Part shown: piece after piece, positions 1 through 64,000 of the stretch
How positions within the stretch are numbered: position 1 is the first letter of the stretch
Layout of the letters: each line of letters opens with the position of its first letter
Source of the DNA: Capsulimonas corticalis
Lineage (GTDB): Bacteria > Armatimonadota > Armatimonadia > Armatimonadales > Capsulimonadaceae
DNA length: 64,000 nucleotides
Direction of reading: 5' to 3'
NCBI RefSeq assembly: GCF_003574315.2
Contig: NZ_AP025739.1
Coordinates: forward strand, 5,642,001-5,706,000
The notes under the pieces: model-generated
Told to the model about the DNA's origin: nothing
Database searches by the model: none
The model's input: the letters and a program-made list of their open reading frames with translations, nothing else
Position numbers and translations under genes: made by a program

Positions 1-1
1 G

Positions 2-844
2 CTGGATAGTTTTCTCGGACATCCCGTCGCGGGATTTGTCGGGTACGATCTGCTGTCCCGTTTTGTCGTGCGCGTCGATTTCCCCAACCGCACGATGACG
101 TTCACCGAACCTGCCGCCTTCCATCCCTCGCCGTCCGACGGCTCTCCGGTCCCCATCGCTCTGGAGGACGATATCCCCAACACCACGGCGCAGGTGGACA
201 CGCTGCCGCCGGCGCGCTTCTTGATCGATACCGGCGATGTCGCCGCCGTGCGCCTTTACGGGCCGTATGTGCAGGACAAGGGGCTGGCGAAGAAGTATCC
301 GAAGGGAATGATCACCTCGGGCGGCGGCATCGGCGGAATCTCCGAGGCCCGGCAGGTTCGGGTCAAGACCGTCACGCTCGGGGGCATCGCGCTGACCGGG
401 GTCCCGACGGATTTTTCTCTGGACGCCAAGGGCGGCGCGTCGCAGCTCAACGCCGGCTCGATCGGCTCGGGCCTGCTTTCGCGCTTCACCGTGACGTTCG
501 ACTATGCGAACAACCGGATCTTTCTGGGTCGTAACACCGGAAGCCTGAAACCGTTCGACACCCGGACGACGGGCGCGGGTCTCTCCGCCAGCACAGATGT
601 CGATGGCAATTCGCACTACTTCATCGATTCCGCGATGCCCTCGGCGCCGATCGCCAAGGCCGATATTTCGCCGGCGGACGAGCTGCTCAAAATCGACGGA
701 CAGCCTGTTTCCAAATTAGGTCTTGCGCAGGCGCGGCAAGTGCTGTCAAAATACCAGGGAAAATCCGCCGCCGTGCTGGTGTTTCGGACGCCGCATGGGC
801 GCTTCAAAACCGTACGGGCGGAGTTTTTCGACCCATTGCAATAA
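2..844 (+). CDS. Retropepsin-like aspartyl protease with PDZ domain, 5' end outside window
   Basis: The frame is open from base 2, so the true start lies upstream; the GTG at 68 is internal. The first visible residues (GYDLL, then FVVRVDFPNR) look like the end of one retropepsin-like lobe. A second lobe follows with a DTG triad near visible residues 76-78 and glycine-rich strands. The last 70 or so residues resemble a PDZ domain (ELLKIDGQPV). Aspartyl protease plus PDZ is a known layout for putative periplasmic proteases. Substrate is unknown. The visible part is 280 residues and the next gene starts about 100 bases downstream. Confidence 0.75.
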   Translation: MDSFLGHPVAGFVGYDLLSRFVVRVDFPNRTMTFTEPAAFHPSPSDGSPVPIALEDDIPNTTAQVDTLPPARFLIDTGDVAAVRLYGPYVQDKGLAKKYPKGMITSGGGIGGISEARQVRVKTVTLGGIALTGVPTDFSLDAKGGASQLNAGSIGSGLLSRFTVTFDYANNRIFLGRNTGSLKPFDTRTTGAGLSASTDVDGNSHYFIDSAMPSAPIAKADISPADELLKIDGQPVSKLGLAQARQVLSKYQGKSAAVLVFRTPHGRFKTVRAEFFDPLQ

Positions 845-943
845 CAAGCCCAAAAGACGAAGCGGCCGGGAGTTTTGTTCGGTCCAGGGTCTGGGTACAT
901 TCGAGCAACACCGGCTTTCAAAGCCGGGATACAAGGAGATACG

Positions 944-1294
944 ATGCGTGAGATGATTCTGCGGCGACGCAGCCTGCCGGCCCTTGGACTCGCTGTCCTC
1001 TTGACAGCGTCCGCCCTGACGGGCTGTGGATCGAAAGGCGGCCAAGACACCGCCGCCTCCAATCCCAGCGCGGGGCAGGCCGGGGACGATGCTCTGATTG
1101 GAACTCAGGTTCAGAGCGCGGTCACCACGGATCCGAAGCTGGATGGAGCGGAGATCACGGCGGACGCCAAAGCGGGCGTCGTGACTCTGACCGGTACGGT
1201 CCCCGCCGCCGCCGGAAAAGCCGCGGCGGAAGAGGACGCAAAAAAAGTCGCCGGCGTGAAAAGCGTCGTGAATAGCCTCACCGTCAAGAAATAG
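944..1294 (+). CDS. BON-domain lipoprotein
   Basis: Protein of 116 residues. The ATG at 944 is chosen because AAGGAG sits at 933-938, five bases upstream, and because the product then begins with a signal sequence (MREMILRRR, hydrophobic stretch) ending in an LTGC lipobox; the frame stays open further upstream to 875 but without support. After the lipidated Cys comes a Gly/Gln/Ala-rich linker, then one BON domain (about residues 45-114) with the GVVTLTGTV strand. BON domains bind phospholipid surfaces and occur in envelope-stress proteins such as OsmY. The gene probably shares a transcript with the stalk-domain gene 11 bases downstream. Confidence 0.85.
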   Translation: MREMILRRRSLPALGLAVLLTASALTGCGSKGGQDTAASNPSAGQAGDDALIGTQVQSAVTTDPKLDGAEITADAKAGVVTLTGTVPAAAGKAAAEEDAKKVAGVKSVVNSLTVKK

Positions 1295-1305
1295 GAGCAC
1301 ATCCC

Positions 1306-1641
1306 ATGAGCTACACATTGAATGGACAGGCGGTCGCGTTGACCGAAGAACCGCATGAAAAAGACGGCGTCGTCTACGTGCCATTGAAAGAAGTCGTCAC
1401 CGCCCTCGGCGGAACGGTCACCTGGGACAACGAAACCAAGACCGCCGCCGCGACCATCGGCCAGTGGACGGCGACGTTCCAGATGGCGGAAAACACCGCG
1501 GACGTCAACGGCACCGCCGTGACATACTCCGCCCCGTCCTATGTCGACAACGGCGAACTCTACGTTCCCGTCGACTTCTTCCAGCAAGCCTACGGCTACA
1601 AACTCGCCGGCTCCGGCACGGATGTCTCGCTGTCGGTTTGA
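1306..1641 (+). CDS. Stalk-domain protein (copper amine oxidase N-terminal-like)
   Basis: Protein of 111 residues beginning MSYTLNGQAV, preceded by AGGAG at 1292-1296. It shows the pattern of the stalk domain known from copper amine oxidase-like N-terminal domains: YVPLKEVVTALGG followed by VTWD, then a second half ending YVPVDFFQQAYG. In that family the domain is usually extracellular and attached to other modules. Here it stands alone and has no visible signal peptide, so its location is uncertain. It lies 11 bases after the BON lipoprotein gene, which suggests co-expression. Confidence 0.7.
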   Translation: MSYTLNGQAVALTEEPHEKDGVVYVPLKEVVTALGGTVTWDNETKTAAATIGQWTATFQMAENTADVNGTAVTYSAPSYVDNGELYVPVDFFQQAYGYKLAGSGTDVSLSV

Positions 1642-1731
1642 CCTACCCCGAGGGCGCCCCTGGCGCTTCGCGCCACCCCCTCCCGCCGACGGAAAGGGGT
1701 AACTCTTATGAGGGCGGCCTGCAAAAACGAA

Positions 1732-1768
1732 AAATCCCCATCGCCAGCAATAAAGGCGATGGGGATTT
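1732..1768. terminator. Strong hairpin between convergent genes
   Basis: A perfect 14-bp inverted repeat (arms 1732-1745 and 1755-1768) with a 9-base loop follows the stalk-domain gene. The arms start and end with A/T runs, so it could end transcription from either side. Confidence 0.7.
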
Positions 1769-1877
1769 CGTGTTTATAACTCTTTCCAGTTTGCTGGGAG
1801 TTCACTGGGAAGAGTGTGATCGCCTGCGATTTTTGGTCTTCCGTCCGGCACGGACGGTCGGCGCGAAGCGCCCCCAG

Positions 1878-1940
1878 CCCCGTAATTTATTGCGGGGTCC
1901 CTAATGCGAAGCGTCCCCAGCCGGGTAATTTATTGCCCGG
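1878..1940. repeat. Two tandem hairpins with identical loops
   Basis: Two units have the same 10-base loop TAATTTATTG. The first has stem CCCCG/CGGGG (1878-1882, 1893-1897) and the second CCGGG/CCCGG (1921-1925, 1936-1940). Each is preceded by GCGAAGCG and CCCCAGCC. The stems differ but remain perfectly paired, which suggests selection for structure or a mobile palindromic repeat. The rest of 1642-1984 holds only the terminator at 1732-1768. Confidence 0.6.
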
Positions 1941-1984
1941 TACGCAAAAAACCTACCCCTGTGAGGGGGCGGGTCCCGCGTAGG

Positions 1985-4420
1985 TCACTCCGTCACCATC
2001 CTCACCAAAAACACTGCGAGTAAGATCTCCTCGGTCTCGACATCCGATTCTTTTCCCTGCCGGCGATCGTCCAGCCAGCCCAGCACGCGTCGTACCGGTT
2101 CGTTTCGCTCGGACACTTCGATATATTCCGTCAGTTTCCGCAGCATGGACAGGCATTCTGAAAGACGGCCCGCCGCGTAGGATTCCAGCGCCTGACGCGC
2201 GCGCGCGGCCATGCGCGCGGCGCCGGGCATGTTTTCGCGTTTGGCGCGCTGCTGGAGGCGTCGCTGAACGCTCATCAGGGTGCGGCTAACGACTTCGTCG
2301 CGCGCGAAGGCTTCGAGCGCGAGGTAGGGATAGAGAGAATCCCGACCGCCGACAATGCTGCCGACGGCGTTAATCGCCGAACGCCGAGCAATCGGCGTCG
2401 TGACCTTGTCCAGCGCGCGCAGCAGCGGCTCCAGCGCCGTGAGGCTCCCCACCCGGCCTAAGGCGTCGGCGAGCACCGTGACGGTCGCGGGGTCCGTTTC
2501 GCGGTCCAGAATCGCCGCCAGCGCGTCTCCCGTGGCGGGATCTTCGCGCTCGATCAGCGCCCGAATTGCCGTGGAGCGCACGGAGGGATCGGCGTCCGAC
2601 GCCAGGCTGACCAGCAGATCCGAGACACGCGCGTCGTCGATACGGCCCAGCGCCTCCAGCGCGGCAAGCTGGCGCGACAGCGGACCGAGCTGCGCCGCCG
2701 CGGCGAGCGAGGGGAGCGCCGTCGGACTGCCGATCTTGCCAAGCGCCGTCGCGGCCGCATTGGTGATGCCCGAAGAGGGATCCGCAAGCTTGCTGACCAG
2801 CGACGTCACGGCGCGCTCATCACCGATCTCGCCCAGCGCCCGCGCCGCCTGCTCGCGGACCGGCAGCGCGACATCGTCCAGCGCGCGCACCAGCTCCTCT
2901 ACCGCCACCGGCGTACGGATGGAGGCCAACTGCTCCGCGGCGGCCTGCCGCGACGCCATGCTGCCGCCTTTGGACAGCCTGCTGATACTGCGAAATGACG
3001 CAATCGGTTTTGTGGCGCGCAGCTGACCGATCACATAGCGCGCCGTGTTGCTGCCTTCCTCCCGGATCGGCTGCAGCAGCAAAAGCGCGACTGCCCGGAA
3101 GAACGCCGAAACGAGAAAGACGACGTGGAAGGAATTGCGCACGAGGCCGTGCTCGGGGAAATGCGTCGTCGCGAGGGCTGTGATGATCGCGCCGCCAAGC
3201 AGCGGCGCGATGCCGCCGACGATGCCCGTCGTCGCGCTGACCGCGCTGACATAAACCGTCCGCCGCTCCGGCGGCGCCATCCCAATCATCATGTTGAACT
3301 GCGTGAGGCCTACGCCGGCCCACGCCGCGCCCGAGATCAAGTTGAGCGCGCAGATATCCAGCTTCGAAAACGAGACGATTACTCGCCCGCCTTCGGCCAC
3401 CGTCCAGAGGCCGGGGAAGCTGTCCGGCACGGTCACCAGCCACATAAACGGCGCCACCAGAACGAGCACATTGCAGATCGCCAGGATCGGCTTGTTGCCG
3501 TACTTGTCCGCCAAGTACCCCCACAGCGGCATCGCCCCCAACCCCGCGACGGATGCGACGGCCCCCAAAAGCTGCATGACCGTATAGTCATAATGGAGGT
3601 ACTTGAGCTGGTAAACGGTGAAGAACTGGCCCGCGACACCCGGCGCGGCCGCGAGGATCGCATTGTAGAGCATGATCCTCAGAAAGTTTCGATCTTTGAA
3701 CGGCGCGCCGTAGTAACGCAGCGCCGCCTTGGCGCCGGACGCCACCACATCGCTGCCGGCCGGCTGCGCGACATCGGGACTTCGAGATCCTAAAAAGAAC
3801 GAGCAGCAGGCGAAGACGCTCGCCACGCCAAAGAGAATCCCAAACGCGATCGGCTCCGACATCGTCGCCCGCTTGGTCGCATGGTCGATAAACAGTCCGC
3901 CCACGATGCTCGCGACCATTCCGACAAAGCCCGCGTACATATTGCGCTGCCCAAAGTACCGCCCGCGGTAATCTTTGGGAACGAGATCGGAGATCCAGGC
4001 GGTCCAAAGCGGACCGCCCACATTCAGCAGGGCATTGGAGATGACGGTGAGGATGAGAAAGACGCCCACCCAGAGCGATTTCGGCAGCAAAAACGGAATC
4101 AGCAGCATCGGAATCCACAGGAGCCGTCCGACGATGGCGGTCCAGATCACGATCTGCTTGCGATTGCCGTAGCGCTGCGCGTAATAGGAGGAGACGAGCT
4201 GGAGAAGGCCGGCGAACGCGGGGATCGCCGCCAGAGCGCCGATAATGAAATCGCTGCACCCCAAATAAATCGCGAATCCGGTCTGGAACGCGCCGCCGAC
4301 AAACGTCCCCCAGATGGTGGCGACGCTGCCCTCCACGGTCCAAAGCCGCAGCGCGCGCTGCACCGCCAGGCGGGACAATTCCCCCGTCGCCTCATCCGTC
4401 GTGTTACTCTGCTTGGTCAC
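1985..4420 (-). CDS. MFS transporter fused to C-terminal HEAT repeats
   Basis: Protein of 811 residues with a GTG start (no clear Shine-Dalgarno). Residues about 30-450 are a 12-helix major facilitator domain; KDYRGRYFGQRN and the ISDLVPKDYRG-type loop resemble MFS members of unknown substrate. From about 485 to 720 there are roughly six HEAT-type helical repeats (for example VREQAARALGEIGDERAVTSL). The last 90 residues form another helical stretch. HEAT repeats usually bind protein partners, so the tail may be a cytoplasmic regulatory or docking platform. Ordinary MFS proteins are about 400 residues, so this one is twice the usual length. Substrate unknown. Confidence 0.8.
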   Translation of the reverse strand: MTKQSNTTDEATGELSRLAVQRALRLWTVEGSVATIWGTFVGGAFQTGFAIYLGCSDFIIGALAAIPAFAGLLQLVSSYYAQRYGNRKQIVIWTAIVGRLLWIPMLLIPFLLPKSLWVGVFLILTVISNALLNVGGPLWTAWISDLVPKDYRGRYFGQRNMYAGFVGMVASIVGGLFIDHATKRATMSEPIAFGILFGVASVFACCSFFLGSRSPDVAQPAGSDVVASGAKAALRYYGAPFKDRNFLRIMLYNAILAAAPGVAGQFFTVYQLKYLHYDYTVMQLLGAVASVAGLGAMPLWGYLADKYGNKPILAICNVLVLVAPFMWLVTVPDSFPGLWTVAEGGRVIVSFSKLDICALNLISGAAWAGVGLTQFNMMIGMAPPERRTVYVSAVSATTGIVGGIAPLLGGAIITALATTHFPEHGLVRNSFHVVFLVSAFFRAVALLLLQPIREEGSNTARYVIGQLRATKPIASFRSISRLSKGGSMASRQAAAEQLASIRTPVAVEELVRALDDVALPVREQAARALGEIGDERAVTSLVSKLADPSSGITNAAATALGKIGSPTALPSLAAAAQLGPLSRQLAALEALGRIDDARVSDLLVSLASDADPSVRSTAIRALIEREDPATGDALAAILDRETDPATVTVLADALGRVGSLTALEPLLRALDKVTTPIARRSAINAVGSIVGGRDSLYPYLALEAFARDEVVSRTLMSVQRRLQQRAKRENMPGAARMAARARQALESYAAGRLSECLSMLRKLTEYIEVSERNEPVRRVLGWLDDRRQGKESDVETEEILLAVFLVRMVTE

Positions 4421-4478
4421 ACATTAACGTTACGACGGTTGCGGCGGTATTCCTGCGTGGATTTTTGAGGAGCCACCG

Positions 4479-4800
4479 TTCGTCCCTATTCCCCCGCGCT
4501 TTAGCGCGTTTCCCCCTTTTTCCCAACAAGCTGCTTCGCAGGGGAAAAGGGGAGCCACTCATTAAGTTCCATTCACTCTCGACAAGAATGTGTGAAGAAT
4601 GTTTGGCGTTCGCAATATCAACTCCTCATTGTCATGTGACGAGTGAATGGACTACAATTACTGGCGCCCCTTTTCCCCTGCGAAGCAGCTTGCTGGGAAG
4701 CAGCTTGCTGGGAAGCAGCTTGCTGGGAAGCAGCTTGCTGGGAAGCAGCTTGCTGGGAAAAAGGGGGAAACGCGCTAAAGCGCGGGGGAATAGGGACGAA
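4479..4800. repeat. Long inverted repeat with nested short repeat (MITE-like element)
   Basis: The left arm 4479-4552 (74 bases) is reverse-complementary to the right arm 4667-4800. There is one mismatch, and four additional 15-base units lie inside the right arm. The 114 bases between the arms contain a further perfect 10-bp inverted repeat (4569-4578 and 4641-4650). Open frames through it encode only low-complexity repeats and are not genes. No transposase is nearby. It fills most of the 394-base gap between the MFS gene and the PLDc_N gene. Confidence 0.85.
4682..4756. repeat. Five tandem copies of a 15-bp unit
   Basis: The unit GAAGCAGCTTGCTGG is repeated five times without change (4682, 4697, 4712, 4727, 4742). 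The matching left arm of the surrounding inverted repeat holds a single copy, so the array probably grew by slippage. The unit itself contains the near-palindrome AGCAGCTTGCT. Confidence 0.95.
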
Positions 4801-4814
4801 AGTGCCGGGCCGCT

Positions 4815-5054
4815 CTACACCCGCAGCCTTCCCTGATTCTTCCCAACGAAGTAATAAATCAGCGCGCCCAGGAAGTGGGTGAAGATGATGACCAGCAGCC
4901 AGACGATCTTCAGATTGTCGTTTTCAAAGTCCCGGCGGATTACGTCGACGATTTCGACGATCCAGAAAATCGTGGACAGCAGGCCCAGCAAGCCAACAAT
5001 CAAGACCAGCGCTATCCCGCCGCCGAAGATCCAGGGTGTCGGATCATGTTCCAT
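4815..5054 (-). CDS. PLDc_N-domain small membrane protein
   Basis: Protein of 79 residues with two hydrophobic helices (about 10-33 and 50-68). The pattern WIVEIVDVIRRDF, then VWLLVIIFTHFLGALIYYFVG, matches the phospholipase D-nuclease N-terminal domain (PLDc_N), a two-helix module that often occurs alone. The start is preceded by TGAGGAG on the minus strand. Function of stand-alone members is unknown; they are inner-membrane proteins. It is not obviously in an operon. Confidence 0.85.
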   Translation of the reverse strand: MEHDPTPWIFGGGIALVLIVGLLGLLSTIFWIVEIVDVIRRDFENDNLKIVWLLVIIFTHFLGALIYYFVGKNQGRLRV

Positions 5055-5119
5055 GGTTCGTGTCTCCTCAAAGGTCGCTCAATGGATGAGACAGAGAAGA
5101 CACGAAAAAGTTGCAGGGG

Positions 5120-6010
5120 CTATAAGGCAAGAACCGGAGCGGCTGGGAGCGGCGCGTCGGCGCCGATGAGGTCGCGGAGGCGTTTGACGTTGACTTCGTG
5201 CATGGTCTCGGCGTCCGGAGTCTCGACGACGATCGCTTTTTCGTGCATGCGGGGGTCGTTGACGAGGAGATGGAAGGCGGTGAGGCCGATCTCGCCATCG
5301 CCGATGTGCGCGTGGCGGTCGGCGTGGCTGCCAAACTTCTTAAGCGAATCGTTGGCGTGGATGACCTTTAGCTGGTCGATGCCGATGATCTGGTCAAATA
5401 GGCCCATCGTTTCTTCGTAGGCTTGCGTGTCGCGAATGTCGTAGCCGGCGGCGAAGATGTGGCAGGTGTCGAGGCAGACACACAGGCGCTCGGGGTTCTT
5501 GACGCCGTGGATGATCTGCGCCAGATGCTCGAACTTCCCGCCGAGGTAAGTCCCCTGCCCTGCCGTGGTTTCGAGCGCCGTACGGACTTGGAAACCTTCG
5601 GTCTCGGCGTGAATGATATCCAGGCTTTCGATGAGGCGCGCGATTCCCGTCTCCTCGCCGTCGCCGCCGTGCGCGCCGGGGTGGCTGACGAGAAAGTCCA
5701 GGCCCAGCGCTTCCGCGCGCTCCAGCTCCGCGCGGAACGCCGCGCGGGATTTGCCGATGATCTCGCTGTCCGGGGGCGCGGCCAGATTGATCAGATAGGA
5801 ATCGTGCGCGATCGTTTGCCGGCAGCCGGTGGCGTCGAGCGCCACACGGAACTTCGCGATCGTTTCATCGCTGATGGGATTGGCTTTCCACTGGCGAGGA
5901 CTGGCGGTGAAGATCTGGACGACTTCGCACCCGATCGTGCGCCCAGAAGTGAGAGCGTTGTGGACGCCGCCGGCGGTCGGCATGTGCGCCCCGAGAAATG
6001 GCTTGGACAC
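5120..6010 (-). CDS. nfo: Endonuclease IV (deoxyribonuclease IV)
   Basis: Protein of 296 residues covering the whole Nfo TIM barrel. It cuts DNA 5' of abasic sites in base-excision repair. The three-zinc ligands of the family can all be placed: His69, His110, Glu147, Asp181, His184, His218, Asp231, His233 and Glu263, with motifs SHPGAH, LDTCH, HANDS and HIGDGEIG. The start lies 3 bases after the nadA stop, so the two genes are probably co-transcribed. No missing residues or truncation are seen. Confidence 0.95.
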   Translation of the reverse strand: MSKPFLGAHMPTAGGVHNALTSGRTIGCEVVQIFTASPRQWKANPISDETIAKFRVALDATGCRQTIAHDSYLINLAAPPDSEIIGKSRAAFRAELERAEALGLDFLVSHPGAHGGDGEETGIARLIESLDIIHAETEGFQVRTALETTAGQGTYLGGKFEHLAQIIHGVKNPERLCVCLDTCHIFAAGYDIRDTQAYEETMGLFDQIIGIDQLKVIHANDSLKKFGSHADRHAHIGDGEIGLTAFHLLVNDPRMHEKAIVVETPDAETMHEVNVKRLRDLIGADAPLPAAPVLAL

Positions 6011-6013
6011 GAA

Positions 6014-7069
6014 TTAGTCACCCTTCTGCTGTACGGGCGTCAGCCCTTTGCTCATCTCCAGCATTCGCTGTACCGGACGCAGCGCGCGGACGCGCGTTTC
6101 CTCGTCCATGGTGATCTCCGGACTGCGGTCCCGCATGCAGAGATAGAGCTTCTCCAGCGTGTTGAGCCGCATGTACGGACAGTTGGCGCAGTCGCAGCCG
6201 GAATTCGGCGGCGAGCAAATGAACTCGGCGTCCGGACGGCTGATCTTCATCTGATGCAGGATGCCGACTTCGGTGGCGACGATGAACTGCTTCTGCTCGG
6301 GATGTGTCTGCACATACTTGAGCAGCGCCAGAGTGGATCCGATGAAGTCGGCCTGCTCCAGCACGGCGTCCTCGCATTCGGGATGCGCGATCAACGAGGC
6401 GTCCGGGTAATGGACCTTCAGGGCGGCGAGCTTGCGCGCGCTGAACTGCTCGTGCACGATACAGAAGCCCGGCCAGAGCACCATCTCCCGTCCGGTCTGC
6501 TTCTCGACCCAGCGCCCCAGATGACGGTCCGGGCCGAAGACAATCGGCTCGTCCTTGGGAAGCTGCTTAACGATGTCCACGGCGTTGGAGGACGTCACGA
6601 TGATGTCCGAAAGCGCCTTGACGCCCGCCGAAGAGTTGACGTAGTTGATGACCGTATGGCCGGGATATTGCTTGAGCCACTCTTCATAGAGATCGGCGGG
6701 GCAGCGGTCCGCGAGCGAGCAGCCGGCGTCCATATCCGGCAGCAGAACCAATTTGTTCGGGTTGAGGATCTTCGCCGTCTCAGCCATAAAGTGCACGCCG
6801 CAGAAGACGATCACTTCGGCTTCCGTCTTCGCCGCCGCCTGCGCAAGCGCGAGGCTGTCGCCGACATGATCCGCGAGGTCCTGGATCTCGGCGTCCTGGT
6901 AGTAATGCGCCAGAATGACCGCGTTCATCTCTTTGCGCAGACGAGAAATTTCGGCGACGAGGTCCAGAGTTGGATCGATCGCGCGAACGCGCAGCGACAG
7001 ATCCTGGGGCTGCCGGCTGCTTTCCGAAGATGGGTTTTGCGGCGTCGGCGCCATCGTCAAAGTGTCCAT
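6014..7069 (-). CDS. nadA: Quinolinate synthase A
   Basis: Protein of 351 residues. NadA condenses iminoaspartate with dihydroxyacetone phosphate to quinolinate, the precursor of NAD, using a [4Fe-4S] cluster. Motifs seen are [23 protein letters not shown] (Cys117), GFCIVHE (Cys203) and the C-terminal [10 protein letters not shown] (one of Cys292, 294, 297), which supply the three cluster cysteines of the family. About 30 N-terminal residues before the core are not conserved, so the start could be later. nadB and nadC are not in the window. The gene is followed directly by nfo. Confidence 0.95.
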
Positions 7070-7205
7070 AATCTATCCCTTACTTCAAAAATCCCTGCGA
7101 AATATTGAAATCAGTATACCCGGAGGCCGAACAATCCCGGATTGCGTACGTCTACACGCTACAGCAGTCAACCGCGAGGACGCCCCTCGCCGCGAGGACA
7201 CCTTC

Positions 7206-8750
7206 ATGATGATCGATCAGACCTATCAGGACACGGCGCACCTGCTGAGACGCGCCGGATTTGGCGCCGGTCCCAGCGCGATCGCCGCCGCTGCGCAGCG
7301 CGGAATCGGCCCAACGACCGATGCGCTGCTGCATCCCGAAAACACGCCCGATACGGCGAAGGATGACGATTTAATCGCGCATCTGTCGTCTCTGGTTCCC
7401 GAGCGCAAGGATGGGCAGTTGCCCGTTCAGGTTGTCAAGATGTGGTGGACGCAGAAAATGCTCACGACACAGAACCCGCTCGTGGAAAAAATGACGCTTT
7501 TCTGGCACGGGCATTTCACGAGCAAGCTCGGCGGCGACGGCGATCTGATGCTCGGACAAAACCGCCTGTTCCGCGCGAACGCGCTCGGCAACTTCCGAAC
7601 GCTGACGCTCGCCGTGTCCCGCGATCCGGCGATGCTTCGGTATTTGAACGGCAACCAGAACTACAAAGCCCACCCCAACGAAAACTACGGACGCGAGCTG
7701 ATGGAGCTGTTCACCTGCGGCATCGGCAACTACACCGAGGACGACGTCAAAGCGGCGGCCCGCGCGTTCTCCGGCTGGAATATGCGCGCCGGCGACTTCG
7801 CCTTCTTCCCGCAGCGCCACGACAACGATCCGAAGACGTTCATGGGCAAGACGGGCAATTGGAACGGCGACGATATCGTGGATATGCTCGTGGCGCATCC
7901 CGCCACGGCCCGGCGGCTTTGCACGCAGCTTTTCTCCTTCTTCGCCTACACCGATCCGGAGCCGGCCGTCCTGAACGCCTTGGTGGGCACATACTACAGT
8001 TCCGGATACGACATCAAGGCGATCGTCGGCCAGATCCTTCGCTCCAACGCCTTTTATTCACCCAAAGCGCGCTACGCGCTGGTCAAAAGCCCCGCGCAAT
8101 TCGTAATCGGCACGGTCAAAATGCTGGAGCTGGAGCCGGCGTTTATCGTCCAGGCGTCCGATATCAGCCTCACCGGCGATATCGCCGCCGCGGCGCCCGG
8201 CATGCCCAGCGTGACGCCCGCGCAGCGCCAGAAGTCGCAGCAGGTCAATCGTCTGGCGGGCCTGACCATCGCCATGCGCTCGATGGGTCAGGATCTGCTG
8301 GCCCCGCCGAGTGTCAAAGGCTGGGACGGTAACGAAGCCTGGATCAACACCACGACGCTGCAAAACCGTGTCGCCTTTGGGGACCGGCTCACGCGCTCGC
8401 AAGCCCTGTTCCGATTTATGGAGCCGCGCGTCGCCGACCTTGCCCAGCAGCGCTCGCTGACGCCGCAGGCGGCCTGGGTCGAATATCTCTCCGAAGCCAT
8501 GGGGCCGCTGCCGCTCGGCGCCCAGACCCGGCAAACACTGGTCGCCTACGCCTCGGAAGCGCCCGCCGTCCCATCCACCGGCGTCTTCGCCACCGCCGCC
8601 GAGGGAAACTCCGGCGAAGGCGGGCGCGCGGCGAGACGACTGCAGCGACGGCGCGGCCTTGCGCAAGGTTTGGAAGCGACTGGCGCTCAGGGCCGAATGC
8701 TCAGTTTGATTCCCTTAGTCATGGGAACCCCCGAATACCAAGTGTGCTGA
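7206..8750 (+). CDS. DUF1800 family protein
   Basis: Protein of 514 residues. The ATG at 7206 is preferred because GAGGA (7194-7198) is 7 bases upstream and the conserved beginning (HLLRRAGFGAGP) follows; the frame is open back to 6915 but that part overlaps nadA. Family features seen: WWTQKMLTTQNPLVEKMTLFWHGHF, ENYGRELMELFTCGIGNYTEDDV, and a C-terminal LAPPSVKGWDG. DUF1800 proteins almost always travel with a DUF1501 partner, as here 46 bases downstream. Biochemical role unknown; commonly taken as surface or exported proteins, though no signal peptide is visible here. Confidence 0.9.
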   Translation: MMIDQTYQDTAHLLRRAGFGAGPSAIAAAAQRGIGPTTDALLHPENTPDTAKDDDLIAHLSSLVPERKDGQLPVQVVKMWWTQKMLTTQNPLVEKMTLFWHGHFTSKLGGDGDLMLGQNRLFRANALGNFRTLTLAVSRDPAMLRYLNGNQNYKAHPNENYGRELMELFTCGIGNYTEDDVKAAARAFSGWNMRAGDFAFFPQRHDNDPKTFMGKTGNWNGDDIVDMLVAHPATARRLCTQLFSFFAYTDPEPAVLNALVGTYYSSGYDIKAIVGQILRSNAFYSPKARYALVKSPAQFVIGTVKMLELEPAFIVQASDISLTGDIAAAAPGMPSVTPAQRQKSQQVNRLAGLTIAMRSMGQDLLAPPSVKGWDGNEAWINTTTLQNRVAFGDRLTRSQALFRFMEPRVADLAQQRSLTPQAAWVEYLSEAMGPLPLGAQTRQTLVAYASEAPAVPSTGVFATAAEGNSGEGGRAARRLQRRRGLAQGLEATGAQGRMLSLIPLVMGTPEYQVC

Positions 8751-8796
8751 TGGCGCAACATGCGCGGACCGCGATAAACGCGAAGGAGAAGGATCC

Positions 8797-10029
8797 ATGT
8801 CTGTTTCACGCCGAGAATTTTTGACGCGCGGCGCCACGACCGTCGCGGTCGGCCTGGCCGTGCCGCCATGGCTGGCGAAGATGGTCTGGGCGCAGGACGC
8901 CCTGGAAGGCCGCGTGGCCGGCGGCGCAAGCGCGAAGACGCTGGTCGTCGTGCAGCTGACCGGCGGCAACGACGGCATCAACACCGTCATCCCCTACTCC
9001 AATGACGCCTACAAGCGCAACCGGCCAACGCTGGCGGTTCCCGATGACAAGATCCTGCGTCTTACCGACACCATCGGCCTAAACCCGGCGATGACCGCCT
9101 TCAAGGACCTCTACGACAAAGGCAAAGTCGCGATCATCCAGGGAGTCGGCTATCCGAACCCGAACCGCAGCCACTTCCGGTCTATGGAGATCTGGCAGAC
9201 CGCGAATCCCGACAAAATCGAAGCCGAAGGCTGGGTGGGCAAGTACCTCGACGCCGTGCGCCAGGGCCGCGCCTCGGCCCTCACCGGCATCAACATCGGC
9301 AACGAGGCCTCCGAAGCATTCCAGAGCGCCCACGCCGCCGTCCCGACCATCCAGGGATTGGCGAACTTCGGTTTCGCCTTCCCGCGCAGCGCCGAAGGCG
9401 ACGAGCGCAGCGCCGTCCTGCGCCGCATCCAGACCGCGTCGGCGGGAACTCCGCACGCCGAGTTCATCCGGCAAGTCGGCCAGGAAACTTATGACAGCGC
9501 CGACAAGATTCGCGCCGGCATCGGCAACTACCACTCCAGCGTGGTGTATCCCAAAGGATCCTTCGGGACCGGCATGCAGGAGATCGCACAGCTCATCGCC
9601 GCGAACCTCGGCACGCGCGTCTTCTACATCTCCACCAGCGGCTTTGACACACACAGCGGCCAGGCCCGCCGCCAGCCTCAGCTCTTGCAGGATATCTCCG
9701 ACGGCCTCGCCGCCTTCCAAAGCGACCTGGACCAGATGGGCGCCTCCGAACGTGTCCTGACCGTCGCCTTCTCCGAATTCGGCCGCCGCGTCCACGAAAA
9801 CGCCGGCGGCGGCACCGACCACGGCACCGCCTCCGAAATGTTCGTCCTCGGCGGCGCCGTCAAAGGCGGCCTCTACGGCGAATACCCGAGCCTGACCAAT
9901 CTCGACCAGGGCGACCTCAAATTCACCACCGACTTCCGCAGCGTCTACGCCACGGTGCTCGACCGGTGGCTGGGCGCGAACAGTGAGGTGGTGCTGGGGA
10001 ATCGGTATGAGAACTTGAGGTTTGTGTGA
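8797..10029 (+). CDS. DUF1501 family protein with Tat signal
   Basis: Protein of 410 residues preceded by AAGGAGAAGG. The N-terminus SRREFLTRG followed by a hydrophobic stretch is a twin-arginine signal, so the product is exported folded. The rest matches DUF1501 of the alkaline phosphatase/sulfatase superfamily: LVVVQLTGGNDGINTVIPY, NRSHFRSMEIWQTA, TSGFDTH and EFGRRVHENAGGGTDHG. The last motif is the probable metal-binding His/Asp cluster. It pairs with the DUF1800 gene just upstream, a conserved association of unknown purpose. A REPIN-like repeat begins 7 bases after the stop. Confidence 0.9.
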   Translation: MSVSRREFLTRGATTVAVGLAVPPWLAKMVWAQDALEGRVAGGASAKTLVVVQLTGGNDGINTVIPYSNDAYKRNRPTLAVPDDKILRLTDTIGLNPAMTAFKDLYDKGKVAIIQGVGYPNPNRSHFRSMEIWQTANPDKIEAEGWVGKYLDAVRQGRASALTGINIGNEASEAFQSAHAAVPTIQGLANFGFAFPRSAEGDERSAVLRRIQTASAGTPHAEFIRQVGQETYDSADKIRAGIGNYHSSVVYPKGSFGTGMQEIAQLIAANLGTRVFYISTSGFDTHSGQARRQPQLLQDISDGLAAFQSDLDQMGASERVLTVAFSEFGRRVHENAGGGTDHGTASEMFVLGGAVKGGLYGEYPSLTNLDQGDLKFTTDFRSVYATVLDRWLGANSEVVLGNRYENLRFV

Positions 10030-10035
10030 GGGGGA

Positions 10036-10179
10036 GGCCCTCACCCCCCTGCCCCCTCTCCCAATTCTGGGAGAAGGGGAGTCAGAAGGAATTTTTATTT
10101 GGATCAAAGATCCAAATCTTACTCTTAACCCTCGCCCAGACCTTTGGGAGAGGGTGGCGCGAAGCGCCGGGTGAGGGCC
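10036..10179. repeat. REPIN-like intergenic repeat, copy 1
   Basis: The element has perfect 10-bp terminal inverted repeats (GGCCCTCACC at 10036-10045 and GGTGAGGGCC at 10170-10179). It also has an inner hairpin CCCTCTCCCA/TGGGAGA and a palindromic core GGATCAAAGATCC. A second, clearly homologous copy lies at 20549-20700. It occupies nearly all the space between the DUF1501 stop and the promoter of the next gene. Confidence 0.9.
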
Positions 10180-10184
10180 TCCCA

Positions 10185-10193
10185 TGGTATAAT
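10185..10193 (+). promoter_or_regulatory. Extended -10 promoter of the geranylgeranyl reductase gene
   Basis: TGGTATAAT is a perfect extended -10 box. Only 8 bases separate it from the ATG at 10202 and no Shine-Dalgarno is present, so the mRNA is probably leaderless. Confidence 0.65.
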
Positions 10194-10201
10194 AGTCCGA
10201 T

Positions 10202-11398
10202 ATGACTCGTGACTATGATGTGATCGTCTGCGGCGCCGGCCCCGCTGGCGCATGCGCCGCTTATGAGACGGCGACGGCCGGACTAAATACCCTGATAATC
10301 GAAAAGCGCACTCTGCCGCGCTACAAGACCTGCGGCGGAGGCGTCCCCCTCACCGTCGAAGCCGATCTTCCCAAGCTGGTTCCCGATGCGTTTGTGGAAG
10401 CCACGGTGACGCATTTGCGGCATACGTGGAACTTTGCGGATCCGCATCTCGCCGCGATCAACCCCGACTCCGCGCAGCCGCAGATGAGCCTGTGGATGGT
10501 GCAGCGGAGCGTCTTTGACAACGCGCTCACCGAGCGGGCCGTGGCGGCGGGCGCGGAGCTGCGGGATGGGCTGTCCGTGCGCGCTGTGGAGCCAGAGGGC
10601 GACCACCGAGTGCGCGTCACCACGACGGATGGCGATGTTTACCACGCCCGGCATATTATCGGCGGCGACGGCGCCAATGGGCCGATCGCGCGCTGCGCGG
10701 ACCTTCGGAAGACGCGCCTGCTGGCGATCGCTTTGGAAGCCGAAATCCCGCATGAATGGGGCGTCGGACACGAGACGCTTCGGCCGGAGATCGGGCATTT
10801 AGAGTACGCCGTGCGCAAGGGATACGGCTGGGTATTTCCCAAGGCGCATCACCTCTCCGTCGGCGCCGGGATGTTCGGCGCGCGCAGCGACGACGGCCGG
10901 GGCGAGGCGCGCAAGGACGAACTGGCGCGCTGGGTGACGGGGTATTTGGACGCGCTGGATGTCCCCTACGATCCCAAGGACATCGAATACCACGGCCACC
11001 CCCTGCCCCTCTGGAACGGCTCCGAGCCGGTTGAAGCCTGGAACGGGCGGCTGCTGCTGGCCGGCGACGCCGCCGGCATGGTGAACCCCTTGTTTGGCGA
11101 CGGCATCTCCTACGCCTGCCGCAGCGGGGCGCTGGCCGGGCAGACCATCGCGGTCGGCAAATCGGCGCGGTGGACGACGATTCTCGCCGAGGAGTTCGCC
11201 GCCAGCCATGACGCTTCCGGCAAGATCGCGCGCTTCTTCTATCAGTTCCCGTCGGTTTGCTACAAGATGGGCGTCAAGCGCCCGAACAGCACTCGGACAG
11301 CCGCGCGGCTAATCAGCGGCGACCTGAAATTCGACGCCGTGATCGATCGATTACCCTGGAGCAACCTCATGGCGAAGTCAAAGAAGCCCGCCTGGTAA
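10202..11398 (+). CDS. Geranylgeranyl reductase family FAD-dependent oxidoreductase
   Basis: Protein of 398 residues. The N-terminus has the FAD Rossmann motif GAGPAGACAAYETA with the acidic end IIEKR, then RYKTCGGGVP. The C-terminal half has LLAGDAAGMVNPLFGDGISYACRSG, the GD motif of this flavoprotein group. Members saturate prenyl chains (chlorophyll, archaeal lipids, quinones) or act as related oxidoreductases. No photosynthesis genes are near, so quinone or carotenoid-like prenyl reduction is a guess. The start is fixed by a -10 box 8 bases upstream. Monocistronic to judge by spacing. Confidence 0.85.
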   Translation: MTRDYDVIVCGAGPAGACAAYETATAGLNTLIIEKRTLPRYKTCGGGVPLTVEADLPKLVPDAFVEATVTHLRHTWNFADPHLAAINPDSAQPQMSLWMVQRSVFDNALTERAVAAGAELRDGLSVRAVEPEGDHRVRVTTTDGDVYHARHIIGGDGANGPIARCADLRKTRLLAIALEAEIPHEWGVGHETLRPEIGHLEYAVRKGYGWVFPKAHHLSVGAGMFGARSDDGRGEARKDELARWVTGYLDALDVPYDPKDIEYHGHPLPLWNGSEPVEAWNGRLLLAGDAAGMVNPLFGDGISYACRSGALAGQTIAVGKSARWTTILAEEFAASHDASGKIARFFYQFPSVCYKMGVKRPNSTRTAARLISGDLKFDAVIDRLPWSNLMAKSKKPAW

Positions 11399-11568
11399 AC
11401 ATATTATTTGCGGGGCGTTTGTTTGAAGGAAAATCGAGGAATATTGCAGAAACACCAGTGCAGCGTCATCGCCCGCGATCGACGGCGGCGGTGTTTCGCT
11501 CCGCAATCCGAATTCGATTTCGCAGCAGTCAAATAAACTCAACAGCAAAGCAACAAGGGGACATGAAC

Positions 11569-11763
11569 ATGGCGTTTAGCGTTAAGAGCAAGAAGAATGG
11601 GACCGAATATTTCCTGCACTCCCGCGCGGCGGCGAACGGCACGACGAAGCTGTATTTCTTCGCCAAGGAAGTCAAGGATGGATCCGTGGACGCGCTTCCC
11701 GAAGGCTACGAAGTCTCGGAGAATTCGCTGACCGGCCTTCCCATTCTGAAGAAGAAAAAGTAA
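11569..11763 (+). CDS. Small conserved-looking protein of unknown function
   Basis: Protein of 64 residues (MAFSVKSKKN to LPILKKKK). The ATG at 11569 lies 8 bases after AAGGGG (11555-11560); an in-frame ATG two codons earlier is also possible. The frame is open far upstream, but that part overlaps the flavoprotein gene. The sequence (GTEYFLHSRAA, KLYFFAKEVKDG, LPEGYEVSEN) has the look of a compact beta-rich protein with a lysine-rich tail and no membrane segment. I recall similar short proteins in other phyla but can name no function. Confidence 0.7.
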   Translation: MAFSVKSKKNGTEYFLHSRAAANGTTKLYFFAKEVKDGSVDALPEGYEVSENSLTGLPILKKKK

Positions 11764-11791
11764 CAACCCGCCCGGCCTCTCCCATTTTATC

Positions 11792-11849
11792 GAAACCGTC
11801 TTTGTTCTGAAGCAAGACCTGCGCACGAACACGAGGCGGTTTCTTTTTT
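11792..11849 (+). terminator. Possible rho-independent terminator with long loop
   Basis: GAAACCG at 11792-11798 pairs with CGGTTTC at 11837-11843 and is followed by six T. The 38-base loop is long, so this is only a moderate candidate for the end of the small gene upstream. Confidence 0.4.
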
Positions 11850-11885
11850 GCTCTCCTTGCCGGACAACTCAGCAGGACCAAACAA

Positions 11886-12632
11886 ATGCAGCATCAAATT
11901 ATGGGCACGACCCTCCAATCACTGGAGATTATTTTGCAGCCGGGAGAAATGGTGTTTAGCCAGACGCACCAGATGGCGTGGATGACGCCGGGCATCGGCA
12001 TGAACACCAACACCGGCGGCGGCGTTTTGAAGGGACTGATGCGCTCGATGTCGGGCGGATCCCTGTTCATGACCCAGTATTCGCCCAACGCCGGGCAGCC
12101 CGGCCTCGTGGCGTTCTGTCCGCGCTTCCCCGGCACCATCATTCCTCGCCACCTTGCGCCGGGCGAAGTGCTCATCTGCCGCAAGGAAACCTTCCTCTGC
12201 GCCGAAGCCAGCGTCCAGCTCGACATCTTCTTCCGCCAGCAGCTCGGCAGCGGATTCTTCGGCGGCGAAGGCTTCATCCTTCAGAAAGTGACCGGCCCCG
12301 GCTGGGTCTTCCTCGATCTTTCCGGAGAAGTCGTCGAAAAAACGCTCCAGCCCGGCGAGCAGCTTCTCGCGCACGTCGGCCATGTCGGCATTCAGGACCA
12401 GTCGGTCCAGTTCGGCGTCACACGCATTAAGGGTGTCCGCAACATGATCTTCGGCGGCGACGGCATCTTCCTCGCCACCCTTACCGGCCCCGGCCGCGTC
12501 TGGCTGCAAACCATGCCGGTCATGATCCTCGCTGAAGAGATCCTCAAGCACGCCCCTGGCGGCAGCGGCGGCAACACCAGCGCCGGCAGCGTGGCGGGAG
12601 ACATCATCGGCGGCCTTCTCGGCGGCCGATAG
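11886..12632 (+). CDS. AIM24/TIGR00266 family protein
   Basis: Protein of 248 residues matching the AIM24 (TIGR00266) family, a tryptophan RNA-binding attenuator-like beta fold. Seen: a first half with LQPGEMVFSQTHQMAWM and GGGVLKGLMRSMSGGSLFM, then repeated beta elements with GPGWVFLDLSGE and an LATLTGPGRVWLQT end. The C-terminus is Gly/Ser-rich. In yeast AIM24 is mitochondrial; bacterial members have no settled function. A TTG-started ankyrin gene follows after 21 bases, so the two probably form an operon. Confidence 0.85.
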   Translation: MQHQIMGTTLQSLEIILQPGEMVFSQTHQMAWMTPGIGMNTNTGGGVLKGLMRSMSGGSLFMTQYSPNAGQPGLVAFCPRFPGTIIPRHLAPGEVLICRKETFLCAEASVQLDIFFRQQLGSGFFGGEGFILQKVTGPGWVFLDLSGEVVEKTLQPGEQLLAHVGHVGIQDQSVQFGVTRIKGVRNMIFGGDGIFLATLTGPGRVWLQTMPVMILAEEILKHAPGGSGGNTSAGSVAGDIIGGLLGGR

Positions 12633-12653
12633 CGCTTCCCAAGGAGCATCCGA

Positions 12654-13031
12654 TTGAGCGAAGCGAAAATCACCAAGGCCGATGTGAAAGAGTTCGTAGA
12701 AGCGGCGCATGGAAATCTGGAAAAAGTCAAACAGATGCTCTCCGAAAAGCCGCTTCTCCTGAACATGCCCAACGGCAACGAAACCGCGCTCGGCGCGGCG
12801 TGCCAGATGAAGCACGCCGCGCTCATCCAATTCCTCATCTCCCAGGGCGCGCCGATGGATATCTCGGCCGCGTGCGTCCTGGGCATGACCGAAAAAGTGA
12901 CCGAGTTTTTAGACGCCGACCCCTCACTCATCAACACAAAAAACAAGCAATCGCATGGCAAAACGCCAATCGTCTTCGCCTCCGAACAGCCCGAGGTCTT
13001 GGCTCTTTTGAGAAGCCGAGGCGAAAAATAG
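12654..13031 (+). CDS. Ankyrin-repeat protein
   Basis: Protein of 125 residues starting at TTG, placed by AAGGAG at 12641-12646 seven bases upstream. It has about three ankyrin-type repeats: NLEKVKQMLSEKPLLLN, NETALGAACQMKHAALIQFLISQGA, then EKVTEFLDADPSLINTKNK with KTPIVFASEQPEVLALLRSRG. Ankyrin repeats bind proteins; the target here is unknown. No signal peptide, so cytoplasmic. It follows the AIM24-like gene closely, which suggests a shared role. Confidence 0.8.
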   Translation: MSEAKITKADVKEFVEAAHGNLEKVKQMLSEKPLLLNMPNGNETALGAACQMKHAALIQFLISQGAPMDISAACVLGMTEKVTEFLDADPSLINTKNKQSHGKTPIVFASEQPEVLALLRSRGEK

Positions 13032-13115
13032 GCGGAAAGACAAGCCTCCCAAGCATCGCAAGCAGCAATCCTCAGAACGACGATCTCCGAGCGACGCCTC
13101 CGCGCTCACAAAGAA

Positions 13116-13583
13116 ATGAAATCAGAAGACCGCAGTTACATCGAAGGGTTGAACGCCGAGATTCGTTCACTTTGGGAAAAGTACGAGGCTGTTCGAGGCG
13201 CGGACGATTGCGCGGAGGAGCGCTGGCTGACGGCAATCCAGCTGCGCATGAAGCAAATCACGGCGCGCCTCGCGCCGCCGGCGCCGCCCACGCCAAAGCT
13301 CGACTGGTGGTGCGTCTGGTGTCAGCGCGTCTCCAATCAGCCGGAGCCGTCAGACGGCTTGCCGCTATGTATGTACTCCGACTGCAAATCAAGATCTCAG
13401 TTCATCGCTCTCTACCAGCAGCTCCCTGGCCCAATCATGCTCGGCGTCGGCGTCCACTACATCGACGGCGCCAATTGGGTCGAAATTCGGCAAGAGCTTT
13501 ATCCCGACTTGCCGGAAATCCCGAAGCCAGGCGTCCGATACGATGTTCCGGAGATCGTTGCGAGTGTTTATCTCGCCGATTAA
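13116..13583 (+). CDS. Hypothetical protein with four-cysteine motif
   Basis: Protein of 155 residues that I do not recognise. The first 50 residues are helical and charged. After a Pro-rich linker (residues 52-60) comes WWCVWC and then LCMYSDC, giving Cys66-Cys69 and Cys85-Cys90, a possible zinc ribbon. The C-terminal part (VGVHYIDGANWVEI) looks globular. No strong Shine-Dalgarno is seen before the ATG. It lies 84 bases after the ankyrin gene and could belong to the same transcript. Confidence 0.6.
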   Translation: MKSEDRSYIEGLNAEIRSLWEKYEAVRGADDCAEERWLTAIQLRMKQITARLAPPAPPTPKLDWWCVWCQRVSNQPEPSDGLPLCMYSDCKSRSQFIALYQQLPGPIMLGVGVHYIDGANWVEIRQELYPDLPEIPKPGVRYDVPEIVASVYLAD

Positions 13584-13602
13584 GTAGTCAGTTGACTTAT
13601 TT

Positions 13603-13786
13603 CTTGCGCTTTGCGCAAGCGACTGGCGAATGAATTCGCGTCTACAAGTACGGTCACCCGCCTCCGCGGGTTCAGAAACATAATCGTAGACGCTTGATTA
13701 TGTGCCGTAGGCTCCGAAGTCCACGAAGGTGGACGGCTGTACTTTTAGCCGCGAATTCATTCGCCAGGCTTGTGCCGAAAGCACAA
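13603..13786. repeat. Multi-hairpin intergenic element
   Basis: An outer 17-bp perfect inverted repeat (13624-13640 and 13750-13766, containing GAATGAATTCGC) encloses further pairings, including CATAATC/GATTATG. It is flanked by short hairpins at 13603-13619 (CTTGCGC/GCGCAAG) and 13770-13786 (TTGTGC/GCACAA). The layout is cloverleaf-like. No gene or coding potential is seen in 13584-13867. Confidence 0.6.
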
Positions 13787-13821
13787 AAATCAGCTTACTG
13801 GCTCAGTAGCCAGTAAATAAA

Positions 13822-13855
13822 AACGCCCGGGCCATCGATCGATGGCCCGGGCGTT
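13822..13855. terminator. Perfect 34-bp palindrome, terminator of the HAD-SDR-ispH side
   Basis: The sequence from AACGCCCGGG to CCCGGGCGTT is a perfect palindrome. On the minus strand it is followed by a run of T, as expected for termination downstream of the HAD gene. It may act on both strands. Confidence 0.75.
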
Positions 13856-13867
13856 CTCTCTGAGAAT

Positions 13868-14479
13868 CTAAGCAGTAACCGACTCCGTCGCCCACAGCAC
13901 GCGGATGTCGATGCAGCGGATGCCGGCGCGTTCGGCGGCGACGATGCCGGGGTCGCCGTCTTCGTAGACGATGCATTCTTCGGGTTTGGCGCCGAGGCGT
14001 TCGGCGGCGAGGAGGAAGATGTCGGGGGCGGGTTTGCCGTTGGCGACATCGTCGGTGGTGATGACGGCGTCGAAGTATTTGCGCAGGTCGGTGGCTTCTA
14101 AGATACGCTCGACGACAGGGCGCGTGCCGCCGGAGGCGACGGCCATGGGGATCTTACCGTGGTGGGCGCGGACGATGTCCATGACGGCGGTGATCTCAAT
14201 GACGGTGTCCACCATCTCCAGGAAGCGGCGCTCCTTGTCGTGGTGCGTGTACTCGACATCCATCGTGTAGCCGTATTCCTGGTTCAGGACTTTGATGATC
14301 TCCGTGGTCGGCATACCGCCCATCTTATAGAAGCGGTCTTCGGGGAAGTCCGCGCCCTGGGCGCGCAGGGCGGCGGTCCAGGCGAGGTAGTGGGTCGGCA
14401 TGGTGTCGACCAGGGTGCCGTCGCAGTCGAAAATCAGGGCGGAATATGGCTGGGGCGGAGCGATCAGATCAAGGTTCAT
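13868..14479 (-). CDS. HAD-superfamily phosphatase, beta-phosphoglucomutase-like
   Basis: Protein of 203 residues. HAD motif I is FDCDGTLVDTMPTH (Asp nucleophile and acid), with a helical cap after it; motif II is VASGGTR, motif III the lysine in NGKPAPDIF and motif IV VYEDGDPGI. This pattern belongs to the beta-phosphoglucomutase/sugar-phosphatase subgroup. Substrate unknown, probably a small sugar phosphate. It is the last gene of a minus-strand run ispH, SDR, HAD with only 9 bases after the SDR gene. Confidence 0.9.
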   Translation of the reverse strand: MNLDLIAPPQPYSALIFDCDGTLVDTMPTHYLAWTAALRAQGADFPEDRFYKMGGMPTTEIIKVLNQEYGYTMDVEYTHHDKERRFLEMVDTVIEITAVMDIVRAHHGKIPMAVASGGTRPVVERILEATDLRKYFDAVITTDDVANGKPAPDIFLLAAERLGAKPEECIVYEDGDPGIVAAERAGIRCIDIRVLWATESVTA

Positions 14480-14488
14480 AGCGGGTTC

Positions 14489-15229
14489 CTATAGTACAAC
14501 CAAACCGCCGTCGGGGGCGATGTTGGCTCCGGTGACGAAATCGGCGAGCGGCGAAGCGTAAAACAAGACGACCTTCGCCACATCTTCGGCTTGCGCGAGG
14601 CGGCGCAAAGGGGTCTGGGCGGTCACGCGCTTTTGCAGCTCATCGGGAAGAGATTTTGAGTACTCAGTCATGGTCATTCCGGGCGAGACCATATTGACCG
14701 TAATGCCGTGCGGCCCCAGATCCCGCGCGAGCGTTCGCGTGAGTCCGATGAGGGCGCTCTTGCAGGTCGTGTGGACGATCTGGTCGCTGGAGGGACGCTG
14801 CACGAGGGTGGCGATGAAGTTGACGATCTTGCCTCCGCCCTCGGACTTCATATAGGGAACGGCGGCGCGGATGGGGTTGACCGTGGAGCCGACGACGCCC
14901 GCGAACTCCTTGGCGTAGTCTTCCCATTCGGCGGTTTCAAAGTTCAGATCGTGCGCGAACGAGGCGCCGTTGTTCACGAGGATATCGATACGGCCGAAGT
15001 GCGCGACGGTCTGGTCGATGAGATCCTTGGCGGAGGCCGGATCGCTCATATCCGCGCCGATCGCGATCGATCCATTGCCGATTTCGCTCGCCAGCGTTTG
15101 CGCCGTCTCGGCGCTGTGGTTGTAATTCACGACCACGCTGGCGCCTTCGGCGGCGAACAGCCGGGCAATCTCCGAGCCAATCCCCCGCCCCGCTCCGGTG
15201 ACAACGGCGATTTTACCCGGCAGCAGCAT
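14489..15229 (-). CDS. SDR-family protein lacking catalytic Ser and Tyr
   Basis: Protein of 246 residues with a full short-chain dehydrogenase fold: the TGAGRGIG cofactor motif (residues 11-18), VNNGAS (85-90) and a C-terminal GANIAPDGG as in FabG-like reductases. The catalytic positions are changed, though. The Tyr of YxxxK is His153 (HTTCK; codon at 14771-14773) and the usual Ser about 13 residues earlier is Ala140. Lys157 is kept. Binding of NAD(P)H may persist while classical catalysis is doubtful. It overlaps the end of ispH by 17 bases and precedes the HAD gene by 9. Confidence 0.85.
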   Translation of the reverse strand: MLLPGKIAVVTGAGRGIGSEIARLFAAEGASVVVNYNHSAETAQTLASEIGNGSIAIGADMSDPASAKDLIDQTVAHFGRIDILVNNGASFAHDLNFETAEWEDYAKEFAGVVGSTVNPIRAAVPYMKSEGGGKIVNFIATLVQRPSSDQIVHTTCKSALIGLTRTLARDLGPHGITVNMVSPGMTMTEYSKSLPDELQKRVTAQTPLRRLAQAEDVAKVVLFYASPLADFVTGANIAPDGGLVVL

Positions 15230-16163
15230 GGGCCATCCTTAACTCCACTAACTCGCGCGGCGGCATGAACGTCATGTCTTCGTCGCGGATCTTCACGTTT
15301 TCCACGTCGATCACGCCGCGCCGGCGCAGTTCGTCCATCACGCCCATCACACGGTCTTCCGGAGCGCTCGCTCCGCTCGTGACGCCCACGGACTTCGCGC
15401 CCGCCATCATCTCATCGGTGATGTCCTCGGCGCCGCCGATCAAATAAGCGCGGCAGCCCAGCGATTCGGCCACCTGGCGCAGCGATTTGGTGTTGCTGCT
15501 GGTGTTGGAGCCGATCACGAACATCACGTCGCAGCGCGGCGCGATTTCCTTGATGGCGTCCTGACGGTTCTGAGTCGCGTAGCAGATGTCGCCGGTCGGC
15601 GGATCGCTGAGGCGCGGAAAGCGGCGCTTGAGCGCATCGACGATATCGCGTGTCTCATCGATGCTCAGCGTGGTCTGCGTCAGATAGATGAGATGCTCTT
15701 CCGGCGGCTCGGCGAGGGCGTCCACATCGGCGACCTCACAGACAAGGCGCAGGCGGCCCGGCGCTTCGCCCAGCGTGCCTTCGGTCTCGACATGGCCCTT
15801 GTGACCGATGTAGAAGATCCCGTAGCCACGCTTTAGATACTTATGGACTTCGAGGTGGATCTTGGTGACCAGGGGGCAAGTGGCGTCGATCACGCGCAGG
15901 CCGCGCGACTTCGCCTCGTCGCGAACGGCCGGCGCGACGCCGTGGGCGGAGAAGATCAGCACGCTGCCTTCGGGGACTTCGGACAGATCGTCGGTAAAGA
16001 CGGCGCCTTTATTGCGCAGCCGTTCTACGACATGCTCGTTGTGGACGATTTCATGGCGGACATAGACGGGAGGTCCAAAGATCTCCAGTGTCTGTTCGAC
16101 AACTTCGATGGCGCGGTCGACACCGGCGCAAAATCCGCGTGGACTGGCGAGGAGCGCTTTCAT
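15213..16163 (-). CDS. ispH: 4-hydroxy-3-methylbut-2-enyl diphosphate reductase
   Basis: Protein of 316 residues. IspH makes IPP and DMAPP in the last step of the MEP pathway, using a [4Fe-4S] cluster. The three cluster cysteines are Cys12 (PRGFCAGVDRA), Cys96 (DATCPLVTKIH) and Cys194 (DICYATQNRQ), and the catalytic Glu126 lies in HVETEG. The length is typical. A -10 box ends 6 bases before the start codon, so translation is probably leaderless. It heads a three-gene run with the SDR and HAD genes. Confidence 0.97.
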   Translation of the reverse strand: MKALLASPRGFCAGVDRAIEVVEQTLEIFGPPVYVRHEIVHNEHVVERLRNKGAVFTDDLSEVPEGSVLIFSAHGVAPAVRDEAKSRGLRVIDATCPLVTKIHLEVHKYLKRGYGIFYIGHKGHVETEGTLGEAPGRLRLVCEVADVDALAEPPEEHLIYLTQTTLSIDETRDIVDALKRRFPRLSDPPTGDICYATQNRQDAIKEIAPRCDVMFVIGSNTSSNTKSLRQVAESLGCRAYLIGGAEDITDEMMAGAKSVGVTSGASAPEDRVMGVMDELRRRGVIDVENVKIRDEDMTFMPPRELVELRMAHAAAG

Positions 16164-16169
16164 GCCCCT

Positions 16170-16178
16170 ATTATACCA
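16170..16178 (-). promoter_or_regulatory. Extended -10 promoter of ispH
   Basis: On the minus strand TGGTATAAT ends six bases before the ispH ATG. It is identical to the box before the geranylgeranyl reductase gene at 10185. A short hairpin (CGGGC/GCCCG, 16181-16196) lies just upstream, after the TetR gene. Confidence 0.65.
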
Positions 16179-16198
16179 CGCGGGCTTTCATGCCCGGC

Positions 16199-16807
16199 TC
16201 ACGCCGGCCAGGCGCGCATCGCCATGTCCACGATTCGCCGGAGCGCCTCCTGGCCGGCGCCGCCCGCCGCCTGCACCGCCATGCCCTGGTAGGCGATGAC
16301 GACATAGCGGGCGAGATCGGCCGGATCGGAGTTTGCGGGCAGGTCGCCTTCGGACTTCGCGCGCTCAAATCGCGCTCGAAGCGTGGCTTCGAACGCGACG
16401 CGGCGGGCGGAGAGCTGCCGGCGGACGGCGTCGCAGTCGTCGGCGGTCGCCAGGGCGCCTTGGACGGAGAGGCATCCCGCCGGCGTGTGCGGGTTCGCGA
16501 CGACCTCTACTGTCCCATACAAGATGCGCTCGGCCACGGCGCGCGCCGTGGGCAGTTCCAGCGCCTGAAAAAGAAAGGACGCCGGGCCGGCGGCGTAACG
16601 GTCGCAGACCTGACGAAACAGCTCTTCTTTGTTTCCGAAGGCGGCGTAAAGACTGGGGCGATTGACGCCGATCGCCTCGGTGAGATCCGTCAGCGAGGTC
16701 CCCTCGTACCCCTTGCGCCAGAAGAGCTGCATTGCGGCTTCGAGCGCCTGGTCCGTGTCGAACTCGCGAGGACGCCCCAGCGTCTTCGATGTTTGATCGG
16801 TATTCAT
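16199..16807 (-). CDS. TetR/AcrR-family transcriptional regulator
   Basis: Protein of 202 residues. The ATG at 16807 is used because the conserved start GRPREFDTDQALEAAMQLFWRKGYEGTSLTDL follows at once; the frame runs on to 17296 but that stretch is antisense to the YCII gene. The helix-turn-helix is at about 30-55 (TSLTDLTEAIGVNRPSLYAAFG). The C-terminal ligand domain has GCLSVQGAL, as in YxaF/AcrR-like regulators. It is divergent from the YCII gene at 16919 with 111 bases between, and probably controls that gene. Confidence 0.9.
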   Translation of the reverse strand: MNTDQTSKTLGRPREFDTDQALEAAMQLFWRKGYEGTSLTDLTEAIGVNRPSLYAAFGNKEELFRQVCDRYAAGPASFLFQALELPTARAVAERILYGTVEVVANPHTPAGCLSVQGALATADDCDAVRRQLSARRVAFEATLRARFERAKSEGDLPANSDPADLARYVVIAYQGMAVQAAGGAGQEALRRIVDMAMRAWPA

Positions 16808-16814
16808 ACCCTTC

Positions 16815-16843
16815 AGTGTACAACGTGCGCGATTTCTCGTCAA
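16815..16843 (-). promoter_or_regulatory. Promoter of the TetR gene
   Basis: On the minus strand TTGACG and TACACT are 17 bases apart. The -10 box ends 7 bases before the ATG at 16807, so the start of transcription falls almost on the start codon. Confidence 0.55.
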
Positions 16844-16918
16844 CCGCCGAAAATAATTGTCCGCTGCAAAATCCGTCGCGCGTTGAAGAGTTGTCGGATC
16901 AAAACTAAGGAGAATGAG

Positions 16919-17263
16919 ATGAGTGAATTTGCCTATTTGTTTCGAGGGGGCGAAAAGCCCGGATCGCCGGAGCAGTTCCAGCAGCATATGGAGAAGTGGA
17001 CGACATGGATGAAAGATCTTGCCGTGAAGGGGCACGTTGAGGGACGCCCCGGACGGCCGCTTGAGCCTACGGGACAGCGGGTATCCGGAAAGCAGAAGGT
17101 CGTCACCGACGGTTCGTACGCGGCGCCGAACGACATCGTGAGCGGCTTTCTGGTCGTTCAGGCCGAGGACCTCGCGCAAGCCGTCGAAGTCTCCTTCGGC
17201 TGTCCGGAGCTGGAGATCGGCGGCGTGGTGGAAGTACGCCCTGTCATGGATATGGCGGGCTAG
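16919..17263 (+). CDS. YCII/DGPF-type protein, first copy
   Basis: Protein of 114 residues in the YCII-related (DGPF) family. AAGGAG at 16907-16912 sets the ATG at 16919. Seen: the N-terminal FAYLFRGGEKPGSPEQ, a helix with WMKDLAVKGHVE, GSYAAPNDIVSGF in place of the usual DGPYAETKE loop, then GCPELEIGGVVEVRPV. The loop is thus altered compared with the second copy at 18973. The family is linked to ECF42 sigma factors, role unknown. It is divergent from a TetR gene. Confidence 0.85.
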   Translation: MSEFAYLFRGGEKPGSPEQFQQHMEKWTTWMKDLAVKGHVEGRPGRPLEPTGQRVSGKQKVVTDGSYAAPNDIVSGFLVVQAEDLAQAVEVSFGCPELEIGGVVEVRPVMDMAG

Positions 17264-17304
17264 CACCGCCCCCTCAGGCGGCGCTCGCCGCCACAACCCG
17301 AAAT

Positions 17305-17330
17305 GCGGGCGCGCCTTACGGCGCGCCCGC
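17305..17330. terminator. Hairpin between convergent YCII and lectin genes
   Basis: A perfect 11-bp stem (GCGGGCGCGCC, 17305-17315, with 17320-17330) and the loop TTAC sit between two converging genes. It probably serves as a shared terminator, though no long T-run follows. Confidence 0.6.
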
Positions 17331-17347
17331 TGATATTCTTTGGAACG

Positions 17348-18688
17348 TCAATATCCCGTCTGCGGATTGAACCGCAGCTGCCACAACTGGGCGTTCGAGC
17401 TGTTCGGCGTCCACTCCTGAACGGGAGTTCCGACGCCCGTGTTGCCCCACTGATCGTCCATAGCGAAGCCGTCGAGGAATGTAACCGAGTAATAGCCCGG
17501 CCAGCTCGAGGACGGCGTGAGGGTGAATTTCTGGCTGTTGCCGTTGTACCAGGGGTAAAGCTGATATGCGCCGCCCTGAGCCTGCGTTGTGGTGGACAGC
17601 GCCTCCGTACTGCCGGTGTAGTACGTCAATGTCCAATGATTCGCCCAAAAGTTGCTGTTCAAATCTGTACAGGTCAGTGTCCAAATCTGGTTGTCGTTGA
17701 CGCTTGTCCACTGGTTGATGTGATCGCCGGTGGCGGGATTGCCGTTGCTGCTCGTGGCCGCATTCAAAACCAATCCACTGTTCAGATTGCCCAGCTGGAA
17801 CATATGGCCGCCGCTATTGGGAATGCCGATGCCGTTCAGGATTTCTGAAACACCCCAATTTGAGCCAGGCCCCCAGGCGACATCCGGCCAGTAAAACCCT
17901 CCGGTCATGCCATTGCCGACCGCCCAGTTAAAGAAGGGAGTCGAGGAGTGGTTGTTGCTTTCGATGCCGCCCATGACATGGAATCCATTGCCGAACGCGG
18001 AGTTCCAATTGCCCGGATCGTTGCCCGCGCCGCCGCTGTAGCACTGGAGGTAAACGATATCGCAGCCGCCGCCCAGATTATGCTTGACCTGCACCCAGTA
18101 GCTTTGGTTCGTGTACGGAGCGAGCGACACTTTATACCCCAGCGCGTTCACCATCTGTCCGAAGCTCGTGGCGGAGCCGACATCGTAGGTCTGCTCGTCG
18201 TCATAGTTGATGGCGTCAATCCCAGGGACCGCATTTTTGAGCGCCTGGAAGTTTCGGTAAAGGATACTGCCGGAGCCAGTCCCCTGAGACGCGATCAGGT
18301 TCTTGATGTTGGTGAAGCTCGCGTCGCCCCACCCTCCAATACAGACCTCATAGCGATAGACCGTGGTCGGCGGTGTCTTCAGCGCGGTGACGTTCGCGCC
18401 CCAGTTGGACGCTCCCACATAGCTGCCGCCGGTGACCAGCGTGTTGCCGCTATACGTGATATCGCCATTGCTTTTTACGCTCAAGGCGAACAAGATCAAG
18501 CCATTCCACCCCGAGCTTTTGAGACCGGAGACGGCGGAGGAGCCGGTGAATTGATAGAAGTCGTTCCCGTCCGATCCATAAAGCGCCGTATAAGCGGCGC
18601 GAGCGCCCTGGGGGCAGCCAAGCGTGAGCGCGAAGGACAGGAGCGCGGCGAGGGCAAGCATCCCCCGCGAGAAAAGGGGCAATTTCAT
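17348..18688 (-). CDS. Secreted protein with C-terminal ricin-type lectin domain
   Basis: Protein of 446 residues. The ATG at 18688 follows AGGAG with good spacing; an in-frame start eight codons earlier is less likely. The signal peptide (KLPLFSRGMLALAALLSFALTLG) ends at about ARA. Residues 35-300 form a domain reminiscent of TIM-barrel glycosidases, with GIDAINYDDEQTYD and SLAPYTNQSYW, but no family is certain. The last 140 residues match a ricin-type beta-trefoil lectin (LVLNAATSS, INQWTSVNDNQIWTL, AQLWQLRF). It probably binds or cuts a polysaccharide outside the cell. Confidence 0.75.
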   Translation of the reverse strand: MKLPLFSRGMLALAALLSFALTLGCPQGARAAYTALYGSDGNDFYQFTGSSAVSGLKSSGWNGLILFALSVKSNGDITYSGNTLVTGGSYVGASNWGANVTALKTPPTTVYRYEVCIGGWGDASFTNIKNLIASQGTGSGSILYRNFQALKNAVPGIDAINYDDEQTYDVGSATSFGQMVNALGYKVSLAPYTNQSYWVQVKHNLGGGCDIVYLQCYSGGAGNDPGNWNSAFGNGFHVMGGIESNNHSSTPFFNWAVGNGMTGGFYWPDVAWGPGSNWGVSEILNGIGIPNSGGHMFQLGNLNSGLVLNAATSSNGNPATGDHINQWTSVNDNQIWTLTCTDLNSNFWANHWTLTYYTGSTEALSTTTQAQGGAYQLYPWYNGNSQKFTLTPSSSWPGYYSVTFLDGFAMDDQWGNTGVGTPVQEWTPNSSNAQLWQLRFNPQTGY

Positions 18689-18748
18689 CAAGGATCTCCT
18701 TTGGCTTAACACTAGATTGCAATAGACTCTAAAACACTATCATCTTAT

Positions 18749-18761
18749 AGAAACGTTTTCT
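18749..18761. promoter_or_regulatory. Candidate LacI-family operator
   Basis: AGAAACGTTTTCT is a near-perfect palindrome centred on CG, the form usual for LacI-type regulators. It lies 60 bases upstream of the lectin-protein start codon. No LacI gene is in the window. Confidence 0.45.
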
Positions 18762-18972
18762 TATTGCTCCTGCCTAAGAATACAATGATTGCGAAGAGAC
18801 GTCAATCAGGAAACTGTGTCTTGATATGTCATTTCGTGATATTTCGTGCTAAGCTCTCGTCGCTTCGTAAGGAAGTGCGCGGGCGCCTGTCGAATTATCG
18901 AAAAAGATATGTCCGGCGTCGCAGCGTTCGTTCGTTGAAGAGATGACGGAACGAACCTACAGGAGAACCTCA

Positions 18973-19317
18973 ATGAGCGATTTCATATTTCTCTACCGCA
19001 TGGAAGGCCGGTCGGCGGAGCCCGACGAGATGCGGCGACGAATGGACCACTGGATGGCTTGGATGAAGGATCTGAGCGATCGCGGATACATCAAGGATTA
19101 CGGACAGCCGCTGGAGCTCGGCGGTAAAGTTTTGCAGGGGGGAGAGCGAACGACGGTGCTGGACGGTCCTTACGCCGAGACCAAAGACCTGGTCTGCGGC
19201 TTTACGATCGTCGAAGCGCGCGATCTAGACCACGCCGCCGAGCTGGCCGGGGGCTGCCCCGTCCTCGCGGGCGGCGGCATGGTGGAGGTGCGGCCGGTCT
19301 TGAAGCTGAGAGATTAA
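18973..19317 (+). CDS. YCII/DGPF-type protein, second copy
   Basis: Protein of 114 residues. AGGAG at 18961-18965 sets the ATG at 18973. It carries the canonical loop DGPYAETKDLVCGF and the ends FIFLYRMEG and GMVEVRPVLKL. The stop codon overlaps the ATG of the sigma-factor gene (TAATG), so translation is coupled. YCII/DGPF proteins are the standard partners of ECF42 sigma factors; their activity is not established. It shares length and layout with the copy at 16919. Confidence 0.9.
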   Translation: MSDFIFLYRMEGRSAEPDEMRRRMDHWMAWMKDLSDRGYIKDYGQPLELGGKVLQGGERTTVLDGPYAETKDLVCGFTIVEARDLDHAAELAGGCPVLAGGGMVEVRPVLKLRD

Positions 19318-20612
19318 TGGAGCCGATCGATCATCTCTTCCGGCGCGAATCGGGGCGAATGGTTTCCGTCCTGACCCGCATCTTCGGAGTGCACAATCTG
19401 GCGCTGGCGGAAGACGTCGTGCAGGACGCCTTCTGCCGCGCGGTGGAGGTGTGGAAATTTCGAGGCGCGCCCGAAAATCCCGCCGCCTGGCTCATGGCGA
19501 CGGCGAAAAACCGCGCCATCGACATGCTTCGCCGCGAGCGGACGGCCCTCGCCTGCGCCCCGGAGCTTGGACGCTTGATCGAACGCGAGGGCGATATCGC
19601 CCCAGCGCTGGAGGAGCTGTTCGAGCGCCGCCCGATTCAGGACGATAGCCTGCGTCTGATGTTTTCCTGCTGCCATCCGAAATTGCCGGGGACCGCGCAA
19701 GTGGCGCTGGTGCTGCACCTGCTCTGCGGTTTCAGCGTTGGGGAGATCGCCAGCGCCTTTTTCTGCAAGTGCGCCGCGATGGAAAAACGGCTGACGCGGA
19801 CGAAGAAGACGCTGGCCGGCTCACACCAGCTCTTTGACCTAACCGACAGCGACTTCCGCACGCGACTGGACGCCGTCCACCAGGCGCTCTATCTGCTGTT
19901 CAACGAAGGCTACCACGGCGCGCACACGCAGTCCGCCGTACGCGGCGAACTCTGCGCCGAAGCCCTGCGCCTCGCCGGTCTCCTTCACGAAAGCCCGCTC
20001 ACCGCGCTCCCATCCACGTACGCTCTTTCCGCGCTCATGCGCCTGCATGCGGCGCGCCTGCCCGGACGCATCGATCACGCCGGTGAGCTGAGCTCGCTCT
20101 TCGATCAAGACCGCTCCCGCTGGGATCCAGTCCTCATTTCCGAGGGCCTCCGCCTCCTCGATCTTGCCGCCACCGGCGTGCAGATCTCCGTCTACCACAT
20201 CGAAGCCGCCATCGCCAGCCTGCACGCGACCGCTCCCAGCGCGGACGAAACCGACTGGCCGCACATCGCGTCCCTCTACGGCGTCCTGATGACGATCGCT
20301 CCCAGCCCGGTGGTCGCGCTCAACCGCGCCATCGCCATTGCGCAGTACGCCGGGCCGGAGCGAGGGCTAGACGAGATCCACGCCATCGCCAGCGCCGACC
20401 GGCTCGCCGCTTATCCGTTCTATCACGCCGCGCTGGGAGAATTGGAAGCCCGCTGCGGGCGGGGTGAGATAGCCCGAGAGCATTACGAAAAAGCGACCAA
20501 ATTTGCACGCAATGCGATGGAGCGGCGGTTTATTGCGCAGAGGGGAGCGGCCCTCACCCCCCGGCCCCCTCTCCCAATTTTGGGAGAGGGGGAGTCAGAG
20601 GGGATTTTCTGA
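19317..20612 (+). CDS. ECF42-type RNA polymerase sigma factor
   Basis: Protein of 431 residues, far longer than a plain ECF sigma factor. Region 2 is at about 5-75 (LTRIFGVHNLALAEDVVQDAF, NPAAWLMATAKNRAIDMLRR). Region 4 is at about 120-170 (LRLMFSCCHPKL, GFSVGEIASAFFC). A long helical C-terminal extension (about 185-410) is the hallmark of ECF42, which lack an anti-sigma factor and sit beside DGPF proteins, as here. The last 21 residues (from about 411) and the stop are encoded inside the repeat at 20549-20700, so the native C-terminus was probably different. Confidence 0.9.
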   Translation: MEPIDHLFRRESGRMVSVLTRIFGVHNLALAEDVVQDAFCRAVEVWKFRGAPENPAAWLMATAKNRAIDMLRRERTALACAPELGRLIEREGDIAPALEELFERRPIQDDSLRLMFSCCHPKLPGTAQVALVLHLLCGFSVGEIASAFFCKCAAMEKRLTRTKKTLAGSHQLFDLTDSDFRTRLDAVHQALYLLFNEGYHGAHTQSAVRGELCAEALRLAGLLHESPLTALPSTYALSALMRLHAARLPGRIDHAGELSSLFDQDRSRWDPVLISEGLRLLDLAATGVQISVYHIEAAIASLHATAPSADETDWPHIASLYGVLMTIAPSPVVALNRAIAIAQYAGPERGLDEIHAIASADRLAAYPFYHAALGELEARCGRGEIAREHYEKATKFARNAMERRFIAQRGAALTPRPPLPILGEGESEGIF

Positions 20613-20700
20613 TTTGGATCAAAGATCCAAATCTTAAGCTCTTACTCCTAACCCTCTCCTAAGATTGGGAAAGGGTGGCCCGCAGGGCCGGGTGAGGGCC
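20549..20700. repeat. REPIN-like intergenic repeat, copy 2
   Basis: Homologous to 10036-10179. It has the same 10-bp terminal inverted repeats, CCCTCTCCCAATTTTGGGAGAGG hairpin (two arms around AATTT) and GGATCAAAGATCC core. It begins inside the sigma-factor reading frame and ends 3 bases before the glutamate dehydrogenase stop. Confidence 0.9.
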
Positions 20701-20703
20701 ACC

Positions 20704-21975
20704 CTACGGATAAATCCCGCGCATCTTCGCGGCTTCGGCTACTCGCGCCACGCCGACGACATAGGCCGCCGTGCGCAGGTCGACGTTGTGCGTTTGCGCC
20801 GCGGCGCTGACTTCTTCGTAGGCGCGGGTCATGACGCGGCCGAGGCGATGGTTGACCTGGGATTCGCTCCAGAAGAACGATTGGATGTCCTGGACCCATT
20901 CGAAGTACGAGACGGTGACGCCGCCGGCGTTGGCGAGGACGTCGGGGATCAGGGTGATCCCGCGTTCGCGCAGGATGTCGTCGGCGTCGGGCGTAGTGGG
21001 GCCGTTGGCTCCCTCTACCACCATGCGGGCGCGGATTTTGCCGGCGTTGGAGCTGGTGATCTGGTTTTGCAGGGCGGCGGGAACCAGGATGTCGCAGGGC
21101 AGCTCCAGGATCTCGGAGTTGGTGACCGGCTCGGAGCCGGGGAAGCCGGCGACGCTGCCGTTGGCCTTGCTGTACGCGACGAGTTCGGGGATCGGCAGCC
21201 CATCGGGATTGTAGACGCCGCCGAGGTAGTCTGAAACCGCGACGACTTTCGCGCCGCGCGAATGGAAGATGCGCGCGGCCGCGCCGCCGACATTGCCGAA
21301 GCCCTGCACGACGACGCGCGCGCCTTCGAGTTTACGCCCCTGCGCGCGGGCGGCCTGCTGGGTCACCATCACGACGCCGAGGCCGGTCGCGTCGATACGT
21401 CCTTCGGAGCCGCCGATACTGACCGGCTTGCCCGTCACCACGGCCGGCACGGTGTGGCCCGCATGCATGGAGTAGGTGTCCATCAGCCACGCCATGACCT
21501 GTCCGTTGGTGCCAACGTCCGGAGCGGGAATATCGCTGTCGGGGCCGATCAGGAGGCTGATTTCCGAAGTGTAGCGCCGGGTCAGGTGTTCGAGCTCGCC
21601 GAGGGAAAGTTTGGAGGGATCGCACACGACGCCGCCTTTGGCGCCGCCGAAGGGAATGTTCACAATCGCGCACTTCCAGGTCATCCACATCGCGAGCGCG
21701 CGCACCTCGTCGATATCCGTTTCCGGATGGAAGCGCAGGCCGCCTTTGGCCGGGCCTCGACTGGTGTTGTGCTGGACACGGTATCCCGTAAATACCTGCG
21801 TCTCGCCATTGTCCATCTTGACCGGAAAGTGCACCGTCAGCTCTCGCTTAGGATGCTGTAAAATCGCATGTGTCCCGGCATCCAGTTTGAGAATACCGGC
21901 GACGTTCTCCAATTGCCGCAGGGCAATCTGATAGGAGTTCATTTCTTCCGCCGTTGTCATCATTGTCTCAGGCAT
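20704..21975 (-). CDS. Glu/Leu/Phe/Val dehydrogenase (glutamate dehydrogenase)
   Basis: Protein of 423 residues, the usual length of hexameric NAD-type glutamate dehydrogenases. AAGGAG lies 9 bases before the ATG. The substrate part has TGYRVQHNTSRGPAKGGLRFHP and PFGGAKGGV with the catalytic lysine; the coenzyme domain has VQGFGNVGGAAARIF. It interconverts glutamate and 2-oxoglutarate plus ammonia. Leucine or other amino-acid use cannot be excluded from sequence alone. It stands alone between the repeat and mreD. Confidence 0.95.
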   Translation of the reverse strand: MPETMMTTAEEMNSYQIALRQLENVAGILKLDAGTHAILQHPKRELTVHFPVKMDNGETQVFTGYRVQHNTSRGPAKGGLRFHPETDIDEVRALAMWMTWKCAIVNIPFGGAKGGVVCDPSKLSLGELEHLTRRYTSEISLLIGPDSDIPAPDVGTNGQVMAWLMDTYSMHAGHTVPAVVTGKPVSIGGSEGRIDATGLGVVMVTQQAARAQGRKLEGARVVVQGFGNVGGAAARIFHSRGAKVVAVSDYLGGVYNPDGLPIPELVAYSKANGSVAGFPGSEPVTNSEILELPCDILVPAALQNQITSSNAGKIRARMVVEGANGPTTPDADDILRERGITLIPDVLANAGGVTVSYFEWVQDIQSFFWSESQVNHRLGRVMTRAYEEVSAAAQTHNVDLRTAAYVVGVARVAEAAKMRGIYP

Positions 21976-22065
21976 CGTCCCGTCTCCTTGGGGTTATGTT
22001 TGCTTGCTATCCTTAAATTATCGGAGCAATCCCTTACTTTTATTACTGATATTTCTCGCGATATG

Positions 22066-22596
22066 TCACGACCGGAGCGCAAATGGATCCTCAACTTTAT
22101 GCCCGATTCGCATTTTTCGCAGCAGAAAGTAAATGGGATAGGATAAAACCATATTGTAGACAAGCTCGCCGCCCGTGTCGCGCAGCCAGAGACGCCAGTG
22201 GTGCAGCCAGGCGTTGGGCGCCATCACGGCGTAGATAAACTCGGCGACGACCGTCGTCGACAGCACCACGAGGGGCGGAACGACGATGCTGTCGCGAATC
22301 ATGCTGCGCTGGAGATTGCCCGCGAAGGCGCCGGCGAGGGTGCGGCTGGCGAGGAAGGATCCATAGTTGACGCTGGCGACGGCGCCGGTCAGGAGCCCGC
22401 TCCACAGGCCAACCATCGTGCCGCGCGCGCCGCCCAGCAGCGTCGCGCCGCAGGCGAGGACAATCAAGGGGAAGTCGGGGTGCGCGCCTCGGATGGCGAT
22501 CGCCTGCGAAACACGCCCCTGGAGCACATGGGCCAGGAGGATGCAGAGCGCCACGATAAACGTTTGGCGCCCGGACGTCATATTCGCCTCGGTCAT
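22066..22596 (-). CDS. mreD: Rod shape-determining protein MreD
   Basis: Protein of 176 residues, nearly all hydrophobic, with about five membrane helices. MreD proteins share little sequence, so the call rests on position (directly after mreC with a 4-base overlap) and the membrane pattern, including DFPLIVLACGATLLGGARGTMVGLWSGLL and a C-terminal LVYNMVLSYPIYFLLRK. It works with MreB and MreC in the elongasome that places lateral-wall peptidoglycan. Confidence 0.85.
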   Translation of the reverse strand: MTEANMTSGRQTFIVALCILLAHVLQGRVSQAIAIRGAHPDFPLIVLACGATLLGGARGTMVGLWSGLLTGAVASVNYGSFLASRTLAGAFAGNLQRSMIRDSIVVPPLVVLSTTVVAEFIYAVMAPNAWLHHWRLWLRDTGGELVYNMVLSYPIYFLLRKMRIGHKVEDPFALRS

Positions 22597-23423
22597 CGGA
22601 TCAAAAAGGCTTCTTCGAGACTATCGAAATAGGCGTTGGGGCGAACGACGGCCGTCTTGATGGACCGTGTGGCGTCGTTTTGAATGGAGACGACGGTTCC
22701 AATCGGAATATCGGCGGGGAAGACGCCGCCCAGTCCGGAAGTGGTCACGAGATCGCCGGGCCTAACGTCATCATCGCTTTTCAAGTAAGTCAGATGGATC
22801 GAGTCGCCCGTGCCCTGACAGACGCCGATCGGCGGCTTGGCGACGCCGCGGGCGCGGACCTGCGCGCCGACGCTGCTGCCGGCGTCCGTCAGCATCAGGA
22901 CCGTGCACGAGCGGGAGGAAACATCGAGGACCTGGCCGATTAGCGCGCCGTTCGGGGCGATCGCGATCGTCCGCAGCTTGACCCCGCTGGTCGAGCCCCG
23001 GTTCAGCGTGATGGTCTCCGAATGGGGAACGGGCTTTAAGGCGGTCACTTCGGCGGCGAGCAAGGGACGCGGGGATTTCTGCTCGAAATTGAGCAGCGCC
23101 CGCAATCGGTTGTTTTCCTGCTGCGCCGCGAGAAGCTGCTTGTTTTCGCCCGACAGCGCCAGGACTTGTTCGCCAAGGGCGCGATTGCGCTGGGCGAGCT
23201 GCGGACCGACAAAGAGGGAGCCGACGTGCATACGCCACCACTGCGCGACTTGCACGGTGACGGTTTGGGCGGGGATCAGCGCGGCGTCGCGCACCACGCC
23301 GGATACGGGATCCGGCTGGTTGCGGCGCTGCCGCTGATGGTGGATCGCGTTCAGCGCGCCGCAAAGCAGCAGCGCCGTCAGCAACGCGATCCCTCGTTGG
23401 TTGTCGCGCGCGGGCCTCGGCAT
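22593..23423 (-). CDS. mreC: Rod shape-determining protein MreC
   Basis: Protein of 276 residues. One N-terminal membrane helix (about 11-27) is followed by a coiled coil (about 85-110, ENKQLLAAQQENNRLRALL) and two periplasmic beta domains. Family motifs include SETITLNRGSTSGVK, GALIGQVLDVSSRSCTVLMLTDAGSSVGAQV and GDLVTTSGLGGVFPADIPIGTV. MreC scaffolds PBP2/RodA. It lies 9 bases after mreB and overlaps mreD by 4 bases. Confidence 0.95.
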   Translation of the reverse strand: MPRPARDNQRGIALLTALLLCGALNAIHHQRQRRNQPDPVSGVVRDAALIPAQTVTVQVAQWWRMHVGSLFVGPQLAQRNRALGEQVLALSGENKQLLAAQQENNRLRALLNFEQKSPRPLLAAEVTALKPVPHSETITLNRGSTSGVKLRTIAIAPNGALIGQVLDVSSRSCTVLMLTDAGSSVGAQVRARGVAKPPIGVCQGTGDSIHLTYLKSDDDVRPGDLVTTSGLGGVFPADIPIGTVVSIQNDATRSIKTAVVRPNAYFDSLEEAFLIR

Positions 23424-23432
23424 GGCGAGACG

Positions 23433-24509
23433 TTACCTTCCTGAGTAAGCTGCTCCCCCCAACCGCATTTCGGTCAGTTGGACGTTGCGGAGGTTGGAAT
23501 TACTCTGGATGCTCTCCAAGTACTTCCCGGTGCCAAGCACCACGCAAGACAGTGGATCCGGCGCGATGTGCACGGGCATTCCGGTCTCGCGGGAGATCAG
23601 TTTATCGAGGCCGCGCAGGAGCGCTCCTCCGCCCGCAAGCACGATGCCGTGATCCATGATATCGGCGGCGAGCTCCGGAGGGGTATCCTCTAGAGTCTCC
23701 TTGACCGTTTCCACAATGGCGTTGATGGGTTCGGCGATGGCCTCGCGCACCTCCACCGACGAAATGGTCGCCGAGCGCGGCAGCCCCGTCACGAGGTCGC
23801 GCCCGCGCACCTCCATGGTCAGCTCCTGCTCGAGTTTGTACGCCGAGCCAATCGCGATCTTGCACTCCTCGGCCGTGCGGTCGCCGATATACAGATTGAA
23901 CACCTGGCGGACATAGTTGACAATAGCTTCGTCGATCTCATCGCCGGCCACGCGGATCGACCGGGCGGCGGCGAACGCGCCGAAGGTAATGACCGCGACT
24001 TCCGAGGTGCCGCCGCCGATGTCCACGATCATCGAGCCGATCGGCTCCGAAACAGGCAAGCCAGCCCCGATCGCGGCCGCCATCGGCTCTTCGATCAGAT
24101 AGACTTCCTTGGCGCCCGCCTTCTTCGTCGCTTCCTTGACGGCGCGGTGCTCCACTTCGGTGATGCCCGAAGGGATGCCGACGACGACCACCGGGTGGAA
24201 GAAGTTCTTGCGGCGATGGACTTTCTCAATAAAATAGCGCAGCATGCGCTCGGTCTGATCGAAATCGGCGATAACGCCGTCTTTGAGCGGACGGATGGCG
24301 ATGACGCTTCCCGGCGTACGGCCGATCATCCGCTTGGCTTCTTCGCCAACATGTAAGACTTCATTGGTGTGGCGGTTGATCGCCACAACACTGGGCTCGC
24401 GCAGCAAAACACCACGTCCACGGACATGGACGAGTGTGTTGGCGGTACCGAGGTCGATACCCATGTCGCGCGAGAACCGACCAGCGAAACGCCGGAACAC
24501 ATTTAACAT
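23433..24509 (-). CDS. mreB: Rod shape-determining protein MreB
   Basis: Protein of 358 residues. Bacterial actin with [15 protein letters not shown] (phosphate 1, residues 17-31), [11 protein letters not shown] (phosphate 2) and [17 protein letters not shown] (adenosine loop). It polymerises under the membrane and guides cell-wall synthesis. First gene of an mreBCD operon; rodA and pbp2 do not follow in this window. A TATACT -10 box is present upstream at 24569-24574 on the minus strand, with only a weak -35. Confidence 0.97.
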
Positions 24510-24568
24510 AGAGTGGACATTAACTCCCGCGCTGTGGCCGCATCAGCGGTCACAGATACATCGCATAT

Positions 24569-24574
24569 AGTATA
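24569..24574 (-). promoter_or_regulatory. Candidate -10 box upstream of mreB
   Basis: TATACT on the minus strand, 59 bases before the mreB start. The best -35 (TTTAGA, 16 bases upstream) is poor, so confidence is limited. Confidence 0.4.
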
Positions 24575-24608
24575 GCACAATTGCCGGGTTTCTAAAATTA
24601 GTGGATTC

Positions 24609-27487
<2,879 letters not shown>

Positions 27488-28582
27488 TTATTGCGAATCG
27501 TCCTGCGAGGCTTCGTTCAAAATGGCGTCGAGCCAGTTGTCGGTCGGGGCCGGCAATGTCGACGACGCGACGCGCACGATTTTCGGCCGGGGCTCCATCC
27601 GCTCCGTGGATAGTAATTCGCGGCGCACCAGGCGATTTCCTTGCAGGAAAAAGCGCTCCACGGTGACGTCAAAGCCCGGACGCGGCGTCTGCTCCACAAC
27701 CTGCGCGCCGGCGGGAAGGGTTTCGTCGGGCTTCTCGACGACGCTCGGAGCGAGCGCCTCGTAGTGCGTCGGTTTCACGACGACTTTATACCCGATTGGA
27801 GGGGGCGTTCCGAAGATTTGCACGCCTAATTTGTCGGTTTGATAATCGACGTGCAGTAAAATCGGGCTGGAGGTCGTGTTTCGGAATTGGAGGTCCTTCA
27901 AACCATAGACCACGGAGGCGTCACAGCCCGCCGGCGCATAGCGCACATAACCGGAATGCGGATGCCGCTCCACCACGCCCAGACCGGCCAGCAGCGCGGC
28001 GTTATAGATCCCCGTCGCCACCAGACAGATGCCTCCGCCCGTGCCGCGCACGAGTTTTCCCTGCTCGAACATCCAGCCGTCCTGAAATCCGCGCTCCTCG
28101 GTCCGCTCCCCAACAACGTCGTTGAAGGAAAAGACCTGGCCCGGCGCGACCGTGCGGTTGTCGATCGCCTGCGCCGACAGCAAAATATTCTCACGCTCCG
28201 CCGGATCGGAGCGCAGAGGAATGTCAAACGAGCCTAGCTGGGCGATATTGAACACCTCACGCCAGTCGATAAACTGGAGCGACGGGTCGAAAAGCTGCGC
28301 CATCTCCAGCGTCTGAAACGTCGGATCCAGCGGTCCCTGGTAGGTCCCCAGCGTCTGGTGCAGCACATCTTCGGGCGACGCCGCCGCCGGAGCGGGCATC
28401 GCGGCTGCGGGGAGGGCGTCCGCCGTAGGAGGCGTCAGCGGGCTCAGCAAGCCCATCATTTTGTTATTGGAAATCAGCGCGCCGGTCATGGCCGGCGCGG
28501 CGCCGAAAGACGCGAATTGCGTAGCAGCCAGCACAGCGCTCGTCATAAGCGCCGCATCAATCAATTTGCGGACGTGAGTCAT
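27488..28582 (-). CDS. VanW family protein
   Basis: Protein of 364 residues. A hydrophobic N-terminus (about 9-30) looks like a signal sequence. The VanW domain covers about 125-280: QFSFNDVVGERTEERGFQDGW, GTGGGICLVATGIYNAALLAGL and ERHPHSGYVRYAPAGCDASVVY. C-terminal to it is a G5-like strand region. VanW was named from vancomycin clusters but its activity is unknown and it is not itself a resistance determinant here. Its own promoter is at 28680-28708. Confidence 0.9.
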   Translation of the reverse strand: MTHVRKLIDAALMTSAVLAATQFASFGAAPAMTGALISNNKMMGLLSPLTPPTADALPAAAMPAPAAASPEDVLHQTLGTYQGPLDPTFQTLEMAQLFDPSLQFIDWREVFNIAQLGSFDIPLRSDPAERENILLSAQAIDNRTVAPGQVFSFNDVVGERTEERGFQDGWMFEQGKLVRGTGGGICLVATGIYNAALLAGLGVVERHPHSGYVRYAPAGCDASVVYGLKDLQFRNTTSSPILLHVDYQTDKLGVQIFGTPPPIGYKVVVKPTHYEALAPSVVEKPDETLPAGAQVVEQTPRPGFDVTVERFFLQGNRLVRRELLSTERMEPRPKIVRVASSTLPAPTDNWLDAILNEASQDDSQ

Positions 28583-28679
28583 GGAACCATACTCTCCATC
28601 GAATATCCTGAGCAGTTTCTACCAACCCTAACGTGATATTGCACGCGACGGTTCCATTATGACACTGGACTACATTCGT

Positions 28680-28708
28680 AGTCTACCATTTCGAAAGAAA
28701 TTTGACAA
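28680..28708 (-). promoter_or_regulatory. Candidate promoter of the VanW gene
   Basis: On the minus strand TTGTCA and TAGACT are separated by 17 bases, about 95 bases before the VanW start. It lies just after the terminator of the flagellar genes, as expected for a new transcription unit. Confidence 0.45.
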
Positions 28709-28715
28709 AACAAAT

Positions 28716-28740
28716 CCCCTCGCGCCAAATGCGCGAGGGG
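28716..28740 (-). terminator. Terminator after fliP
   Basis: A perfect 10-bp stem (CCCCTCGCGC, 28716-28725, with 28731-28740) has a 5-base loop. On the minus strand it is followed by a T-rich stretch. It closes the flagellar cluster 31 bases after the fliP stop. Confidence 0.8.
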
Positions 28741-28770
28741 CGTCGGCCGTATTTCTTATTACTGAACTGT

Positions 28771-29571
28771 TTACGTCCGGTAGCTCGCCGCGAGTGACCC
28801 CGCGATGGCGTGCCAGCCGTCGGCGAGGATGAAGACGAGCACTTTGGCGGGCAGGGAAATGACTGTCGGCGGCAGCATCATCATACCCATGCTCATCAGC
28901 AGAGTCGAAACGACGAGGTCGATGACGATGAACGGGATATAGATGATAAAACCGAAGATGAATCCGGTCTTGAGCTCCGAGATCACGAAGGCCGGGATCG
29001 CGACCTGCATCGGCAGGCTATCTTCCGGGTGCGCCGGGTTCTGGATCGCCGGAGGCGGTGTGTGGCTCATCTGCAAGAACAGGCGGATATCGTCTTTATA
29101 GGTCTGCTTGACCATAAATCGGCGTACGGGAATGACGCCCCGGTCGAGCGCGGTCCCGAACTCAATCTTCTTGCTCAGGTATGGCTGGAGCGCGTCCTGA
29201 TTGACCTGCTTGAAGGTTGGCGTCATCACAAAAAACGTCAGGAACAGCGCCAGCCCCAGCATCACTTGGTTCGGGGGAATGTTCTGCGTGCCGAGCGCCG
29301 AGCGCAGGAATGAAAGTACAATCACAATGCGGGTGAACGCCGTGGTCATGATCAGCAGCGACGGCGCGATCGTAAGCACCGTCATCAGCATCAAGATTTG
29401 CAGCGTATTGGCGACCTGCTGCGGGTTCTTCGCCGGCGCCGCTCCCGGGATAGTCGGAATGCTGAAGGTCCCAGCGGCTCCCTGGGCGTGCCCGGCGTGT
29501 GAGAGGGCCAGCAGGGAGACGGCCGAGATCAGCGCCGCCCAGGCGTAGAATGGAACACGAGAGAGTTTCAT
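28771..29571 (-). CDS. fliP: Flagellar export gate protein FliP
   Basis: Protein of 266 residues. A cleavable signal peptide (to about residue 30) is typical of FliP. Then come LQILMLMTVLTIAPSLLIMTTAFTRIVIVLSFLR, GTQNIPPNQVMLGLALFLTFFVM and the C-terminal FIPFIVIDLVVSTLLMSMGMMMLPP, all family hallmarks. FliP with FliQ and FliR forms the core export channel. Here the next gene downstream is VanW beyond a terminator, so fliQ/fliR/flhB/flhA must be elsewhere. It overlaps fliO by 4 bases. Confidence 0.97.
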   Translation of the reverse strand: MKLSRVPFYAWAALISAVSLLALSHAGHAQGAAGTFSIPTIPGAAPAKNPQQVANTLQILMLMTVLTIAPSLLIMTTAFTRIVIVLSFLRSALGTQNIPPNQVMLGLALFLTFFVMTPTFKQVNQDALQPYLSKKIEFGTALDRGVIPVRRFMVKQTYKDDIRLFLQMSHTPPPAIQNPAHPEDSLPMQVAIPAFVISELKTGFIFGFIIYIPFIVIDLVVSTLLMSMGMMMLPPTVISLPAKVLVFILADGWHAIAGSLAASYRT

Positions 29572-30392
29572 AATTCGGTTTTCCCCGCGGAAGTTTCCAG
29601 CTGCTCATCGCGAACGCGCGACAGCATTTCACGCAGGCGGTCATTGGCGTCGGAGACGCTGGTCTCGACGACGTCTTCTTCGATCGGCGTGGGCGCGACC
29701 GCTCCCTGGCGCTTGAGGTATTCATTGAATGCGCCGGGGGTCACATCTGCGTCGCCGTCGTCCGTGGTCTCTTCCCACTCGCTCATCAGCGTCACCGACT
29801 GAGCCGTGGCGCCGATCAAAAAGGTGCGGTTCTCAATCGAAAGCAGATGGACGCACGCGCCGGGGTTTCCGGGAAGCGGCTGCGTGCCAAGAAGCTGAAT
29901 GGCGCCGTCGCCCAGGATCGGCGTGGATGTCGAGGAGGATCCCCTGGAGTTTCGGATTCGCTGGCGCGCCATCCGGCGCAGCGCGGCGGCGCCGGGACCG
30001 CCCTTCCCGGTAAACGCGCCGCCTTCCAAGACGCCGTAGTGCTTGAGCAGATACAGTCCGCCGAAGATCAGCGCGAGCACGATCACCAGCGCCTCGAACG
30101 CGCGCCACGCCTGCGAAAGCGGATTGGGAGCATCGGCGCCGGCCGCGCCTTCAAATGAAGCAGCGGCGGCGCTGTCGCGCCCGCCGTAATCGGGGATGTT
30201 TTTGGGATCGGCGGTCGCCGCCGGAGCGGTCGCTGCTGGGGCCGCCGGCGGCGAAGCTGACGCGGCGGCGTGGATCGGGGCCGCCGGACGATCGTGATGC
30301 GCCTCGGTTTTCGCCCAGAGCAAAGGCGCCGTCGCGATAAGCGCCAACGCCCCCATCAGCGCTGTTCGGATGCAGACACGCTTAAGCTGCAA
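29568..30392 (-). CDS. fliO: Flagellar biosynthesis protein FliO
   Basis: Protein of 274 residues, longer than usual FliO. A signal-like N-terminus, an Ala/Pro-rich stretch (about 33-75), one membrane helix near 102-120 (AFEALVIVLALIFGGLYLLKHYG) and a FliO-type domain with IQLLGTQPLPGNPGACVHLLSIENRTFLIGATAQSVTLMSEW. FliO helps FliP assemble. The call rests on this domain and the place between fliN and fliP. It overlaps fliN by 11 and fliP by 4 bases. Confidence 0.85.
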   Translation of the reverse strand: MQLKRVCIRTALMGALALIATAPLLWAKTEAHHDRPAAPIHAAASASPPAAPAATAPAATADPKNIPDYGGRDSAAAASFEGAAGADAPNPLSQAWRAFEALVIVLALIFGGLYLLKHYGVLEGGAFTGKGGPGAAALRRMARQRIRNSRGSSSTSTPILGDGAIQLLGTQPLPGNPGACVHLLSIENRTFLIGATAQSVTLMSEWEETTDDGDADVTPGAFNEYLKRQGAVAPTPIEEDVVETSVSDANDRLREMLSRVRDEQLETSAGKTEL

Positions 30393-31050
30393 TGAAATCC
30401 TGCTCCCTCGCCTCGCCTCTCGCCACCGCCGTGATAATCTCCGTGACGCGAACGCCGAAGTTGTCGTCGATGACGATGACCTCGCCCCGCGCCACCAGCA
30501 GACCGTTCGCGTAAAGATCGACCGGTTCGCCGGCGATCTTGTCCAGCTCGATAATCGAGCCGGCGCTTAGGTCGAGAATGTCGCGGATCAGCAGCTGGGT
30601 TCGGCCCAGCTCCACGGTGACTTCCAGCGGAATGTCGCGAACGCGCTCGTAGGTGTGTCCGTTCGCGGCGCCTCCGGAGCTCATGCCCGTGTCGAAGGAC
30701 GGCAGATCGATGGTCGCCGGCCGCGCGCTGCTGGCGGCGGGGGCGCTGGGCGCCGGATCGGGCAGTGGATTTCCGCCGATGCTGGCGAAGAGATCGGCGA
30801 CATCCGCATCGGACATCGTCGCGTTGGAGTTGAACCCGATGTCGGTAAAGCCGCCGCCGTCGCCCATCTCCGTTTCCCCTCCCGCCTCTTCTTCGGTTTC
30901 CTCGCCCCACTCCTGACCTGTCGCCGATTCATCCATGTTGGTGTTGGCGAACAGCGCGTCGAGCGCATCCTGGGTCAGGCCGCCGGAAGAGTCTTCCGGT
31001 TCTTTCAGCGAATCTTCATTCAGATCATCCGGCATTTGAGCCATCGTCAC
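30382..31050 (-). CDS. fliN: Flagellar switch protein FliN
   Basis: Protein of 222 residues. The C-terminal 80 residues are the SpoA/FliN domain: IPLEVTVELGRTQLLIRDILDLSAGSIIELDKIAGEPVDLYANGLLVARGEVIVIDDNFGVRVTEI. The first 130 residues are acidic and low in complexity and contain a GLTQDALDALFA motif, reminiscent of the FliM/FliY CheY-binding peptide. FliN forms the lower C-ring. It has no CheC/CheX phosphatase domain, so it is not FliY. It lies 38 bases after fliM. Confidence 0.92.
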   Translation of the reverse strand: MTMAQMPDDLNEDSLKEPEDSSGGLTQDALDALFANTNMDESATGQEWGEETEEEAGGETEMGDGGGFTDIGFNSNATMSDADVADLFASIGGNPLPDPAPSAPAASSARPATIDLPSFDTGMSSGGAANGHTYERVRDIPLEVTVELGRTQLLIRDILDLSAGSIIELDKIAGEPVDLYANGLLVARGEVIVIDDNFGVRVTEIITAVARGEAREQDFIAA

Positions 31051-31088
31051 GTTCTCCTTGCGTTCTCGTACCGCTCATCCAAACTTGT

Positions 31089-32264
31089 TTAGTTTAATTC
31101 TTTATGCGCGATCAGCTCCGCTTCCGGAGTCACAATCTCGTCGATTTGCACGGCCAGATTTTTGCCGCGCAGCCCGGTCCGGCCTCGAAACTTGGTGCGG
31201 TTTCCCACCACCAGATCGACAGTGGCGATATGCCCCGGCCTTGGCGAGCCATCTTCGTTCGGCGGCATCTTCAAGGGGATGACCGCGCCGACTTTCAGAT
31301 CGCTGAGCTGTCCCATGGTGAGCCTCGCCGTCCCCAGCCGCGCGATACACGGCACGCGCGTGCTGTTCAGGCGGTGCGCAAGCTGTGGCCCGAACATCGG
31401 CTCCTTCTTCTTATTCGTGCTGATAAACCAGCGCTGGGCGCTGAGCTTGCCAAGAATGGGCTTGATCAGCAGATAAGGGATACACAGGCTCATGGCGCCC
31501 TGGAAATCGCCCATGCGGATCTCCATCAGCACAAGCACGACGGTATCGTTGCCGGGAACGATCTGGACAAACTGCGAGCTGGCCTCCACGGAGGCGATGT
31601 CGAACATCAGCGGGTTAATCGGGTCCCAGGAGGTCTTGAGATCGCTGAGCGCGTAATGGACAATGTTCTCCGCCAGCATTTTCTCGATATCGGTGAGGTC
31701 GCGGACGATCTTGCCGGCGGCGCCGGTACCGCCGAGCAGCCGGTCGATCATTGAGAACAGGATGCCGTAATCCATCTCGAAGATGGCCTGCCCCGAGAGC
31801 GGCGAGACGTTCAAAATATAGAGCAGCGACGCCGAAATCGATCGCATATATTCGTCGTAGGGCACCTGCTCCACGGAAACGACTTCGATCTGCATCTGCG
31901 CTCTGAGATATGTGGCCAGAGACGAGGAAAAATAATTGGCGAACGATTCATGCAGCAGTTGTAAGCTGCGCAGATGCTCCTTGGAGAGTTTGTCGGGGCG
32001 CCGGAAATCGTAGGGCTCGTAAGAGAGCGGGCCAGGGCCGAAGCGCAGGTGAGAATCCTGCATCGACATCCCCGCCGCCGCCCGCCGCCGCTTGCGCAGC
32101 GGAAGCAGCACCTTGCCCTCCGTGGAGCGCGCCTGCGGAGCGCTCGGGGACGCGGCGCGGTTCATTCGCTCTTCAATTGCGGGATTGGGCTCTTCTTCCT
32201 CTTCCACGGTGGTCATGGCGGAGAGAAGGGCTTCGATTTCGTTTTGAGAGAGTACTTCTGCCAA
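31089..32264 (-). CDS. fliM: Flagellar switch protein FliM
   Basis: Protein of 391 residues. The N-terminal CheY-P binding peptide LSQNEIEALLSAM is present. The middle domain has the YDFRRPDKLSKEHLRSLQLLHESFA and GGTG-type motifs (IDRLLGGTGAAG). The C-terminal SpoA domain ends GLRGKNLAVQIDEIV. A linker at about 25-65 is Pro/Arg-rich. FliM sits in the C-ring and sets rotation direction. A terminator lies between fliL and fliM, so fliM probably starts a second transcript. Confidence 0.95.
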   Translation of the reverse strand: MAEVLSQNEIEALLSAMTTVEEEEEPNPAIEERMNRAASPSAPQARSTEGKVLLPLRKRRRAAAGMSMQDSHLRFGPGPLSYEPYDFRRPDKLSKEHLRSLQLLHESFANYFSSSLATYLRAQMQIEVVSVEQVPYDEYMRSISASLLYILNVSPLSGQAIFEMDYGILFSMIDRLLGGTGAAGKIVRDLTDIEKMLAENIVHYALSDLKTSWDPINPLMFDIASVEASSQFVQIVPGNDTVVLVLMEIRMGDFQGAMSLCIPYLLIKPILGKLSAQRWFISTNKKKEPMFGPQLAHRLNSTRVPCIARLGTARLTMGQLSDLKVGAVIPLKMPPNEDGSPRPGHIATVDLVVGNRTKFRGRTGLRGKNLAVQIDEIVTPEAELIAHKELN

Positions 32265-32410
32265 TGTCAGTTCCTTATGGCGTCCTGTAAAAACTACCGG
32301 GTTTTCCAGGCGCGATGATCGCGCGCCGCATCCATGATAGTTCGGTTCGAGGTTTTTATTCCATACTCAACCTCTAATCTTCAACAGGTTTTCCGAGACG
32401 CCAAATAGGA

Positions 32411-32443
32411 ACGGCCTCCCTCGCGCTTTGCGAAGGAGGCCGT
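32411..32443 (-). terminator. Terminator between fliL and fliM
   Basis: A 9-bp stem ACGGCCTCC/GGAGGCCGT (32411-32419, 32435-32443) contains an inner TCGC/GCGA pairing. It lies 33 bases after the fliL stop and divides the flagellar cluster into two units. Confidence 0.7.
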
Positions 32444-32475
32444 GGTTCGAAATCGGTTACTTTGTCTGCGATGGC

Positions 32476-32961
32476 TTACTGCGTCACGAAGTTGGTGAAG
32501 TACACTCCGCAAATGAGATCGTCGCCCAGTTCATCGTTGATGCGCTTCTTCATCTCGTCCTTCAGCTTGTCGCGTCCCTTCATCGTGGAGACGTCTTCCC
32601 GCGTTTGGGTGGACAGCGAAGTGACGATCGCGTCGCGAACCAGCGCCGTCTTTTCTTTCATGCCCTCTTCAGACACGCCCTTTTCCTTGTTGAGTTCGAC
32701 GCCCACGGTCACTTTCAAAAAGTGGTCGCCCGAGCTATCGGCCAGATTGACCAGAAATTCGTCCAAAGTAATGACCGGGCCGTGCTCCACGTGCTTTTTC
32801 ACTACCCCGGCCTTGCCCTTAGCCGCCACTTGCTTCGTCACGAGAAACGTTCCGATTATGGCCAGCAGGACGACGCCTATGACTGCGATCATCATGACCG
32901 GCTTCTTTTTTACGGCTTCCGCGCTTCCGTCCGCCGGCAGTTCTGCTTTTTTAGTCGACAT
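32476..32961 (-). CDS. fliL: Flagellar basal body protein FliL
   Basis: Protein of 161 residues with the start at MSTKKAELP (32961), chosen for the upstream AGGAAGG; the frame runs on 21 codons further without support. One membrane helix at about 22-42, then the FliL periplasmic domain: GPVITLDEFLVNLADSSGDHFLKVTVGVEL and VRDAIVTSLSTQTREDV, ending VYFTNFVTQ. FliL supports stator function. It lies 78 bases after motB. Confidence 0.93.
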   Translation of the reverse strand: MSTKKAELPADGSAEAVKKKPVMMIAVIGVVLLAIIGTFLVTKQVAAKGKAGVVKKHVEHGPVITLDEFLVNLADSSGDHFLKVTVGVELNKEKGVSEEGMKEKTALVRDAIVTSLSTQTREDVSTMKGRDKLKDEMKKRINDELGDDLICGVYFTNFVTQ

Positions 32962-33039
32962 CGAAATTGACCTTCCTGCGTGATGGCCGCTTGAGTGTGA
33001 CCATGACAACACAATTATCGGCAAAGAACCTCCCGTTCT

Positions 33040-33837
33040 TTATGCCTGGTTTTGCCGCAGAAGGACAATTTCCACACGACGGTTTCGAGCGCGGCCATCT
33101 TCGCTGTCGTTAGAGACGATGGGCCGCTGGTCCGCGTAGCCGGCGGCCTCCATGCGCCGCGGGCTGACGTTATGCGCCTCGAAGTAGCGCAGAACCGTCG
33201 TCGCGCGAGTCACGGAAAGCTCCCAGTTGGAAGGGTATCGCATGGTGTGGATCGCCAGATTATCGGTATGGCCTTCCACGCTCACTTGATTGGGCACCGT
33301 GTTGACGACCTTGGCGATCTCATCCAGCAGCCCCATTTCATCCGGCTTCAGATCGGCCTCGCCTTTGGCGAAAAGCATCTTATCCGTCATGACGGTCACG
33401 ACGACCCCGCGCGATGTCTGCACCACATTCATGACGCGGCTCAGCTTGTTCTTCTGGATATACGCCGACATGATCATATAGGCGCGATCCAGCTTCTTCT
33501 GATCCGCCAAATCGCCGGTGGGTTTCGCCAGCTTGGGGAACTCTTGCGGAGCGGGGGGCATCTGGGGAGTTCGGCTGTCGGTGACGATGGCGGGCGAGCC
33601 GCTTAAGCCGCCGCCATGAGTGATGTTCGGAGCGCCGTTCATCATGCTGCCGCCAAACCCGGATCGGACGGAAGTTGCGAGCTGCTCGAACTTCGTCATA
33701 TTCATAATGGACATGGCGTACAGCATGATGAAAAACGCCACCAAGAGCGTAATCATGTCCGCGTATGTCAGCAGCCAGCGTTCGGCGTTTTCATGCTCGC
33801 CTTCGCCGCCGCCTCGTTTTTTTCTTCGGCCTGCCAT
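33040..33837 (-). CDS. motB: Flagellar stator protein MotB
   Basis: Protein of 265 residues. A basic start (AGRRKKRGGGEGEHENAERW) is followed by one membrane helix with the proton-accepting aspartate (WLLTYADMITLLVAFFIMLYAM). The C-terminal OmpA-like peptidoglycan domain has VSVEGHTDNLAIHTMRYPSNWELSVTRATTV and GYADQRPIVSND. MotB anchors the stator to the wall. It follows motA after 76 bases. Confidence 0.96.
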   Translation of the reverse strand: MAGRRKKRGGGEGEHENAERWLLTYADMITLLVAFFIMLYAMSIMNMTKFEQLATSVRSGFGGSMMNGAPNITHGGGLSGSPAIVTDSRTPQMPPAPQEFPKLAKPTGDLADQKKLDRAYMIMSAYIQKNKLSRVMNVVQTSRGVVVTVMTDKMLFAKGEADLKPDEMGLLDEIAKVVNTVPNQVSVEGHTDNLAIHTMRYPSNWELSVTRATTVLRYFEAHNVSPRRMEAAGYADQRPIVSNDSEDGRARNRRVEIVLLRQNQA

Positions 33838-33913
33838 GGCTCTCTATCTATCCTCCGTGATGGGTCGCTCGTTCGGCTTCCCTTCAGTCATCCTGAAGGG
33901 AAGCCGTGGAGCC

Positions 33914-34696
33914 TTAGGCCGCTTGCAGGGCCTCTTCGATCGCTTTGCGCTTCTTGGGCGAAAGGAACGCCTTCAGCTTTTCCTCGACGATGCGCGGGTT
34001 ATCGCCCGCCTGGATCGAGAGAATGCCTTCGGTCATGATCTCCCGCACCAGGACTTCTTCCTGACTGGAGTGCTTGAGCTTGGCGCCAAGCGGCAGGAAC
34101 ATCAGGTTCGCGGTGCAAACGCCGTAGAGCGTTGCGATAAACGCGGCGGCGATACTCGGGCCCATCGAGCCGGGATCCGAGAGGTTCGCCAGCATATGGA
34201 CGAGACCGGAAACCGTTCCGATAACTCCAAGCGTCGGAGCGAAGCCGCCGAGCGTGGTGAAGAAGTGCGCGCCTTCGGCATGCCGCTGCGCGAGGAACGC
34301 GACTTCCGTCTCCATGATCTCGCGCACCATCTCGGGATCGGTGCCGTCGATCGCCAGCTGAATTCCCTTCTTTAGGAACTCATCGTCGATCTCGCGAGCC
34401 TGCTCCTCCAGGGCCAGCAGACCTTCGCGCCGAGCTTTCTCGGCGAAACCGACCAGCGTCTGAATGACGTGCGCGGTGTCCATGTGCTTGCCGAAGAATG
34501 CGTGCTTGACGACATTCGGAATTCCAATCACCGTGGACAGCGGCACGGAGACCATGCTCGCCCCGATGGTGCCGCCAAAGACAAGAAGCATTGCGGAGGG
34601 ATTGATCAGGGCGGCCAGGCTGCCGCCTTCCATCAAAATCGATCCAAAGAAGGATCCGAACGCGAGTACAAGACCGATAATTGTTGCTAAATCCAT
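33914..34696 (-). CDS. motA: Flagellar stator protein MotA
   Basis: Protein of 260 residues with four membrane helices. Family features: the N-terminal IIGLVLAFGSFFGSILMEGGSL, PSAMLLVFGGTIGASMVSVPL, the cytoplasmic loop with EEQAREIDDEFLKKGIQLAIDGTDPEMVREIMETE, then APTLGVIGTVSGLVHMLANLSDPGSMGPSIAAAFIATLYG with its conserved prolines. With MotB it forms the ion channel that drives rotation. Lies 27 bases after flbD. Confidence 0.96.
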   Translation of the reverse strand: MDLATIIGLVLAFGSFFGSILMEGGSLAALINPSAMLLVFGGTIGASMVSVPLSTVIGIPNVVKHAFFGKHMDTAHVIQTLVGFAEKARREGLLALEEQAREIDDEFLKKGIQLAIDGTDPEMVREIMETEVAFLAQRHAEGAHFFTTLGGFAPTLGVIGTVSGLVHMLANLSDPGSMGPSIAAAFIATLYGVCTANLMFLPLGAKLKHSSQEEVLVREIMTEGILSIQAGDNPRIVEEKLKAFLSPKKRKAIEEALQAA

Positions 34697-34723
34697 GCGT
34701 AATCTCCCAGTGCGGTGTTCTCG

Positions 34724-34960
34724 CTACTCCAGTGCTTCCTCGCGGCGCTCCGTATGACTGTTTGTCGGTCTCCACAGGAGCGGCCCTGCTTGCCGGCGGT
34801 ACTCCATCACGCGCTCCACAACTTCCTGCGAAGTCTCGCGAACGAGCAGCTTCTTGCCGGTGACCAGTGTGATGTGCGTATCCGGAAGCGATTCAACAAA
34901 TTCGATCAGATCGGCGTTCACGATGAACTCGGAGTGATCGAAACGTGTGACAGTGATCAT
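34724..34960 (-). CDS. flbD: Flagellar FlbD family protein
   Basis: Protein of 78 residues matching the small FlbD family (MITVTRFDHSEFIVNADLIEFVESLPDTHITL, then TGKKLLVRETSQEVVERVMEYR). These proteins sit between flgE and motA in clostridial-type flagellar operons, as here. Their exact function is unknown; this is not the Caulobacter transcription factor of the same name. Confidence 0.9.
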   Translation of the reverse strand: MITVTRFDHSEFIVNADLIEFVESLPDTHITLVTGKKLLVRETSQEVVERVMEYRRQAGPLLWRPTNSHTERREEALE

Positions 34961-35019
34961 GTTTACTCCATTTCCCCTCCCCCCGGCGCTAAGCGCGCCG
35001 GGGGTGAGAGCTCAGATCA

Positions 35020-36279
35020 TTACCGCTTCATGCCGATCACATCGTTCAGCATGTCGTCGACCGTGGTGACGACCTTGGTGTTCGCCTGGAAGCCGCGCTG
35101 CGTCACGATCATGTTGGTGAACTCCGTGCTGAGGTCGACATTCGACTGCTCCAGGTAGCCGGTGCTGATCTTGCCCAGACCTTGCTGCGTCGCCGTGCCG
35201 ACATGGGCGGAGCCGGAGTTGACCGATTCCTTGAAGGCGTTGCCGCCGGCGCGCTCCAGACCCTCAGGGTTGGAGAAGCCCGCCATCGCGATCTGTCCCA
35301 GCGGCCGGGTGAGACCGTTGCTAAAGATGCCGGCGATGGAGCCGGTCTGGTCGATGCTGAAGGACTGAAGGACGCCGGGAGCGAAACCGTCCTGGCTGTC
35401 GGGAATGACGCCGGAGCTGCCGGAGACCTGGGTGGCCTTTGAGAAATCGGGCGTGATCGTCTGCGGCGTCGAGGAGCCGTCCGTCGTCGCTAGCGAGATC
35501 GTTCCACCCGAGGACATCTCTTTGCCGCTGGCGTCGAAGAAGATCTGGCCGCCGCCGGAGGCTCCGGTTCCGGACGCAGCCCAGGTCCAGGAGCTGGTGG
35601 CGCCGACGGGAAGCGTGGCGGGCGGGGTCGGAGCGGCGTCACGGGTGAAGGAGACGGTGACGTTCTGCGCTTCGCCCAGGCTGTCGAAGACCTTGACGCT
35701 GCGGGTGTAGGCCGCATCGGTGGGCAGCGCTTCGGCGCTCAGGTTACCGGAGTAGACGACGTTCTTCGTCGGGCTCGTCGTGGTCAAGCCGCCGACCGGG
35801 ATGCTGATCTTGGATCCGGCCGTCAGCTGCTGGGTCGTGTCGATAGCGCCGGTATTGTCGGCCTGCCATCCCAGGACATTCGCTCCCGTGGAAGCGTTGA
35901 CCAGATTGCCGCTGTTGTCGACCGTGAAAGAGCCGTCACGAGTATAGGACACTCCCGCCGCATCGCCGAGCATAAAATATCCGTTGCCCTGAATGGCGAG
36001 GTCGGTCGGCTTCGAGGTGCTCTGAAGGCCGCCCTGGCTGGCGACGGTGTCGATCGAGGCGACCGCAACGCCGAGACCGATCTGCTGCGGGTTGGTGCCG
36101 CCGTTGCTTCCGCTGCTTGCCGACGCGCCCTGAATGGTCTGCGAAAGCTGATCCTTGAACGTGACGCGGCCCTCTTTGTAAGCCGTGGTGTTGACGTTGG
36201 CGATGTTGTTGCCGATGACGTCCATACGGGTCTGATGGGCCTGGATCGCGGAAACTCCGCTGTACATTGCTTGCAGCAT
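35020..36279 (-). CDS. flgE: Flagellar hook protein FlgE
   Basis: Protein of 419 residues. The conserved N-terminal rod-hook motif LQAMYSGVSAIQAHQTRMDVIGNNIANVNTTAYK is present and the C-terminus is STEFTNMIVTQRGFQANTKVVTTVDDMLNDVI. The middle carries the FlgE D1/D2 domains (GNGYFMLGDAAGVSYTRDGSF, VKVFDSLGEAQNVTVSFT, the last about 200 residues in). It forms the flexible hook. Both terminal helices are intact. 133 bases separate it from the TIGR02530 gene upstream. Confidence 0.96.
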   Translation of the reverse strand: MLQAMYSGVSAIQAHQTRMDVIGNNIANVNTTAYKEGRVTFKDQLSQTIQGASASSGSNGGTNPQQIGLGVAVASIDTVASQGGLQSTSKPTDLAIQGNGYFMLGDAAGVSYTRDGSFTVDNSGNLVNASTGANVLGWQADNTGAIDTTQQLTAGSKISIPVGGLTTTSPTKNVVYSGNLSAEALPTDAAYTRSVKVFDSLGEAQNVTVSFTRDAAPTPPATLPVGATSSWTWAASGTGASGGGQIFFDASGKEMSSGGTISLATTDGSSTPQTITPDFSKATQVSGSSGVIPDSQDGFAPGVLQSFSIDQTGSIAGIFSNGLTRPLGQIAMAGFSNPEGLERAGGNAFKESVNSGSAHVGTATQQGLGKISTGYLEQSNVDLSTEFTNMIVTQRGFQANTKVVTTVDDMLNDVIGMKR

Positions 36280-36412
36280 TTTAAATAACTCTCCTAAGAT
36301 TCAGTAATTGCCGGCGGTCAGTCATTCCCGCCTGCGGGTAATTACGGCGTCCTCAATCGGAGGTCCGGCCGTGTGGTTGTTGGTGGCGCTTCGCGCCGGT
36401 CGGGCCAGGATC

Positions 36413-36820
36413 TTAAATGATCATGGCGCTGTCGATGTTGGTAAAGATATTGTCTTTGAGCGCCGTTTTGTCCACGGCGGTGATTACCGTCCGGTTCGCC
36501 ACGGAGACGACCAGCGCGGCTTTGTCGGTCAGGAACAGCGATTCTTTGGCGCCCTTCGCGGCGGCTTTTGTGATGCCGTCGCCGATTTTCGCAATGTCTT
36601 CGCTGGTCAAGTGGATATTGCGAGAAGCCAGCCGGCTCTGCGCATGCCCGGAGAACTTGACGTTCGCCTTGGCTCCGCTGTCGGCGAGCTGATCGCTGAG
36701 GATCTTGCTGAAGCTCGGGCCGGAAGCGGCGGTGTTTGCGGATGGGACCGAAGCGGGCTTGGGAGCGCCGATCCGGGGACTCGCGCCGATTATTCTGTTT
36801 TCGATATCAACGCTATTCAT
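36413..36820 (-). CDS. TIGR02530 family flagellar operon protein
   Basis: Protein of 135 residues. The core FSGHAQSRLASRNIHLTSEDIAKIGDGITKAAAKGAKESLFLTDKAALVVSVANRTVITAVD matches the TIGR02530 family, found between flgD and flgE in clostridial-type flagellar clusters. The first 50 residues are low-complexity. Possibly a hook-assembly or export helper, function not established. It lies 8 bases after flgD. Confidence 0.88.
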   Translation of the reverse strand: MNSVDIENRIIGASPRIGAPKPASVPSANTAASGPSFSKILSDQLADSGAKANVKFSGHAQSRLASRNIHLTSEDIAKIGDGITKAAAKGAKESLFLTDKAALVVSVANRTVITAVDKTALKDNIFTNIDSAMII

Positions 36821-36828
36821 TTGAAACG

Positions 36829-37251
36829 CTACTTCACGGTGCTGACCGTGGACATTTCCACGTCGTCACTGCCGATGTGCAGGTAGGCGACGCCGCTCTT
36901 CATCAGAACGGAGCTGACCACTCCTGAAGGACCGGCGGCGCCATCGCTCGTGACGGTGGTGACCGTCTTGCCGATGAGCGCCGAGCCCTGGCCGAGCTGC
37001 TGGATCGAGGTGGAGCTCGACATCGTCGTATTGAGGTTCTGCATCTGCTCCAGCGAGGAGAACTGCGCCAGCTGAGCGAGCATGTCTTTCTGGTCGGTCG
37101 GGTTGAGCGGGTCCTGGTTTTGCAGCTGCGTGACGAGAAGCTGCAAGAACTGGGTCTTGGGATCCTCGGTGTTCTGCTTTGCGGTTCCACTGGCGTTTGT
37201 CGGCGCCAGAGATGTATCGGAAGTAATTGAGTTGAGAGTTGCGACGGACAT
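36829..37251 (-). CDS. flgD: Hook-cap protein FlgD (short)
   Basis: Protein of 140 residues. The conserved part is KTQFLQLLVTQLQNQDPLNPTDQKDMLAQLAQFSSLEQMQNLN, the FlgD N-terminal export/capping segment, followed by a Gly/Ser stretch and a short beta region (AYLHIGSDDVEMSTV). The fibronectin/Tudor hybrid C-terminal domains of longer FlgD proteins are absent; short FlgDs occur in clostridial-type systems. It lies 12 bases after fliK. Confidence 0.93.
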   Translation of the reverse strand: MSVATLNSITSDTSLAPTNASGTAKQNTEDPKTQFLQLLVTQLQNQDPLNPTDQKDMLAQLAQFSSLEQMQNLNTTMSSSTSIQQLGQGSALIGKTVTTVTSDGAAGPSGVVSSVLMKSGVAYLHIGSDDVEMSTVSTVK

Positions 37252-37263
37252 AAGTGTTCTCCT

Positions 37264-39390
37264 TTAAGCTCGGACGTCAACGCGTCCTGAGGCGTTTGAC
37301 CGAATGGCTGCGACTGTCGGAACCGTGTCCAGATCCGCATCGTGCGCCGTCCAGGACGGCTGCTGGCTTTGCTGGCCGCGCTGACCGCCGCCGAATTGTC
37401 CGGCGCCGAAGTCGGCGAAGGCTCGCTGGCCTTGATTGGATCCGTCGAAGCCGCCGGACTGCGCTTGAGATTGGCTGGTCTGCGTCTGAGAACCATCGTT
37501 TGATGGATGATGCCCGGACATCAAACCGCTTCCGCCCGATTGCGCCGAAGCGGACGCGGCGCTTACCGTGTCCACGGTTACGGTCAGCGTATCCAGTTTC
37601 AGTCCCTGCTCGTTCAAACTGCGGCGAAGATCGTTCAAGTGGCTTTCCAGAGCTTGCTTCACCACGGGGTTCTCCGCCGCGACATGCGCGGTGACCATGG
37701 TGGTCGTCTGGCCGCTGGCGTCCACTTTGGGCGTCATCGTCACCGTCAGATTCAGCTGGCCCCAATCCTGAGGATGCAGCTGCAGCGTCACTTTGTCGCC
37801 GCCTTTCCCCTGAGCGTCCAGCTTCATCTCGCCGATCTTGTCGACGACTTTCGTGATCATCGCGGCGCGGTCCTGAGCGGGCATTGGAACGCTGATGTGT
37901 TGATCCTGGATCGTCAGCGTCGTATTCCCGGTTTCCGAACTTGTCTGCATCGCTTGAGATGTCACGTCGCTTCCGTTCTTCTTGCCGTCCGTCGTAATCT
38001 CTGCTTTGACGAGCGCTTCGGAAAGTGGGGAAAGAGCGCTGGATTTCGAGCTGATGGAGGCTTTACCATTCAGCGATTGCAGCAAACTCGTCGTGTCCAC
38101 TTTCGCGGCGCCTTTCGTCAGCGCCTTAGCGTCGTTCACAGTTTTATTATCGGCGAGACCCGGTATTTTTCTCAGGGGTAATTTCGAGGAAATATCGAGC
38201 GAGTTTGCAGCCGCCGGAACAATGGCCGCCGCCGCAATCGTCTGGACCGAAACCGTGGCGGACGCCGGTTGGGAATTGGCCGCCGAGGCGATCGGCGATG
38301 TGCTGGCCGCCGCTTGAGCCAGCGGCGCGCTGTCCGTGGCTGGAAGTGAGGCTGGCGTCGGCGCAAGGAGTTTTTCCGCCGTCGCCGGCGCAGCTGAGCC
38401 AACGGGGAGCGTCAAATTCGCCGACTTGTCGGCCGTGAGCGGCGCCGTCAGCGCCTGGGCCGTATCTGGGGCCGGCTGCGCCGATTTTAACAGAGACGCC
38501 TCCAGGGGAGTCGATTTCAACGGCTCCAGCGTGGCGATCGTCGGGATAGCCACGTTGGTCGCCGCCTTCACTCCCGTTGTGACTGGAGAAACCGGCGAAG
38601 AGACGCTGGGCGCCGGTTTCTCCGTCAGCAGCGAAGTCTCGCGCTTCTGAAGATGGGCGTTGGACACGCCGGCAAACCCCGCCGAAATTTCCGCCGCCGC
38701 GGCGATGTCACTGGGCGTCCCAAACTTCGTGGAAGCTTGGGGGACCGCCGCGCCTTTCGCGGTATCCGTATCATCGGTCTTGGCCGTCGCCTGTTTTGGC
38801 AAGGCGACGCCAGTCAGCGCTTCCGAGGCAATGACCGGCGCGGCGGCCTGGCCGGCCGCGATGGCCGAAGCAGGATCTTGCGCGGTCGTTTTCAGGGCGG
38901 ACGCCGGCGCGACGGCGCCTGCGGACGCAGCGCTGTCAAGTGTTTGTTTGAGAGTGGAAAGCAATTCACCGCCGGTGGCGCTTTTGACCGCCGTGGGGCG
39001 GGAAAGCATCGAGCTGGTGTCCATTGCGACACTTTTTCCGGCCAAAGGCTCCGTAGTCGACGGAACGTTCGGCTCTGATTTTTTTGGCGTCGGCGGCGTC
39101 ATGATCGGCGCCGTCACGGTCGGCAGAACGAGGTTCTGCGCGGCAAGAGATGGGTCCAGTGTGGGCGTAGCGTCCCCCGTCGTATCGGATTTCGAATCGT
39201 CGTCCTTCTTGGCGCTTGGGCCCTCGCCGGATTTTGCAACGGCGCCCTGCGGGCTGTCCGTCGCTTTGCCGGTGAGCAGAGAAGCGAAGGTAACGGTCGG
39301 TTCCGAACCGCTGACGGGAGGTGCGCCGGTCTGCGCGGCGCCTGTGGACGCTGCGCCGCCGCTGAAGCCAGACATAATGTCTAAGGGCAT
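37264..39390 (-). CDS. fliK: Flagellar hook-length control protein FliK
   Basis: Protein of 708 residues, long for FliK. Residues 1-500 are Ala/Pro/Ser/Thr-rich and disordered, as expected of the molecular ruler. The Flg_hook domain is at about 530-620: KIGEMKLDAQGKGGDKVTLQLHPQDWGQLNLTVTM and HLNDLRRSLNEQGLKLDTLTVTV. It measures hook length and switches export specificity. The start is preceded by AGGAGG. First gene of the minus-strand flagellar unit fliK to fliL; a GCCGATAT box upstream (39422-39429) resembles part of a sigma-28 site but has no -35. Confidence 0.92.
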   Translation of the reverse strand: MPLDIMSGFSGGAASTGAAQTGAPPVSGSEPTVTFASLLTGKATDSPQGAVAKSGEGPSAKKDDDSKSDTTGDATPTLDPSLAAQNLVLPTVTAPIMTPPTPKKSEPNVPSTTEPLAGKSVAMDTSSMLSRPTAVKSATGGELLSTLKQTLDSAASAGAVAPASALKTTAQDPASAIAAGQAAAPVIASEALTGVALPKQATAKTDDTDTAKGAAVPQASTKFGTPSDIAAAAEISAGFAGVSNAHLQKRETSLLTEKPAPSVSSPVSPVTTGVKAATNVAIPTIATLEPLKSTPLEASLLKSAQPAPDTAQALTAPLTADKSANLTLPVGSAAPATAEKLLAPTPASLPATDSAPLAQAAASTSPIASAANSQPASATVSVQTIAAAAIVPAAANSLDISSKLPLRKIPGLADNKTVNDAKALTKGAAKVDTTSLLQSLNGKASISSKSSALSPLSEALVKAEITTDGKKNGSDVTSQAMQTSSETGNTTLTIQDQHISVPMPAQDRAAMITKVVDKIGEMKLDAQGKGGDKVTLQLHPQDWGQLNLTVTMTPKVDASGQTTTMVTAHVAAENPVVKQALESHLNDLRRSLNEQGLKLDTLTVTVDTVSAASASAQSGGSGLMSGHHPSNDGSQTQTSQSQAQSGGFDGSNQGQRAFADFGAGQFGGGQRGQQSQQPSWTAHDADLDTVPTVAAIRSNASGRVDVRA

Positions 39391-39471
39391 CGGGGCCTCC
39401 TGTGGTAAGTTGTCATCATCTATATCGGCAGAAATACGGGATTACTGGAGAGCGGAGGGAAAATAAAAATC

Positions 39472-39500
39472 TTGACTCAAATCCGTCTGATTGATACAAT
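39472..39500 (+). promoter_or_regulatory. Promoter of the alpha/beta hydrolase gene
   Basis: TTGACT and TACAAT are 17 bases apart. The predicted start near 39507 leaves a leader of roughly 180 bases before the ATG at 39689. Confidence 0.6.
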
Positions 39501-39688
39501 GCAGTGAAGCCGGATGCATGGATAATGTATCCCGACAGACATAGCGACGTCCTGTAACAGTACGCCAACCTGTGATTTAACGCGATGATTGCTATTCTGT
39601 GACGGCAACCCATTTGGACGCACGCCCACAAGATCGCGAGCACTCTCTGCGCGACATCATGAAAGTGATTCGAGAACAGGAGATCTTA

Positions 39689-41017
39689 ATGTCCGAAACA
39701 ACCCTCACATCCCAAGCGGCCGATCTGGAGAACAGTGTCGATCCCGATCCTCGCCTGTCGGCCCCGATCGCCCTGCAGCCCGGGGCGCCCGGATCGGGGG
39801 CGCTTCCGCCGAGCCCCTGGAAGGGAACCCGGCTTGTCGCCTCCCCCGCCGCCCTCAAGGCGCCGGCGGCCACGGACTACAGTTTCATGATCACCAATCG
39901 CTATAACATTAACAACGACAATACGCCCTACAACCCATTTCAGCCCGCGACATCTCCCGTAAACCAGGTCTATCCCCTGGCGAATGGGAACCTCTGGTGG
40001 GCGCTTTCGCAGGACCAGGCAAACGATCCCAATGCTTCGGACTTTCAAATGCAGTCGCCGACGCCGTCCACCACCCCTCCGAACTCCTTCCAGCAGGCGA
40101 TCGTCACGAACCTCCAGGCTCAGAGTCAGCAGTATGGATCATCGCAGCTCACGCTCTTTATTCACGGCCTCGGAAATCTGTGGGTGGACGCCGTCGCGGG
40201 AACCTCCGCGCTGGGAGCCAATCTTGCAAACTCCAGTTACACCGGGCTAGTCGTCGGATTTGACTGGCCCAGTTACGACGAATATTGGAGCGGACTGTAT
40301 TACTCCTCGGACAGCTACGCATTCCCGCCGGCGGGGACGCAGGGAACGATCCGCGACAACATCAACGGCAGCAGCCAGGCGTTCGGCAACGTGCTGTCGT
40401 TCATGCAAGGCTTGCGCTCCACGAACGGCATATCGAACCTGACTCTCAATATCGTGTGCCATTCCGAAGGCAACTATATGGATATGGTGGGGATGCTCAG
40501 CGTCTCCGGCGTTCAGATCGACCATGTGCTGATGCTGGCGGCGGATATCAACAACGGCGCGTTCCAGATCCCCGCCACGGGCCTGGTCGGTCAGGGATCG
40601 CAGATTTCCCAGACCGATCCGAGCGCCGTCGTCACGGTGTACTTCTCCAATAATGACGACGTCCTCGCGTCCTCGCAAGCCGCCTATCAGGGAAATAACC
40701 CGATCTATGATGACAAGAATGTCCACAACCCGGCCTATGGAGGACGGATGGGGCAGACGGGTCCGGCGTATAACATCGGACAGCAGCAGCCCAATGTCTA
40801 TTCACTCGACTGCTCGGGAGTGCTGACGCCGCAATATATCGCGCAGCTTGAAGCGAACGGCGTGATTCCGAACGGCGCGACCCTGCATTCGTCCTATCTC
40901 TACGTTCCGCAATTGGGCGCCGATATCGCTCAGGCGCTGGACGGCGTGGCCCCCGGCAGCATCACGGGGCGCTCTCAGGGCGCTAACCCGAACGCCTACT
41001 ATCTGAACCCCACGTAA
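39689..41017 (+). CDS. Alpha/beta-hydrolase-like protein (DUF900-like)
   Basis: Protein of 442 residues. AGGAG at 39678-39682 sets the ATG at 39689; the frame is open to 39599 without a better start. LTLFIHGLGNLW suggests the oxyanion loop, GFDWPSYDEY follows, and NIVCHSEGNYMDMVG holds the nucleophile elbow with Ser in HSEG. LMLAADINNGAF fits the strand after it. This resembles DUF900-type hydrolases. Asp and His of the triad are not certain. The first 60 residues are low-complexity. Substrate unknown; no signal peptide is seen. Confidence 0.7.
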   Translation: MSETTLTSQAADLENSVDPDPRLSAPIALQPGAPGSGALPPSPWKGTRLVASPAALKAPAATDYSFMITNRYNINNDNTPYNPFQPATSPVNQVYPLANGNLWWALSQDQANDPNASDFQMQSPTPSTTPPNSFQQAIVTNLQAQSQQYGSSQLTLFIHGLGNLWVDAVAGTSALGANLANSSYTGLVVGFDWPSYDEYWSGLYYSSDSYAFPPAGTQGTIRDNINGSSQAFGNVLSFMQGLRSTNGISNLTLNIVCHSEGNYMDMVGMLSVSGVQIDHVLMLAADINNGAFQIPATGLVGQGSQISQTDPSAVVTVYFSNNDDVLASSQAAYQGNNPIYDDKNVHNPAYGGRMGQTGPAYNIGQQQPNVYSLDCSGVLTPQYIAQLEANGVIPNGATLHSSYLYVPQLGADIAQALDGVAPGSITGRSQGANPNAYYLNPT

Positions 41018-41029
41018 TCTGAGCCAGAC

Positions 41030-41069
41030 ACAAAAGAGGCGTCCCGAATATTCGGGACGCCTCTTTTGT
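41030..41069. terminator. Perfect 40-bp palindrome between convergent genes
   Basis: The 20-bp arms (ACAAAAGAGGCGTCCCGAAT and its complement) have no mismatch. A/T-rich ends on both sides make it a bidirectional terminator for the hydrolase gene and the aldolase gene. Confidence 0.9.
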
Positions 41070-41099
41070 CTGCGAAAAATGCAGTTGCGCGGGTTGAAA

Positions 41100-41765
41100 T
41101 TACGCGGTTTTGCCGGTGGCCTTCAGATAGTCATCGTAGAACTTCTTGATGCCGATATCCGTCAGCGGATGATGGAACAACTGCTCCATGATCTTGTAAG
41201 GGATGGTCGCGATGTGCGCGCCGGAGCGGATGCTCTCGACCACCTGGAGCGGTCCGCGAATGGACGCGACGAGGATCTCGGGGTTCTTCGGGAACTCGTA
41301 CGTCTCCACCATCTCGACGGCGTCGGAGATATTCTGCGCGGCTTCGCCGCTGCCCATATCGTCGATGCGGCCTACGAAGAAGGAGATGAACGACGCGCCG
41401 GCCTTCGCCGCCAGCAGCGCCTGGGGCAGCGAAAAGATCAGGGTGACGTTGAAGTTGACGCCGTTGGGAGACAGCTCCTTGACCACTTCCATCGAGGTGG
41501 GCGTCATCGGCACCTTCACATAGATGTTGGGCGCCCAGGACGCGATATCCTTGGCTTCCGCGAGCAGCTTATCGTAATCGGTTTCCACGCACTCCGCAGA
41601 GACGGGCAGATCACCGACGATATTGACGATCTCCATCACGCGTGTCTTGTGGTCCACGCCTTCTTTCGCGATCAGGCTGGGATTGGTCGTAACGCCGTCC
41701 AGGATCCCCCACTCTTTCGCCTTCTTGATTTCATCCGCGTTCGCGGTGTCGATAAAAAATTTCAT
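41100..41765 (-). CDS. Transaldolase/fructose-6-phosphate aldolase-like
   Basis: Protein of 221 residues, the length of the small transaldolase (FSA/TalC) group. The ATG at 41765 gives the conserved start MKFFIDTANADEIKKAKEWGILDGVTTNPSLIAKEG. The Schiff-base lysine is Lys84 in IYVKVPMT. The end GADIATIP-type motif reads HIATIPYKIMEQLFHHPLTD. FSA and TalC cannot be told apart here. It would work in the non-oxidative pentose phosphate pathway or as an aldolase, fitting the xylulokinase nearby. Confidence 0.93.
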   Translation of the reverse strand: MKFFIDTANADEIKKAKEWGILDGVTTNPSLIAKEGVDHKTRVMEIVNIVGDLPVSAECVETDYDKLLAEAKDIASWAPNIYVKVPMTPTSMEVVKELSPNGVNFNVTLIFSLPQALLAAKAGASFISFFVGRIDDMGSGEAAQNISDAVEMVETYEFPKNPEILVASIRGPLQVVESIRSGAHIATIPYKIMEQLFHHPLTDIGIKKFYDDYLKATGKTA

Positions 41766-41904
41766 CTGCCGATTGCCTTCCTGGGCGCGGCTCAGCCGCC
41801 CCGCCGAATTCGGTAAGTTCCGTAATCTATATACCCGCTCCCGGTAAAAATACCGGCCCAATTGTCACTTCGCGCAAGAAGCTTAACACGGATTTAATAC
41901 AGCG

Positions 41905-42582
41905 TCACTCGCCAGGAGAAGTATCGGCCGGAAGCGCGCCGTAAATCGCGTGCGGGGCGCCGACGCGCAGCGCCCATCCCGAGTCGCCGTAGGACCAATG
42001 CCACCACTCGCCGGCGTAATTTGTCAGGCCCGCCGCGGTGAGCGTTTTGACCAGCAAGTCTCGGTTACGCCGCGCTTCGTCGCTCAGCCCTTTTCGCTCC
42101 GTCGGCGCGCTCGTCGAATCCATTGGGAATGGGGAGATCATATCCAGCGGGGTGTTTGTTTTCGTATCGACCAGCCCCAGATCGAATGCGCCGCCGGTGG
42201 TGTGCGGCGGCGGGCAGCGGTCCTCGGGCGGAGCGGACATGGTATTCGTCACGCGGTGCAGCGTCGCCTTGCTCCACTCCGGATGTTTCGTCGCGAACTC
42301 GTTTTTGATCTGTTCGTACATCCAGCGCTGCTGGGCAAGAGGACGGTATCCCTCAATGATCGTCAGAGTCAGCCCTTCCGGCAGCGAATCCGCGGCGCGG
42401 GCGATCATTTCGGCGACGCTCTTGCGGACGTGCGGCGTGCATTTCATCTCGGTGAAGTACGGATGCTTCTCGGCGAACGCGACACGCGATGAAAGGGTCC
42501 TCGGGTCCACGAGGGGCTCCCCATTATCGATAATCGGGACGGCTCGCAGTTTCGTCAGCGGCTCTCCAAAAGAACGGGCCAT
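41905..42582 (-). CDS. D-alanyl-D-alanine dipeptidase (M15D family, DdpX/VanX-like)
   Basis: Protein of 225 residues. Zinc ligands and catalytic residues are in place: EGYRP (Arg80), HTTGGAFD (His127, Asp134) and EWWHWSYGD (Glu192, His195). Members split D-Ala-D-Ala in peptidoglycan recycling or vancomycin resistance. No vanA/vanH or van regulators are here, so a housekeeping recycling role is more likely. There is no signal peptide. It lies 15 bases after the Wzi-like gene. Confidence 0.92.
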   Translation of the reverse strand: MARSFGEPLTKLRAVPIIDNGEPLVDPRTLSSRVAFAEKHPYFTEMKCTPHVRKSVAEMIARAADSLPEGLTLTIIEGYRPLAQQRWMYEQIKNEFATKHPEWSKATLHRVTNTMSAPPEDRCPPPHTTGGAFDLGLVDTKTNTPLDMISPFPMDSTSAPTERKGLSDEARRNRDLLVKTLTAAGLTNYAGEWWHWSYGDSGWALRVGAPHAIYGALPADTSPGE

Positions 42583-42597
42583 CGGTAAAGTATCTCC

Positions 42598-44169
42598 CTA
42601 AAACGCGAACTGATACGAGAGATCCACTTCGCGGCGGCGCACATATGTCCCTTGATCGCCTTCGCCGACAGGCGTCAGGCCGGTGTCCGGGGGATAGCCC
42701 GGCTGGCCGGGCGCGAAAGGAAAGGGATTTTGCTTGTAATCATAGTAGCCGACGATGAACGCGCTCGACGGGGTGCTGTCGTATCGGACGCGCGCGCCGA
42801 AGGCGCTGGCCTGGGGCGCGGGGAAGGAGTTGTGCGGACGCCGGCGCTCCCGCCCTTCCACGGTGGCCGTAATGCGGCCGGCGAACTTTTGCGTGACCCC
42901 TAAATAAATCTCGCTGGAGTTTGGCCCGGATGGAAGTCCCATCCAGTTGTGTGTCCCATTCTGCCAGATCGCCTTATCGCTTTGAAACGCGTAGGTCGTC
43001 GGGTCGGCGTATGTGTACTCCAGCGTGACGGACGGTCCCTGGGGGATTTTGAACGCGGAGCCGACCAGATAGGAGATCTTTCGCGGCACGACCTTGGTGG
43101 TGCTGCCGAACGGCGACCGCAGGTCATCAATGAAGAACTGGCCGTAGATACGATCGTCGGGGCTGGGCGTATAGGCGGCCCCGAGGTTGACCGTGTAGTT
43201 AAACTCGCGGTCAATGTTCTTGAGCCGGGCGCCGGGGATAAGTTTATCAAGGCTCAATGCCTGAGAATTCAGCGGCAGCGGCGTCGCCCAGAGCGCGCCC
43301 GCGCTCGTCGTCTTGAACGCTTCCTGCACGTCGGCGTTCCATTGGCGGCTGAAGCGGTATTCGATGCGGCGCGTTTCCAGATATTTCGTCGCGCCATACT
43401 CTTTGAAAAAGCCGGCGGTCTGCGTATAGAGATAATTTCTTCCCAGGCGGGAGCCCAGGCTGAAGGGAAAGCGCAGGCGGATCTGATCGTATGGCGGCGC
43501 GTTATCCGACATTAACGTCGCGCCCCGCGTTCCCGGCCCCCACGCATTGTAGAAGCGTCCGGCGCGCAGCTCCAGGCCATGCGATCCTTTCCATGCGACA
43601 TACGCTTCATTGACGGGAGTGAAGGAGTGATCGCCCACGTCGTTGTTCAGATCGCGGCGCCACTCTTTGGGCCAGTCGGAGAGGGACACGGCGTACTGGA
43701 GCCTGGGATTGTAGGTTCCCAGCGCCGTGACGCGATAGACGCCCTGAGCGCCAATGCCGCTGTCCGAGGAGCCGCCCGTCTTGATCCGATACTCCGGCTG
43801 CACGAAACCGCCAATCGATGCGCCGCTTTTGTCCAGAGCGCTGGAAAGCGCGCCCATATCCACGCCATCCGCATCCAATTCCGGGGAGAGATCGGACGCG
43901 GCGGCGCGCAGGGACACCAGTATCGCTTCGGACGGATTGGCCGTCTCCAGATCCGGCAGCGCGCCTTCCAGGATCAGGGCGAGCTGCTGTCGGGTGTAGA
44001 CGCCGTCTCCCGAAAAATCGGCGGCGGAGTAGCCCGGCAGCGCGTTCAGCAGCGCCATCTTGGCGAAGGCGTCATTCAAAACGCTGCCGCGCGGGACGAT
44101 ATCGGACGAAGCGCTCCAGCCCGGCGCAGCGATCAGTGAGAGACAGAGCAGCGGCGCCGCATTGCGCAC
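42598..44169 (-). CDS. Wzi-like outer-membrane beta-barrel protein
   Basis: Protein of 523 residues. A signal peptide runs to about WSA. Residues 25-110 have an SLH-like or EF-hand-type region (YSAADFSGDGVYTRQQLALILE). From about 115 on, alternating strands with aromatic ends (EYRIKTGG, LRAGRFYNAWGPGTRGATLMSDN, ending DLSYQFAF) fit the capsule-assembly Wzi porin family; the terminal Phe is typical for outer-membrane insertion. The start is a GTG without Shine-Dalgarno; an AAGGAG lies far upstream, so the true start may be earlier. Together with ddpX-like in an operon. Confidence 0.75.
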   Translation of the reverse strand: MRNAAPLLCLSLIAAPGWSASSDIVPRGSVLNDAFAKMALLNALPGYSAADFSGDGVYTRQQLALILEGALPDLETANPSEAILVSLRAAASDLSPELDADGVDMGALSSALDKSGASIGGFVQPEYRIKTGGSSDSGIGAQGVYRVTALGTYNPRLQYAVSLSDWPKEWRRDLNNDVGDHSFTPVNEAYVAWKGSHGLELRAGRFYNAWGPGTRGATLMSDNAPPYDQIRLRFPFSLGSRLGRNYLYTQTAGFFKEYGATKYLETRRIEYRFSRQWNADVQEAFKTTSAGALWATPLPLNSQALSLDKLIPGARLKNIDREFNYTVNLGAAYTPSPDDRIYGQFFIDDLRSPFGSTTKVVPRKISYLVGSAFKIPQGPSVTLEYTYADPTTYAFQSDKAIWQNGTHNWMGLPSGPNSSEIYLGVTQKFAGRITATVEGRERRRPHNSFPAPQASAFGARVRYDSTPSSAFIVGYYDYKQNPFPFAPGQPGYPPDTGLTPVGEGDQGTYVRRREVDLSYQFAF

Positions 44170-44264
44170 GGCGCGGGCCGCCGGCGACCGGCGGCGAGCG
44201 GCTTGTGACAGGGTTTTCAGAACAATTCTCCTTCGGCAAACTTACCGCCGAATGGCGTGTCGGT

Positions 44265-45797
44265 TTAAGAAGCGACCGCGTGTGTGATATTGGCGAACTC
44301 GCCTTTGAGGGCGGGGTAAAGCGATCGGTAGATTCCATTGAACCGAACATAACGCTCGTGCGCCGCCGGATCCGGCGCGCACTTGTCGACCGTTTTGATC
44401 GCGGCCGTACAGGCGTCCGCCACCGTGGCGTACGCGCCCGTTCCCACGGCGGCGAGCAGCGCGGCGCCCAGCGCGGGGCCTTCATCGACCGCCAGCGTAT
44501 GATGGGCGTAGCCCGTCACGTCGGTATGGATCTGACGCCAGACGGGCGACTTCGCGCCGCCGCCGGACGTGCGCACTTCGGAGATCGCCACGCCCATGTC
44601 CTGGAAGATCAAGAAGGTGTCGTTCAAAGCAAACGCGACGCCTTCCAGCACGGCGCGCGCGAAGTGCGCCCGCGTATGCCGCAGCGTCAGGCCGACAAAC
44701 GCGCCGCGCGCATCCGGGTCGGGATGCGGGGTGCGCTCGCCCGTCAAATACGGCAGGAAGATCAAGCCCTCTGAGCCCGCCTCCACGCCGGCCGCTTCGT
44801 CGGCGATCCGCGCGTAGACATCCTGACCGGCGGCGCTGGCCGCCAGTGTTTCGGGACCGTAGAAAGTATCGCGCAGCCAGCGCAGGCTGCCGCCGGCGGA
44901 GAGCACGACTCCCATCGTATGCCACTTGCCGGGGACGGCGTGGCAGAAGCTATGGACGCGCAGGCCCGGGTCGGCGGCCGGAGTATCCGAAAACGCGAAC
45001 ACGACGCCGCTGGTGCCGACAGTGCTGCTGACAATTCCCGTCTCCACGATACCGCTGCCCACGGCGCCCGCCGCCTGATCGCCGCCGCCGCCGACGACCG
45101 GAGTGCCGATCGCCAGCCCGGTGGCGCCGGCCGCCTCGGCGTTGATATGTCCGGTCACTTCGATGCTTTCCGCCGATTCCGGCATCCAGGACGCCGGGAT
45201 TCCCGCCGCCTCCAGCATCTCCAGCGACCAGCGGCGGTTGGCGACATCGAACAGCGCGGTGCCGCTCGCGTCGGAGACTTCCGTCGCGTGGACGCCCGTC
45301 AATTTCAGGCGAATATAGTCTTTGGGAAGCAGCACCTTGGCGACGCGCGCATAGACCTCGGGCTCATGGTTTCGCAGCCAGACGATCTTCGGCGCGGTAA
45401 ATCCGGTGAGCACGGGATTGCCGATCAAGCGCGGCAAATTCTCCCGGCCCGCCTGCTCCGTGATCCAATCGCACTCGGCTTGCGTGCGCTGATCGCACCA
45501 CAGGATGGCGGGGCGCAGAACGTTGTCGTCCTTGTCCAGAAAGACCGAACCGTGCATCTGTCCGCTGAGGCCGACGCCGGCGATTTCCGATGCGGCGACG
45601 CCGGACTTCGCGAGTATGTCGCGAACGCCCAGAACAACGGCGTCCCACCAATCGGAGGGGTTCTGCTCGGCCCATTGGGGCGCGGGAGTCAGGAGGGGAT
45701 AACCGAACGTGGCGGACGCCACCGGGCGTCCGGCGACATCCACGAGGAGCGTCTTCGTCCCACTCGTGCCGATGTCGATACCAAGATAATAAGACAT
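44265..45797 (-). CDS. xylB: Xylulokinase
   Basis: Protein of 510 residues, FGGY kinase. GIDIGTSGTKTLLVD at the N-terminus holds the phosphate motif with Asp8. GLSGQMHGSVFLD is the XylB substrate motif, and GGGGDQAAGAVGSG has the catalytic Asp. The C-terminal half has GLTLRHTRAHFARAVLEGVAF and SGGGAKSPVWRQIHTDV. It phosphorylates D-xylulose into the pentose phosphate pathway. It lies 70 bases after the HEPN gene; xylose isomerase is not in the window. Confidence 0.95.
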   Translation of the reverse strand: MSYYLGIDIGTSGTKTLLVDVAGRPVASATFGYPLLTPAPQWAEQNPSDWWDAVVLGVRDILAKSGVAASEIAGVGLSGQMHGSVFLDKDDNVLRPAILWCDQRTQAECDWITEQAGRENLPRLIGNPVLTGFTAPKIVWLRNHEPEVYARVAKVLLPKDYIRLKLTGVHATEVSDASGTALFDVANRRWSLEMLEAAGIPASWMPESAESIEVTGHINAEAAGATGLAIGTPVVGGGGDQAAGAVGSGIVETGIVSSTVGTSGVVFAFSDTPAADPGLRVHSFCHAVPGKWHTMGVVLSAGGSLRWLRDTFYGPETLAASAAGQDVYARIADEAAGVEAGSEGLIFLPYLTGERTPHPDPDARGAFVGLTLRHTRAHFARAVLEGVAFALNDTFLIFQDMGVAISEVRTSGGGAKSPVWRQIHTDVTGYAHHTLAVDEGPALGAALLAAVGTGAYATVADACTAAIKTVDKCAPDPAAHERYVRFNGIYRSLYPALKGEFANITHAVAS

Positions 45798-45867
45798 ATT
45801 CGCCGTGTTTCCGTTTCAGAAAGGAGGATTAAGTAGAGCAAACGAACATGACGGGAAGCTGCGGACA

Positions 45868-46278
45868 TTACATCAGGGCTCGGACCCAGTCCATCACCAC
45901 GCGTCCGGCTTCCAGATGGCGCACCGCGATCTCGCGGTCATACATCTGCGCGGGAACGCCCTCGGCGGCCTCCACCGTGCGCGCCGTCAGGAAGTCCGCG
46001 TTCAGCTCCGCCGCCGCGTTCATGACTTCCAGAGGGGCGTGCAGGGCGTTGGCGCTCTGGATAATATTGTGTCCGCGCGGGTTTTTCTGAAGACGCAGGA
46101 TGCAGGCGGCGCGGAGGCATTTTTCGGCGGTCTGCTGCGCGAAAAACACGGCGGCGTAGTAGATCCCCGCATCATGAAGCGTGACGGCGGTGGCGTAATC
46201 CGACTTGGCCTGAGCCCAATTGTTCTGGGCCGTCGACCGCTCGATCAGCCATGCGTCCTGGTCCTTCTCATCCGGCAT
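45868..46278 (-). CDS. HEPN-domain protein without nucleotidyltransferase partner
   Basis: Protein of 136 residues. The helix YYAAVFFAQQTAEKCLRAACI is the HEPN signature and NPRGHNIIQSANAL follows in the place of the family's conserved R-x-H segment. HEPN proteins are often RNases or antitoxin-controlled toxins beside MNT nucleotidyltransferases. Neither neighbour is an MNT gene. It is therefore an orphan or a solitary HEPN protein of unknown target. Its start is preceded by GGGATAG only. Confidence 0.85.
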   Translation of the reverse strand: MPDEKDQDAWLIERSTAQNNWAQAKSDYATAVTLHDAGIYYAAVFFAQQTAEKCLRAACILRLQKNPRGHNIIQSANALHAPLEVMNAAAELNADFLTARTVEAAEGVPAQMYDREIAVRHLEAGRVVMDWVRALM

Positions 46279-46660
46279 TATGCTATCCCTGTGTTTGTTC
46301 GGCGTCTAAAATAGAGCGCCGGGCCGTTCCCTGGCGCTTCCCATCACGATTAAGATAATTTCTGCATCCCAAGCCTTGTTTCCTTCTGATATTCCCATGA
46401 TTGGGCAGTTCTAATATAGCGCTGTCACTCCACTGTAAATTTCGGTGCGTCGAGAATGAATCATCGGACGACAAGGTGAAAAAGGCGTGGTGAAACGGAA
46501 ACGAATCCGCTTGCTCACCAGAGGATCGGGAACAAGCGTTTCCCAAAATCCACCCCACCCGTTCTGGGTATTACCGAAGGAATACGGCGCTCTCACATGG
46601 AACATTCCGGGGCGCGTTGTCGTATACTAACCAGTCATTGATTTACGGAGGCCGGAGCGG
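46279..46660. other. 382-base intergenic region without gene
   Basis: Between the divergent HEPN and peroxiredoxin-like genes. Small open frames here (46283-46558) have no conserved features. The only promoter-like signal is TATACT at 46623-46628, 32 bases before the peroxiredoxin-like ATG, without a clear -35. Nothing else was seen. Confidence 0.5.
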
Positions 46661-47284
46661 ATGACAGACTCTCCCGAAGGCGCTCATACACCCAAAGCCG
46701 GGGACGCAAGAACGCCGCGCGCCGGCGACCACGCGCCCGATCTCGCGCTGACTTCGACCGAAGGCGGCTCCGTTCGCCTTTCGGAGTTTTGGGCGCGCCG
46801 GCCAATCGTCGTGGTGTTTCTTCGTCACTACGGCTGCACGTTCTGCCGCGAACAGGCGGCCTGGCTGCGCCGTGATTACTCCCAGTTTCGCGCCGCCGGC
46901 GCCGAAGTCGTCTGTATCGGCCAGGGCGATCCGAAGACCGGCAAGGCGTTCCAGATCTTTCTCGACCTGCCCTACCCGCTTCTCGTCTGCGGCGACGATC
47001 TGACGGCGTTCCAGACGTACGGACTTGGACGCGGGACGTTCGGTCAGCTATTTGGATGGCGCTCCTGGGTTCGCGGCGCGATCGCGACGCTGCGCGGCCA
47101 TATCATCGGCCGGCTTTCCGGCGACGGGTTTCAAATGCCCGGAACGTTTATTATCGACACCCAGGGCATCGTTCGCTTCGCGCATCGGCACGCCGACGCG
47201 ACGGACAATCCCGGCAATGACATCTTGCTTCGCGAACTGGCGAAGCTCGGGGCCACCAGCGCCATCTCACCCACACCACGATAA
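46661..47284 (+). CDS. Peroxiredoxin-like (AhpC/TSA, SelL-related) protein
   Basis: Protein of 207 residues with a thioredoxin fold: GDHAPDLALTSTEGGSVRLSEFW, then VVFLRHYGCTFCREQAAWLRRDY with a CxxC (Cys59, Cys62), as in the SelL/PRX-like2 group. FIIDTQGIVRFAHRHADATDNP completes the fold. The first 22 residues are not conserved. It probably reduces peroxides or serves as a thiol oxidoreductase in the cytoplasm. Cytochrome c gene follows after 14 bases. Confidence 0.85.
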   Translation: MTDSPEGAHTPKAGDARTPRAGDHAPDLALTSTEGGSVRLSEFWARRPIVVVFLRHYGCTFCREQAAWLRRDYSQFRAAGAEVVCIGQGDPKTGKAFQIFLDLPYPLLVCGDDLTAFQTYGLGRGTFGQLFGWRSWVRGAIATLRGHIIGRLSGDGFQMPGTFIIDTQGIVRFAHRHADATDNPGNDILLRELAKLGATSAISPTPR

Positions 47285-47298
47285 AGGATATCCTCAAC

Positions 47299-47670
47299 AT
47301 GCGTATTCACTGGCCCTTGGGCATGACGGCAATTCTTGTCGCCGCCGTCGGCGCGACCGCCGCAACACACCACGCTCCGATGAAAGCAAAGGCGTCCACG
47401 AACGCCAAGCAGATCGCCGCCGGCAAGGCCTTGATCTCCAAGGACCAATGCAATGGCTGTCACAGCGCCGACCTCAAGGGCAAGCCCGGCTTCTCCCCGA
47501 GCATCCGCTGGTCGAGCCTGTCGAAGACGTACAACGAGAAGACTTTCGCGCGCGTGATGGACACCGGCGTGACTCAGAGCGGCTCCATGGTCAAGAAGCC
47601 AATGCCCGTTTACCACCTGAAGGCCGCCGAGAGCGCGGCGCTGGTGGCGTACCTGAAAACACAAAAGTAG
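47299..47670 (+). CDS. Small c-type cytochrome
   Basis: Protein of 123 residues. A signal-peptide-like N-terminus (ILVAAVGATAAT) is followed by a single heme-binding CNGCH (Cys51, Cys54, His55). A late methionine (PMPVYHL, about residue 102) is the probable second ligand. C-terminus ALVAYLKTQK is typical of class I cytochromes. It acts outside the inner membrane in electron transfer. The partner is unknown; the peroxiredoxin-like gene is 14 bases upstream. Confidence 0.9.
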   Translation: MRIHWPLGMTAILVAAVGATAATHHAPMKAKASTNAKQIAAGKALISKDQCNGCHSADLKGKPGFSPSIRWSSLSKTYNEKTFARVMDTGVTQSGSMVKKPMPVYHLKAAESAALVAYLKTQK

Positions 47671-47690
47671 AAAATTTCTTGCAGAGGGGC

Positions 47691-47719
47691 TTGCAATTTT
47701 CGCGGGGGCGGGGTAATAT
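47691..47719 (+). promoter_or_regulatory. Promoter of tRNA-Ala
   Basis: TTGCAA and TAATAT are 17 bases apart; an overlapping TATACT (47717-47722) is an alternative -10. Transcription would start about 10 bases before the tRNA. Confidence 0.5.
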
Positions 47720-47737
47720 ACTCCTCGTCAGCCGCAC

Positions 47738-47813
47738 GGGGGATTAGCTCAGCTGGGAGAGCGCTTCAATGGCATTGAAGAGGTCAGCGGTTCGATCCCG
47801 CTATCCTCCACCA
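47738..47813 (+). tRNA. tRNA-Ala (anticodon GGC)
   Basis: The full cloverleaf can be drawn. Acceptor GGGGGAT pairs with ATCCTCC (one G-U), the D-arm is GCTC/GAGC, the anticodon arm CTTCA/TGAAG has loop ATGGCAT (anticodon 47771-47773), and the T-arm is AGCGG/CCGCT with TTCGATC. CCA is encoded at 47811-47813. It is followed by a terminator hairpin and then by the McrBC genes. Confidence 0.97.
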
Positions 47814-47840
47814 CTCTGACAAGATATTAAAGTCATTTAC

Positions 47841-47870
47841 AGCCGCTTCAATTGAGAGATTGAGGCGGCT
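47841..47870 (+). terminator. Terminator of tRNA-Ala
   Basis: A 12-bp stem (AGCCGCTTCAAT with ATTGAGGCGGCT, one G-T pair) has a 6-base loop and is followed by GTTTTT. It ends 28 bases before the McrB ATG. Confidence 0.8.
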
Positions 47871-47898
47871 GTTTTTGGCTTTTGGTAAGGCGAAATTA

Positions 47899-50046
47899 AT
47901 GCCGGAGAATTCCACAACCGCAGAACAGCGAGCCGCGCAGACCATCGCCGCCTTGCTTCCCGACGCGCGTCAAGACATCAGCGTTATTCCGATCTTGGCG
48001 GCGCGGGAGGAAGTGCTGGCGCGATTCGGGGCGATATTTCAGCCGGACAGAATCGCTTCCCTGGAGTTGGCGCAATACAGAGACTTTCTCAAGTTTGAAA
48101 ACAACAAGCATTGGCGAGGGTTTCTGCGGCGTGGGGTGGACGCGCGGGACATTGAGGCGCTTCGAGCGGCGCTGACGGATTTACTGGATGAAGGGGCGCC
48201 GATCGCCGGGCGCATCGATCGTGCGACGGCGCGCGTGCCTGGCCTCAGCGTCGCCATCGCCACCGCGATCCTCCATATTGTGTCGCCGGCGAAGTATGCG
48301 CCGTGGAGCCGGACGTCGGCGCAGGCGCTGGAGCGACTGAAGTTACGGCCGAAGTTTACGCGGGACGCGACGGCGGGTGAAAAGTACGAAGCGATCAATG
48401 CCGTGGTCGTTCGGCTTGCCGAGAGGCTCAGTCTGCACCTGTGGGACCTGGATACGGTCTTTCAATATTTCGTCGCGGGACCGACGGATGAGGAAGAGTT
48501 GGACGAAGACGGACCGCAGCCGCCCCTGGTCGATACTTTGTCCGAAGTGCTTCACTTACAGAAGCACTACACGTCTCAGATCTCCAATGGCGCGATGCGC
48601 AAGCGCGGTCACTTTGTCACGCGGGTCGCGCCGAAGTATCTGCGGGAGTTTATCAATCCGCTGCGCTTTCCCAATTACCACTTTGAATACGAAGGCTCCA
48701 ACGGAAACGCGACCTGCGCGAAAGTCCCCTACGTTCGGATCTACTCGCCGGAGGAGGCGCCGACAGTCGCGGCGGCTTACTCGCTGGTCTACCTCTTCGC
48801 CGCCGACGGCTCCGCCGTTTATTTGTCGCTCAACCATAGCGCTTCGGAGAGCGGCGTCCGGGCGAATCGTGAGCGCGTGAACCGTGCGCGTTCGCTTCTG
48901 CTGGAGAAGAACTTCCGGGCGCGCGGTCTTAAGTTCGACATCGATCTGAAAGATCCCCGGGGCCAGATGTGCAAGTCGTTCGAGGAGGGAAATGTCTTCG
49001 CCATCGAATACAAGCTCCCTCTGCCGGACGAAAGCGTCCTCCAAGAGGACCTGTCGGACATGCTGCACGGCTTGTATACGATCTATCACGACGGCGAAAC
49101 GCCCGCCCTCGCGGCGCCGACGCCGCCGAGCCTGCAATACAGCGCGTCCGGCTCCGCGCCAGGCGCATACGTGCGCGAGACGCCGTCCGATTTTTCCGCA
49201 GCTCCAAAGATCGCGCCGCCTTACTCCATGTCGGAATGCGCGGAGGAGACAGGGATTTCCGAGAAGACGATTGCGGAGTGGCTGCGCGCGATTGAGCGCA
49301 AAGGCCAGGCGATCCTTTACGGCCCTCCCGGAACTGGAAAGACATACGCCGCCCAGCGATTGGCGAAGGTTCTCATCGCGGAAACGGAAGGTTTCGTCGA
49401 ACTCGTCCAATTTCATCCGTCCTACGCCTATGAGGACTTCATTTACGGCATCCGCCCCACCCCCGGCGCCGCCGGAACGCTCAATCTGGAGCCGGTCCCG
49501 GGACGTTTTGTGAACTTCTGCCGGCGAGCGCGCGGGGTAAACGGCGCATGCGTGCTGATCATCGACGAAATTAACCGCGCCAATTTGTCGCGCGTGTTCG
49601 GCGAGCTGATGTATCTGCTGGAGTATCGAAAAGAAACGATCGATCTCGCCATCGGCGTCCCGTTCTCCATTCCGGAGAACGTGCGGATCATCGGGACGAT
49701 GAACACAGCCGACCGGTCCCTCGCCGTTGTCGACCACGCGCTGCGCCGCCGCTTCGCATTCTTCGCGCTCGCGCCCAATTACGAAACGCTGCGCAAGTTC
49801 CATCGCGCCGCCGGCTTCCCGGTCGATGGCCTGATCGGTGTGCTGAACCGCGTGAACGACGCCATCGACGATCCCCACTACCACATCGGTATCAGCTACT
49901 TTCTGCGCGCGGACATCGCGGACCATCTTCCGGAGATCTGGACGGTGGAAATCGAGCCCTATCTGGAGGAGTTTTTCTTCGATCAGCCCCAGGTGGTGAC
50001 ATCCTACCGGTGGCCGCAGGTTCGGGACAAGATCCTCCATGGCTAA
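47899..50046 (+). CDS. McrB-type AAA+ GTPase of a modification-dependent restriction system
   Basis: Protein of 715 residues. The ATG at 47899 is taken because TAAGG is upstream; a TTG at 47860 would sit inside the tRNA terminator. Residues 1-195 contain a helix-hairpin-helix-like part (VPGLSVAIATAILHIVSPAKYAPW). About 212-400 match the MrcB N-terminal domain (DUF3578). The AAA+ motor has Walker A GPPGTGKT (475-482), Walker B LIIDEINR (553-560) and the McrB signature MNTADRS (601-607). With McrC it translocates and cleaves DNA bearing modified cytosine. It overlaps mcrC by 8 bases. The extra N-terminal module is not part of E. coli McrB. Confidence 0.92.
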   Translation: MPENSTTAEQRAAQTIAALLPDARQDISVIPILAAREEVLARFGAIFQPDRIASLELAQYRDFLKFENNKHWRGFLRRGVDARDIEALRAALTDLLDEGAPIAGRIDRATARVPGLSVAIATAILHIVSPAKYAPWSRTSAQALERLKLRPKFTRDATAGEKYEAINAVVVRLAERLSLHLWDLDTVFQYFVAGPTDEEELDEDGPQPPLVDTLSEVLHLQKHYTSQISNGAMRKRGHFVTRVAPKYLREFINPLRFPNYHFEYEGSNGNATCAKVPYVRIYSPEEAPTVAAAYSLVYLFAADGSAVYLSLNHSASESGVRANRERVNRARSLLLEKNFRARGLKFDIDLKDPRGQMCKSFEEGNVFAIEYKLPLPDESVLQEDLSDMLHGLYTIYHDGETPALAAPTPPSLQYSASGSAPGAYVRETPSDFSAAPKIAPPYSMSECAEETGISEKTIAEWLRAIERKGQAILYGPPGTGKTYAAQRLAKVLIAETEGFVELVQFHPSYAYEDFIYGIRPTPGAAGTLNLEPVPGRFVNFCRRARGVNGACVLIIDEINRANLSRVFGELMYLLEYRKETIDLAIGVPFSIPENVRIIGTMNTADRSLAVVDHALRRRFAFFALAPNYETLRKFHRAAGFPVDGLIGVLNRVNDAIDDPHYHIGISYFLRADIADHLPEIWTVEIEPYLEEFFFDQPQVVTSYRWPQVRDKILHG

Positions 50047-51235
50047 CCCGCGCATCATCCGACTGTCGGAGCGCAAGCCCAAAACGCTGCGCCGGGACGA
50101 ACTCTCCGAGGATCTCGCGCTACGCCTGTGCCGCAAGTATTCGCACGCCGTCACGGTGGAGTTTCCGACACCGCTCAACGAAGACCGCTGGACCATCACC
50201 TCGCAAGGCTGGATCGGCTATCTGCCGGTGTCTCCCGAGTTCTCCGTCGAAATCTTCCCGCACATTCTGATCGATAACCTCTTCCGGATGCTGGAGTACG
50301 CCTATCGGCTGAAAAACTTCAAGATCCTGCCTGGGACGATTCGCGTCAAATCCATCCAAGAGCTATTCGACCGCCTCGCGCACGTGCTCGCGGACCTCGC
50401 CATCGCACGACGCCGGCGCGGACTCTATCGCGAGTACGTCGCCACCTCCGACGATATCCCTTTCGTCCGTGGCCGAGTGGACTTCGCGCGCCACGTACAG
50501 CAGCCCTGGCGCGGCCGTTTGGACTGCGAGTTCGAGGAGCACACGGCGGACATCTCCGACAACCAGCTCATCGCCTACTGCTTGGAGCAAATTGCGCGAA
50601 GCGGACGCTGCTCGGAAGCCACAATCCCGCACATCCGCCGCGCCTATCGCATGTACGCCTCGGAAATCGCCGTTCCCCAATTCGACGCCAAGGCATGCCT
50701 TGGCCGGCTTTATCACCGTCTCAACCAGGACTACGAACCGATCCACGGCCTCTGCCGCTTCTTCCTGGAGCATCTGGGGCCACATCTGGAATACAGCGGC
50801 GACCACACGATGCCGCCGTTCATGCTCAACATGGACCGATTGTTCGAACTCTTCGTCGCCGAGTGGCTGACAAAGCATCTGCCGCCCAGCCTGCAAGCGC
50901 GCGTTCAGGAAACAGTCAAGCTAGATCCAACGAATCGCCTCCAGTTCCATATCGACCTGGTGATCTATGACCGAGACCAGGGCGTCCCAATCGCCATCCT
51001 CGATACCAAGTACAAGCGCCCTAAAACGCCGAACACCGCAGACGTGGCGCAGGCAGTCGCATACGCCGAATCCAAAGGCGTGAAGACGGCGGTTTTGATC
51101 TACCCGGAGCGCCTCCCCCGGTCATTGGAGATCACAGTGGGGCAGACGCGTGTCGAGACGCTGGAGTTTGACTTGACAAAGCCGCTTGAGGAATCGGGGA
51201 GCGCGTTTTTGGAACGGCTGCTTGCGTTTCTCTGA
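50039..51235 (+). CDS. mcrC: McrC-type nuclease subunit
   Basis: Protein of 398 residues with McrC features throughout: the N-terminal beta domain (ISVEIFPHILIDNLFRMLEYAY-type region), FVRGRVDFARHV and the C-terminal PD-(D/E)xK nuclease with Asp306 (HIDLVIY) and DTKYK (Asp322, Lys324). NTADVAQAVAYA and VLIYP follow as in McrC. It forms the cutting subunit with McrB, eight bases overlapping. All nuclease residues are intact, so the system looks functional. Confidence 0.93.
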   Translation: MANPRIIRLSERKPKTLRRDELSEDLALRLCRKYSHAVTVEFPTPLNEDRWTITSQGWIGYLPVSPEFSVEIFPHILIDNLFRMLEYAYRLKNFKILPGTIRVKSIQELFDRLAHVLADLAIARRRRGLYREYVATSDDIPFVRGRVDFARHVQQPWRGRLDCEFEEHTADISDNQLIAYCLEQIARSGRCSEATIPHIRRAYRMYASEIAVPQFDAKACLGRLYHRLNQDYEPIHGLCRFFLEHLGPHLEYSGDHTMPPFMLNMDRLFELFVAEWLTKHLPPSLQARVQETVKLDPTNRLQFHIDLVIYDRDQGVPIAILDTKYKRPKTPNTADVAQAVAYAESKGVKTAVLIYPERLPRSLEITVGQTRVETLEFDLTKPLEESGSAFLERLLAFL

Positions 51236-51244
51236 TAAACGGCG

Positions 51245-51276
51245 AGAGGCCGGGAGGAAATCTCCTCCCGGCCTCT
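51245..51276. terminator. Terminator shared by mcrC and the unknown gene at 51296
   Basis: A perfect 13-bp stem AGAGGCCGGGAGG/CCTCCCGGCCTCT with a 6-base loop lies between the two converging genes. It is followed by TATAAT on the plus strand. Confidence 0.8.
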
Positions 51277-51295
51277 TATAATCCGAAATTCCTGA

Positions 51296-51637
51296 CTAAA
51301 CTTTACTCAGCAGACGATCCCAGATCTCGCTGTCGACTTCATGCTTCGCGACGTACATGTCATCGGAATGAACCTCTGTGGGCTCATGGACGATGAACTC
51401 GCCGCGCGCGGGGTTCCGGAGGTCGAAGTACTCCGCTCCCTGGATCAGGCGGCCATACCGCGTCACCAAGTGGACGCGGCGCCATTCTTCTTTTGTCAGA
51501 TCCGGGAGTAAGTCGTACGCCTGCCGGCTTTCGTTTGTCTCAAGCGCATCGGTGTTGGCCGGCAGGTGGGTGGATAGAGAAGTTCGCTTTCGATCTCCCG
51601 TGGGGATCTCTCCGGCGGTTTGTGTACGATCTTTCAT
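51296..51637 (-). CDS. Hypothetical protein
   Basis: Protein of 113 residues starting at MKDRTQTAG; GGAGG lies 8 bases before this ATG, and an in-frame start 5 codons earlier would overlap the ribosome-binding site. I do not recognise it. The first 50 residues are polar and Thr-rich. The conserved-looking core is WRRVHLVTRYGRLIQGAEYFDLRNPARGEFIVHEP, followed by an acidic end with DSEIWDRLLSKV. No signal peptide or membrane segment. It may be the last gene of the minus-strand run that includes Rieske and TlpA genes. Confidence 0.65.
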   Translation of the reverse strand: MKDRTQTAGEIPTGDRKRTSLSTHLPANTDALETNESRQAYDLLPDLTKEEWRRVHLVTRYGRLIQGAEYFDLRNPARGEFIVHEPTEVHSDDMYVAKHEVDSEIWDRLLSKV

Positions 51638-51696
51638 AGACCTAACCTCCAATATGAAGGCAGTCTACCCCGGACCGGCAAAGCATAAACTTTCGA

Positions 51697-52110
51697 TTAC
51701 GGCTGCACCAGCACCGAACCGCCCTCGACTTTGGTCGTGAGCTCAGGCAGCGGAGTCTGCGGCGGGCCGCCCGCGTTCTTGCCGGCGGCGTCGAACCGGC
51801 CGCCGTGGCATGGACACTTGAACTGATGACCGCCGGGCGACCAGAGCACTTCACAGCCCTTGTGCGTGCAGCGCGAGGAAAGCGCCAGGAACTTGCCATC
51901 GCTTTGCTTGGTGACGTAGATGCTGCCGCCATCCGACAGCGTCACCTTCTTGAAATCGCCAACGGTGAAGTCGCCGACCGAGCCAACCTTCTCGAAGCCG
52001 CCGGCGGCGCGGGCCGAGGGGGACAGCAGCGGAAGCACGGCAACCGCCGCGCCGGCCATTGTCAGAGTCTTCAAAAAGCCGCGACGCGTCACGTCACTAT
52101 TCATTTCCAT
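51697..52110 (-). CDS. Rieske [2Fe-2S] protein with Tat signal
   Basis: Protein of 137 residues. The start at 52110 (MEMNSDVTRRGF) follows GAGAGGA; an upstream extension in the frame lacks support. RRGFLKTLTMAGAAVAVLP is a twin-arginine signal or membrane anchor. Cluster motifs are CTHKGC (Cys81, His83) and CPCHGG (Cys99, His102). It is the arsenite-oxidase/cytochrome-bc type of Rieske domain, probably a periplasmic electron carrier. The partner oxidoreductase is not seen. Confidence 0.9.
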   Translation of the reverse strand: MEMNSDVTRRGFLKTLTMAGAAVAVLPLLSPSARAAGGFEKVGSVGDFTVGDFKKVTLSDGGSIYVTKQSDGKFLALSSRCTHKGCEVLWSPGGHQFKCPCHGGRFDAAGKNAGGPPQTPLPELTTKVEGGSVLVQP

Positions 52111-52207
52111 TCCGATTCCATCCTCTCGGCTGATGTTCGCCGTATTCACATCCATTAAGACACCCGCGCGCTCGAAATAGTTCCCGAAGGCAGGCGGACA
52201 CTGTCCC

Positions 52208-52765
52208 CTATTGCCCCGCGATTAAGGCGTCCAGGACTTTGGGGAGATGATCGTCCATTTCCGGATCGTATCCTTCCGTTACCGCCCGCACCTTTCCCGC
52301 GTGATCCACCACGACCATCAGCGGAATACTATCGACGCTGTAGCGAGTGTGCGCGACTCCCTGGTTATCCGAGAGCATGGGAAACGTAAGGTTGTTCTGA
52401 GCGGCGAACTTCTTGATCGTCTCCGGTGAGGCGTCGCCGTTGATTCCGTAGAACTGAACGCGGCCGCGATACTTTTCCGACAGCGCCTGTAGATGCGGCA
52501 GCTCCATGCGGCAGGGGCCGCACCAGGTCGCCCAAAACGAAAACACGACGGGCTGCCGGCGCGCCGTCGCCTGAAGGTCCACGAGCTGACCGGTCCCGAC
52601 ATCCGGGATGGTGAAGTTGGGGGCCGTCTTCGCCTTCGATTGGGGAATCAGGCCGTCGGAGCCGCCCGTGTCGTCCCATTGCGTCTTCGCGGAGAGGAAC
52701 GAAAGCGCGATCACGCCGACCAGCAGCAGCGCCACCAGCGATTTCACAATTCGATTGTCCAACAA
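52208..52765 (-). CDS. TlpA/ResA-like thiol-disulfide oxidoreductase
   Basis: Protein of 185 residues. One N-terminal membrane helix (about 8-24) anchors it outward. The thioredoxin domain has FSFWATWCGPCRMELPHLQALSEKY with the CxxC at Cys82 and Cys85, then FYGINGDASPETIKKF and a cis-Pro segment DSIPLMVVVDHAG. ResA/TlpA proteins reduce disulfides in apocytochromes. It could serve cytochrome maturation together with the nearby cytochrome c and Rieske proteins. It lies 19 bases after phnE. Confidence 0.9.
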   Translation of the reverse strand: MLDNRIVKSLVALLLVGVIALSFLSAKTQWDDTGGSDGLIPQSKAKTAPNFTIPDVGTGQLVDLQATARRQPVVFSFWATWCGPCRMELPHLQALSEKYRGRVQFYGINGDASPETIKKFAAQNNLTFPMLSDNQGVAHTRYSVDSIPLMVVVDHAGKVRAVTEGYDPEMDDHLPKVLDALIAGQ

Positions 52766-52784
52766 AGGCCCCTTTCCGGGAGCG

Positions 52785-53570
52785 CTAAGAGATCGCCGCG
52801 CGCAAACGGTAAGATCCGTAATCCACGATATTTACCAAGATGATGAGCAGCGCGATGATGACGCCGGTATCCAAAAGCTTGAACTCATGGATGCTGTCGA
52901 GCAGCTGCGCTCCCAGCCCGCCGGCGCCCACGATGCCGATGATAAACGAGTCCCTGAGATTATACTCGAAAGAATACAGTGTCGTCGCGAGATAGTGCGG
53001 AAAGACTTGCGGCATCATGCCGAAGACGAAGACCTGCACGGAGTTCCCGCCCGACGCACGCACGGCGTCGATAGGCCCAATCGAGACCGATTCCAGCGCC
53101 TCGGCGTACAATTTCGACAGCGAAATAAAGGTGACGTAACCGATGGAGATCGCTCCTGCCGTTTTCCCCAGTCCGATGGCGGAGAGGATGATCAGGGCAT
53201 AGACGATCGTCGGCACGGCGCGGGAAAAATTCAGATACGCTTTGATGGCCGCGCTCAGGGACTGGGGAAAGACGCTGGTCCGGGCGGCGACGAACGACAT
53301 CGGGAACGCCAGGATCGCTCCCGCAACAGTGCCGACGACCGCCATTTGGATGGTGTCGAGCAGCGGCTGCATGATCTGATCGCGCAGGCTCAGGTCGTAT
53401 CGGAAATCCGCCCTGCCATGTGGGATCATCCGCCCGACAAAGCTGACGCCGGCGGCAAGCCCCGTCGGCAGATGCCCCCAGTCAACCTCCAGCCCCAGAA
53501 AGGACCAGACGACGAGGGCCGCGATCGCGAGGAGACCGAAGATACCGCCAAGGATTGAAAAAACTTTCAA
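52785..53570 (-). CDS. phnE: Phosphonate-type ABC transporter permease
   Basis: Protein of 261 residues with about six membrane helices. The ABC permease signature is around 160-185 (AISIGYVTFISLSKLYAEALESVS), with VRASGGNSVQVFVFGMMPQVFPHYLATTLYSFEYNLRDSFIIGIVGAGGLG typical of PhnE. It imports phosphonates, phosphite or related oxyanions. It overlaps phnC by 4 bases. No C-P lyase genes are near, so the substrate is open. Confidence 0.93.
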   Translation of the reverse strand: MKVFSILGGIFGLLAIAALVVWSFLGLEVDWGHLPTGLAAGVSFVGRMIPHGRADFRYDLSLRDQIMQPLLDTIQMAVVGTVAGAILAFPMSFVAARTSVFPQSLSAAIKAYLNFSRAVPTIVYALIILSAIGLGKTAGAISIGYVTFISLSKLYAEALESVSIGPIDAVRASGGNSVQVFVFGMMPQVFPHYLATTLYSFEYNLRDSFIIGIVGAGGLGAQLLDSIHEFKLLDTGVIIALLIILVNIVDYGSYRLRAAIS

Positions 53571-54331
53571 CGCGCCGCCTCATGGACCGGGCGCGCGAGG
53601 ACTTCCGCCACGGCGGCGTCGCTCAGTTGGTCCGGCGCGGCGTCGAAGGTGATCGCGCCGTTCTTCAGGCCGATGATCCGCGTGCAGTAGCGCCGCGCGA
53701 GCGCGATATCGTGCATGGAGCAGAGGATGGTGGCGCCCGTTTTATTCACCAACTCCTGAAGCAGATCCATGATCTCGTCTTTGGTGAGAACATCGAGGTT
53801 CGCCGTAGCTTCATCGGCGAGGATGATGCGCGCGCCCTGCGCGATCGTCCGCGCCACGGCGACACGCTGCTTCTGCCCGCCCGAAAGGTCGCGCACGCGG
53901 CGGCGCTCCAGCGACTCGAGGCCGACTTGCGCGAGACACTCGCGCGCCAGCGCGACATCCGAGGCGGGGAACCGATGGAGACACGAAGAAAGCGTGGGAA
54001 GGTAGCCGAGGCGGCCGATCAGGACATTCTTGAGCACGGTGAGCCGGTCGACGAGGTTAAACTCCTGAAAGATCATCCCAATTCGCCGGCGCAGCAAACG
54101 CCGCTCGGATTCGGGCATGCTCTCGACGGATTCTCCGAGCACCACGCAGCGGCCGCTGGTCGGGGTGACCAGGCCGTTGATACAGCGCAGCAGCGTGCTT
54201 TTGCCCGCGCCCGAGAGACCGATCAGTCCGACGAATTCCCCTTCGGCGATGCGGAGGTCCAGCCCGCGCAGGACGGGCTCGCCGCCTCGGTAGGAATGGA
54301 CAAGATTTTCGATAACGATCGCGTCAGGCAC
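53567..54331 (-). CDS. phnC: Phosphonate-type ABC transporter ATPase
   Basis: Protein of 254 residues. Walker A is GLSGAGKST (residues 38-46), the signature LSGGQKQRVAVA, and Walker B IILADEATANLDV. It has the PhnC feature VLGESVESMPESERRLLRRRIGMIFQEFNLVDRLTVLKNVLIG. It powers the PhnE channel. Seven bases separate it from the phnD stop and it overlaps phnE by 4 bases. Confidence 0.95.
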   Translation of the reverse strand: MPDAIVIENLVHSYRGGEPVLRGLDLRIAEGEFVGLIGLSGAGKSTLLRCINGLVTPTSGRCVVLGESVESMPESERRLLRRRIGMIFQEFNLVDRLTVLKNVLIGRLGYLPTLSSCLHRFPASDVALARECLAQVGLESLERRRVRDLSGGQKQRVAVARTIAQGARIILADEATANLDVLTKDEIMDLLQELVNKTGATILCSMHDIALARRYCTRIIGLKNGAITFDAAPDQLSDAAVAEVLARPVHEAAR

Positions 54332-54338
54332 GTGGGGA

Positions 54339-55298
54339 TTACTTCTTCTTCACGCCCTTGAGCGATTCCAGGCTCAGCCCCAGGATCGTTGCTTTTTTAC
54401 GCACGGAATCGAAAAACGGGTCGTCCGCCGGCACCCACTTGGGATACAGGATCTTCTGCGCCGCCGCCTGCCCTTCCGGGTCCGTATTGATGTCCACGAA
54501 CGCCTTCTGCAGCGCCGCGATCGTCTTGGGATCGAGATTGCCGCGCGCGACAAACATACCGTTGGGGATCGGGTCGGTCTTGGCGATCACCGACATCTGT
54601 TTGACTTCGGCGGGGTCTTTGAGCTGCTGCTCGATGGCGTCCTCGTACGATGCGCCGCCATCGGCGACTTTATTATAGACGGCGAGCACGCTGCCCGCTC
54701 CCGTGATATTCGCGGCCTTGACGTCGCGCTGAGGATCGACTCCCGCTTCCTTCATCAAGCCGGCGGGATAGAGATAACCCGATGCGGACGTACGGTCCGC
54801 GAAGACGAAGCTTTTGCCCTTGAAATCCGTGATCTTATGGATCCCGGAGTCCGTACGGACAAAGATGATCCCCTGATAGGTCAGCTTGCCATGGAAGTAC
54901 GGCATCGCAATCGGCACGAGATGCTCGGGGAGGTTCTTGAACTCGTTCGCGGCCAGCACATACGCGAGCGGACTGAGGTAAGCGCAGTCCACCTGATCGG
55001 CGCGCAGCGCCTGCAAAACGCCGGCGTATTCAGGCGTCACGAATACTTTCCCGCTGGGTCGTCCGGTCTTCTTCGAGAGATAAGTCGCCAGAGGCGTATA
55101 CTCGTCGATGATGACGCTCGCTTTGTCGAACGGGATTACCCCGACTCGAAGCGGCTCTTGAGCCGGATTCGAGGAGCTTTTGTGCGAGCAGCCGGAAATG
55201 GTGATTGCGGTCACCGCCGCGAGCGCGAAACCGGCGCGGCGCAGTGAACGCGGCTTGGGTGAACTTAACTTTGGGGTAGTGCGGACACGGATCGGCAT
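54339..55298 (-). CDS. phnD: Phosphonate-type substrate-binding lipoprotein
   Basis: Protein of 319 residues starting at MPIRVRTTP (AAGGAG four bases upstream); an in-frame start eight codons earlier is less likely. The signal ends in a lipobox ISGC (Cys37). The PhnD core shows RVGVIPFDKASVIIDEYTPLATYLSKKTGR, DQVDCAYLSPLAYVLA, FKGKSFVFADRTSASGYLYPAGLM and DPIPNGMFVARGNL. It captures the oxyanion or phosphonate in the periplasm and hands it to PhnE. It lies 26 bases after an unknown gene. Confidence 0.93.
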   Translation of the reverse strand: MPIRVRTTPKLSSPKPRSLRRAGFALAAVTAITISGCSHKSSSNPAQEPLRVGVIPFDKASVIIDEYTPLATYLSKKTGRPSGKVFVTPEYAGVLQALRADQVDCAYLSPLAYVLAANEFKNLPEHLVPIAMPYFHGKLTYQGIIFVRTDSGIHKITDFKGKSFVFADRTSASGYLYPAGLMKEAGVDPQRDVKAANITGAGSVLAVYNKVADGGASYEDAIEQQLKDPAEVKQMSVIAKTDPIPNGMFVARGNLDPKTIAALQKAFVDINTDPEGQAAAQKILYPKWVPADDPFFDSVRKKATILGLSLESLKGVKKK

Positions 55299-55324
55299 AA
55301 CGCTCCTTGAAAGTCCCAACATAA

Positions 55325-56077
55325 TTAGGCCGGCGGGAAGCCGCCGACATCACGCCCCTGATCGCGGCGATATCGAATGAGCTCCAGAGAGATAAAGAAC
55401 GGGTCGAGGCTCACGGTAACGCCCAGCCGCTCCACGCACTTCGCCAGCGCGCGCTCCTGGATGGGATCGGCTTGGCCGAACGGCGCGTCCATAAAGTGAT
55501 CCATCGTGGCCGAGATCAGCTTCACGGCGTGAAGCAGGAACGCCGCCTGCCCATGCGGGTACCGCGCCAGCGGAGCGTGCTTGAACGCCACGGTGAGCCG
55601 CTCGTTGAGCTTATCCCAGTGAGGGATCAGCTCCACGACCTCATCCATATGGCCGGCCTGCGCGGCCCGAGCGGGCGCAGACGGAGCCGAGCGCGGCGGG
55701 GCGGGCGCGGCGGTCTCCTGGTGATTTGCGGCGGCCGCCGGCGGCGCGGGCTCGGGCGCGGACGAAACCAGCTCCTGCGCCTGCCGCGCCTTGTAATCTT
55801 CCAGCGAGAAACCTTCGATGATATGCAGCGCTAGCGGCCGCCCGGCCACCTCCGCAAGAGCGTCATCGATCACGGTCGCATATTCGTGGGTCTGTAAATT
55901 GACGGAAAGGTAACGATCGTTGGGATCCAAGCCGACAATGAGATGGTTGCCGTCGAGCGCCAGAGGCCGCGCGGCCTCCATCGCCATCCAGACGATCGGA
56001 ATATCCAGAGTGCGCTGCACGCGGTAAAACGCCTGTCGCCAAATCTCTTCGGGCTTAGATGCCGCCTGCTGGTCCAT
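55325..56077 (-). CDS. Unknown protein, N-terminus DnaA-N-like
   Basis: Protein of 250 residues. The first 90 residues (EEIWRQAFYRVQRTLDIPIVWMAMEAARPLALDGNHLIVGLDPNDRYL and the strands after it) recall the DnaA N-terminal domain fold, but similarity is weak. Residues 110-145 are an Ala/Pro linker. The C-terminal 105 residues are helical with no recognised family. No signal peptide. It is 26 bases before phnD and likely shares its transcript, but a link with phosphonate uptake is unclear. Confidence 0.6.
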   Translation of the reverse strand: MDQQAASKPEEIWRQAFYRVQRTLDIPIVWMAMEAARPLALDGNHLIVGLDPNDRYLSVNLQTHEYATVIDDALAEVAGRPLALHIIEGFSLEDYKARQAQELVSSAPEPAPPAAAANHQETAAPAPPRSAPSAPARAAQAGHMDEVVELIPHWDKLNERLTVAFKHAPLARYPHGQAAFLLHAVKLISATMDHFMDAPFGQADPIQERALAKCVERLGVTVSLDPFFISLELIRYRRDQGRDVGGFPPA

Positions 56078-56248
56078 GGTTTACCTCCGAGATCGTTTCC
56101 CGCCGCAACCGCGTCGTTCGGGGAAATGTGGGTCCGGGGCGGCGGGGACGCCGCGCGCCGAGTCGGTTAATTATGATGCGCGCGCTTGCCAATTGTCAAC
56201 ATCCACGAATGTTTGGTCTCATCAGAGTGCGGGAACAGGAAAATCGTG

Positions 56249-56257
56249 TGCTATAAT
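56249..56257 (+). promoter_or_regulatory. Extended -10 promoter of the gene at 56296
   Basis: TGCTATAAT is a perfect extended -10 box, 38 bases before the ATG. No good -35 is seen. Confidence 0.5.
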
Positions 56258-56295
56258 TATGCAAATCTGGTTTTCTATGTCTGTGGGAGGATTGC

Positions 56296-56766
56296 ATGAT
56301 CATTGAAGAAGTCGCCCCCATGCTCACGTGCATTCAGAGCAATGACGGCTTCCAGTACGAGCTGCTAATGCGAGCTCGTCCCGAACAACCCGCGATCACC
56401 AAAGTGCGGATCGGTCCGTATTTTTTCAAGCCCGAATATCAGCCCAAGGTCGGTCCGATGGGCGTGATGCTGCAAGGTCCGGAGCCCAAGTACTGGATAA
56501 TGCATCGCGTGCTGGATCTGAGCAACCCGCGCGGTTGGTCTCGCCTGCACTGGGAGATCGCCGACAATGAGCCGGGCCATCCCGCGTATCTCGTGGCGCG
56601 CGGCGTCCTGAAGCCCGGCGAAAGCGGACTGTTCCGATTCCTCTCGACAATCGCTCCCGGCGGCGTCCGCGCCGGCATGGAAGTCTATCGCGGCGACGAG
56701 CACAAAGACTACGGCGTCAGCGGCCCCAACTACGAGCCCTATATGCAGGGCGATCACGAGCACTAA
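56296..56766 (+). CDS. Hypothetical protein
   Basis: Protein of 156 residues with GGGAGG six bases before the ATG. I do not recognise it. It is rich in aromatic residues and prolines (VRIGPYFFKPEYQPKVG, GPEPKYWIMHRVLDLSNPRGWSRLHWE), then a beta-like part with YLVARGVLKPGESGLFRFLSTIAPGGVRAGMEVYRG. It ends with YMQGDHEH. No signal peptide or membrane helix, so cytoplasmic. It stands alone with its own promoter and converges on the arabinofuranosidase gene. Confidence 0.7.
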   Translation: MIIEEVAPMLTCIQSNDGFQYELLMRARPEQPAITKVRIGPYFFKPEYQPKVGPMGVMLQGPEPKYWIMHRVLDLSNPRGWSRLHWEIADNEPGHPAYLVARGVLKPGESGLFRFLSTIAPGGVRAGMEVYRGDEHKDYGVSGPNYEPYMQGDHEH

Positions 56767-56776
56767 ACGCGGCGAA

Positions 56777-56803
56777 AGCCGGTGATCCAACGGATCACCG
56801 GCT
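56777..56803. terminator. Hairpin overlapping the arabinofuranosidase stop codon
   Basis: A perfect 12-bp stem AGCCGGTGATCC/GGATCACCGGCT with a 3-base loop ends transcripts from both sides. The minus-strand stop (56795-56797) lies inside the stem. No T-run follows. Confidence 0.65.
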
Positions 56804-59239
56804 GAGACGCATAACAAGATACGAGTGCGCGGGAAAAGTGTACGAGAACTCCGCGCCGCGCACGCTCCTCCGATCGCGCTGGGGCCGGATCTCCTCCAAA
56901 CCCGCCGGCGCGTTGACCGCCGCCATGTCCCCCGCCAGCGTCCACGTTTCCGCCGACTTCACCCCATCGAACCCTTGCAGCGAGACCGCCGCCTCCGTGG
57001 CGGCGGGGCCGACATTCACCACGCTCAGAATTAACGATTTGCCGTCCTTGCCGCGCGCCGCCGAGACAAACAAATCGCCGCTGTTTTCCACGGAGCTTTG
57101 TACGCACAGTGTCTCGTATCCTCTTGCCGCCATCTGCTGGGCGTAAAATGGCGGCATGCGCCAGACACGATCGGGGGTGAAGAAGATCTGTCCCTGGTCC
57201 CAGCCGTTGTCGTTCTGACGCCAGGGCTGGAGGCAGTTCGCGGGGCAATCGGCGATAACGAAATCGCCGTGGCGCGTGGCGGCGGCCAGCGTCGTGGCGT
57301 GTCCGAGCGCACGCTGCAGATTGTGAAGGTTCCCGTTTTCCTCGAAGATCACCGCCTTCATCTTTGATTGCGGGCCCCATTGCCAAAACAGCGACTGGAC
57401 CTGAGTCAGATCGCGGTCGATTCCCCTCCCCGCGTCGGCGGAGTCCGACCAGACATGCAAATCCCAGGCCGCCGCCTCCCCGTTCACCGCTCGGAAGACA
57501 CGCTTCATGCTCGGGGAGTTGGGACGCCACCACGCGGCGCAGACGAGCTTGAGGCCAGGATGGCGCGCGTGAATGGCGCGCGCGATCGCCTGAAATCGCG
57601 CGCTATAGTGATCGTACGCCGCCGGGTCGTCGGCGCCAATGCACTCTTCATTCCCAATCTCAATGTACTGGATATGGTAAGGCGCCGCGTGCCCGTCGCC
57701 GGCGCGCCGGCGGCCCCAGGGGCTGGACGCGGGCGCCGTCAGATAGTCGGCGAGGTCGGCGGCGTCCTGCGCCGTCTCCTCAATATTGATGGCGAACGCC
57801 GGCGCGAGATGCGCGGCTTCGCAAAAGTTGAGAAAGTCGAAGATCCCGAAGCCGTTCGTGGAGTATGGATACCAGTTGCCCCGGTAAGGAGGCCGCCTGT
57901 CGGGGTCTCCGATCATGTTCTTCCAACGATAGCCGGGAACATTCACCATCGTGCCGCCATAACGCAGGAACGTCACGCCTTCATCAACGATCGCATGCGC
58001 GATATCCGACCGGATCGGCAGCCCATGGAACTGCTCCAAGCCGGTTCCCATCAGCACCGCCTGGTCGGCCCAGACGACGCCCGGATGGTCGATCCAGAGA
58101 GCGAAGCGAGCGCCGGGGTCCGTCGCCGTCGAGCTCAGCGTAAATGCAAACTTCCTCCATGAGGCGCCGATCGCAGCAAGACGCTGAGCCGCGTAGGTCC
58201 TGCGACCGTCGGCGCTTTGCAGCGCCACGGTAACGCTCCCCTGGAGAGACTGCCCGCGCAAGTAAACCCGCCCCTGAAACTGCTGTCCCCGCTTGACCGC
58301 GATCCCCCACCGGTTGAGCCCGCGATTGGCGACGCCGACTTGCCCGATTCCCGCGCCATGCTGGATTCTCTGGCAGAACGCGCCGTTGAACGGATGATGT
58401 CCGTCCAATTGGAATTTGCCTGCGGCTCCGTGGGTGACGACCGCGTCCCACATGCCGCTGACCGCGCGCGCCGAGGCGGCCGTCAATCGGGCGTCCACGA
58501 CGCCTGCGCCGGTCTGAACGCTTACGCCGCGAAAGGACGCGTCCGCGTTCCACGTGCGCAGGGCGATTTTCCCCGAGAGCAGCGGCGAGGCCGTATCCGC
58601 GAAATCGATCGCCGGGATCGCGCCCCCGTCCAAATAAACACGGATTCGCGGCCCGGCCAGCACAACGCGCAGATGACTCCACCGTCCGGCGTTCACGGCG
58701 GCGGAGGCTGAAATCAATGGTTTCCAGTTGTGATGGTGCTTGCCCAGGAGGACCTGCCGGCCGCCAGGGCTGAGGCTGATTTCGTAGCCGTCGAATTCGT
58801 CCGCGCCCACGCCGGGGTTCTGGACGCGCACGAGCAGTCCGGCGTTATCCCCTGCCCGGCCGGAGAGCTGGAGATCGGCCTCGACGGCGCCATCGCCGAT
58901 ATCGGATCGGTCGTACACCAGCTTCGCCCCAGGATCGGCCGAAACGCGGCAGCCGGCGCCGTTCGGCGCCCACGAGCCTCCATAGGCGGTCCAGTCGGCG
59001 AACTTCGCCGCCGGCGCCGGCTCTTCAAAGCTCTCCCCGAAGATCTTCTGGTCGTACAAACCGCCGTAGATCTCGTGGTTGACGTCTTCGATACAGGATC
59101 CGGTCATCAGAGGCGTCACATGGCTGACAACTTTGGACGCGTCCACGTGGATCGCGACGTTGTCCGCATGCGCCGGGAGTGCGAGCGCTCTCAGCGCCAT
59201 GATGAGCGCAAACGCGGCGGCGCGCAGCGAAGTTCTCAT
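56795..59239 (-). CDS. Alpha-L-arabinofuranosidase-like glycosidase (GH51-type)
   Basis: Protein of 814 residues. A signal peptide ends at about AHA. Next come a carbohydrate-binding-like domain (about 80-260, DRSDIGDGAVEADLQLSG, GYEISLSPGGRQVLLG), further beta domains, then a TIM barrel with YIEIGNEECIG (acid/base Glu) and AVIFEENGN (nucleophile Glu). The C-terminal beta domain ends in HSYLVMRLSR. GH51 enzymes remove arabinose side chains from plant polysaccharides. It overlaps the Gfo gene by 4 bases and is exported. Confidence 0.85.
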   Translation of the reverse strand: MRTSLRAAAFALIMALRALALPAHADNVAIHVDASKVVSHVTPLMTGSCIEDVNHEIYGGLYDQKIFGESFEEPAPAAKFADWTAYGGSWAPNGAGCRVSADPGAKLVYDRSDIGDGAVEADLQLSGRAGDNAGLLVRVQNPGVGADEFDGYEISLSPGGRQVLLGKHHHNWKPLISASAAVNAGRWSHLRVVLAGPRIRVYLDGGAIPAIDFADTASPLLSGKIALRTWNADASFRGVSVQTGAGVVDARLTAASARAVSGMWDAVVTHGAAGKFQLDGHHPFNGAFCQRIQHGAGIGQVGVANRGLNRWGIAVKRGQQFQGRVYLRGQSLQGSVTVALQSADGRRTYAAQRLAAIGASWRKFAFTLSSTATDPGARFALWIDHPGVVWADQAVLMGTGLEQFHGLPIRSDIAHAIVDEGVTFLRYGGTMVNVPGYRWKNMIGDPDRRPPYRGNWYPYSTNGFGIFDFLNFCEAAHLAPAFAINIEETAQDAADLADYLTAPASSPWGRRRAGDGHAAPYHIQYIEIGNEECIGADDPAAYDHYSARFQAIARAIHARHPGLKLVCAAWWRPNSPSMKRVFRAVNGEAAAWDLHVWSDSADAGRGIDRDLTQVQSLFWQWGPQSKMKAVIFEENGNLHNLQRALGHATTLAAATRHGDFVIADCPANCLQPWRQNDNGWDQGQIFFTPDRVWRMPPFYAQQMAARGYETLCVQSSVENSGDLFVSAARGKDGKSLILSVVNVGPAATEAAVSLQGFDGVKSAETWTLAGDMAAVNAPAGLEEIRPQRDRRSVRGAEFSYTFPAHSYLVMRLSR

Positions 59240-60243
59240 GCGGCGCCTTCCCGATCGACAGTCACGCGCGTCCCGGTTTCAAAGGATTGGATCGTCGCCA
59301 ACGCCAGCCGCAGGGCGCGGCGTCCGGCGGCGGCGGGAACGGGCGGCGGCTCACCCTTGCGAAACGCCGACAGCATGGCGTCCAGATAAACATCGAACGT
59401 CCGGTGGAACTCGCGGTCGATGTCGTTGAAGTAGCCGGCCTGCCAGACCTCGCCGGTCTCCTGCCCCGTGGGCTGAAAGCTGTAGCGGCGCACGGTGTCC
59501 TCAATGACGACCCGGCCGGCGACGCCATTGATCTCGACGCGATGCGTGTCGGGGTAAGCGTACGACGAATCATAGGAGCCGACGAGGCTGCCGACCGCGC
59601 CGTTCTGGAATCGCAGCGAAAGCGCCATGGTCGAAAAGCCTTTGCCGGTCTTGTCCGTCATCTCCGCCATCACGGATTCGATCGGGCCGCACAGAAACTC
59701 CAGCATGTCGAACCCATGGCACTGCGTCTCGATCAGGTTGCGGTGCGGATGCCCCACGCCGCCCAGATCCTCGCCCCCAAAGCGCCAGGAGGCGAAGATC
59801 AGCTCGCCCAGACATCCCGACGCAATCGCCTCGTGCGCCAGCCGCACGGGTTTGGCGTAACGGTGGTTGAAGTTGATCGCGAAGAAGAGGTCGCGCTTTT
59901 TGGCTTCCGCCAGCAGCGTGTCCGCCTCGTCCAGCTCGAACACGAGCGGCTTCTCGGCCAGCAGAGGAACGCCCGCCTGGATCACTTGCAGCGTCGGCTC
60001 GAAGTGCCGCTCGTTGGGCAGGCTGAGGCTGACGAAATCGGGACGCTCCTTCACTAACATCTCCTCGATATTCGTGTAGGCGCGAACGCCGTATTCGGCG
60101 GCGCGGGCCTGAGCGCGTTCTGGGTTTCGGCCGGCGACGGCGCAAAACTCCACGTCGGGCCGCTGTGAAAAGACGCGCGAGTGCTGGCGTCCCCAGCCGC
60201 CCGTTCCCACGATGGCCACTTTGATCTTCTTTTCGTCCGTCAT
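59236..60243 (-). CDS. Gfo/Idh/MocA-family oxidoreductase
   Basis: Protein of 335 residues. The N-terminal Rossmann motif is AIVGTGGWGRQH and the EKP segment reads LLAEKPLVF with the conserved Lys. The C-terminal alpha/beta domain has GNGFDMLEF-type and HPHRNLIETQCHGFDMLEFLCG. These enzymes oxidise or reduce sugars and inositols with NAD(P). Four-base overlaps on both sides put it in an operon with the alcohol dehydrogenase and the arabinofuranosidase, so its substrate is probably a sugar released by the latter. Confidence 0.92.
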   Translation of the reverse strand: MTDEKKIKVAIVGTGGWGRQHSRVFSQRPDVEFCAVAGRNPERAQARAAEYGVRAYTNIEEMLVKERPDFVSLSLPNERHFEPTLQVIQAGVPLLAEKPLVFELDEADTLLAEAKKRDLFFAINFNHRYAKPVRLAHEAIASGCLGELIFASWRFGGEDLGGVGHPHRNLIETQCHGFDMLEFLCGPIESVMAEMTDKTGKGFSTMALSLRFQNGAVGSLVGSYDSSYAYPDTHRVEINGVAGRVVIEDTVRRYSFQPTGQETGEVWQAGYFNDIDREFHRTFDVYLDAMLSAFRKGEPPPVPAAAGRRALRLALATIQSFETGTRVTVDREGAA

Positions 60244-61271
60244 TGTTCGATGATGACCTTTCCCGTATTCCCTTCGAAAAATAATTCAAAGGCGTGCTGA
60301 ATTTCGCCGACGCCAAACCGGTGCGTGATGATCTGATTCAAGTAGTCCCGATGCGCTCGGAGCAGCTCCAAATTCCCGGGAAGCTCATTGTAAGAAAAAT
60401 ATTCGCTCCCGATCAGCGTCATCTCCCGGAACACAAAATCGGCGTAAAGGTTTTTGATGGTGAGACCGCCGCCGTGCGCGACGCTGACCAGCACGCCCCG
60501 ATGCGCCAGCAGAGCCATGCTCTCATCGCGCACCCGTTCCTGCCCGGCGGCGTCGAACACCACGTCCGGCAGTTCCAGCCCATGCCGCTTCATTCCTTCC
60601 GCCAGCGACATTTCGGTCGCCAGCACGGGCAGTCCGCCCATTTTCTCCGCCAGTTCGAGACGATACGGAACCACGTCGGACAGCACGACCGGAATATCCT
60701 TGCCCAGCATCAGCTTCACCATCGCCAGCAGGCCCAGACCGATGGGGCCAGCGCCGGGGATCAGCACGGATTGAATATCTTTGTGAACCAAAGAGGCCCG
60801 GCGGATCGCATGTCCTCCCGTCCCCATAATATCCAGAAGCAGCGTCGCCTCCGTCGGCGTCACGTCGGATGGCGTGGGAAAGAAGAGGCTCTCATGGACC
60901 AGTTCATAAACACCGTAGCCGCCGTCACGATTGAACCCCATATCGCCGCGCTTGGCGAGACATTGGTTCGTGTGGCCCAGCGCGCACGAGCGGCACTCGC
61001 CGCAGAAGTCCATCAAGAAGATGGCGCCCGGCGTACCCACCCGGGTCGTGGCCCCTGGCCCCGCCGCCGCCACCACGCCCGCCGCTTCATGACCGGGCGT
61101 GACCGGCGTTCCGTCACGAAATTGGCCGCGCTCCGAGCCGCACAGGGCGTTGGCTTTGACTTCAATCAAGAGCTGGCCGGCGCCCGGCTGCGGTACGGGC
61201 TTGGCGGTCGTGACGATCCGGCCGCCGCCCACGAAATGCGGGACGGTAACTTCCTGGGGGATCGCGTTCAT
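60240..61271 (-). CDS. Zinc-dependent medium-chain alcohol/sugar dehydrogenase
   Basis: Protein of 343 residues. Catalytic zinc ligands are Cys44 (ALCGSERG), His61 and Glu62 (PGHEAAG). The structural zinc uses Cys90, Cys93, Cys96 and Cys104. The Rossmann part has SVLIPGAGPIGLGLLAMVKLMLG. It resembles sorbitol, threonine and galactitol-1-phosphate dehydrogenases. First gene of an operon with Gfo and GH51 genes; AAGGAG and a promoter lie upstream. Sugar alcohol or related substrate likely. Confidence 0.92.
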   Translation of the reverse strand: MNAIPQEVTVPHFVGGGRIVTTAKPVPQPGAGQLLIEVKANALCGSERGQFRDGTPVTPGHEAAGVVAAAGPGATTRVGTPGAIFLMDFCGECRSCALGHTNQCLAKRGDMGFNRDGGYGVYELVHESLFFPTPSDVTPTEATLLLDIMGTGGHAIRRASLVHKDIQSVLIPGAGPIGLGLLAMVKLMLGKDIPVVLSDVVPYRLELAEKMGGLPVLATEMSLAEGMKRHGLELPDVVFDAAGQERVRDESMALLAHRGVLVSVAHGGGLTIKNLYADFVFREMTLIGSEYFSYNELPGNLELLRAHRDYLNQIITHRFGVGEIQHAFELFFEGNTGKVIIEQ

Positions 61272-61313
61272 ATACGTTTCTCCTTGTCTCGAAAATGCGA
61301 CGTTCTATGCGAC

Positions 61314-61341
61314 ACTATAGCACATATTATCGCTCTTTCAA
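61314..61341 (-). promoter_or_regulatory. Promoter of the ADH-Gfo-GH51 operon
   Basis: On the minus strand TTGAAA and TATAGT are 16 bases apart, about 43 bases before the dehydrogenase start. It shares the AT-rich region 61272-61525 with the divergent pseudopilin promoter. Confidence 0.5.
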
Positions 61342-61424
61342 GTAAATACCGATCAAATAAATTAGAATTTATCGATAATTTTGCTCATTATGAAACTATA
61401 TGATCATATTTTTCACAAAACCTA

Positions 61425-61453
61425 TTGACGTATTGAGATTCGTGTCCTATACT
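61425..61453 (+). promoter_or_regulatory. Promoter of pseudopilin gene 1
   Basis: TTGACG and TATACT are 17 bases apart, close to the sigma-70 consensus. The predicted start is near 61460, at the foot of a hairpin. Confidence 0.7.
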
Positions 61454-61459
61454 GGGTTT

Positions 61460-61487
61460 GTTCCCGCGCCGTAGTCAGCGCGGGAAC
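61460..61487 (+). promoter_or_regulatory. 5' leader hairpin of pseudopilin gene 1
   Basis: A perfect 10-bp stem GTTCCCGCGC/GCGCGGGAAC with an 8-base loop begins at the predicted first transcribed base. It could protect the mRNA end or act as an operator. It has no T-run directly after it. Confidence 0.5.
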
Positions 61488-61525
61488 AAAATCAACCGTA
61501 TCATCTATAGAGAACAAGAGGCAAA

Positions 61526-62341
61526 ATGAAGAAGAAATTGGGTTTCACACTGATTGAATTGCTAGTTGTTATCGCAATAATTGCGATTCTTGCAGCAATC
61601 CTGTTCCCGGTCTTCGCCAAAGCGCGCGAGAAGGCCCGGCAGATCAGCTGCACATCCAATATGAAGCAGATCGGCCTGGGGCTGCTTCAGTATGTCCAGG
61701 ATAATGACGAAACCTGGCCGACATCGACCTATCCCGGCAATCCGCAAAAGGCGCGCGGCTGGGCGGGCAAAGTCTATCCCTATTTGAAGAGTGTCGGCGT
61801 CTACAAATGTCCGGACGAGTCGGCCGCCGTCGCCATCAGCGGCGGCGTAACCTTCTATCCCATTTCCTACGGACTGAACTCCAACCTGGACGGGCAGACG
61901 GCGGGCGGCGCGCTTGCGGCCGACAATTCTCCCGCGAAGACCGTACTGCTATTCGAATGCGAAGGGCAGACGGCGGACTTACTGAACCCGCTGGAAACGA
62001 ATTCCGCCGGTGGATGGGGGCCGGATCGCTGCGCGGGATATCTGGATCAGGCCGGACCGAATATCGCTTACTCCAGCGGCCCGATGGGCAACCCGGTCCC
62101 CAAATCGGACGGCTGCGGCCTTCCGCCCAAGGGATATTGGGTTTCCGCCACCGGTCGGCACACCGACCTCTCCAACTTTGCAATGGCCGACGGTCACGTG
62201 AAAACACTGCGCGGCACATCGGTGTCGCCCGGACAATCGGCGGCTATCGAGACGGATCCCCAGTATAATGACGGCGGCGGAACGACACACTCCGCAGGGA
62301 CCGGCGTTTCCGGATTTGGAGCAACGTTCAGCCATATTTAA
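61526..62341 (+). CDS. DUF1559-type pseudopilin (H-X9-DG), copy 1
   Basis: Protein of 271 residues. The prepilin peptidase site and helix [37 protein letters not shown] are at residues 6-42. The C-terminal part has the H-X9-DG motif ([13 protein letters not shown]). Such proteins are abundant in Planctomycetota and Armatimonadota. They are thought to form pseudopili or surface filaments; no assembly genes are near. GC content of the N-terminal coding part is lower than the rest. It has its own strong promoter. Confidence 0.9.
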
Positions 62342-62365
62342 TTCGGCCACGAAACATCGGATTGA

Positions 62366-62401
62366 AAAGGAGCCTGGGGAATTTCTTCCCCAGGCTCCTT
62401 T
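62366..62401 (+). terminator. Terminator of pseudopilin gene 1
   Basis: A 15-bp perfect stem AAAGGAGCCTGGGGA/TCCCCAGGCTCCTTT with a 6-base loop lies 24 bases after the stop. Confidence 0.85.
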
Positions 62402-62445
62402 GGCTTCTCGCATCCCTCGCTTGCTTAGGCGCGCTCATTGACAGG

Positions 62446-62451
62446 TATAAT
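62446..62451 (+). promoter_or_regulatory. -10 box of the DeoR gene
   Basis: TATAAT lies 17 bases before the ATG. The only -35-like hexamer, TTGCTT, is 19 bases upstream and weak. Confidence 0.45.
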
Positions 62452-62468
62452 GGCCATAAGGATGAATC

Positions 62469-63260
62469 ATGGCTGTTAGAAAGCAAGTGGCGAGCCGGCG
62501 CAGGCAAGAGATCTTACAAGACCTTCTCCTCGCGGGAGATGTCTCCGTGAACGAGCTGGCCGAACAATTGGGGGTTTCCGCGACGACTGTGCGGCGCAGT
62601 CTGCGCGCGCTTGAGGAGCAGGGCTTGCTGCGCCGGCGGCATGGCGGAGCCGTGCCGATCGAATCGTCTCTGTACGAACACTTCCGCTACGACGCGGACT
62701 TTCAGGAGCGCGACCAGCTTTACGCGGACGAAAAGCGCCGGATCGGGCTGGCGGCCAGCGAACACGTCAAGGATGGCGATATCGTCGCTCTGAGCGCCGG
62801 CACCACCACCACGCAGATCGCACGCGCCCTCAAGCTTCACAAAGATGTCACCATCGTCACCAACGCCCTGAACATCGCGATGGAGTTCGCCCGCTCCACC
62901 ACCCTGCGCGTGCTTCTGACCGGCGGGTACGTCAGCGGCGGCTGGTTTTCCGTCCTTGGGCCCACCAGCCTGGAGACAATCGCCGATACCGAAATCGACA
63001 TCACCTTCGTGGGGGTCGACGGCATTGAGCCAAAATCGGGCCTTACCGCGAACCACCCGGACGAGGCCGATGTCAACGCGGCGATGATCCGTCAGGCCCG
63101 CCGAAAAGTCGTCGTGGCGGACCACAGTAAGCTGGGCCGAACCGCGGACGCCTTCGTCTGTCCCCTGCACGCGGTAGACCTCATCATTACGGATACCGGC
63201 GCAACCGATGAAGCCCTCGCCCCATTCCGCAGCAAAAAGATCTCCATTCAGCAAGCCTGA
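62469..63260 (+). CDS. DeoR/GlpR-family sugar-responsive repressor
   Basis: Protein of 263 residues. The winged helix is at about 7-58 (RRQEILQDLLLAGDVSVNELAEQLGVSATTVRRSLRALEEQGLLRRRHGGAV). The C-terminal sugar-phosphate sensor shows IVALSAGTTTTQIARAL, VTNALNIAMEF, VLLTGGYVSGGWFSVLGP and VVADHSKLGRTADAFVC, all DeoR features. Effectors are usually phosphorylated sugars. It lies between two pseudopilin genes and near the sugar operon, its most likely targets. Confidence 0.93.
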   Translation: MAVRKQVASRRRQEILQDLLLAGDVSVNELAEQLGVSATTVRRSLRALEEQGLLRRRHGGAVPIESSLYEHFRYDADFQERDQLYADEKRRIGLAASEHVKDGDIVALSAGTTTTQIARALKLHKDVTIVTNALNIAMEFARSTTLRVLLTGGYVSGGWFSVLGPTSLETIADTEIDITFVGVDGIEPKSGLTANHPDEADVNAAMIRQARRKVVVADHSKLGRTADAFVCPLHAVDLIITDTGATDEALAPFRSKKISIQQA

Positions 63261-63368
63261 CACCCTGCTTTCACGCATTACGCCCCTTTACGCCCAAACA
63301 TAAATTTGCTCATTTGAATCGAAAAGGATCAAAATATTTATAAATCGATTCTATTTATGACCATAGTA

Positions 63369-63397
63369 TTGACGAATGCGCATATCTATGGTATTTT
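63369..63397 (+). promoter_or_regulatory. Promoter of pseudopilin gene 2
   Basis: TTGACG and TATTTT are 17 bases apart. The -35 and its flank TATTGACG are the same as in the promoter at 61425. Confidence 0.55.
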
Positions 63398-63439
63398 AGG
63401 AATATACGCAATCAATTCTGTCAGCATATAGGAGAAATT

Positions 63440-64000
63440 ATGATGAACTCTCAAACTCATGCGTCTCGTCAGCGTCTGCTGGGTTTCACACTCATTGAAC
63501 TGCTAGTTGTCATCGCAATAATCGCAATACTTGCCGCCATTCTGTTTCCTGTCTTCGCCAAAGCGCGAGAGAAAGCGCGGCAGATCTCCTGTGCTTCCAA
63601 TCTCAAGCAGATCGGACTGGCGCATTTGCAATACTCGCAAGACTATGACGAGCAGCTCTGCGCGGCCTGGATCGGCGACGCCGATGGAAATCCCGGGAAT
63701 GGCGATAATTATCCGGGAACTGCACGCTGGATGGACTTGATTGGCCCCTATGTGAAGAGCCGGGATATCTTTGTCTGCCCCGACAGCCCGGAAGCCAAGT
63801 ATGTCCCGTTATCGACCAACTATCATGAGGAAGGCGGATACTGCATCAATGTCGCCTACTACGACGGCACGACGGGACATCCTCCCATTACCGACGGCAT
63901 CTTCCAGCGATCGCTCACGCTGGCTCAGCTGCCGGTTCCCTCCACCACCGTGCTGGTGACGGACTCGAACGCCGCCAACAACAACGATTTCCAGCTCGCC
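63440..64000 (+). CDS. DUF1559-type pseudopilin, copy 2, 3' end outside window
   Basis: 187 codons are visible from the ATG at 63440 (a second in-frame ATG follows at once; GGAG at 63431-63434). The signal helix [37 protein letters not shown] is identical in residues to that of copy 1, and the next part ([20 protein letters not shown]) is typical of the family. The frame is open to the end of the window, so the H-X9-DG motif lies beyond. The N-terminal nucleotide sequence, too, is very close to copy 1. Confidence 0.9.

What the first reader, a model, noticed from the sequence alone, without database searches (positions are those of the whole stretch)
47738..51235. McrBC system behind tRNA-Ala, with an added N-terminal domain in McrB
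McrB begins 28 bases after the tRNA terminator, a classic place for acquired islands, although no integrase or repeated tRNA end was found. Its first 195 residues add a helix-hairpin-helix-like module before the MrcB_N domain. That module may change which DNA modification is recognised.
Basis: partly seen in the sequence, partly recalled or inferred. Interest (0 to 1): 0.6.

Follow-up and report, generated by a model that had tools for sequence, protein, structure and literature searches.

The report
McrBC restriction with disarmed glycosylase domain
A bacterial enzyme that probably cuts foreign, chemically modified DNA carries at its front an extra domain that looks like a DNA-repair glycosylase without its usual cutting residues, and the same unnamed domain is joined to several other nucleases in bacteria, archaea and viral sequences, so it may be a widespread sensor of odd DNA bases.

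Summary
mcrB (47899-50046) and mcrC (50039-51235) follow tRNA-Ala(ggc) and its terminator. McrB residues ~30-195 form a domain distinct from MrcB_N (residues 234-390). No Pfam or NCBIfam family covers it. A confident AlphaFold2 model (pLDDT 94.4) matches Ogg2-type HhH-GPD DNA glycosylases best. Profile-profile comparison with Ogg2 agrees (score 36.7 against at most 19.7 in 150 column shuffles). The two catalytic positions are lost in 51 of 51 aligned sequences: Lys is Ala/Gly/Ser/Val/Asn, and Asp is Asn (Ser in the window). An N-x-H-W motif is invariant. The domain is promiscuous: in 52 genome loci it is joined to NucS-like nucleases (35), McrB (4), HNH nucleases (3) and others; the HNH form dominates in viral contigs. 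Best reading: a glycosylase-derived, non-excising base reader adding a specificity to a Type IV system. Binding and target are untested. A glycosylase lacking both residues is known to be active, so inactivity is not proven. McrBC beside this tRNA occurs in 2 of 101 genomes, both of one genus. In the relative a ~2.1-kb insert with a duplicated tRNA end lies between tRNA and mcrB; that duplication does not enclose McrBC.

The parts
47738..47813 (+). tRNA-Ala (anticodon ggc)
   Evidence: ARAGORN
47839..47872 (+). terminator-like hairpin with T tail after the tRNA
   Evidence: 6 such sites found in the region, 4.4 expected by shuffles; this is the longest stem, 15 pairs
47899..50046 (+). mcrB, 715 aa; Walker A GPPGTGKT 475-482, Walker B-like LIIDEINRAN 553-562, McrB motif MNTADRS 601-607
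47986..48483 (+). HhH-GPD/Ogg2-like module, McrB residues ~30-195
48100..48114 (+). residues 68-72 NNKHW; N69, H71, W72 invariant in 51 of 51 rows of A3
48235..48273 (+). helix-hairpin-helix stretch (residues 113-125); glycosylase catalytic Lys column is Ala119
48301..48309 (+). residues 135-137 PWS; glycosylase catalytic Asp column is Ser137 (Asn in 50 of 51)
48598..49068 (+). MrcB_N (DUF3578/ADAM) domain, residues 234-390
49312..49755 (+). AAA_5 GTPase domain, residues 472-619
50039..51235 (+). mcrC, 398 aa, PF10117; D306 and D322-T-K324 fit the McrC nuclease motif (motif recalled)

Best explanation
A two-gene Type IV (McrBC) restriction system whose McrB has two DNA-reading domains in tandem: an N-terminal HhH-GPD domain descended from Ogg2-like DNA glycosylases that has lost the usual catalytic residues, then MrcB_N. 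Shown by computation: domain order, fold, loss of the two catalytic positions, promiscuous fusion to nucleases, intact GTPase and nuclease motifs. Inferred: the module binds duplex DNA, flips or probes a base with the conserved N-x-H-W loop as wedge, and does not excise it. Binding of a modified base recruits or orients the McrB hexamer, GTP-driven translocation follows, and McrC cuts. The base it reads is unknown.
For: AF2 model of residues 1-202, pLDDT 94.4, pTM 0.90. Its Foldseek ranks 1-7 are all Ogg2 (prob 0.98-1.00) and all 50 rows shown are HhH-GPD glycosylases; VIA Z 9.3, 9.0, 8.2, 8.1 for four Ogg2 entries against 6.4 for the next. A second model from another sequence (Phaeobacter, with nuclease tail) again ranks Ogg2 (3knt 5.3e-4) and EndoMS/NucS (1.0e-4) on top. 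Profile-profile score with Ogg2 36.7, P 6.9e-5, against a maximum of 19.7 in 150 column shuffles. Catalytic Lys column: A 27, G 20, S 2, V 1, N 1; Asp column: N 50, S 1; no Lys or Asp in 51 rows. In 52 genome loci the module is fused to NucS-like nuclease in 35, McrB in 4, HNH in 3, NOV_C in 1. Among 147 neighbouring ORFs the commonest Pfam families are Type I restriction parts (Methylase_S 8, N6_Mtase 7, HsdM_N 7); McrBC has 3. Known McrB N-terminal domains (DUF3578, YTH, LlaJI B3) are DNA readers (PMC7680126, passages).
Against: No DNA binding or modification preference was tested. The window's own copy is atypical: Ser137 where 50 of 51 have Asn, and the second Gly of the hairpin is Ser117. 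MrcB_N alone could supply specificity. Sis-HhH-GPD lacks both catalytic residues and is an active glycosylase through E134 (PMC11754123, abstract and passages). No control set was run for the neighbour census.
Confidence: 0.6

Rival explanations
1. The module is a DNA-binding or assembly domain with no base flipping; MrcB_N alone decides the modification read, so the system behaves as an ordinary 5mC/5hmC McrBC.
For: MrcB_N is present at E 6.4e-19. HhH motifs often bind DNA without base specificity (recalled). The window copy has a degenerate hairpin (GLS) and Ser137.
Against: Several positions stay invariant over 51 rows (N69, H71, W72, R105, D185), and the module is fused to nucleases that lack MrcB_N, which suggests it carries specificity itself. 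The host genome has C5-cytosine methylase matches at four places, which an unrestricted 5mC reader might endanger (weak inference).
Confidence: 0.25
2. The module is an active glycosylase with an unusual active site: it excises a modified base, and McrBC or the fused nuclease acts at the abasic site.
For: Sis-HhH-GPD lacks the canonical Lys and Asp yet excises bases. Glycosylases act in phage defence (Brig1 and Brig3). EndoMS/NucS-type tails could cut damaged DNA.
Against: At the canonical Lys site, where Sis-HhH-GPD is described as having its essential Glu instead, this family has Ala or Gly in 47 of 51 and never Glu. Brig1 and Brig3 are of the uracil- or alkyladenine-glycosylase type, not HhH.
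Confidence: 0.1
3. The resemblance to HhH-GPD glycosylases is a chance likeness of helical bundles.
For: VIA Z values of 8-9 are not decisive for helical folds. TM-scores to Ogg2 are at most 0.50.
Against: Sequence profiles hit several Ogg/AGOG entries independently of structure. Score 36.7 against a shuffle maximum of 19.7. Two models from different sequences agree.
Confidence: 0.05

Closest known systems
E. coli K-12 McrBC
   Same: MrcB_N (DUF3578/ADAM) plus AAA+ GTPase McrB, separate McrC; MNxxDRS motif
   Different: E. coli McrB has only about 145 residues before the aligned stretch, hence no room for the HhH-GPD module; the NCBIfam equivalog score is 165 against a cut-off of 637
Ogg2-type 8-oxoguanine DNA glycosylases (PF22175; 3n0u, 3knt, 3fhf, 3fhg)
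   Same: predicted fold over nearly the whole module; hairpin and C-terminal Asp align
   Different: catalytic Lys and Asp lost in 51 of 51; no Pfam match; joined to nucleases or GTPase
TgMcrB (YTH), EVE-McrB, LlaJI (B3) McrB-like proteins
   Same: McrB motor with an N-terminal DNA-reading domain (PMC7680126 and PMC7641849, passages)
Brig1 and Brig3 anti-phage DNA glycosylases
   Same: glycosylase-fold proteins used against modified phage DNA (passages)
   Different: uracil-DNA-glycosylase superfamily (Brig1) or alkyladenine-glycosylase-like mixed alpha/beta (Brig3), catalytic, not HhH and not described there as fused to a restriction motor

Membership tests
McrBC Type IV restriction system | McrB AAA+ GTPase with Walker A, Walker B and MNxxDRS | tested here: met
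   AAA_5 4.7e-22; motifs at 475-482, 553-562, 601-607
McrBC Type IV restriction system | McrC partner with PF10117 and PD-(D/E)xK-like nuclease residues in the same operon | tested here: met
   2e-41; D306, D322-T-K324 (motif recalled); 8-base gene overlap
McrBC Type IV restriction system | MrcB_N recognition domain by sequence | tested here: met
   6.4e-19 over residues 234-390, cut-off passed
McrBC Type IV restriction system | GTP-dependent cleavage of modified DNA | not testable with these tools
   needs a bench assay
E. coli McrB equivalog NF008457 | score over the curated cut-off of 637 | tested here: not met
   165.2 bits
HhH-GPD glycosylase, Ogg2 branch | HhH-GPD fold | tested here: met
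   fold from models only
HhH-GPD glycosylase, Ogg2 branch | Pfam HhH-GPD or Ogg-HhH match | tested here: not met
   no Pfam family at E<=1 for residues 1-204
HhH-GPD glycosylase, Ogg2 branch | catalytic Lys in the hairpin | tested here: not met
   0 of 51 rows
HhH-GPD glycosylase, Ogg2 branch | catalytic Asp after the hairpin | tested here: not met
   0 of 51 rows; Asn 50, Ser 1
HhH-GPD glycosylase, Ogg2 branch | base excision | not testable with these tools
   needs a bench assay
Brig-type defence glycosylases | uracil-DNA-glycosylase or AAG-like fold | tested here: inconclusive
   no such fold among the listed matches, which is no exclusion
tRNA-integrated island | duplicated tRNA 3' end enclosing the cargo | tested here: not met
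   one copy only in the window and 10 kb beyond; the relative has a duplication that excludes McrBC

The most novel reading that the evidence does not exclude
The module founds a new class of modified-base readers: an Ogg2-like DNA glycosylase disarmed at both catalytic positions and passed around as a specificity domain among McrB motors, NucS-like nucleases in or near Type I restriction operons, HNH nucleases of viral contigs and stand-alone proteins, reading a base other than 5-methylcytosine.
Probability: 0.45. Interest if true: 0.8.

Novelty: new variant of a known kind. Interest (0 to 1): 0.62.

Why it matters
If right, restriction systems have turned a repair glycosylase into a reader for modified DNA, alongside the known DUF3578, YTH/EVE, SRA and B3 readers. 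The same unnamed domain sits in front of several nuclease types in bacteria, archaea and viral contigs, so one binding experiment would bear on dozens of proteins annotated as hypothetical or NucS-like. It could also yield a new sensor for unusual or damaged bases.

Tried and rejected
Rejected: that the module belongs to MrcB_N. Pfam places MrcB_N at residues 234-390, also when that part is scanned alone, and one phylum relative (G079) has MrcB_N in a 683-aa frame without a module match.

Rejected: the locus being conserved at this tRNA across the phylum. Both the module and MrcB_N (over its cut-off) occur in only G000 and G001 of 291 genomes. Of 14 stretches around tRNA-Ala genes (L127-L140), only L127 has mcrB/mcrC; I take L127 and L080 to be the same contig (same length, same matches).

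Rejected: that McrBC sits inside the tRNA-bounded insert of the relative. The tRNA fragment lies upstream of mcrB.

Inconclusive: how often McrB recruited the module. The tree places McrB forms at three spots, but one clade is not rejected (p-AU 0.053). Also inconclusive: foreign origin by composition. Uninformative: PHROGs and PADLOC scans of the module; BFVD matches were weak (no E<=0.001). No match to the module in 50,697 phage records.

Not in print as far as searched: the listings of paper searches (concerned the organism) showed no title or abstract start about an HhH-GPD domain in McrB. The CoCoNuT census (PMC11090510) has no 'HhH' or 'glycosylase' in its main text; its supplements were not read. 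DV-NucS of PMC10140301 (passages) has an N-terminal extension that was not compared with this module. PMC12923530 (abstract and outline) and PMC12839542 (passages) did not describe it.
Full report
The locus. tRNA-Ala(ggc) lies at 47738-47813, followed by a terminator-like hairpin at 47839-47872, mcrB at 47899-50046 (715 aa) and mcrC at 50039-51235 (398 aa), which overlap by 8 bases. McrB carries MrcB_N (6.4e-19, residues 234-390) and AAA_5 (4.7e-22); McrC carries PF10117 (2e-41). The GTPase motifs GPPGTGKT, LIIDEINRAN and MNTADRS are intact, and McrC keeps D306 and D322-T-K324 (the McrC motif is recalled). It is the only PF10117 match in this 7.6-Mb single-contig genome.

The added module. Residues 1-204 match no Pfam model at E<=1 and no NCBIfam model. 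E. coli McrB has about 145 residues before the stretch that aligns, this protein 424. The module recurs elsewhere: 11 of 291 genomes of the phylum, 7 plasmid records, 13 viral-contig loci and 52 genome loci, in many bacterial phyla and archaea. No match was found among 50,697 phage records.

Fold. AlphaFold2 on residues 1-202 with 51 aligned sequences gives pLDDT 94.4 and pTM 0.90. In the PDB the first seven Foldseek matches are Ogg2 8-oxoguanine glycosylases (best E 3.6e-3, prob 1.00), and all 50 rows shown are HhH-GPD glycosylases, though none has E<=0.001. VIA-align gives Z 9.3 (3knt, 166 aligned, rmsd 4.8), 9.0 (3n0u), 8.2 and 8.1 for Ogg2, then 6.4 for endonuclease III; its note warns that such Z values alone are not decisive for helical folds. 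Sequence evidence agrees independently: the profile's best three PDB sequence matches are Ogg2 (3n0u 0.017, 3fhf 0.048, 3knt 0.061). Profile-profile comparison with four Ogg2 proteins of the same phylum gives P 8.7e-5; rerun with a control it scores 36.7 against at most 19.7 in 150 column shuffles and 14.2 for the reversed profile. A second model, of a Phaeobacter homologue with its nuclease tail (pLDDT 87.4, pTM 0.62), again finds Ogg2 (3knt 5.3e-4) for the front and EndoMS/NucS (1.0e-4) for the tail (VIA Z 14.5 for EndoMS and 8.6 for 3knt).

Active site. The Ogg2 hairpin (GIGxKEAS, with the catalytic Lys) aligns with the module's hairpin, and ILD (with the catalytic Asp) aligns with VWN. Over 51 rows the Lys column reads A 27, G 20, S 2, V 1, N 1 and the Asp column N 50, S 1, the Ser being the window. 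F47, F63, L64, N69, H71, W72, L95, R105 and D185 are invariant. I read this as a disarmed glycosylase whose N-x-H-W loop and C-terminal Asp are kept; the wedge role is inference. A caution: Sis-HhH-GPD lacks both residues and is an active glycosylase that depends on a Glu (PMC11754123, abstract and passages). This family has no Glu at the Lys column.

Company it keeps. By tail search seeded with one NucS-like and one HNH-like tail and by Pfam on selected members, the 52 genome loci hold: NucS-like nuclease tails 35, McrB 4 (L065, L073, L078, L080), HNH 3 (L072, L090, L093), NOV_C 1 (L094), stand-alone 1 (L085), a truncated frame without Pfam match 1 (L091), and fragments or undecided tails 7. 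Of the 13 viral loci, 12 have the HNH-like tail and one is cut by the contig end; PHROGs names the L040 tail endonuclease VII (1.5e-10). In 32 aligned NucS-like proteins D266, E281 and K283 are invariant, as expected of a live nuclease. In a Paracoccus plasmid the module-NucS gene lies between the methylase and the specificity subunit of a Type I system. Among 147 neighbouring ORFs (up to two a side within 2.5 kb; L080, L085 and ORFs over 900 aa left out) the commonest Pfam families are Methylase_S 8, N6_Mtase 7 and HsdM_N 7; McrBC has 3 and Phage_integrase 3. No control neighbourhood was scanned. On a tree of 69 modules the McrB forms stand in three places; holding all six together is 20.1 log units worse but not rejected (p-AU 0.053), so repeated recruitment is likely, not proven.

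The tRNA. Full-length McrB with the module occurs in 2 of 101 genomes, the window's and one of the same genus. That relative (L080, titled Capsulimonas sp., taken to be the same contig as G001:C724) has the same xylB-HEPN-AhpC-cytochrome-tRNA order. Its tRNA is followed by about 2.1 kb of unrelated sequence and then a partial copy of the tRNA 3' end with a window-like terminator, just before mcrB. The tRNA has thus served as an integration site there, most simply after McrBC was already in place. In the family, G006 and G002 keep cytochrome c near tRNA-Ala(ggc) but no McrBC. McrB is 68% and McrC 75% identical between the two species, against 91% for xylB, 96% for HEPN, 74% for AhpC and 69% for cytochrome c. 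GC and GC3 are near those of the neighbours. So McrBC is a genus-level, probably acquired, gene pair beside a used tRNA site; its own means of arrival is not seen.

Mechanism. The most likely course: the HhH-GPD module and MrcB_N read DNA together, one or both holding a flipped modified base; McrB assembles with GTP; McrC cuts. That McrB N-terminal domains differ and set specificity is reported for DUF3578, YTH and LlaJI B3 (PMC7680126, passages). That this module reads a modified base is inferred from its ancestry, its lost catalytic residues and its fusion partners. The host genome has C5-cytosine methylase matches at four places, which gives a weak reason to think the system does not simply attack 5mC.

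Novelty. The McrBC system itself is a known kind. The reader domain appears undescribed in the papers listed by my searches, in Pfam and in NCBIfam; supplements of the McrBC census were not read, so prior notice there is possible.

Noticed in passing
L080 5459-7690: In the same-genus relative an insert of about 2.1 kb, holding two unrecognised ORFs, lies between tRNA-Ala and a duplicated tRNA 3' end: a footprint of integration at this tRNA.
   Followed up: partly
window 45868-46278 (-): A stand-alone HEPN protein (PF05168, 6e-14) is 96% identical in the relative, more than any neighbour compared; no recognised partner gene was seen beside it.
   Followed up: no
L031 3986-5065: A module-NucS gene sits inside a Type I restriction operon, between methylase and specificity subunit, with an FRG-domain gene also inserted; it may be a resident add-on to Type I systems.
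   Followed up: partly
L084 5783-6952 (+) and about 1304-2509 (-): Two oppositely oriented module-NucS genes in one locus.
   Followed up: no
G000:C1 1521219, 1916525, 6428074-6429900, 6932387: The host genome has PF00145 C5-cytosine methylase matches at four places, one of them in three pieces within a 635-aa frame.
   Followed up: no
BFVD A0A6J5L8T5, A0A5P8D6E5: Weak structural matches (E about 2) of the module to phage amino acid:DNA transferase domain proteins, which act in base hypermodification (role recalled).
   Followed up: no
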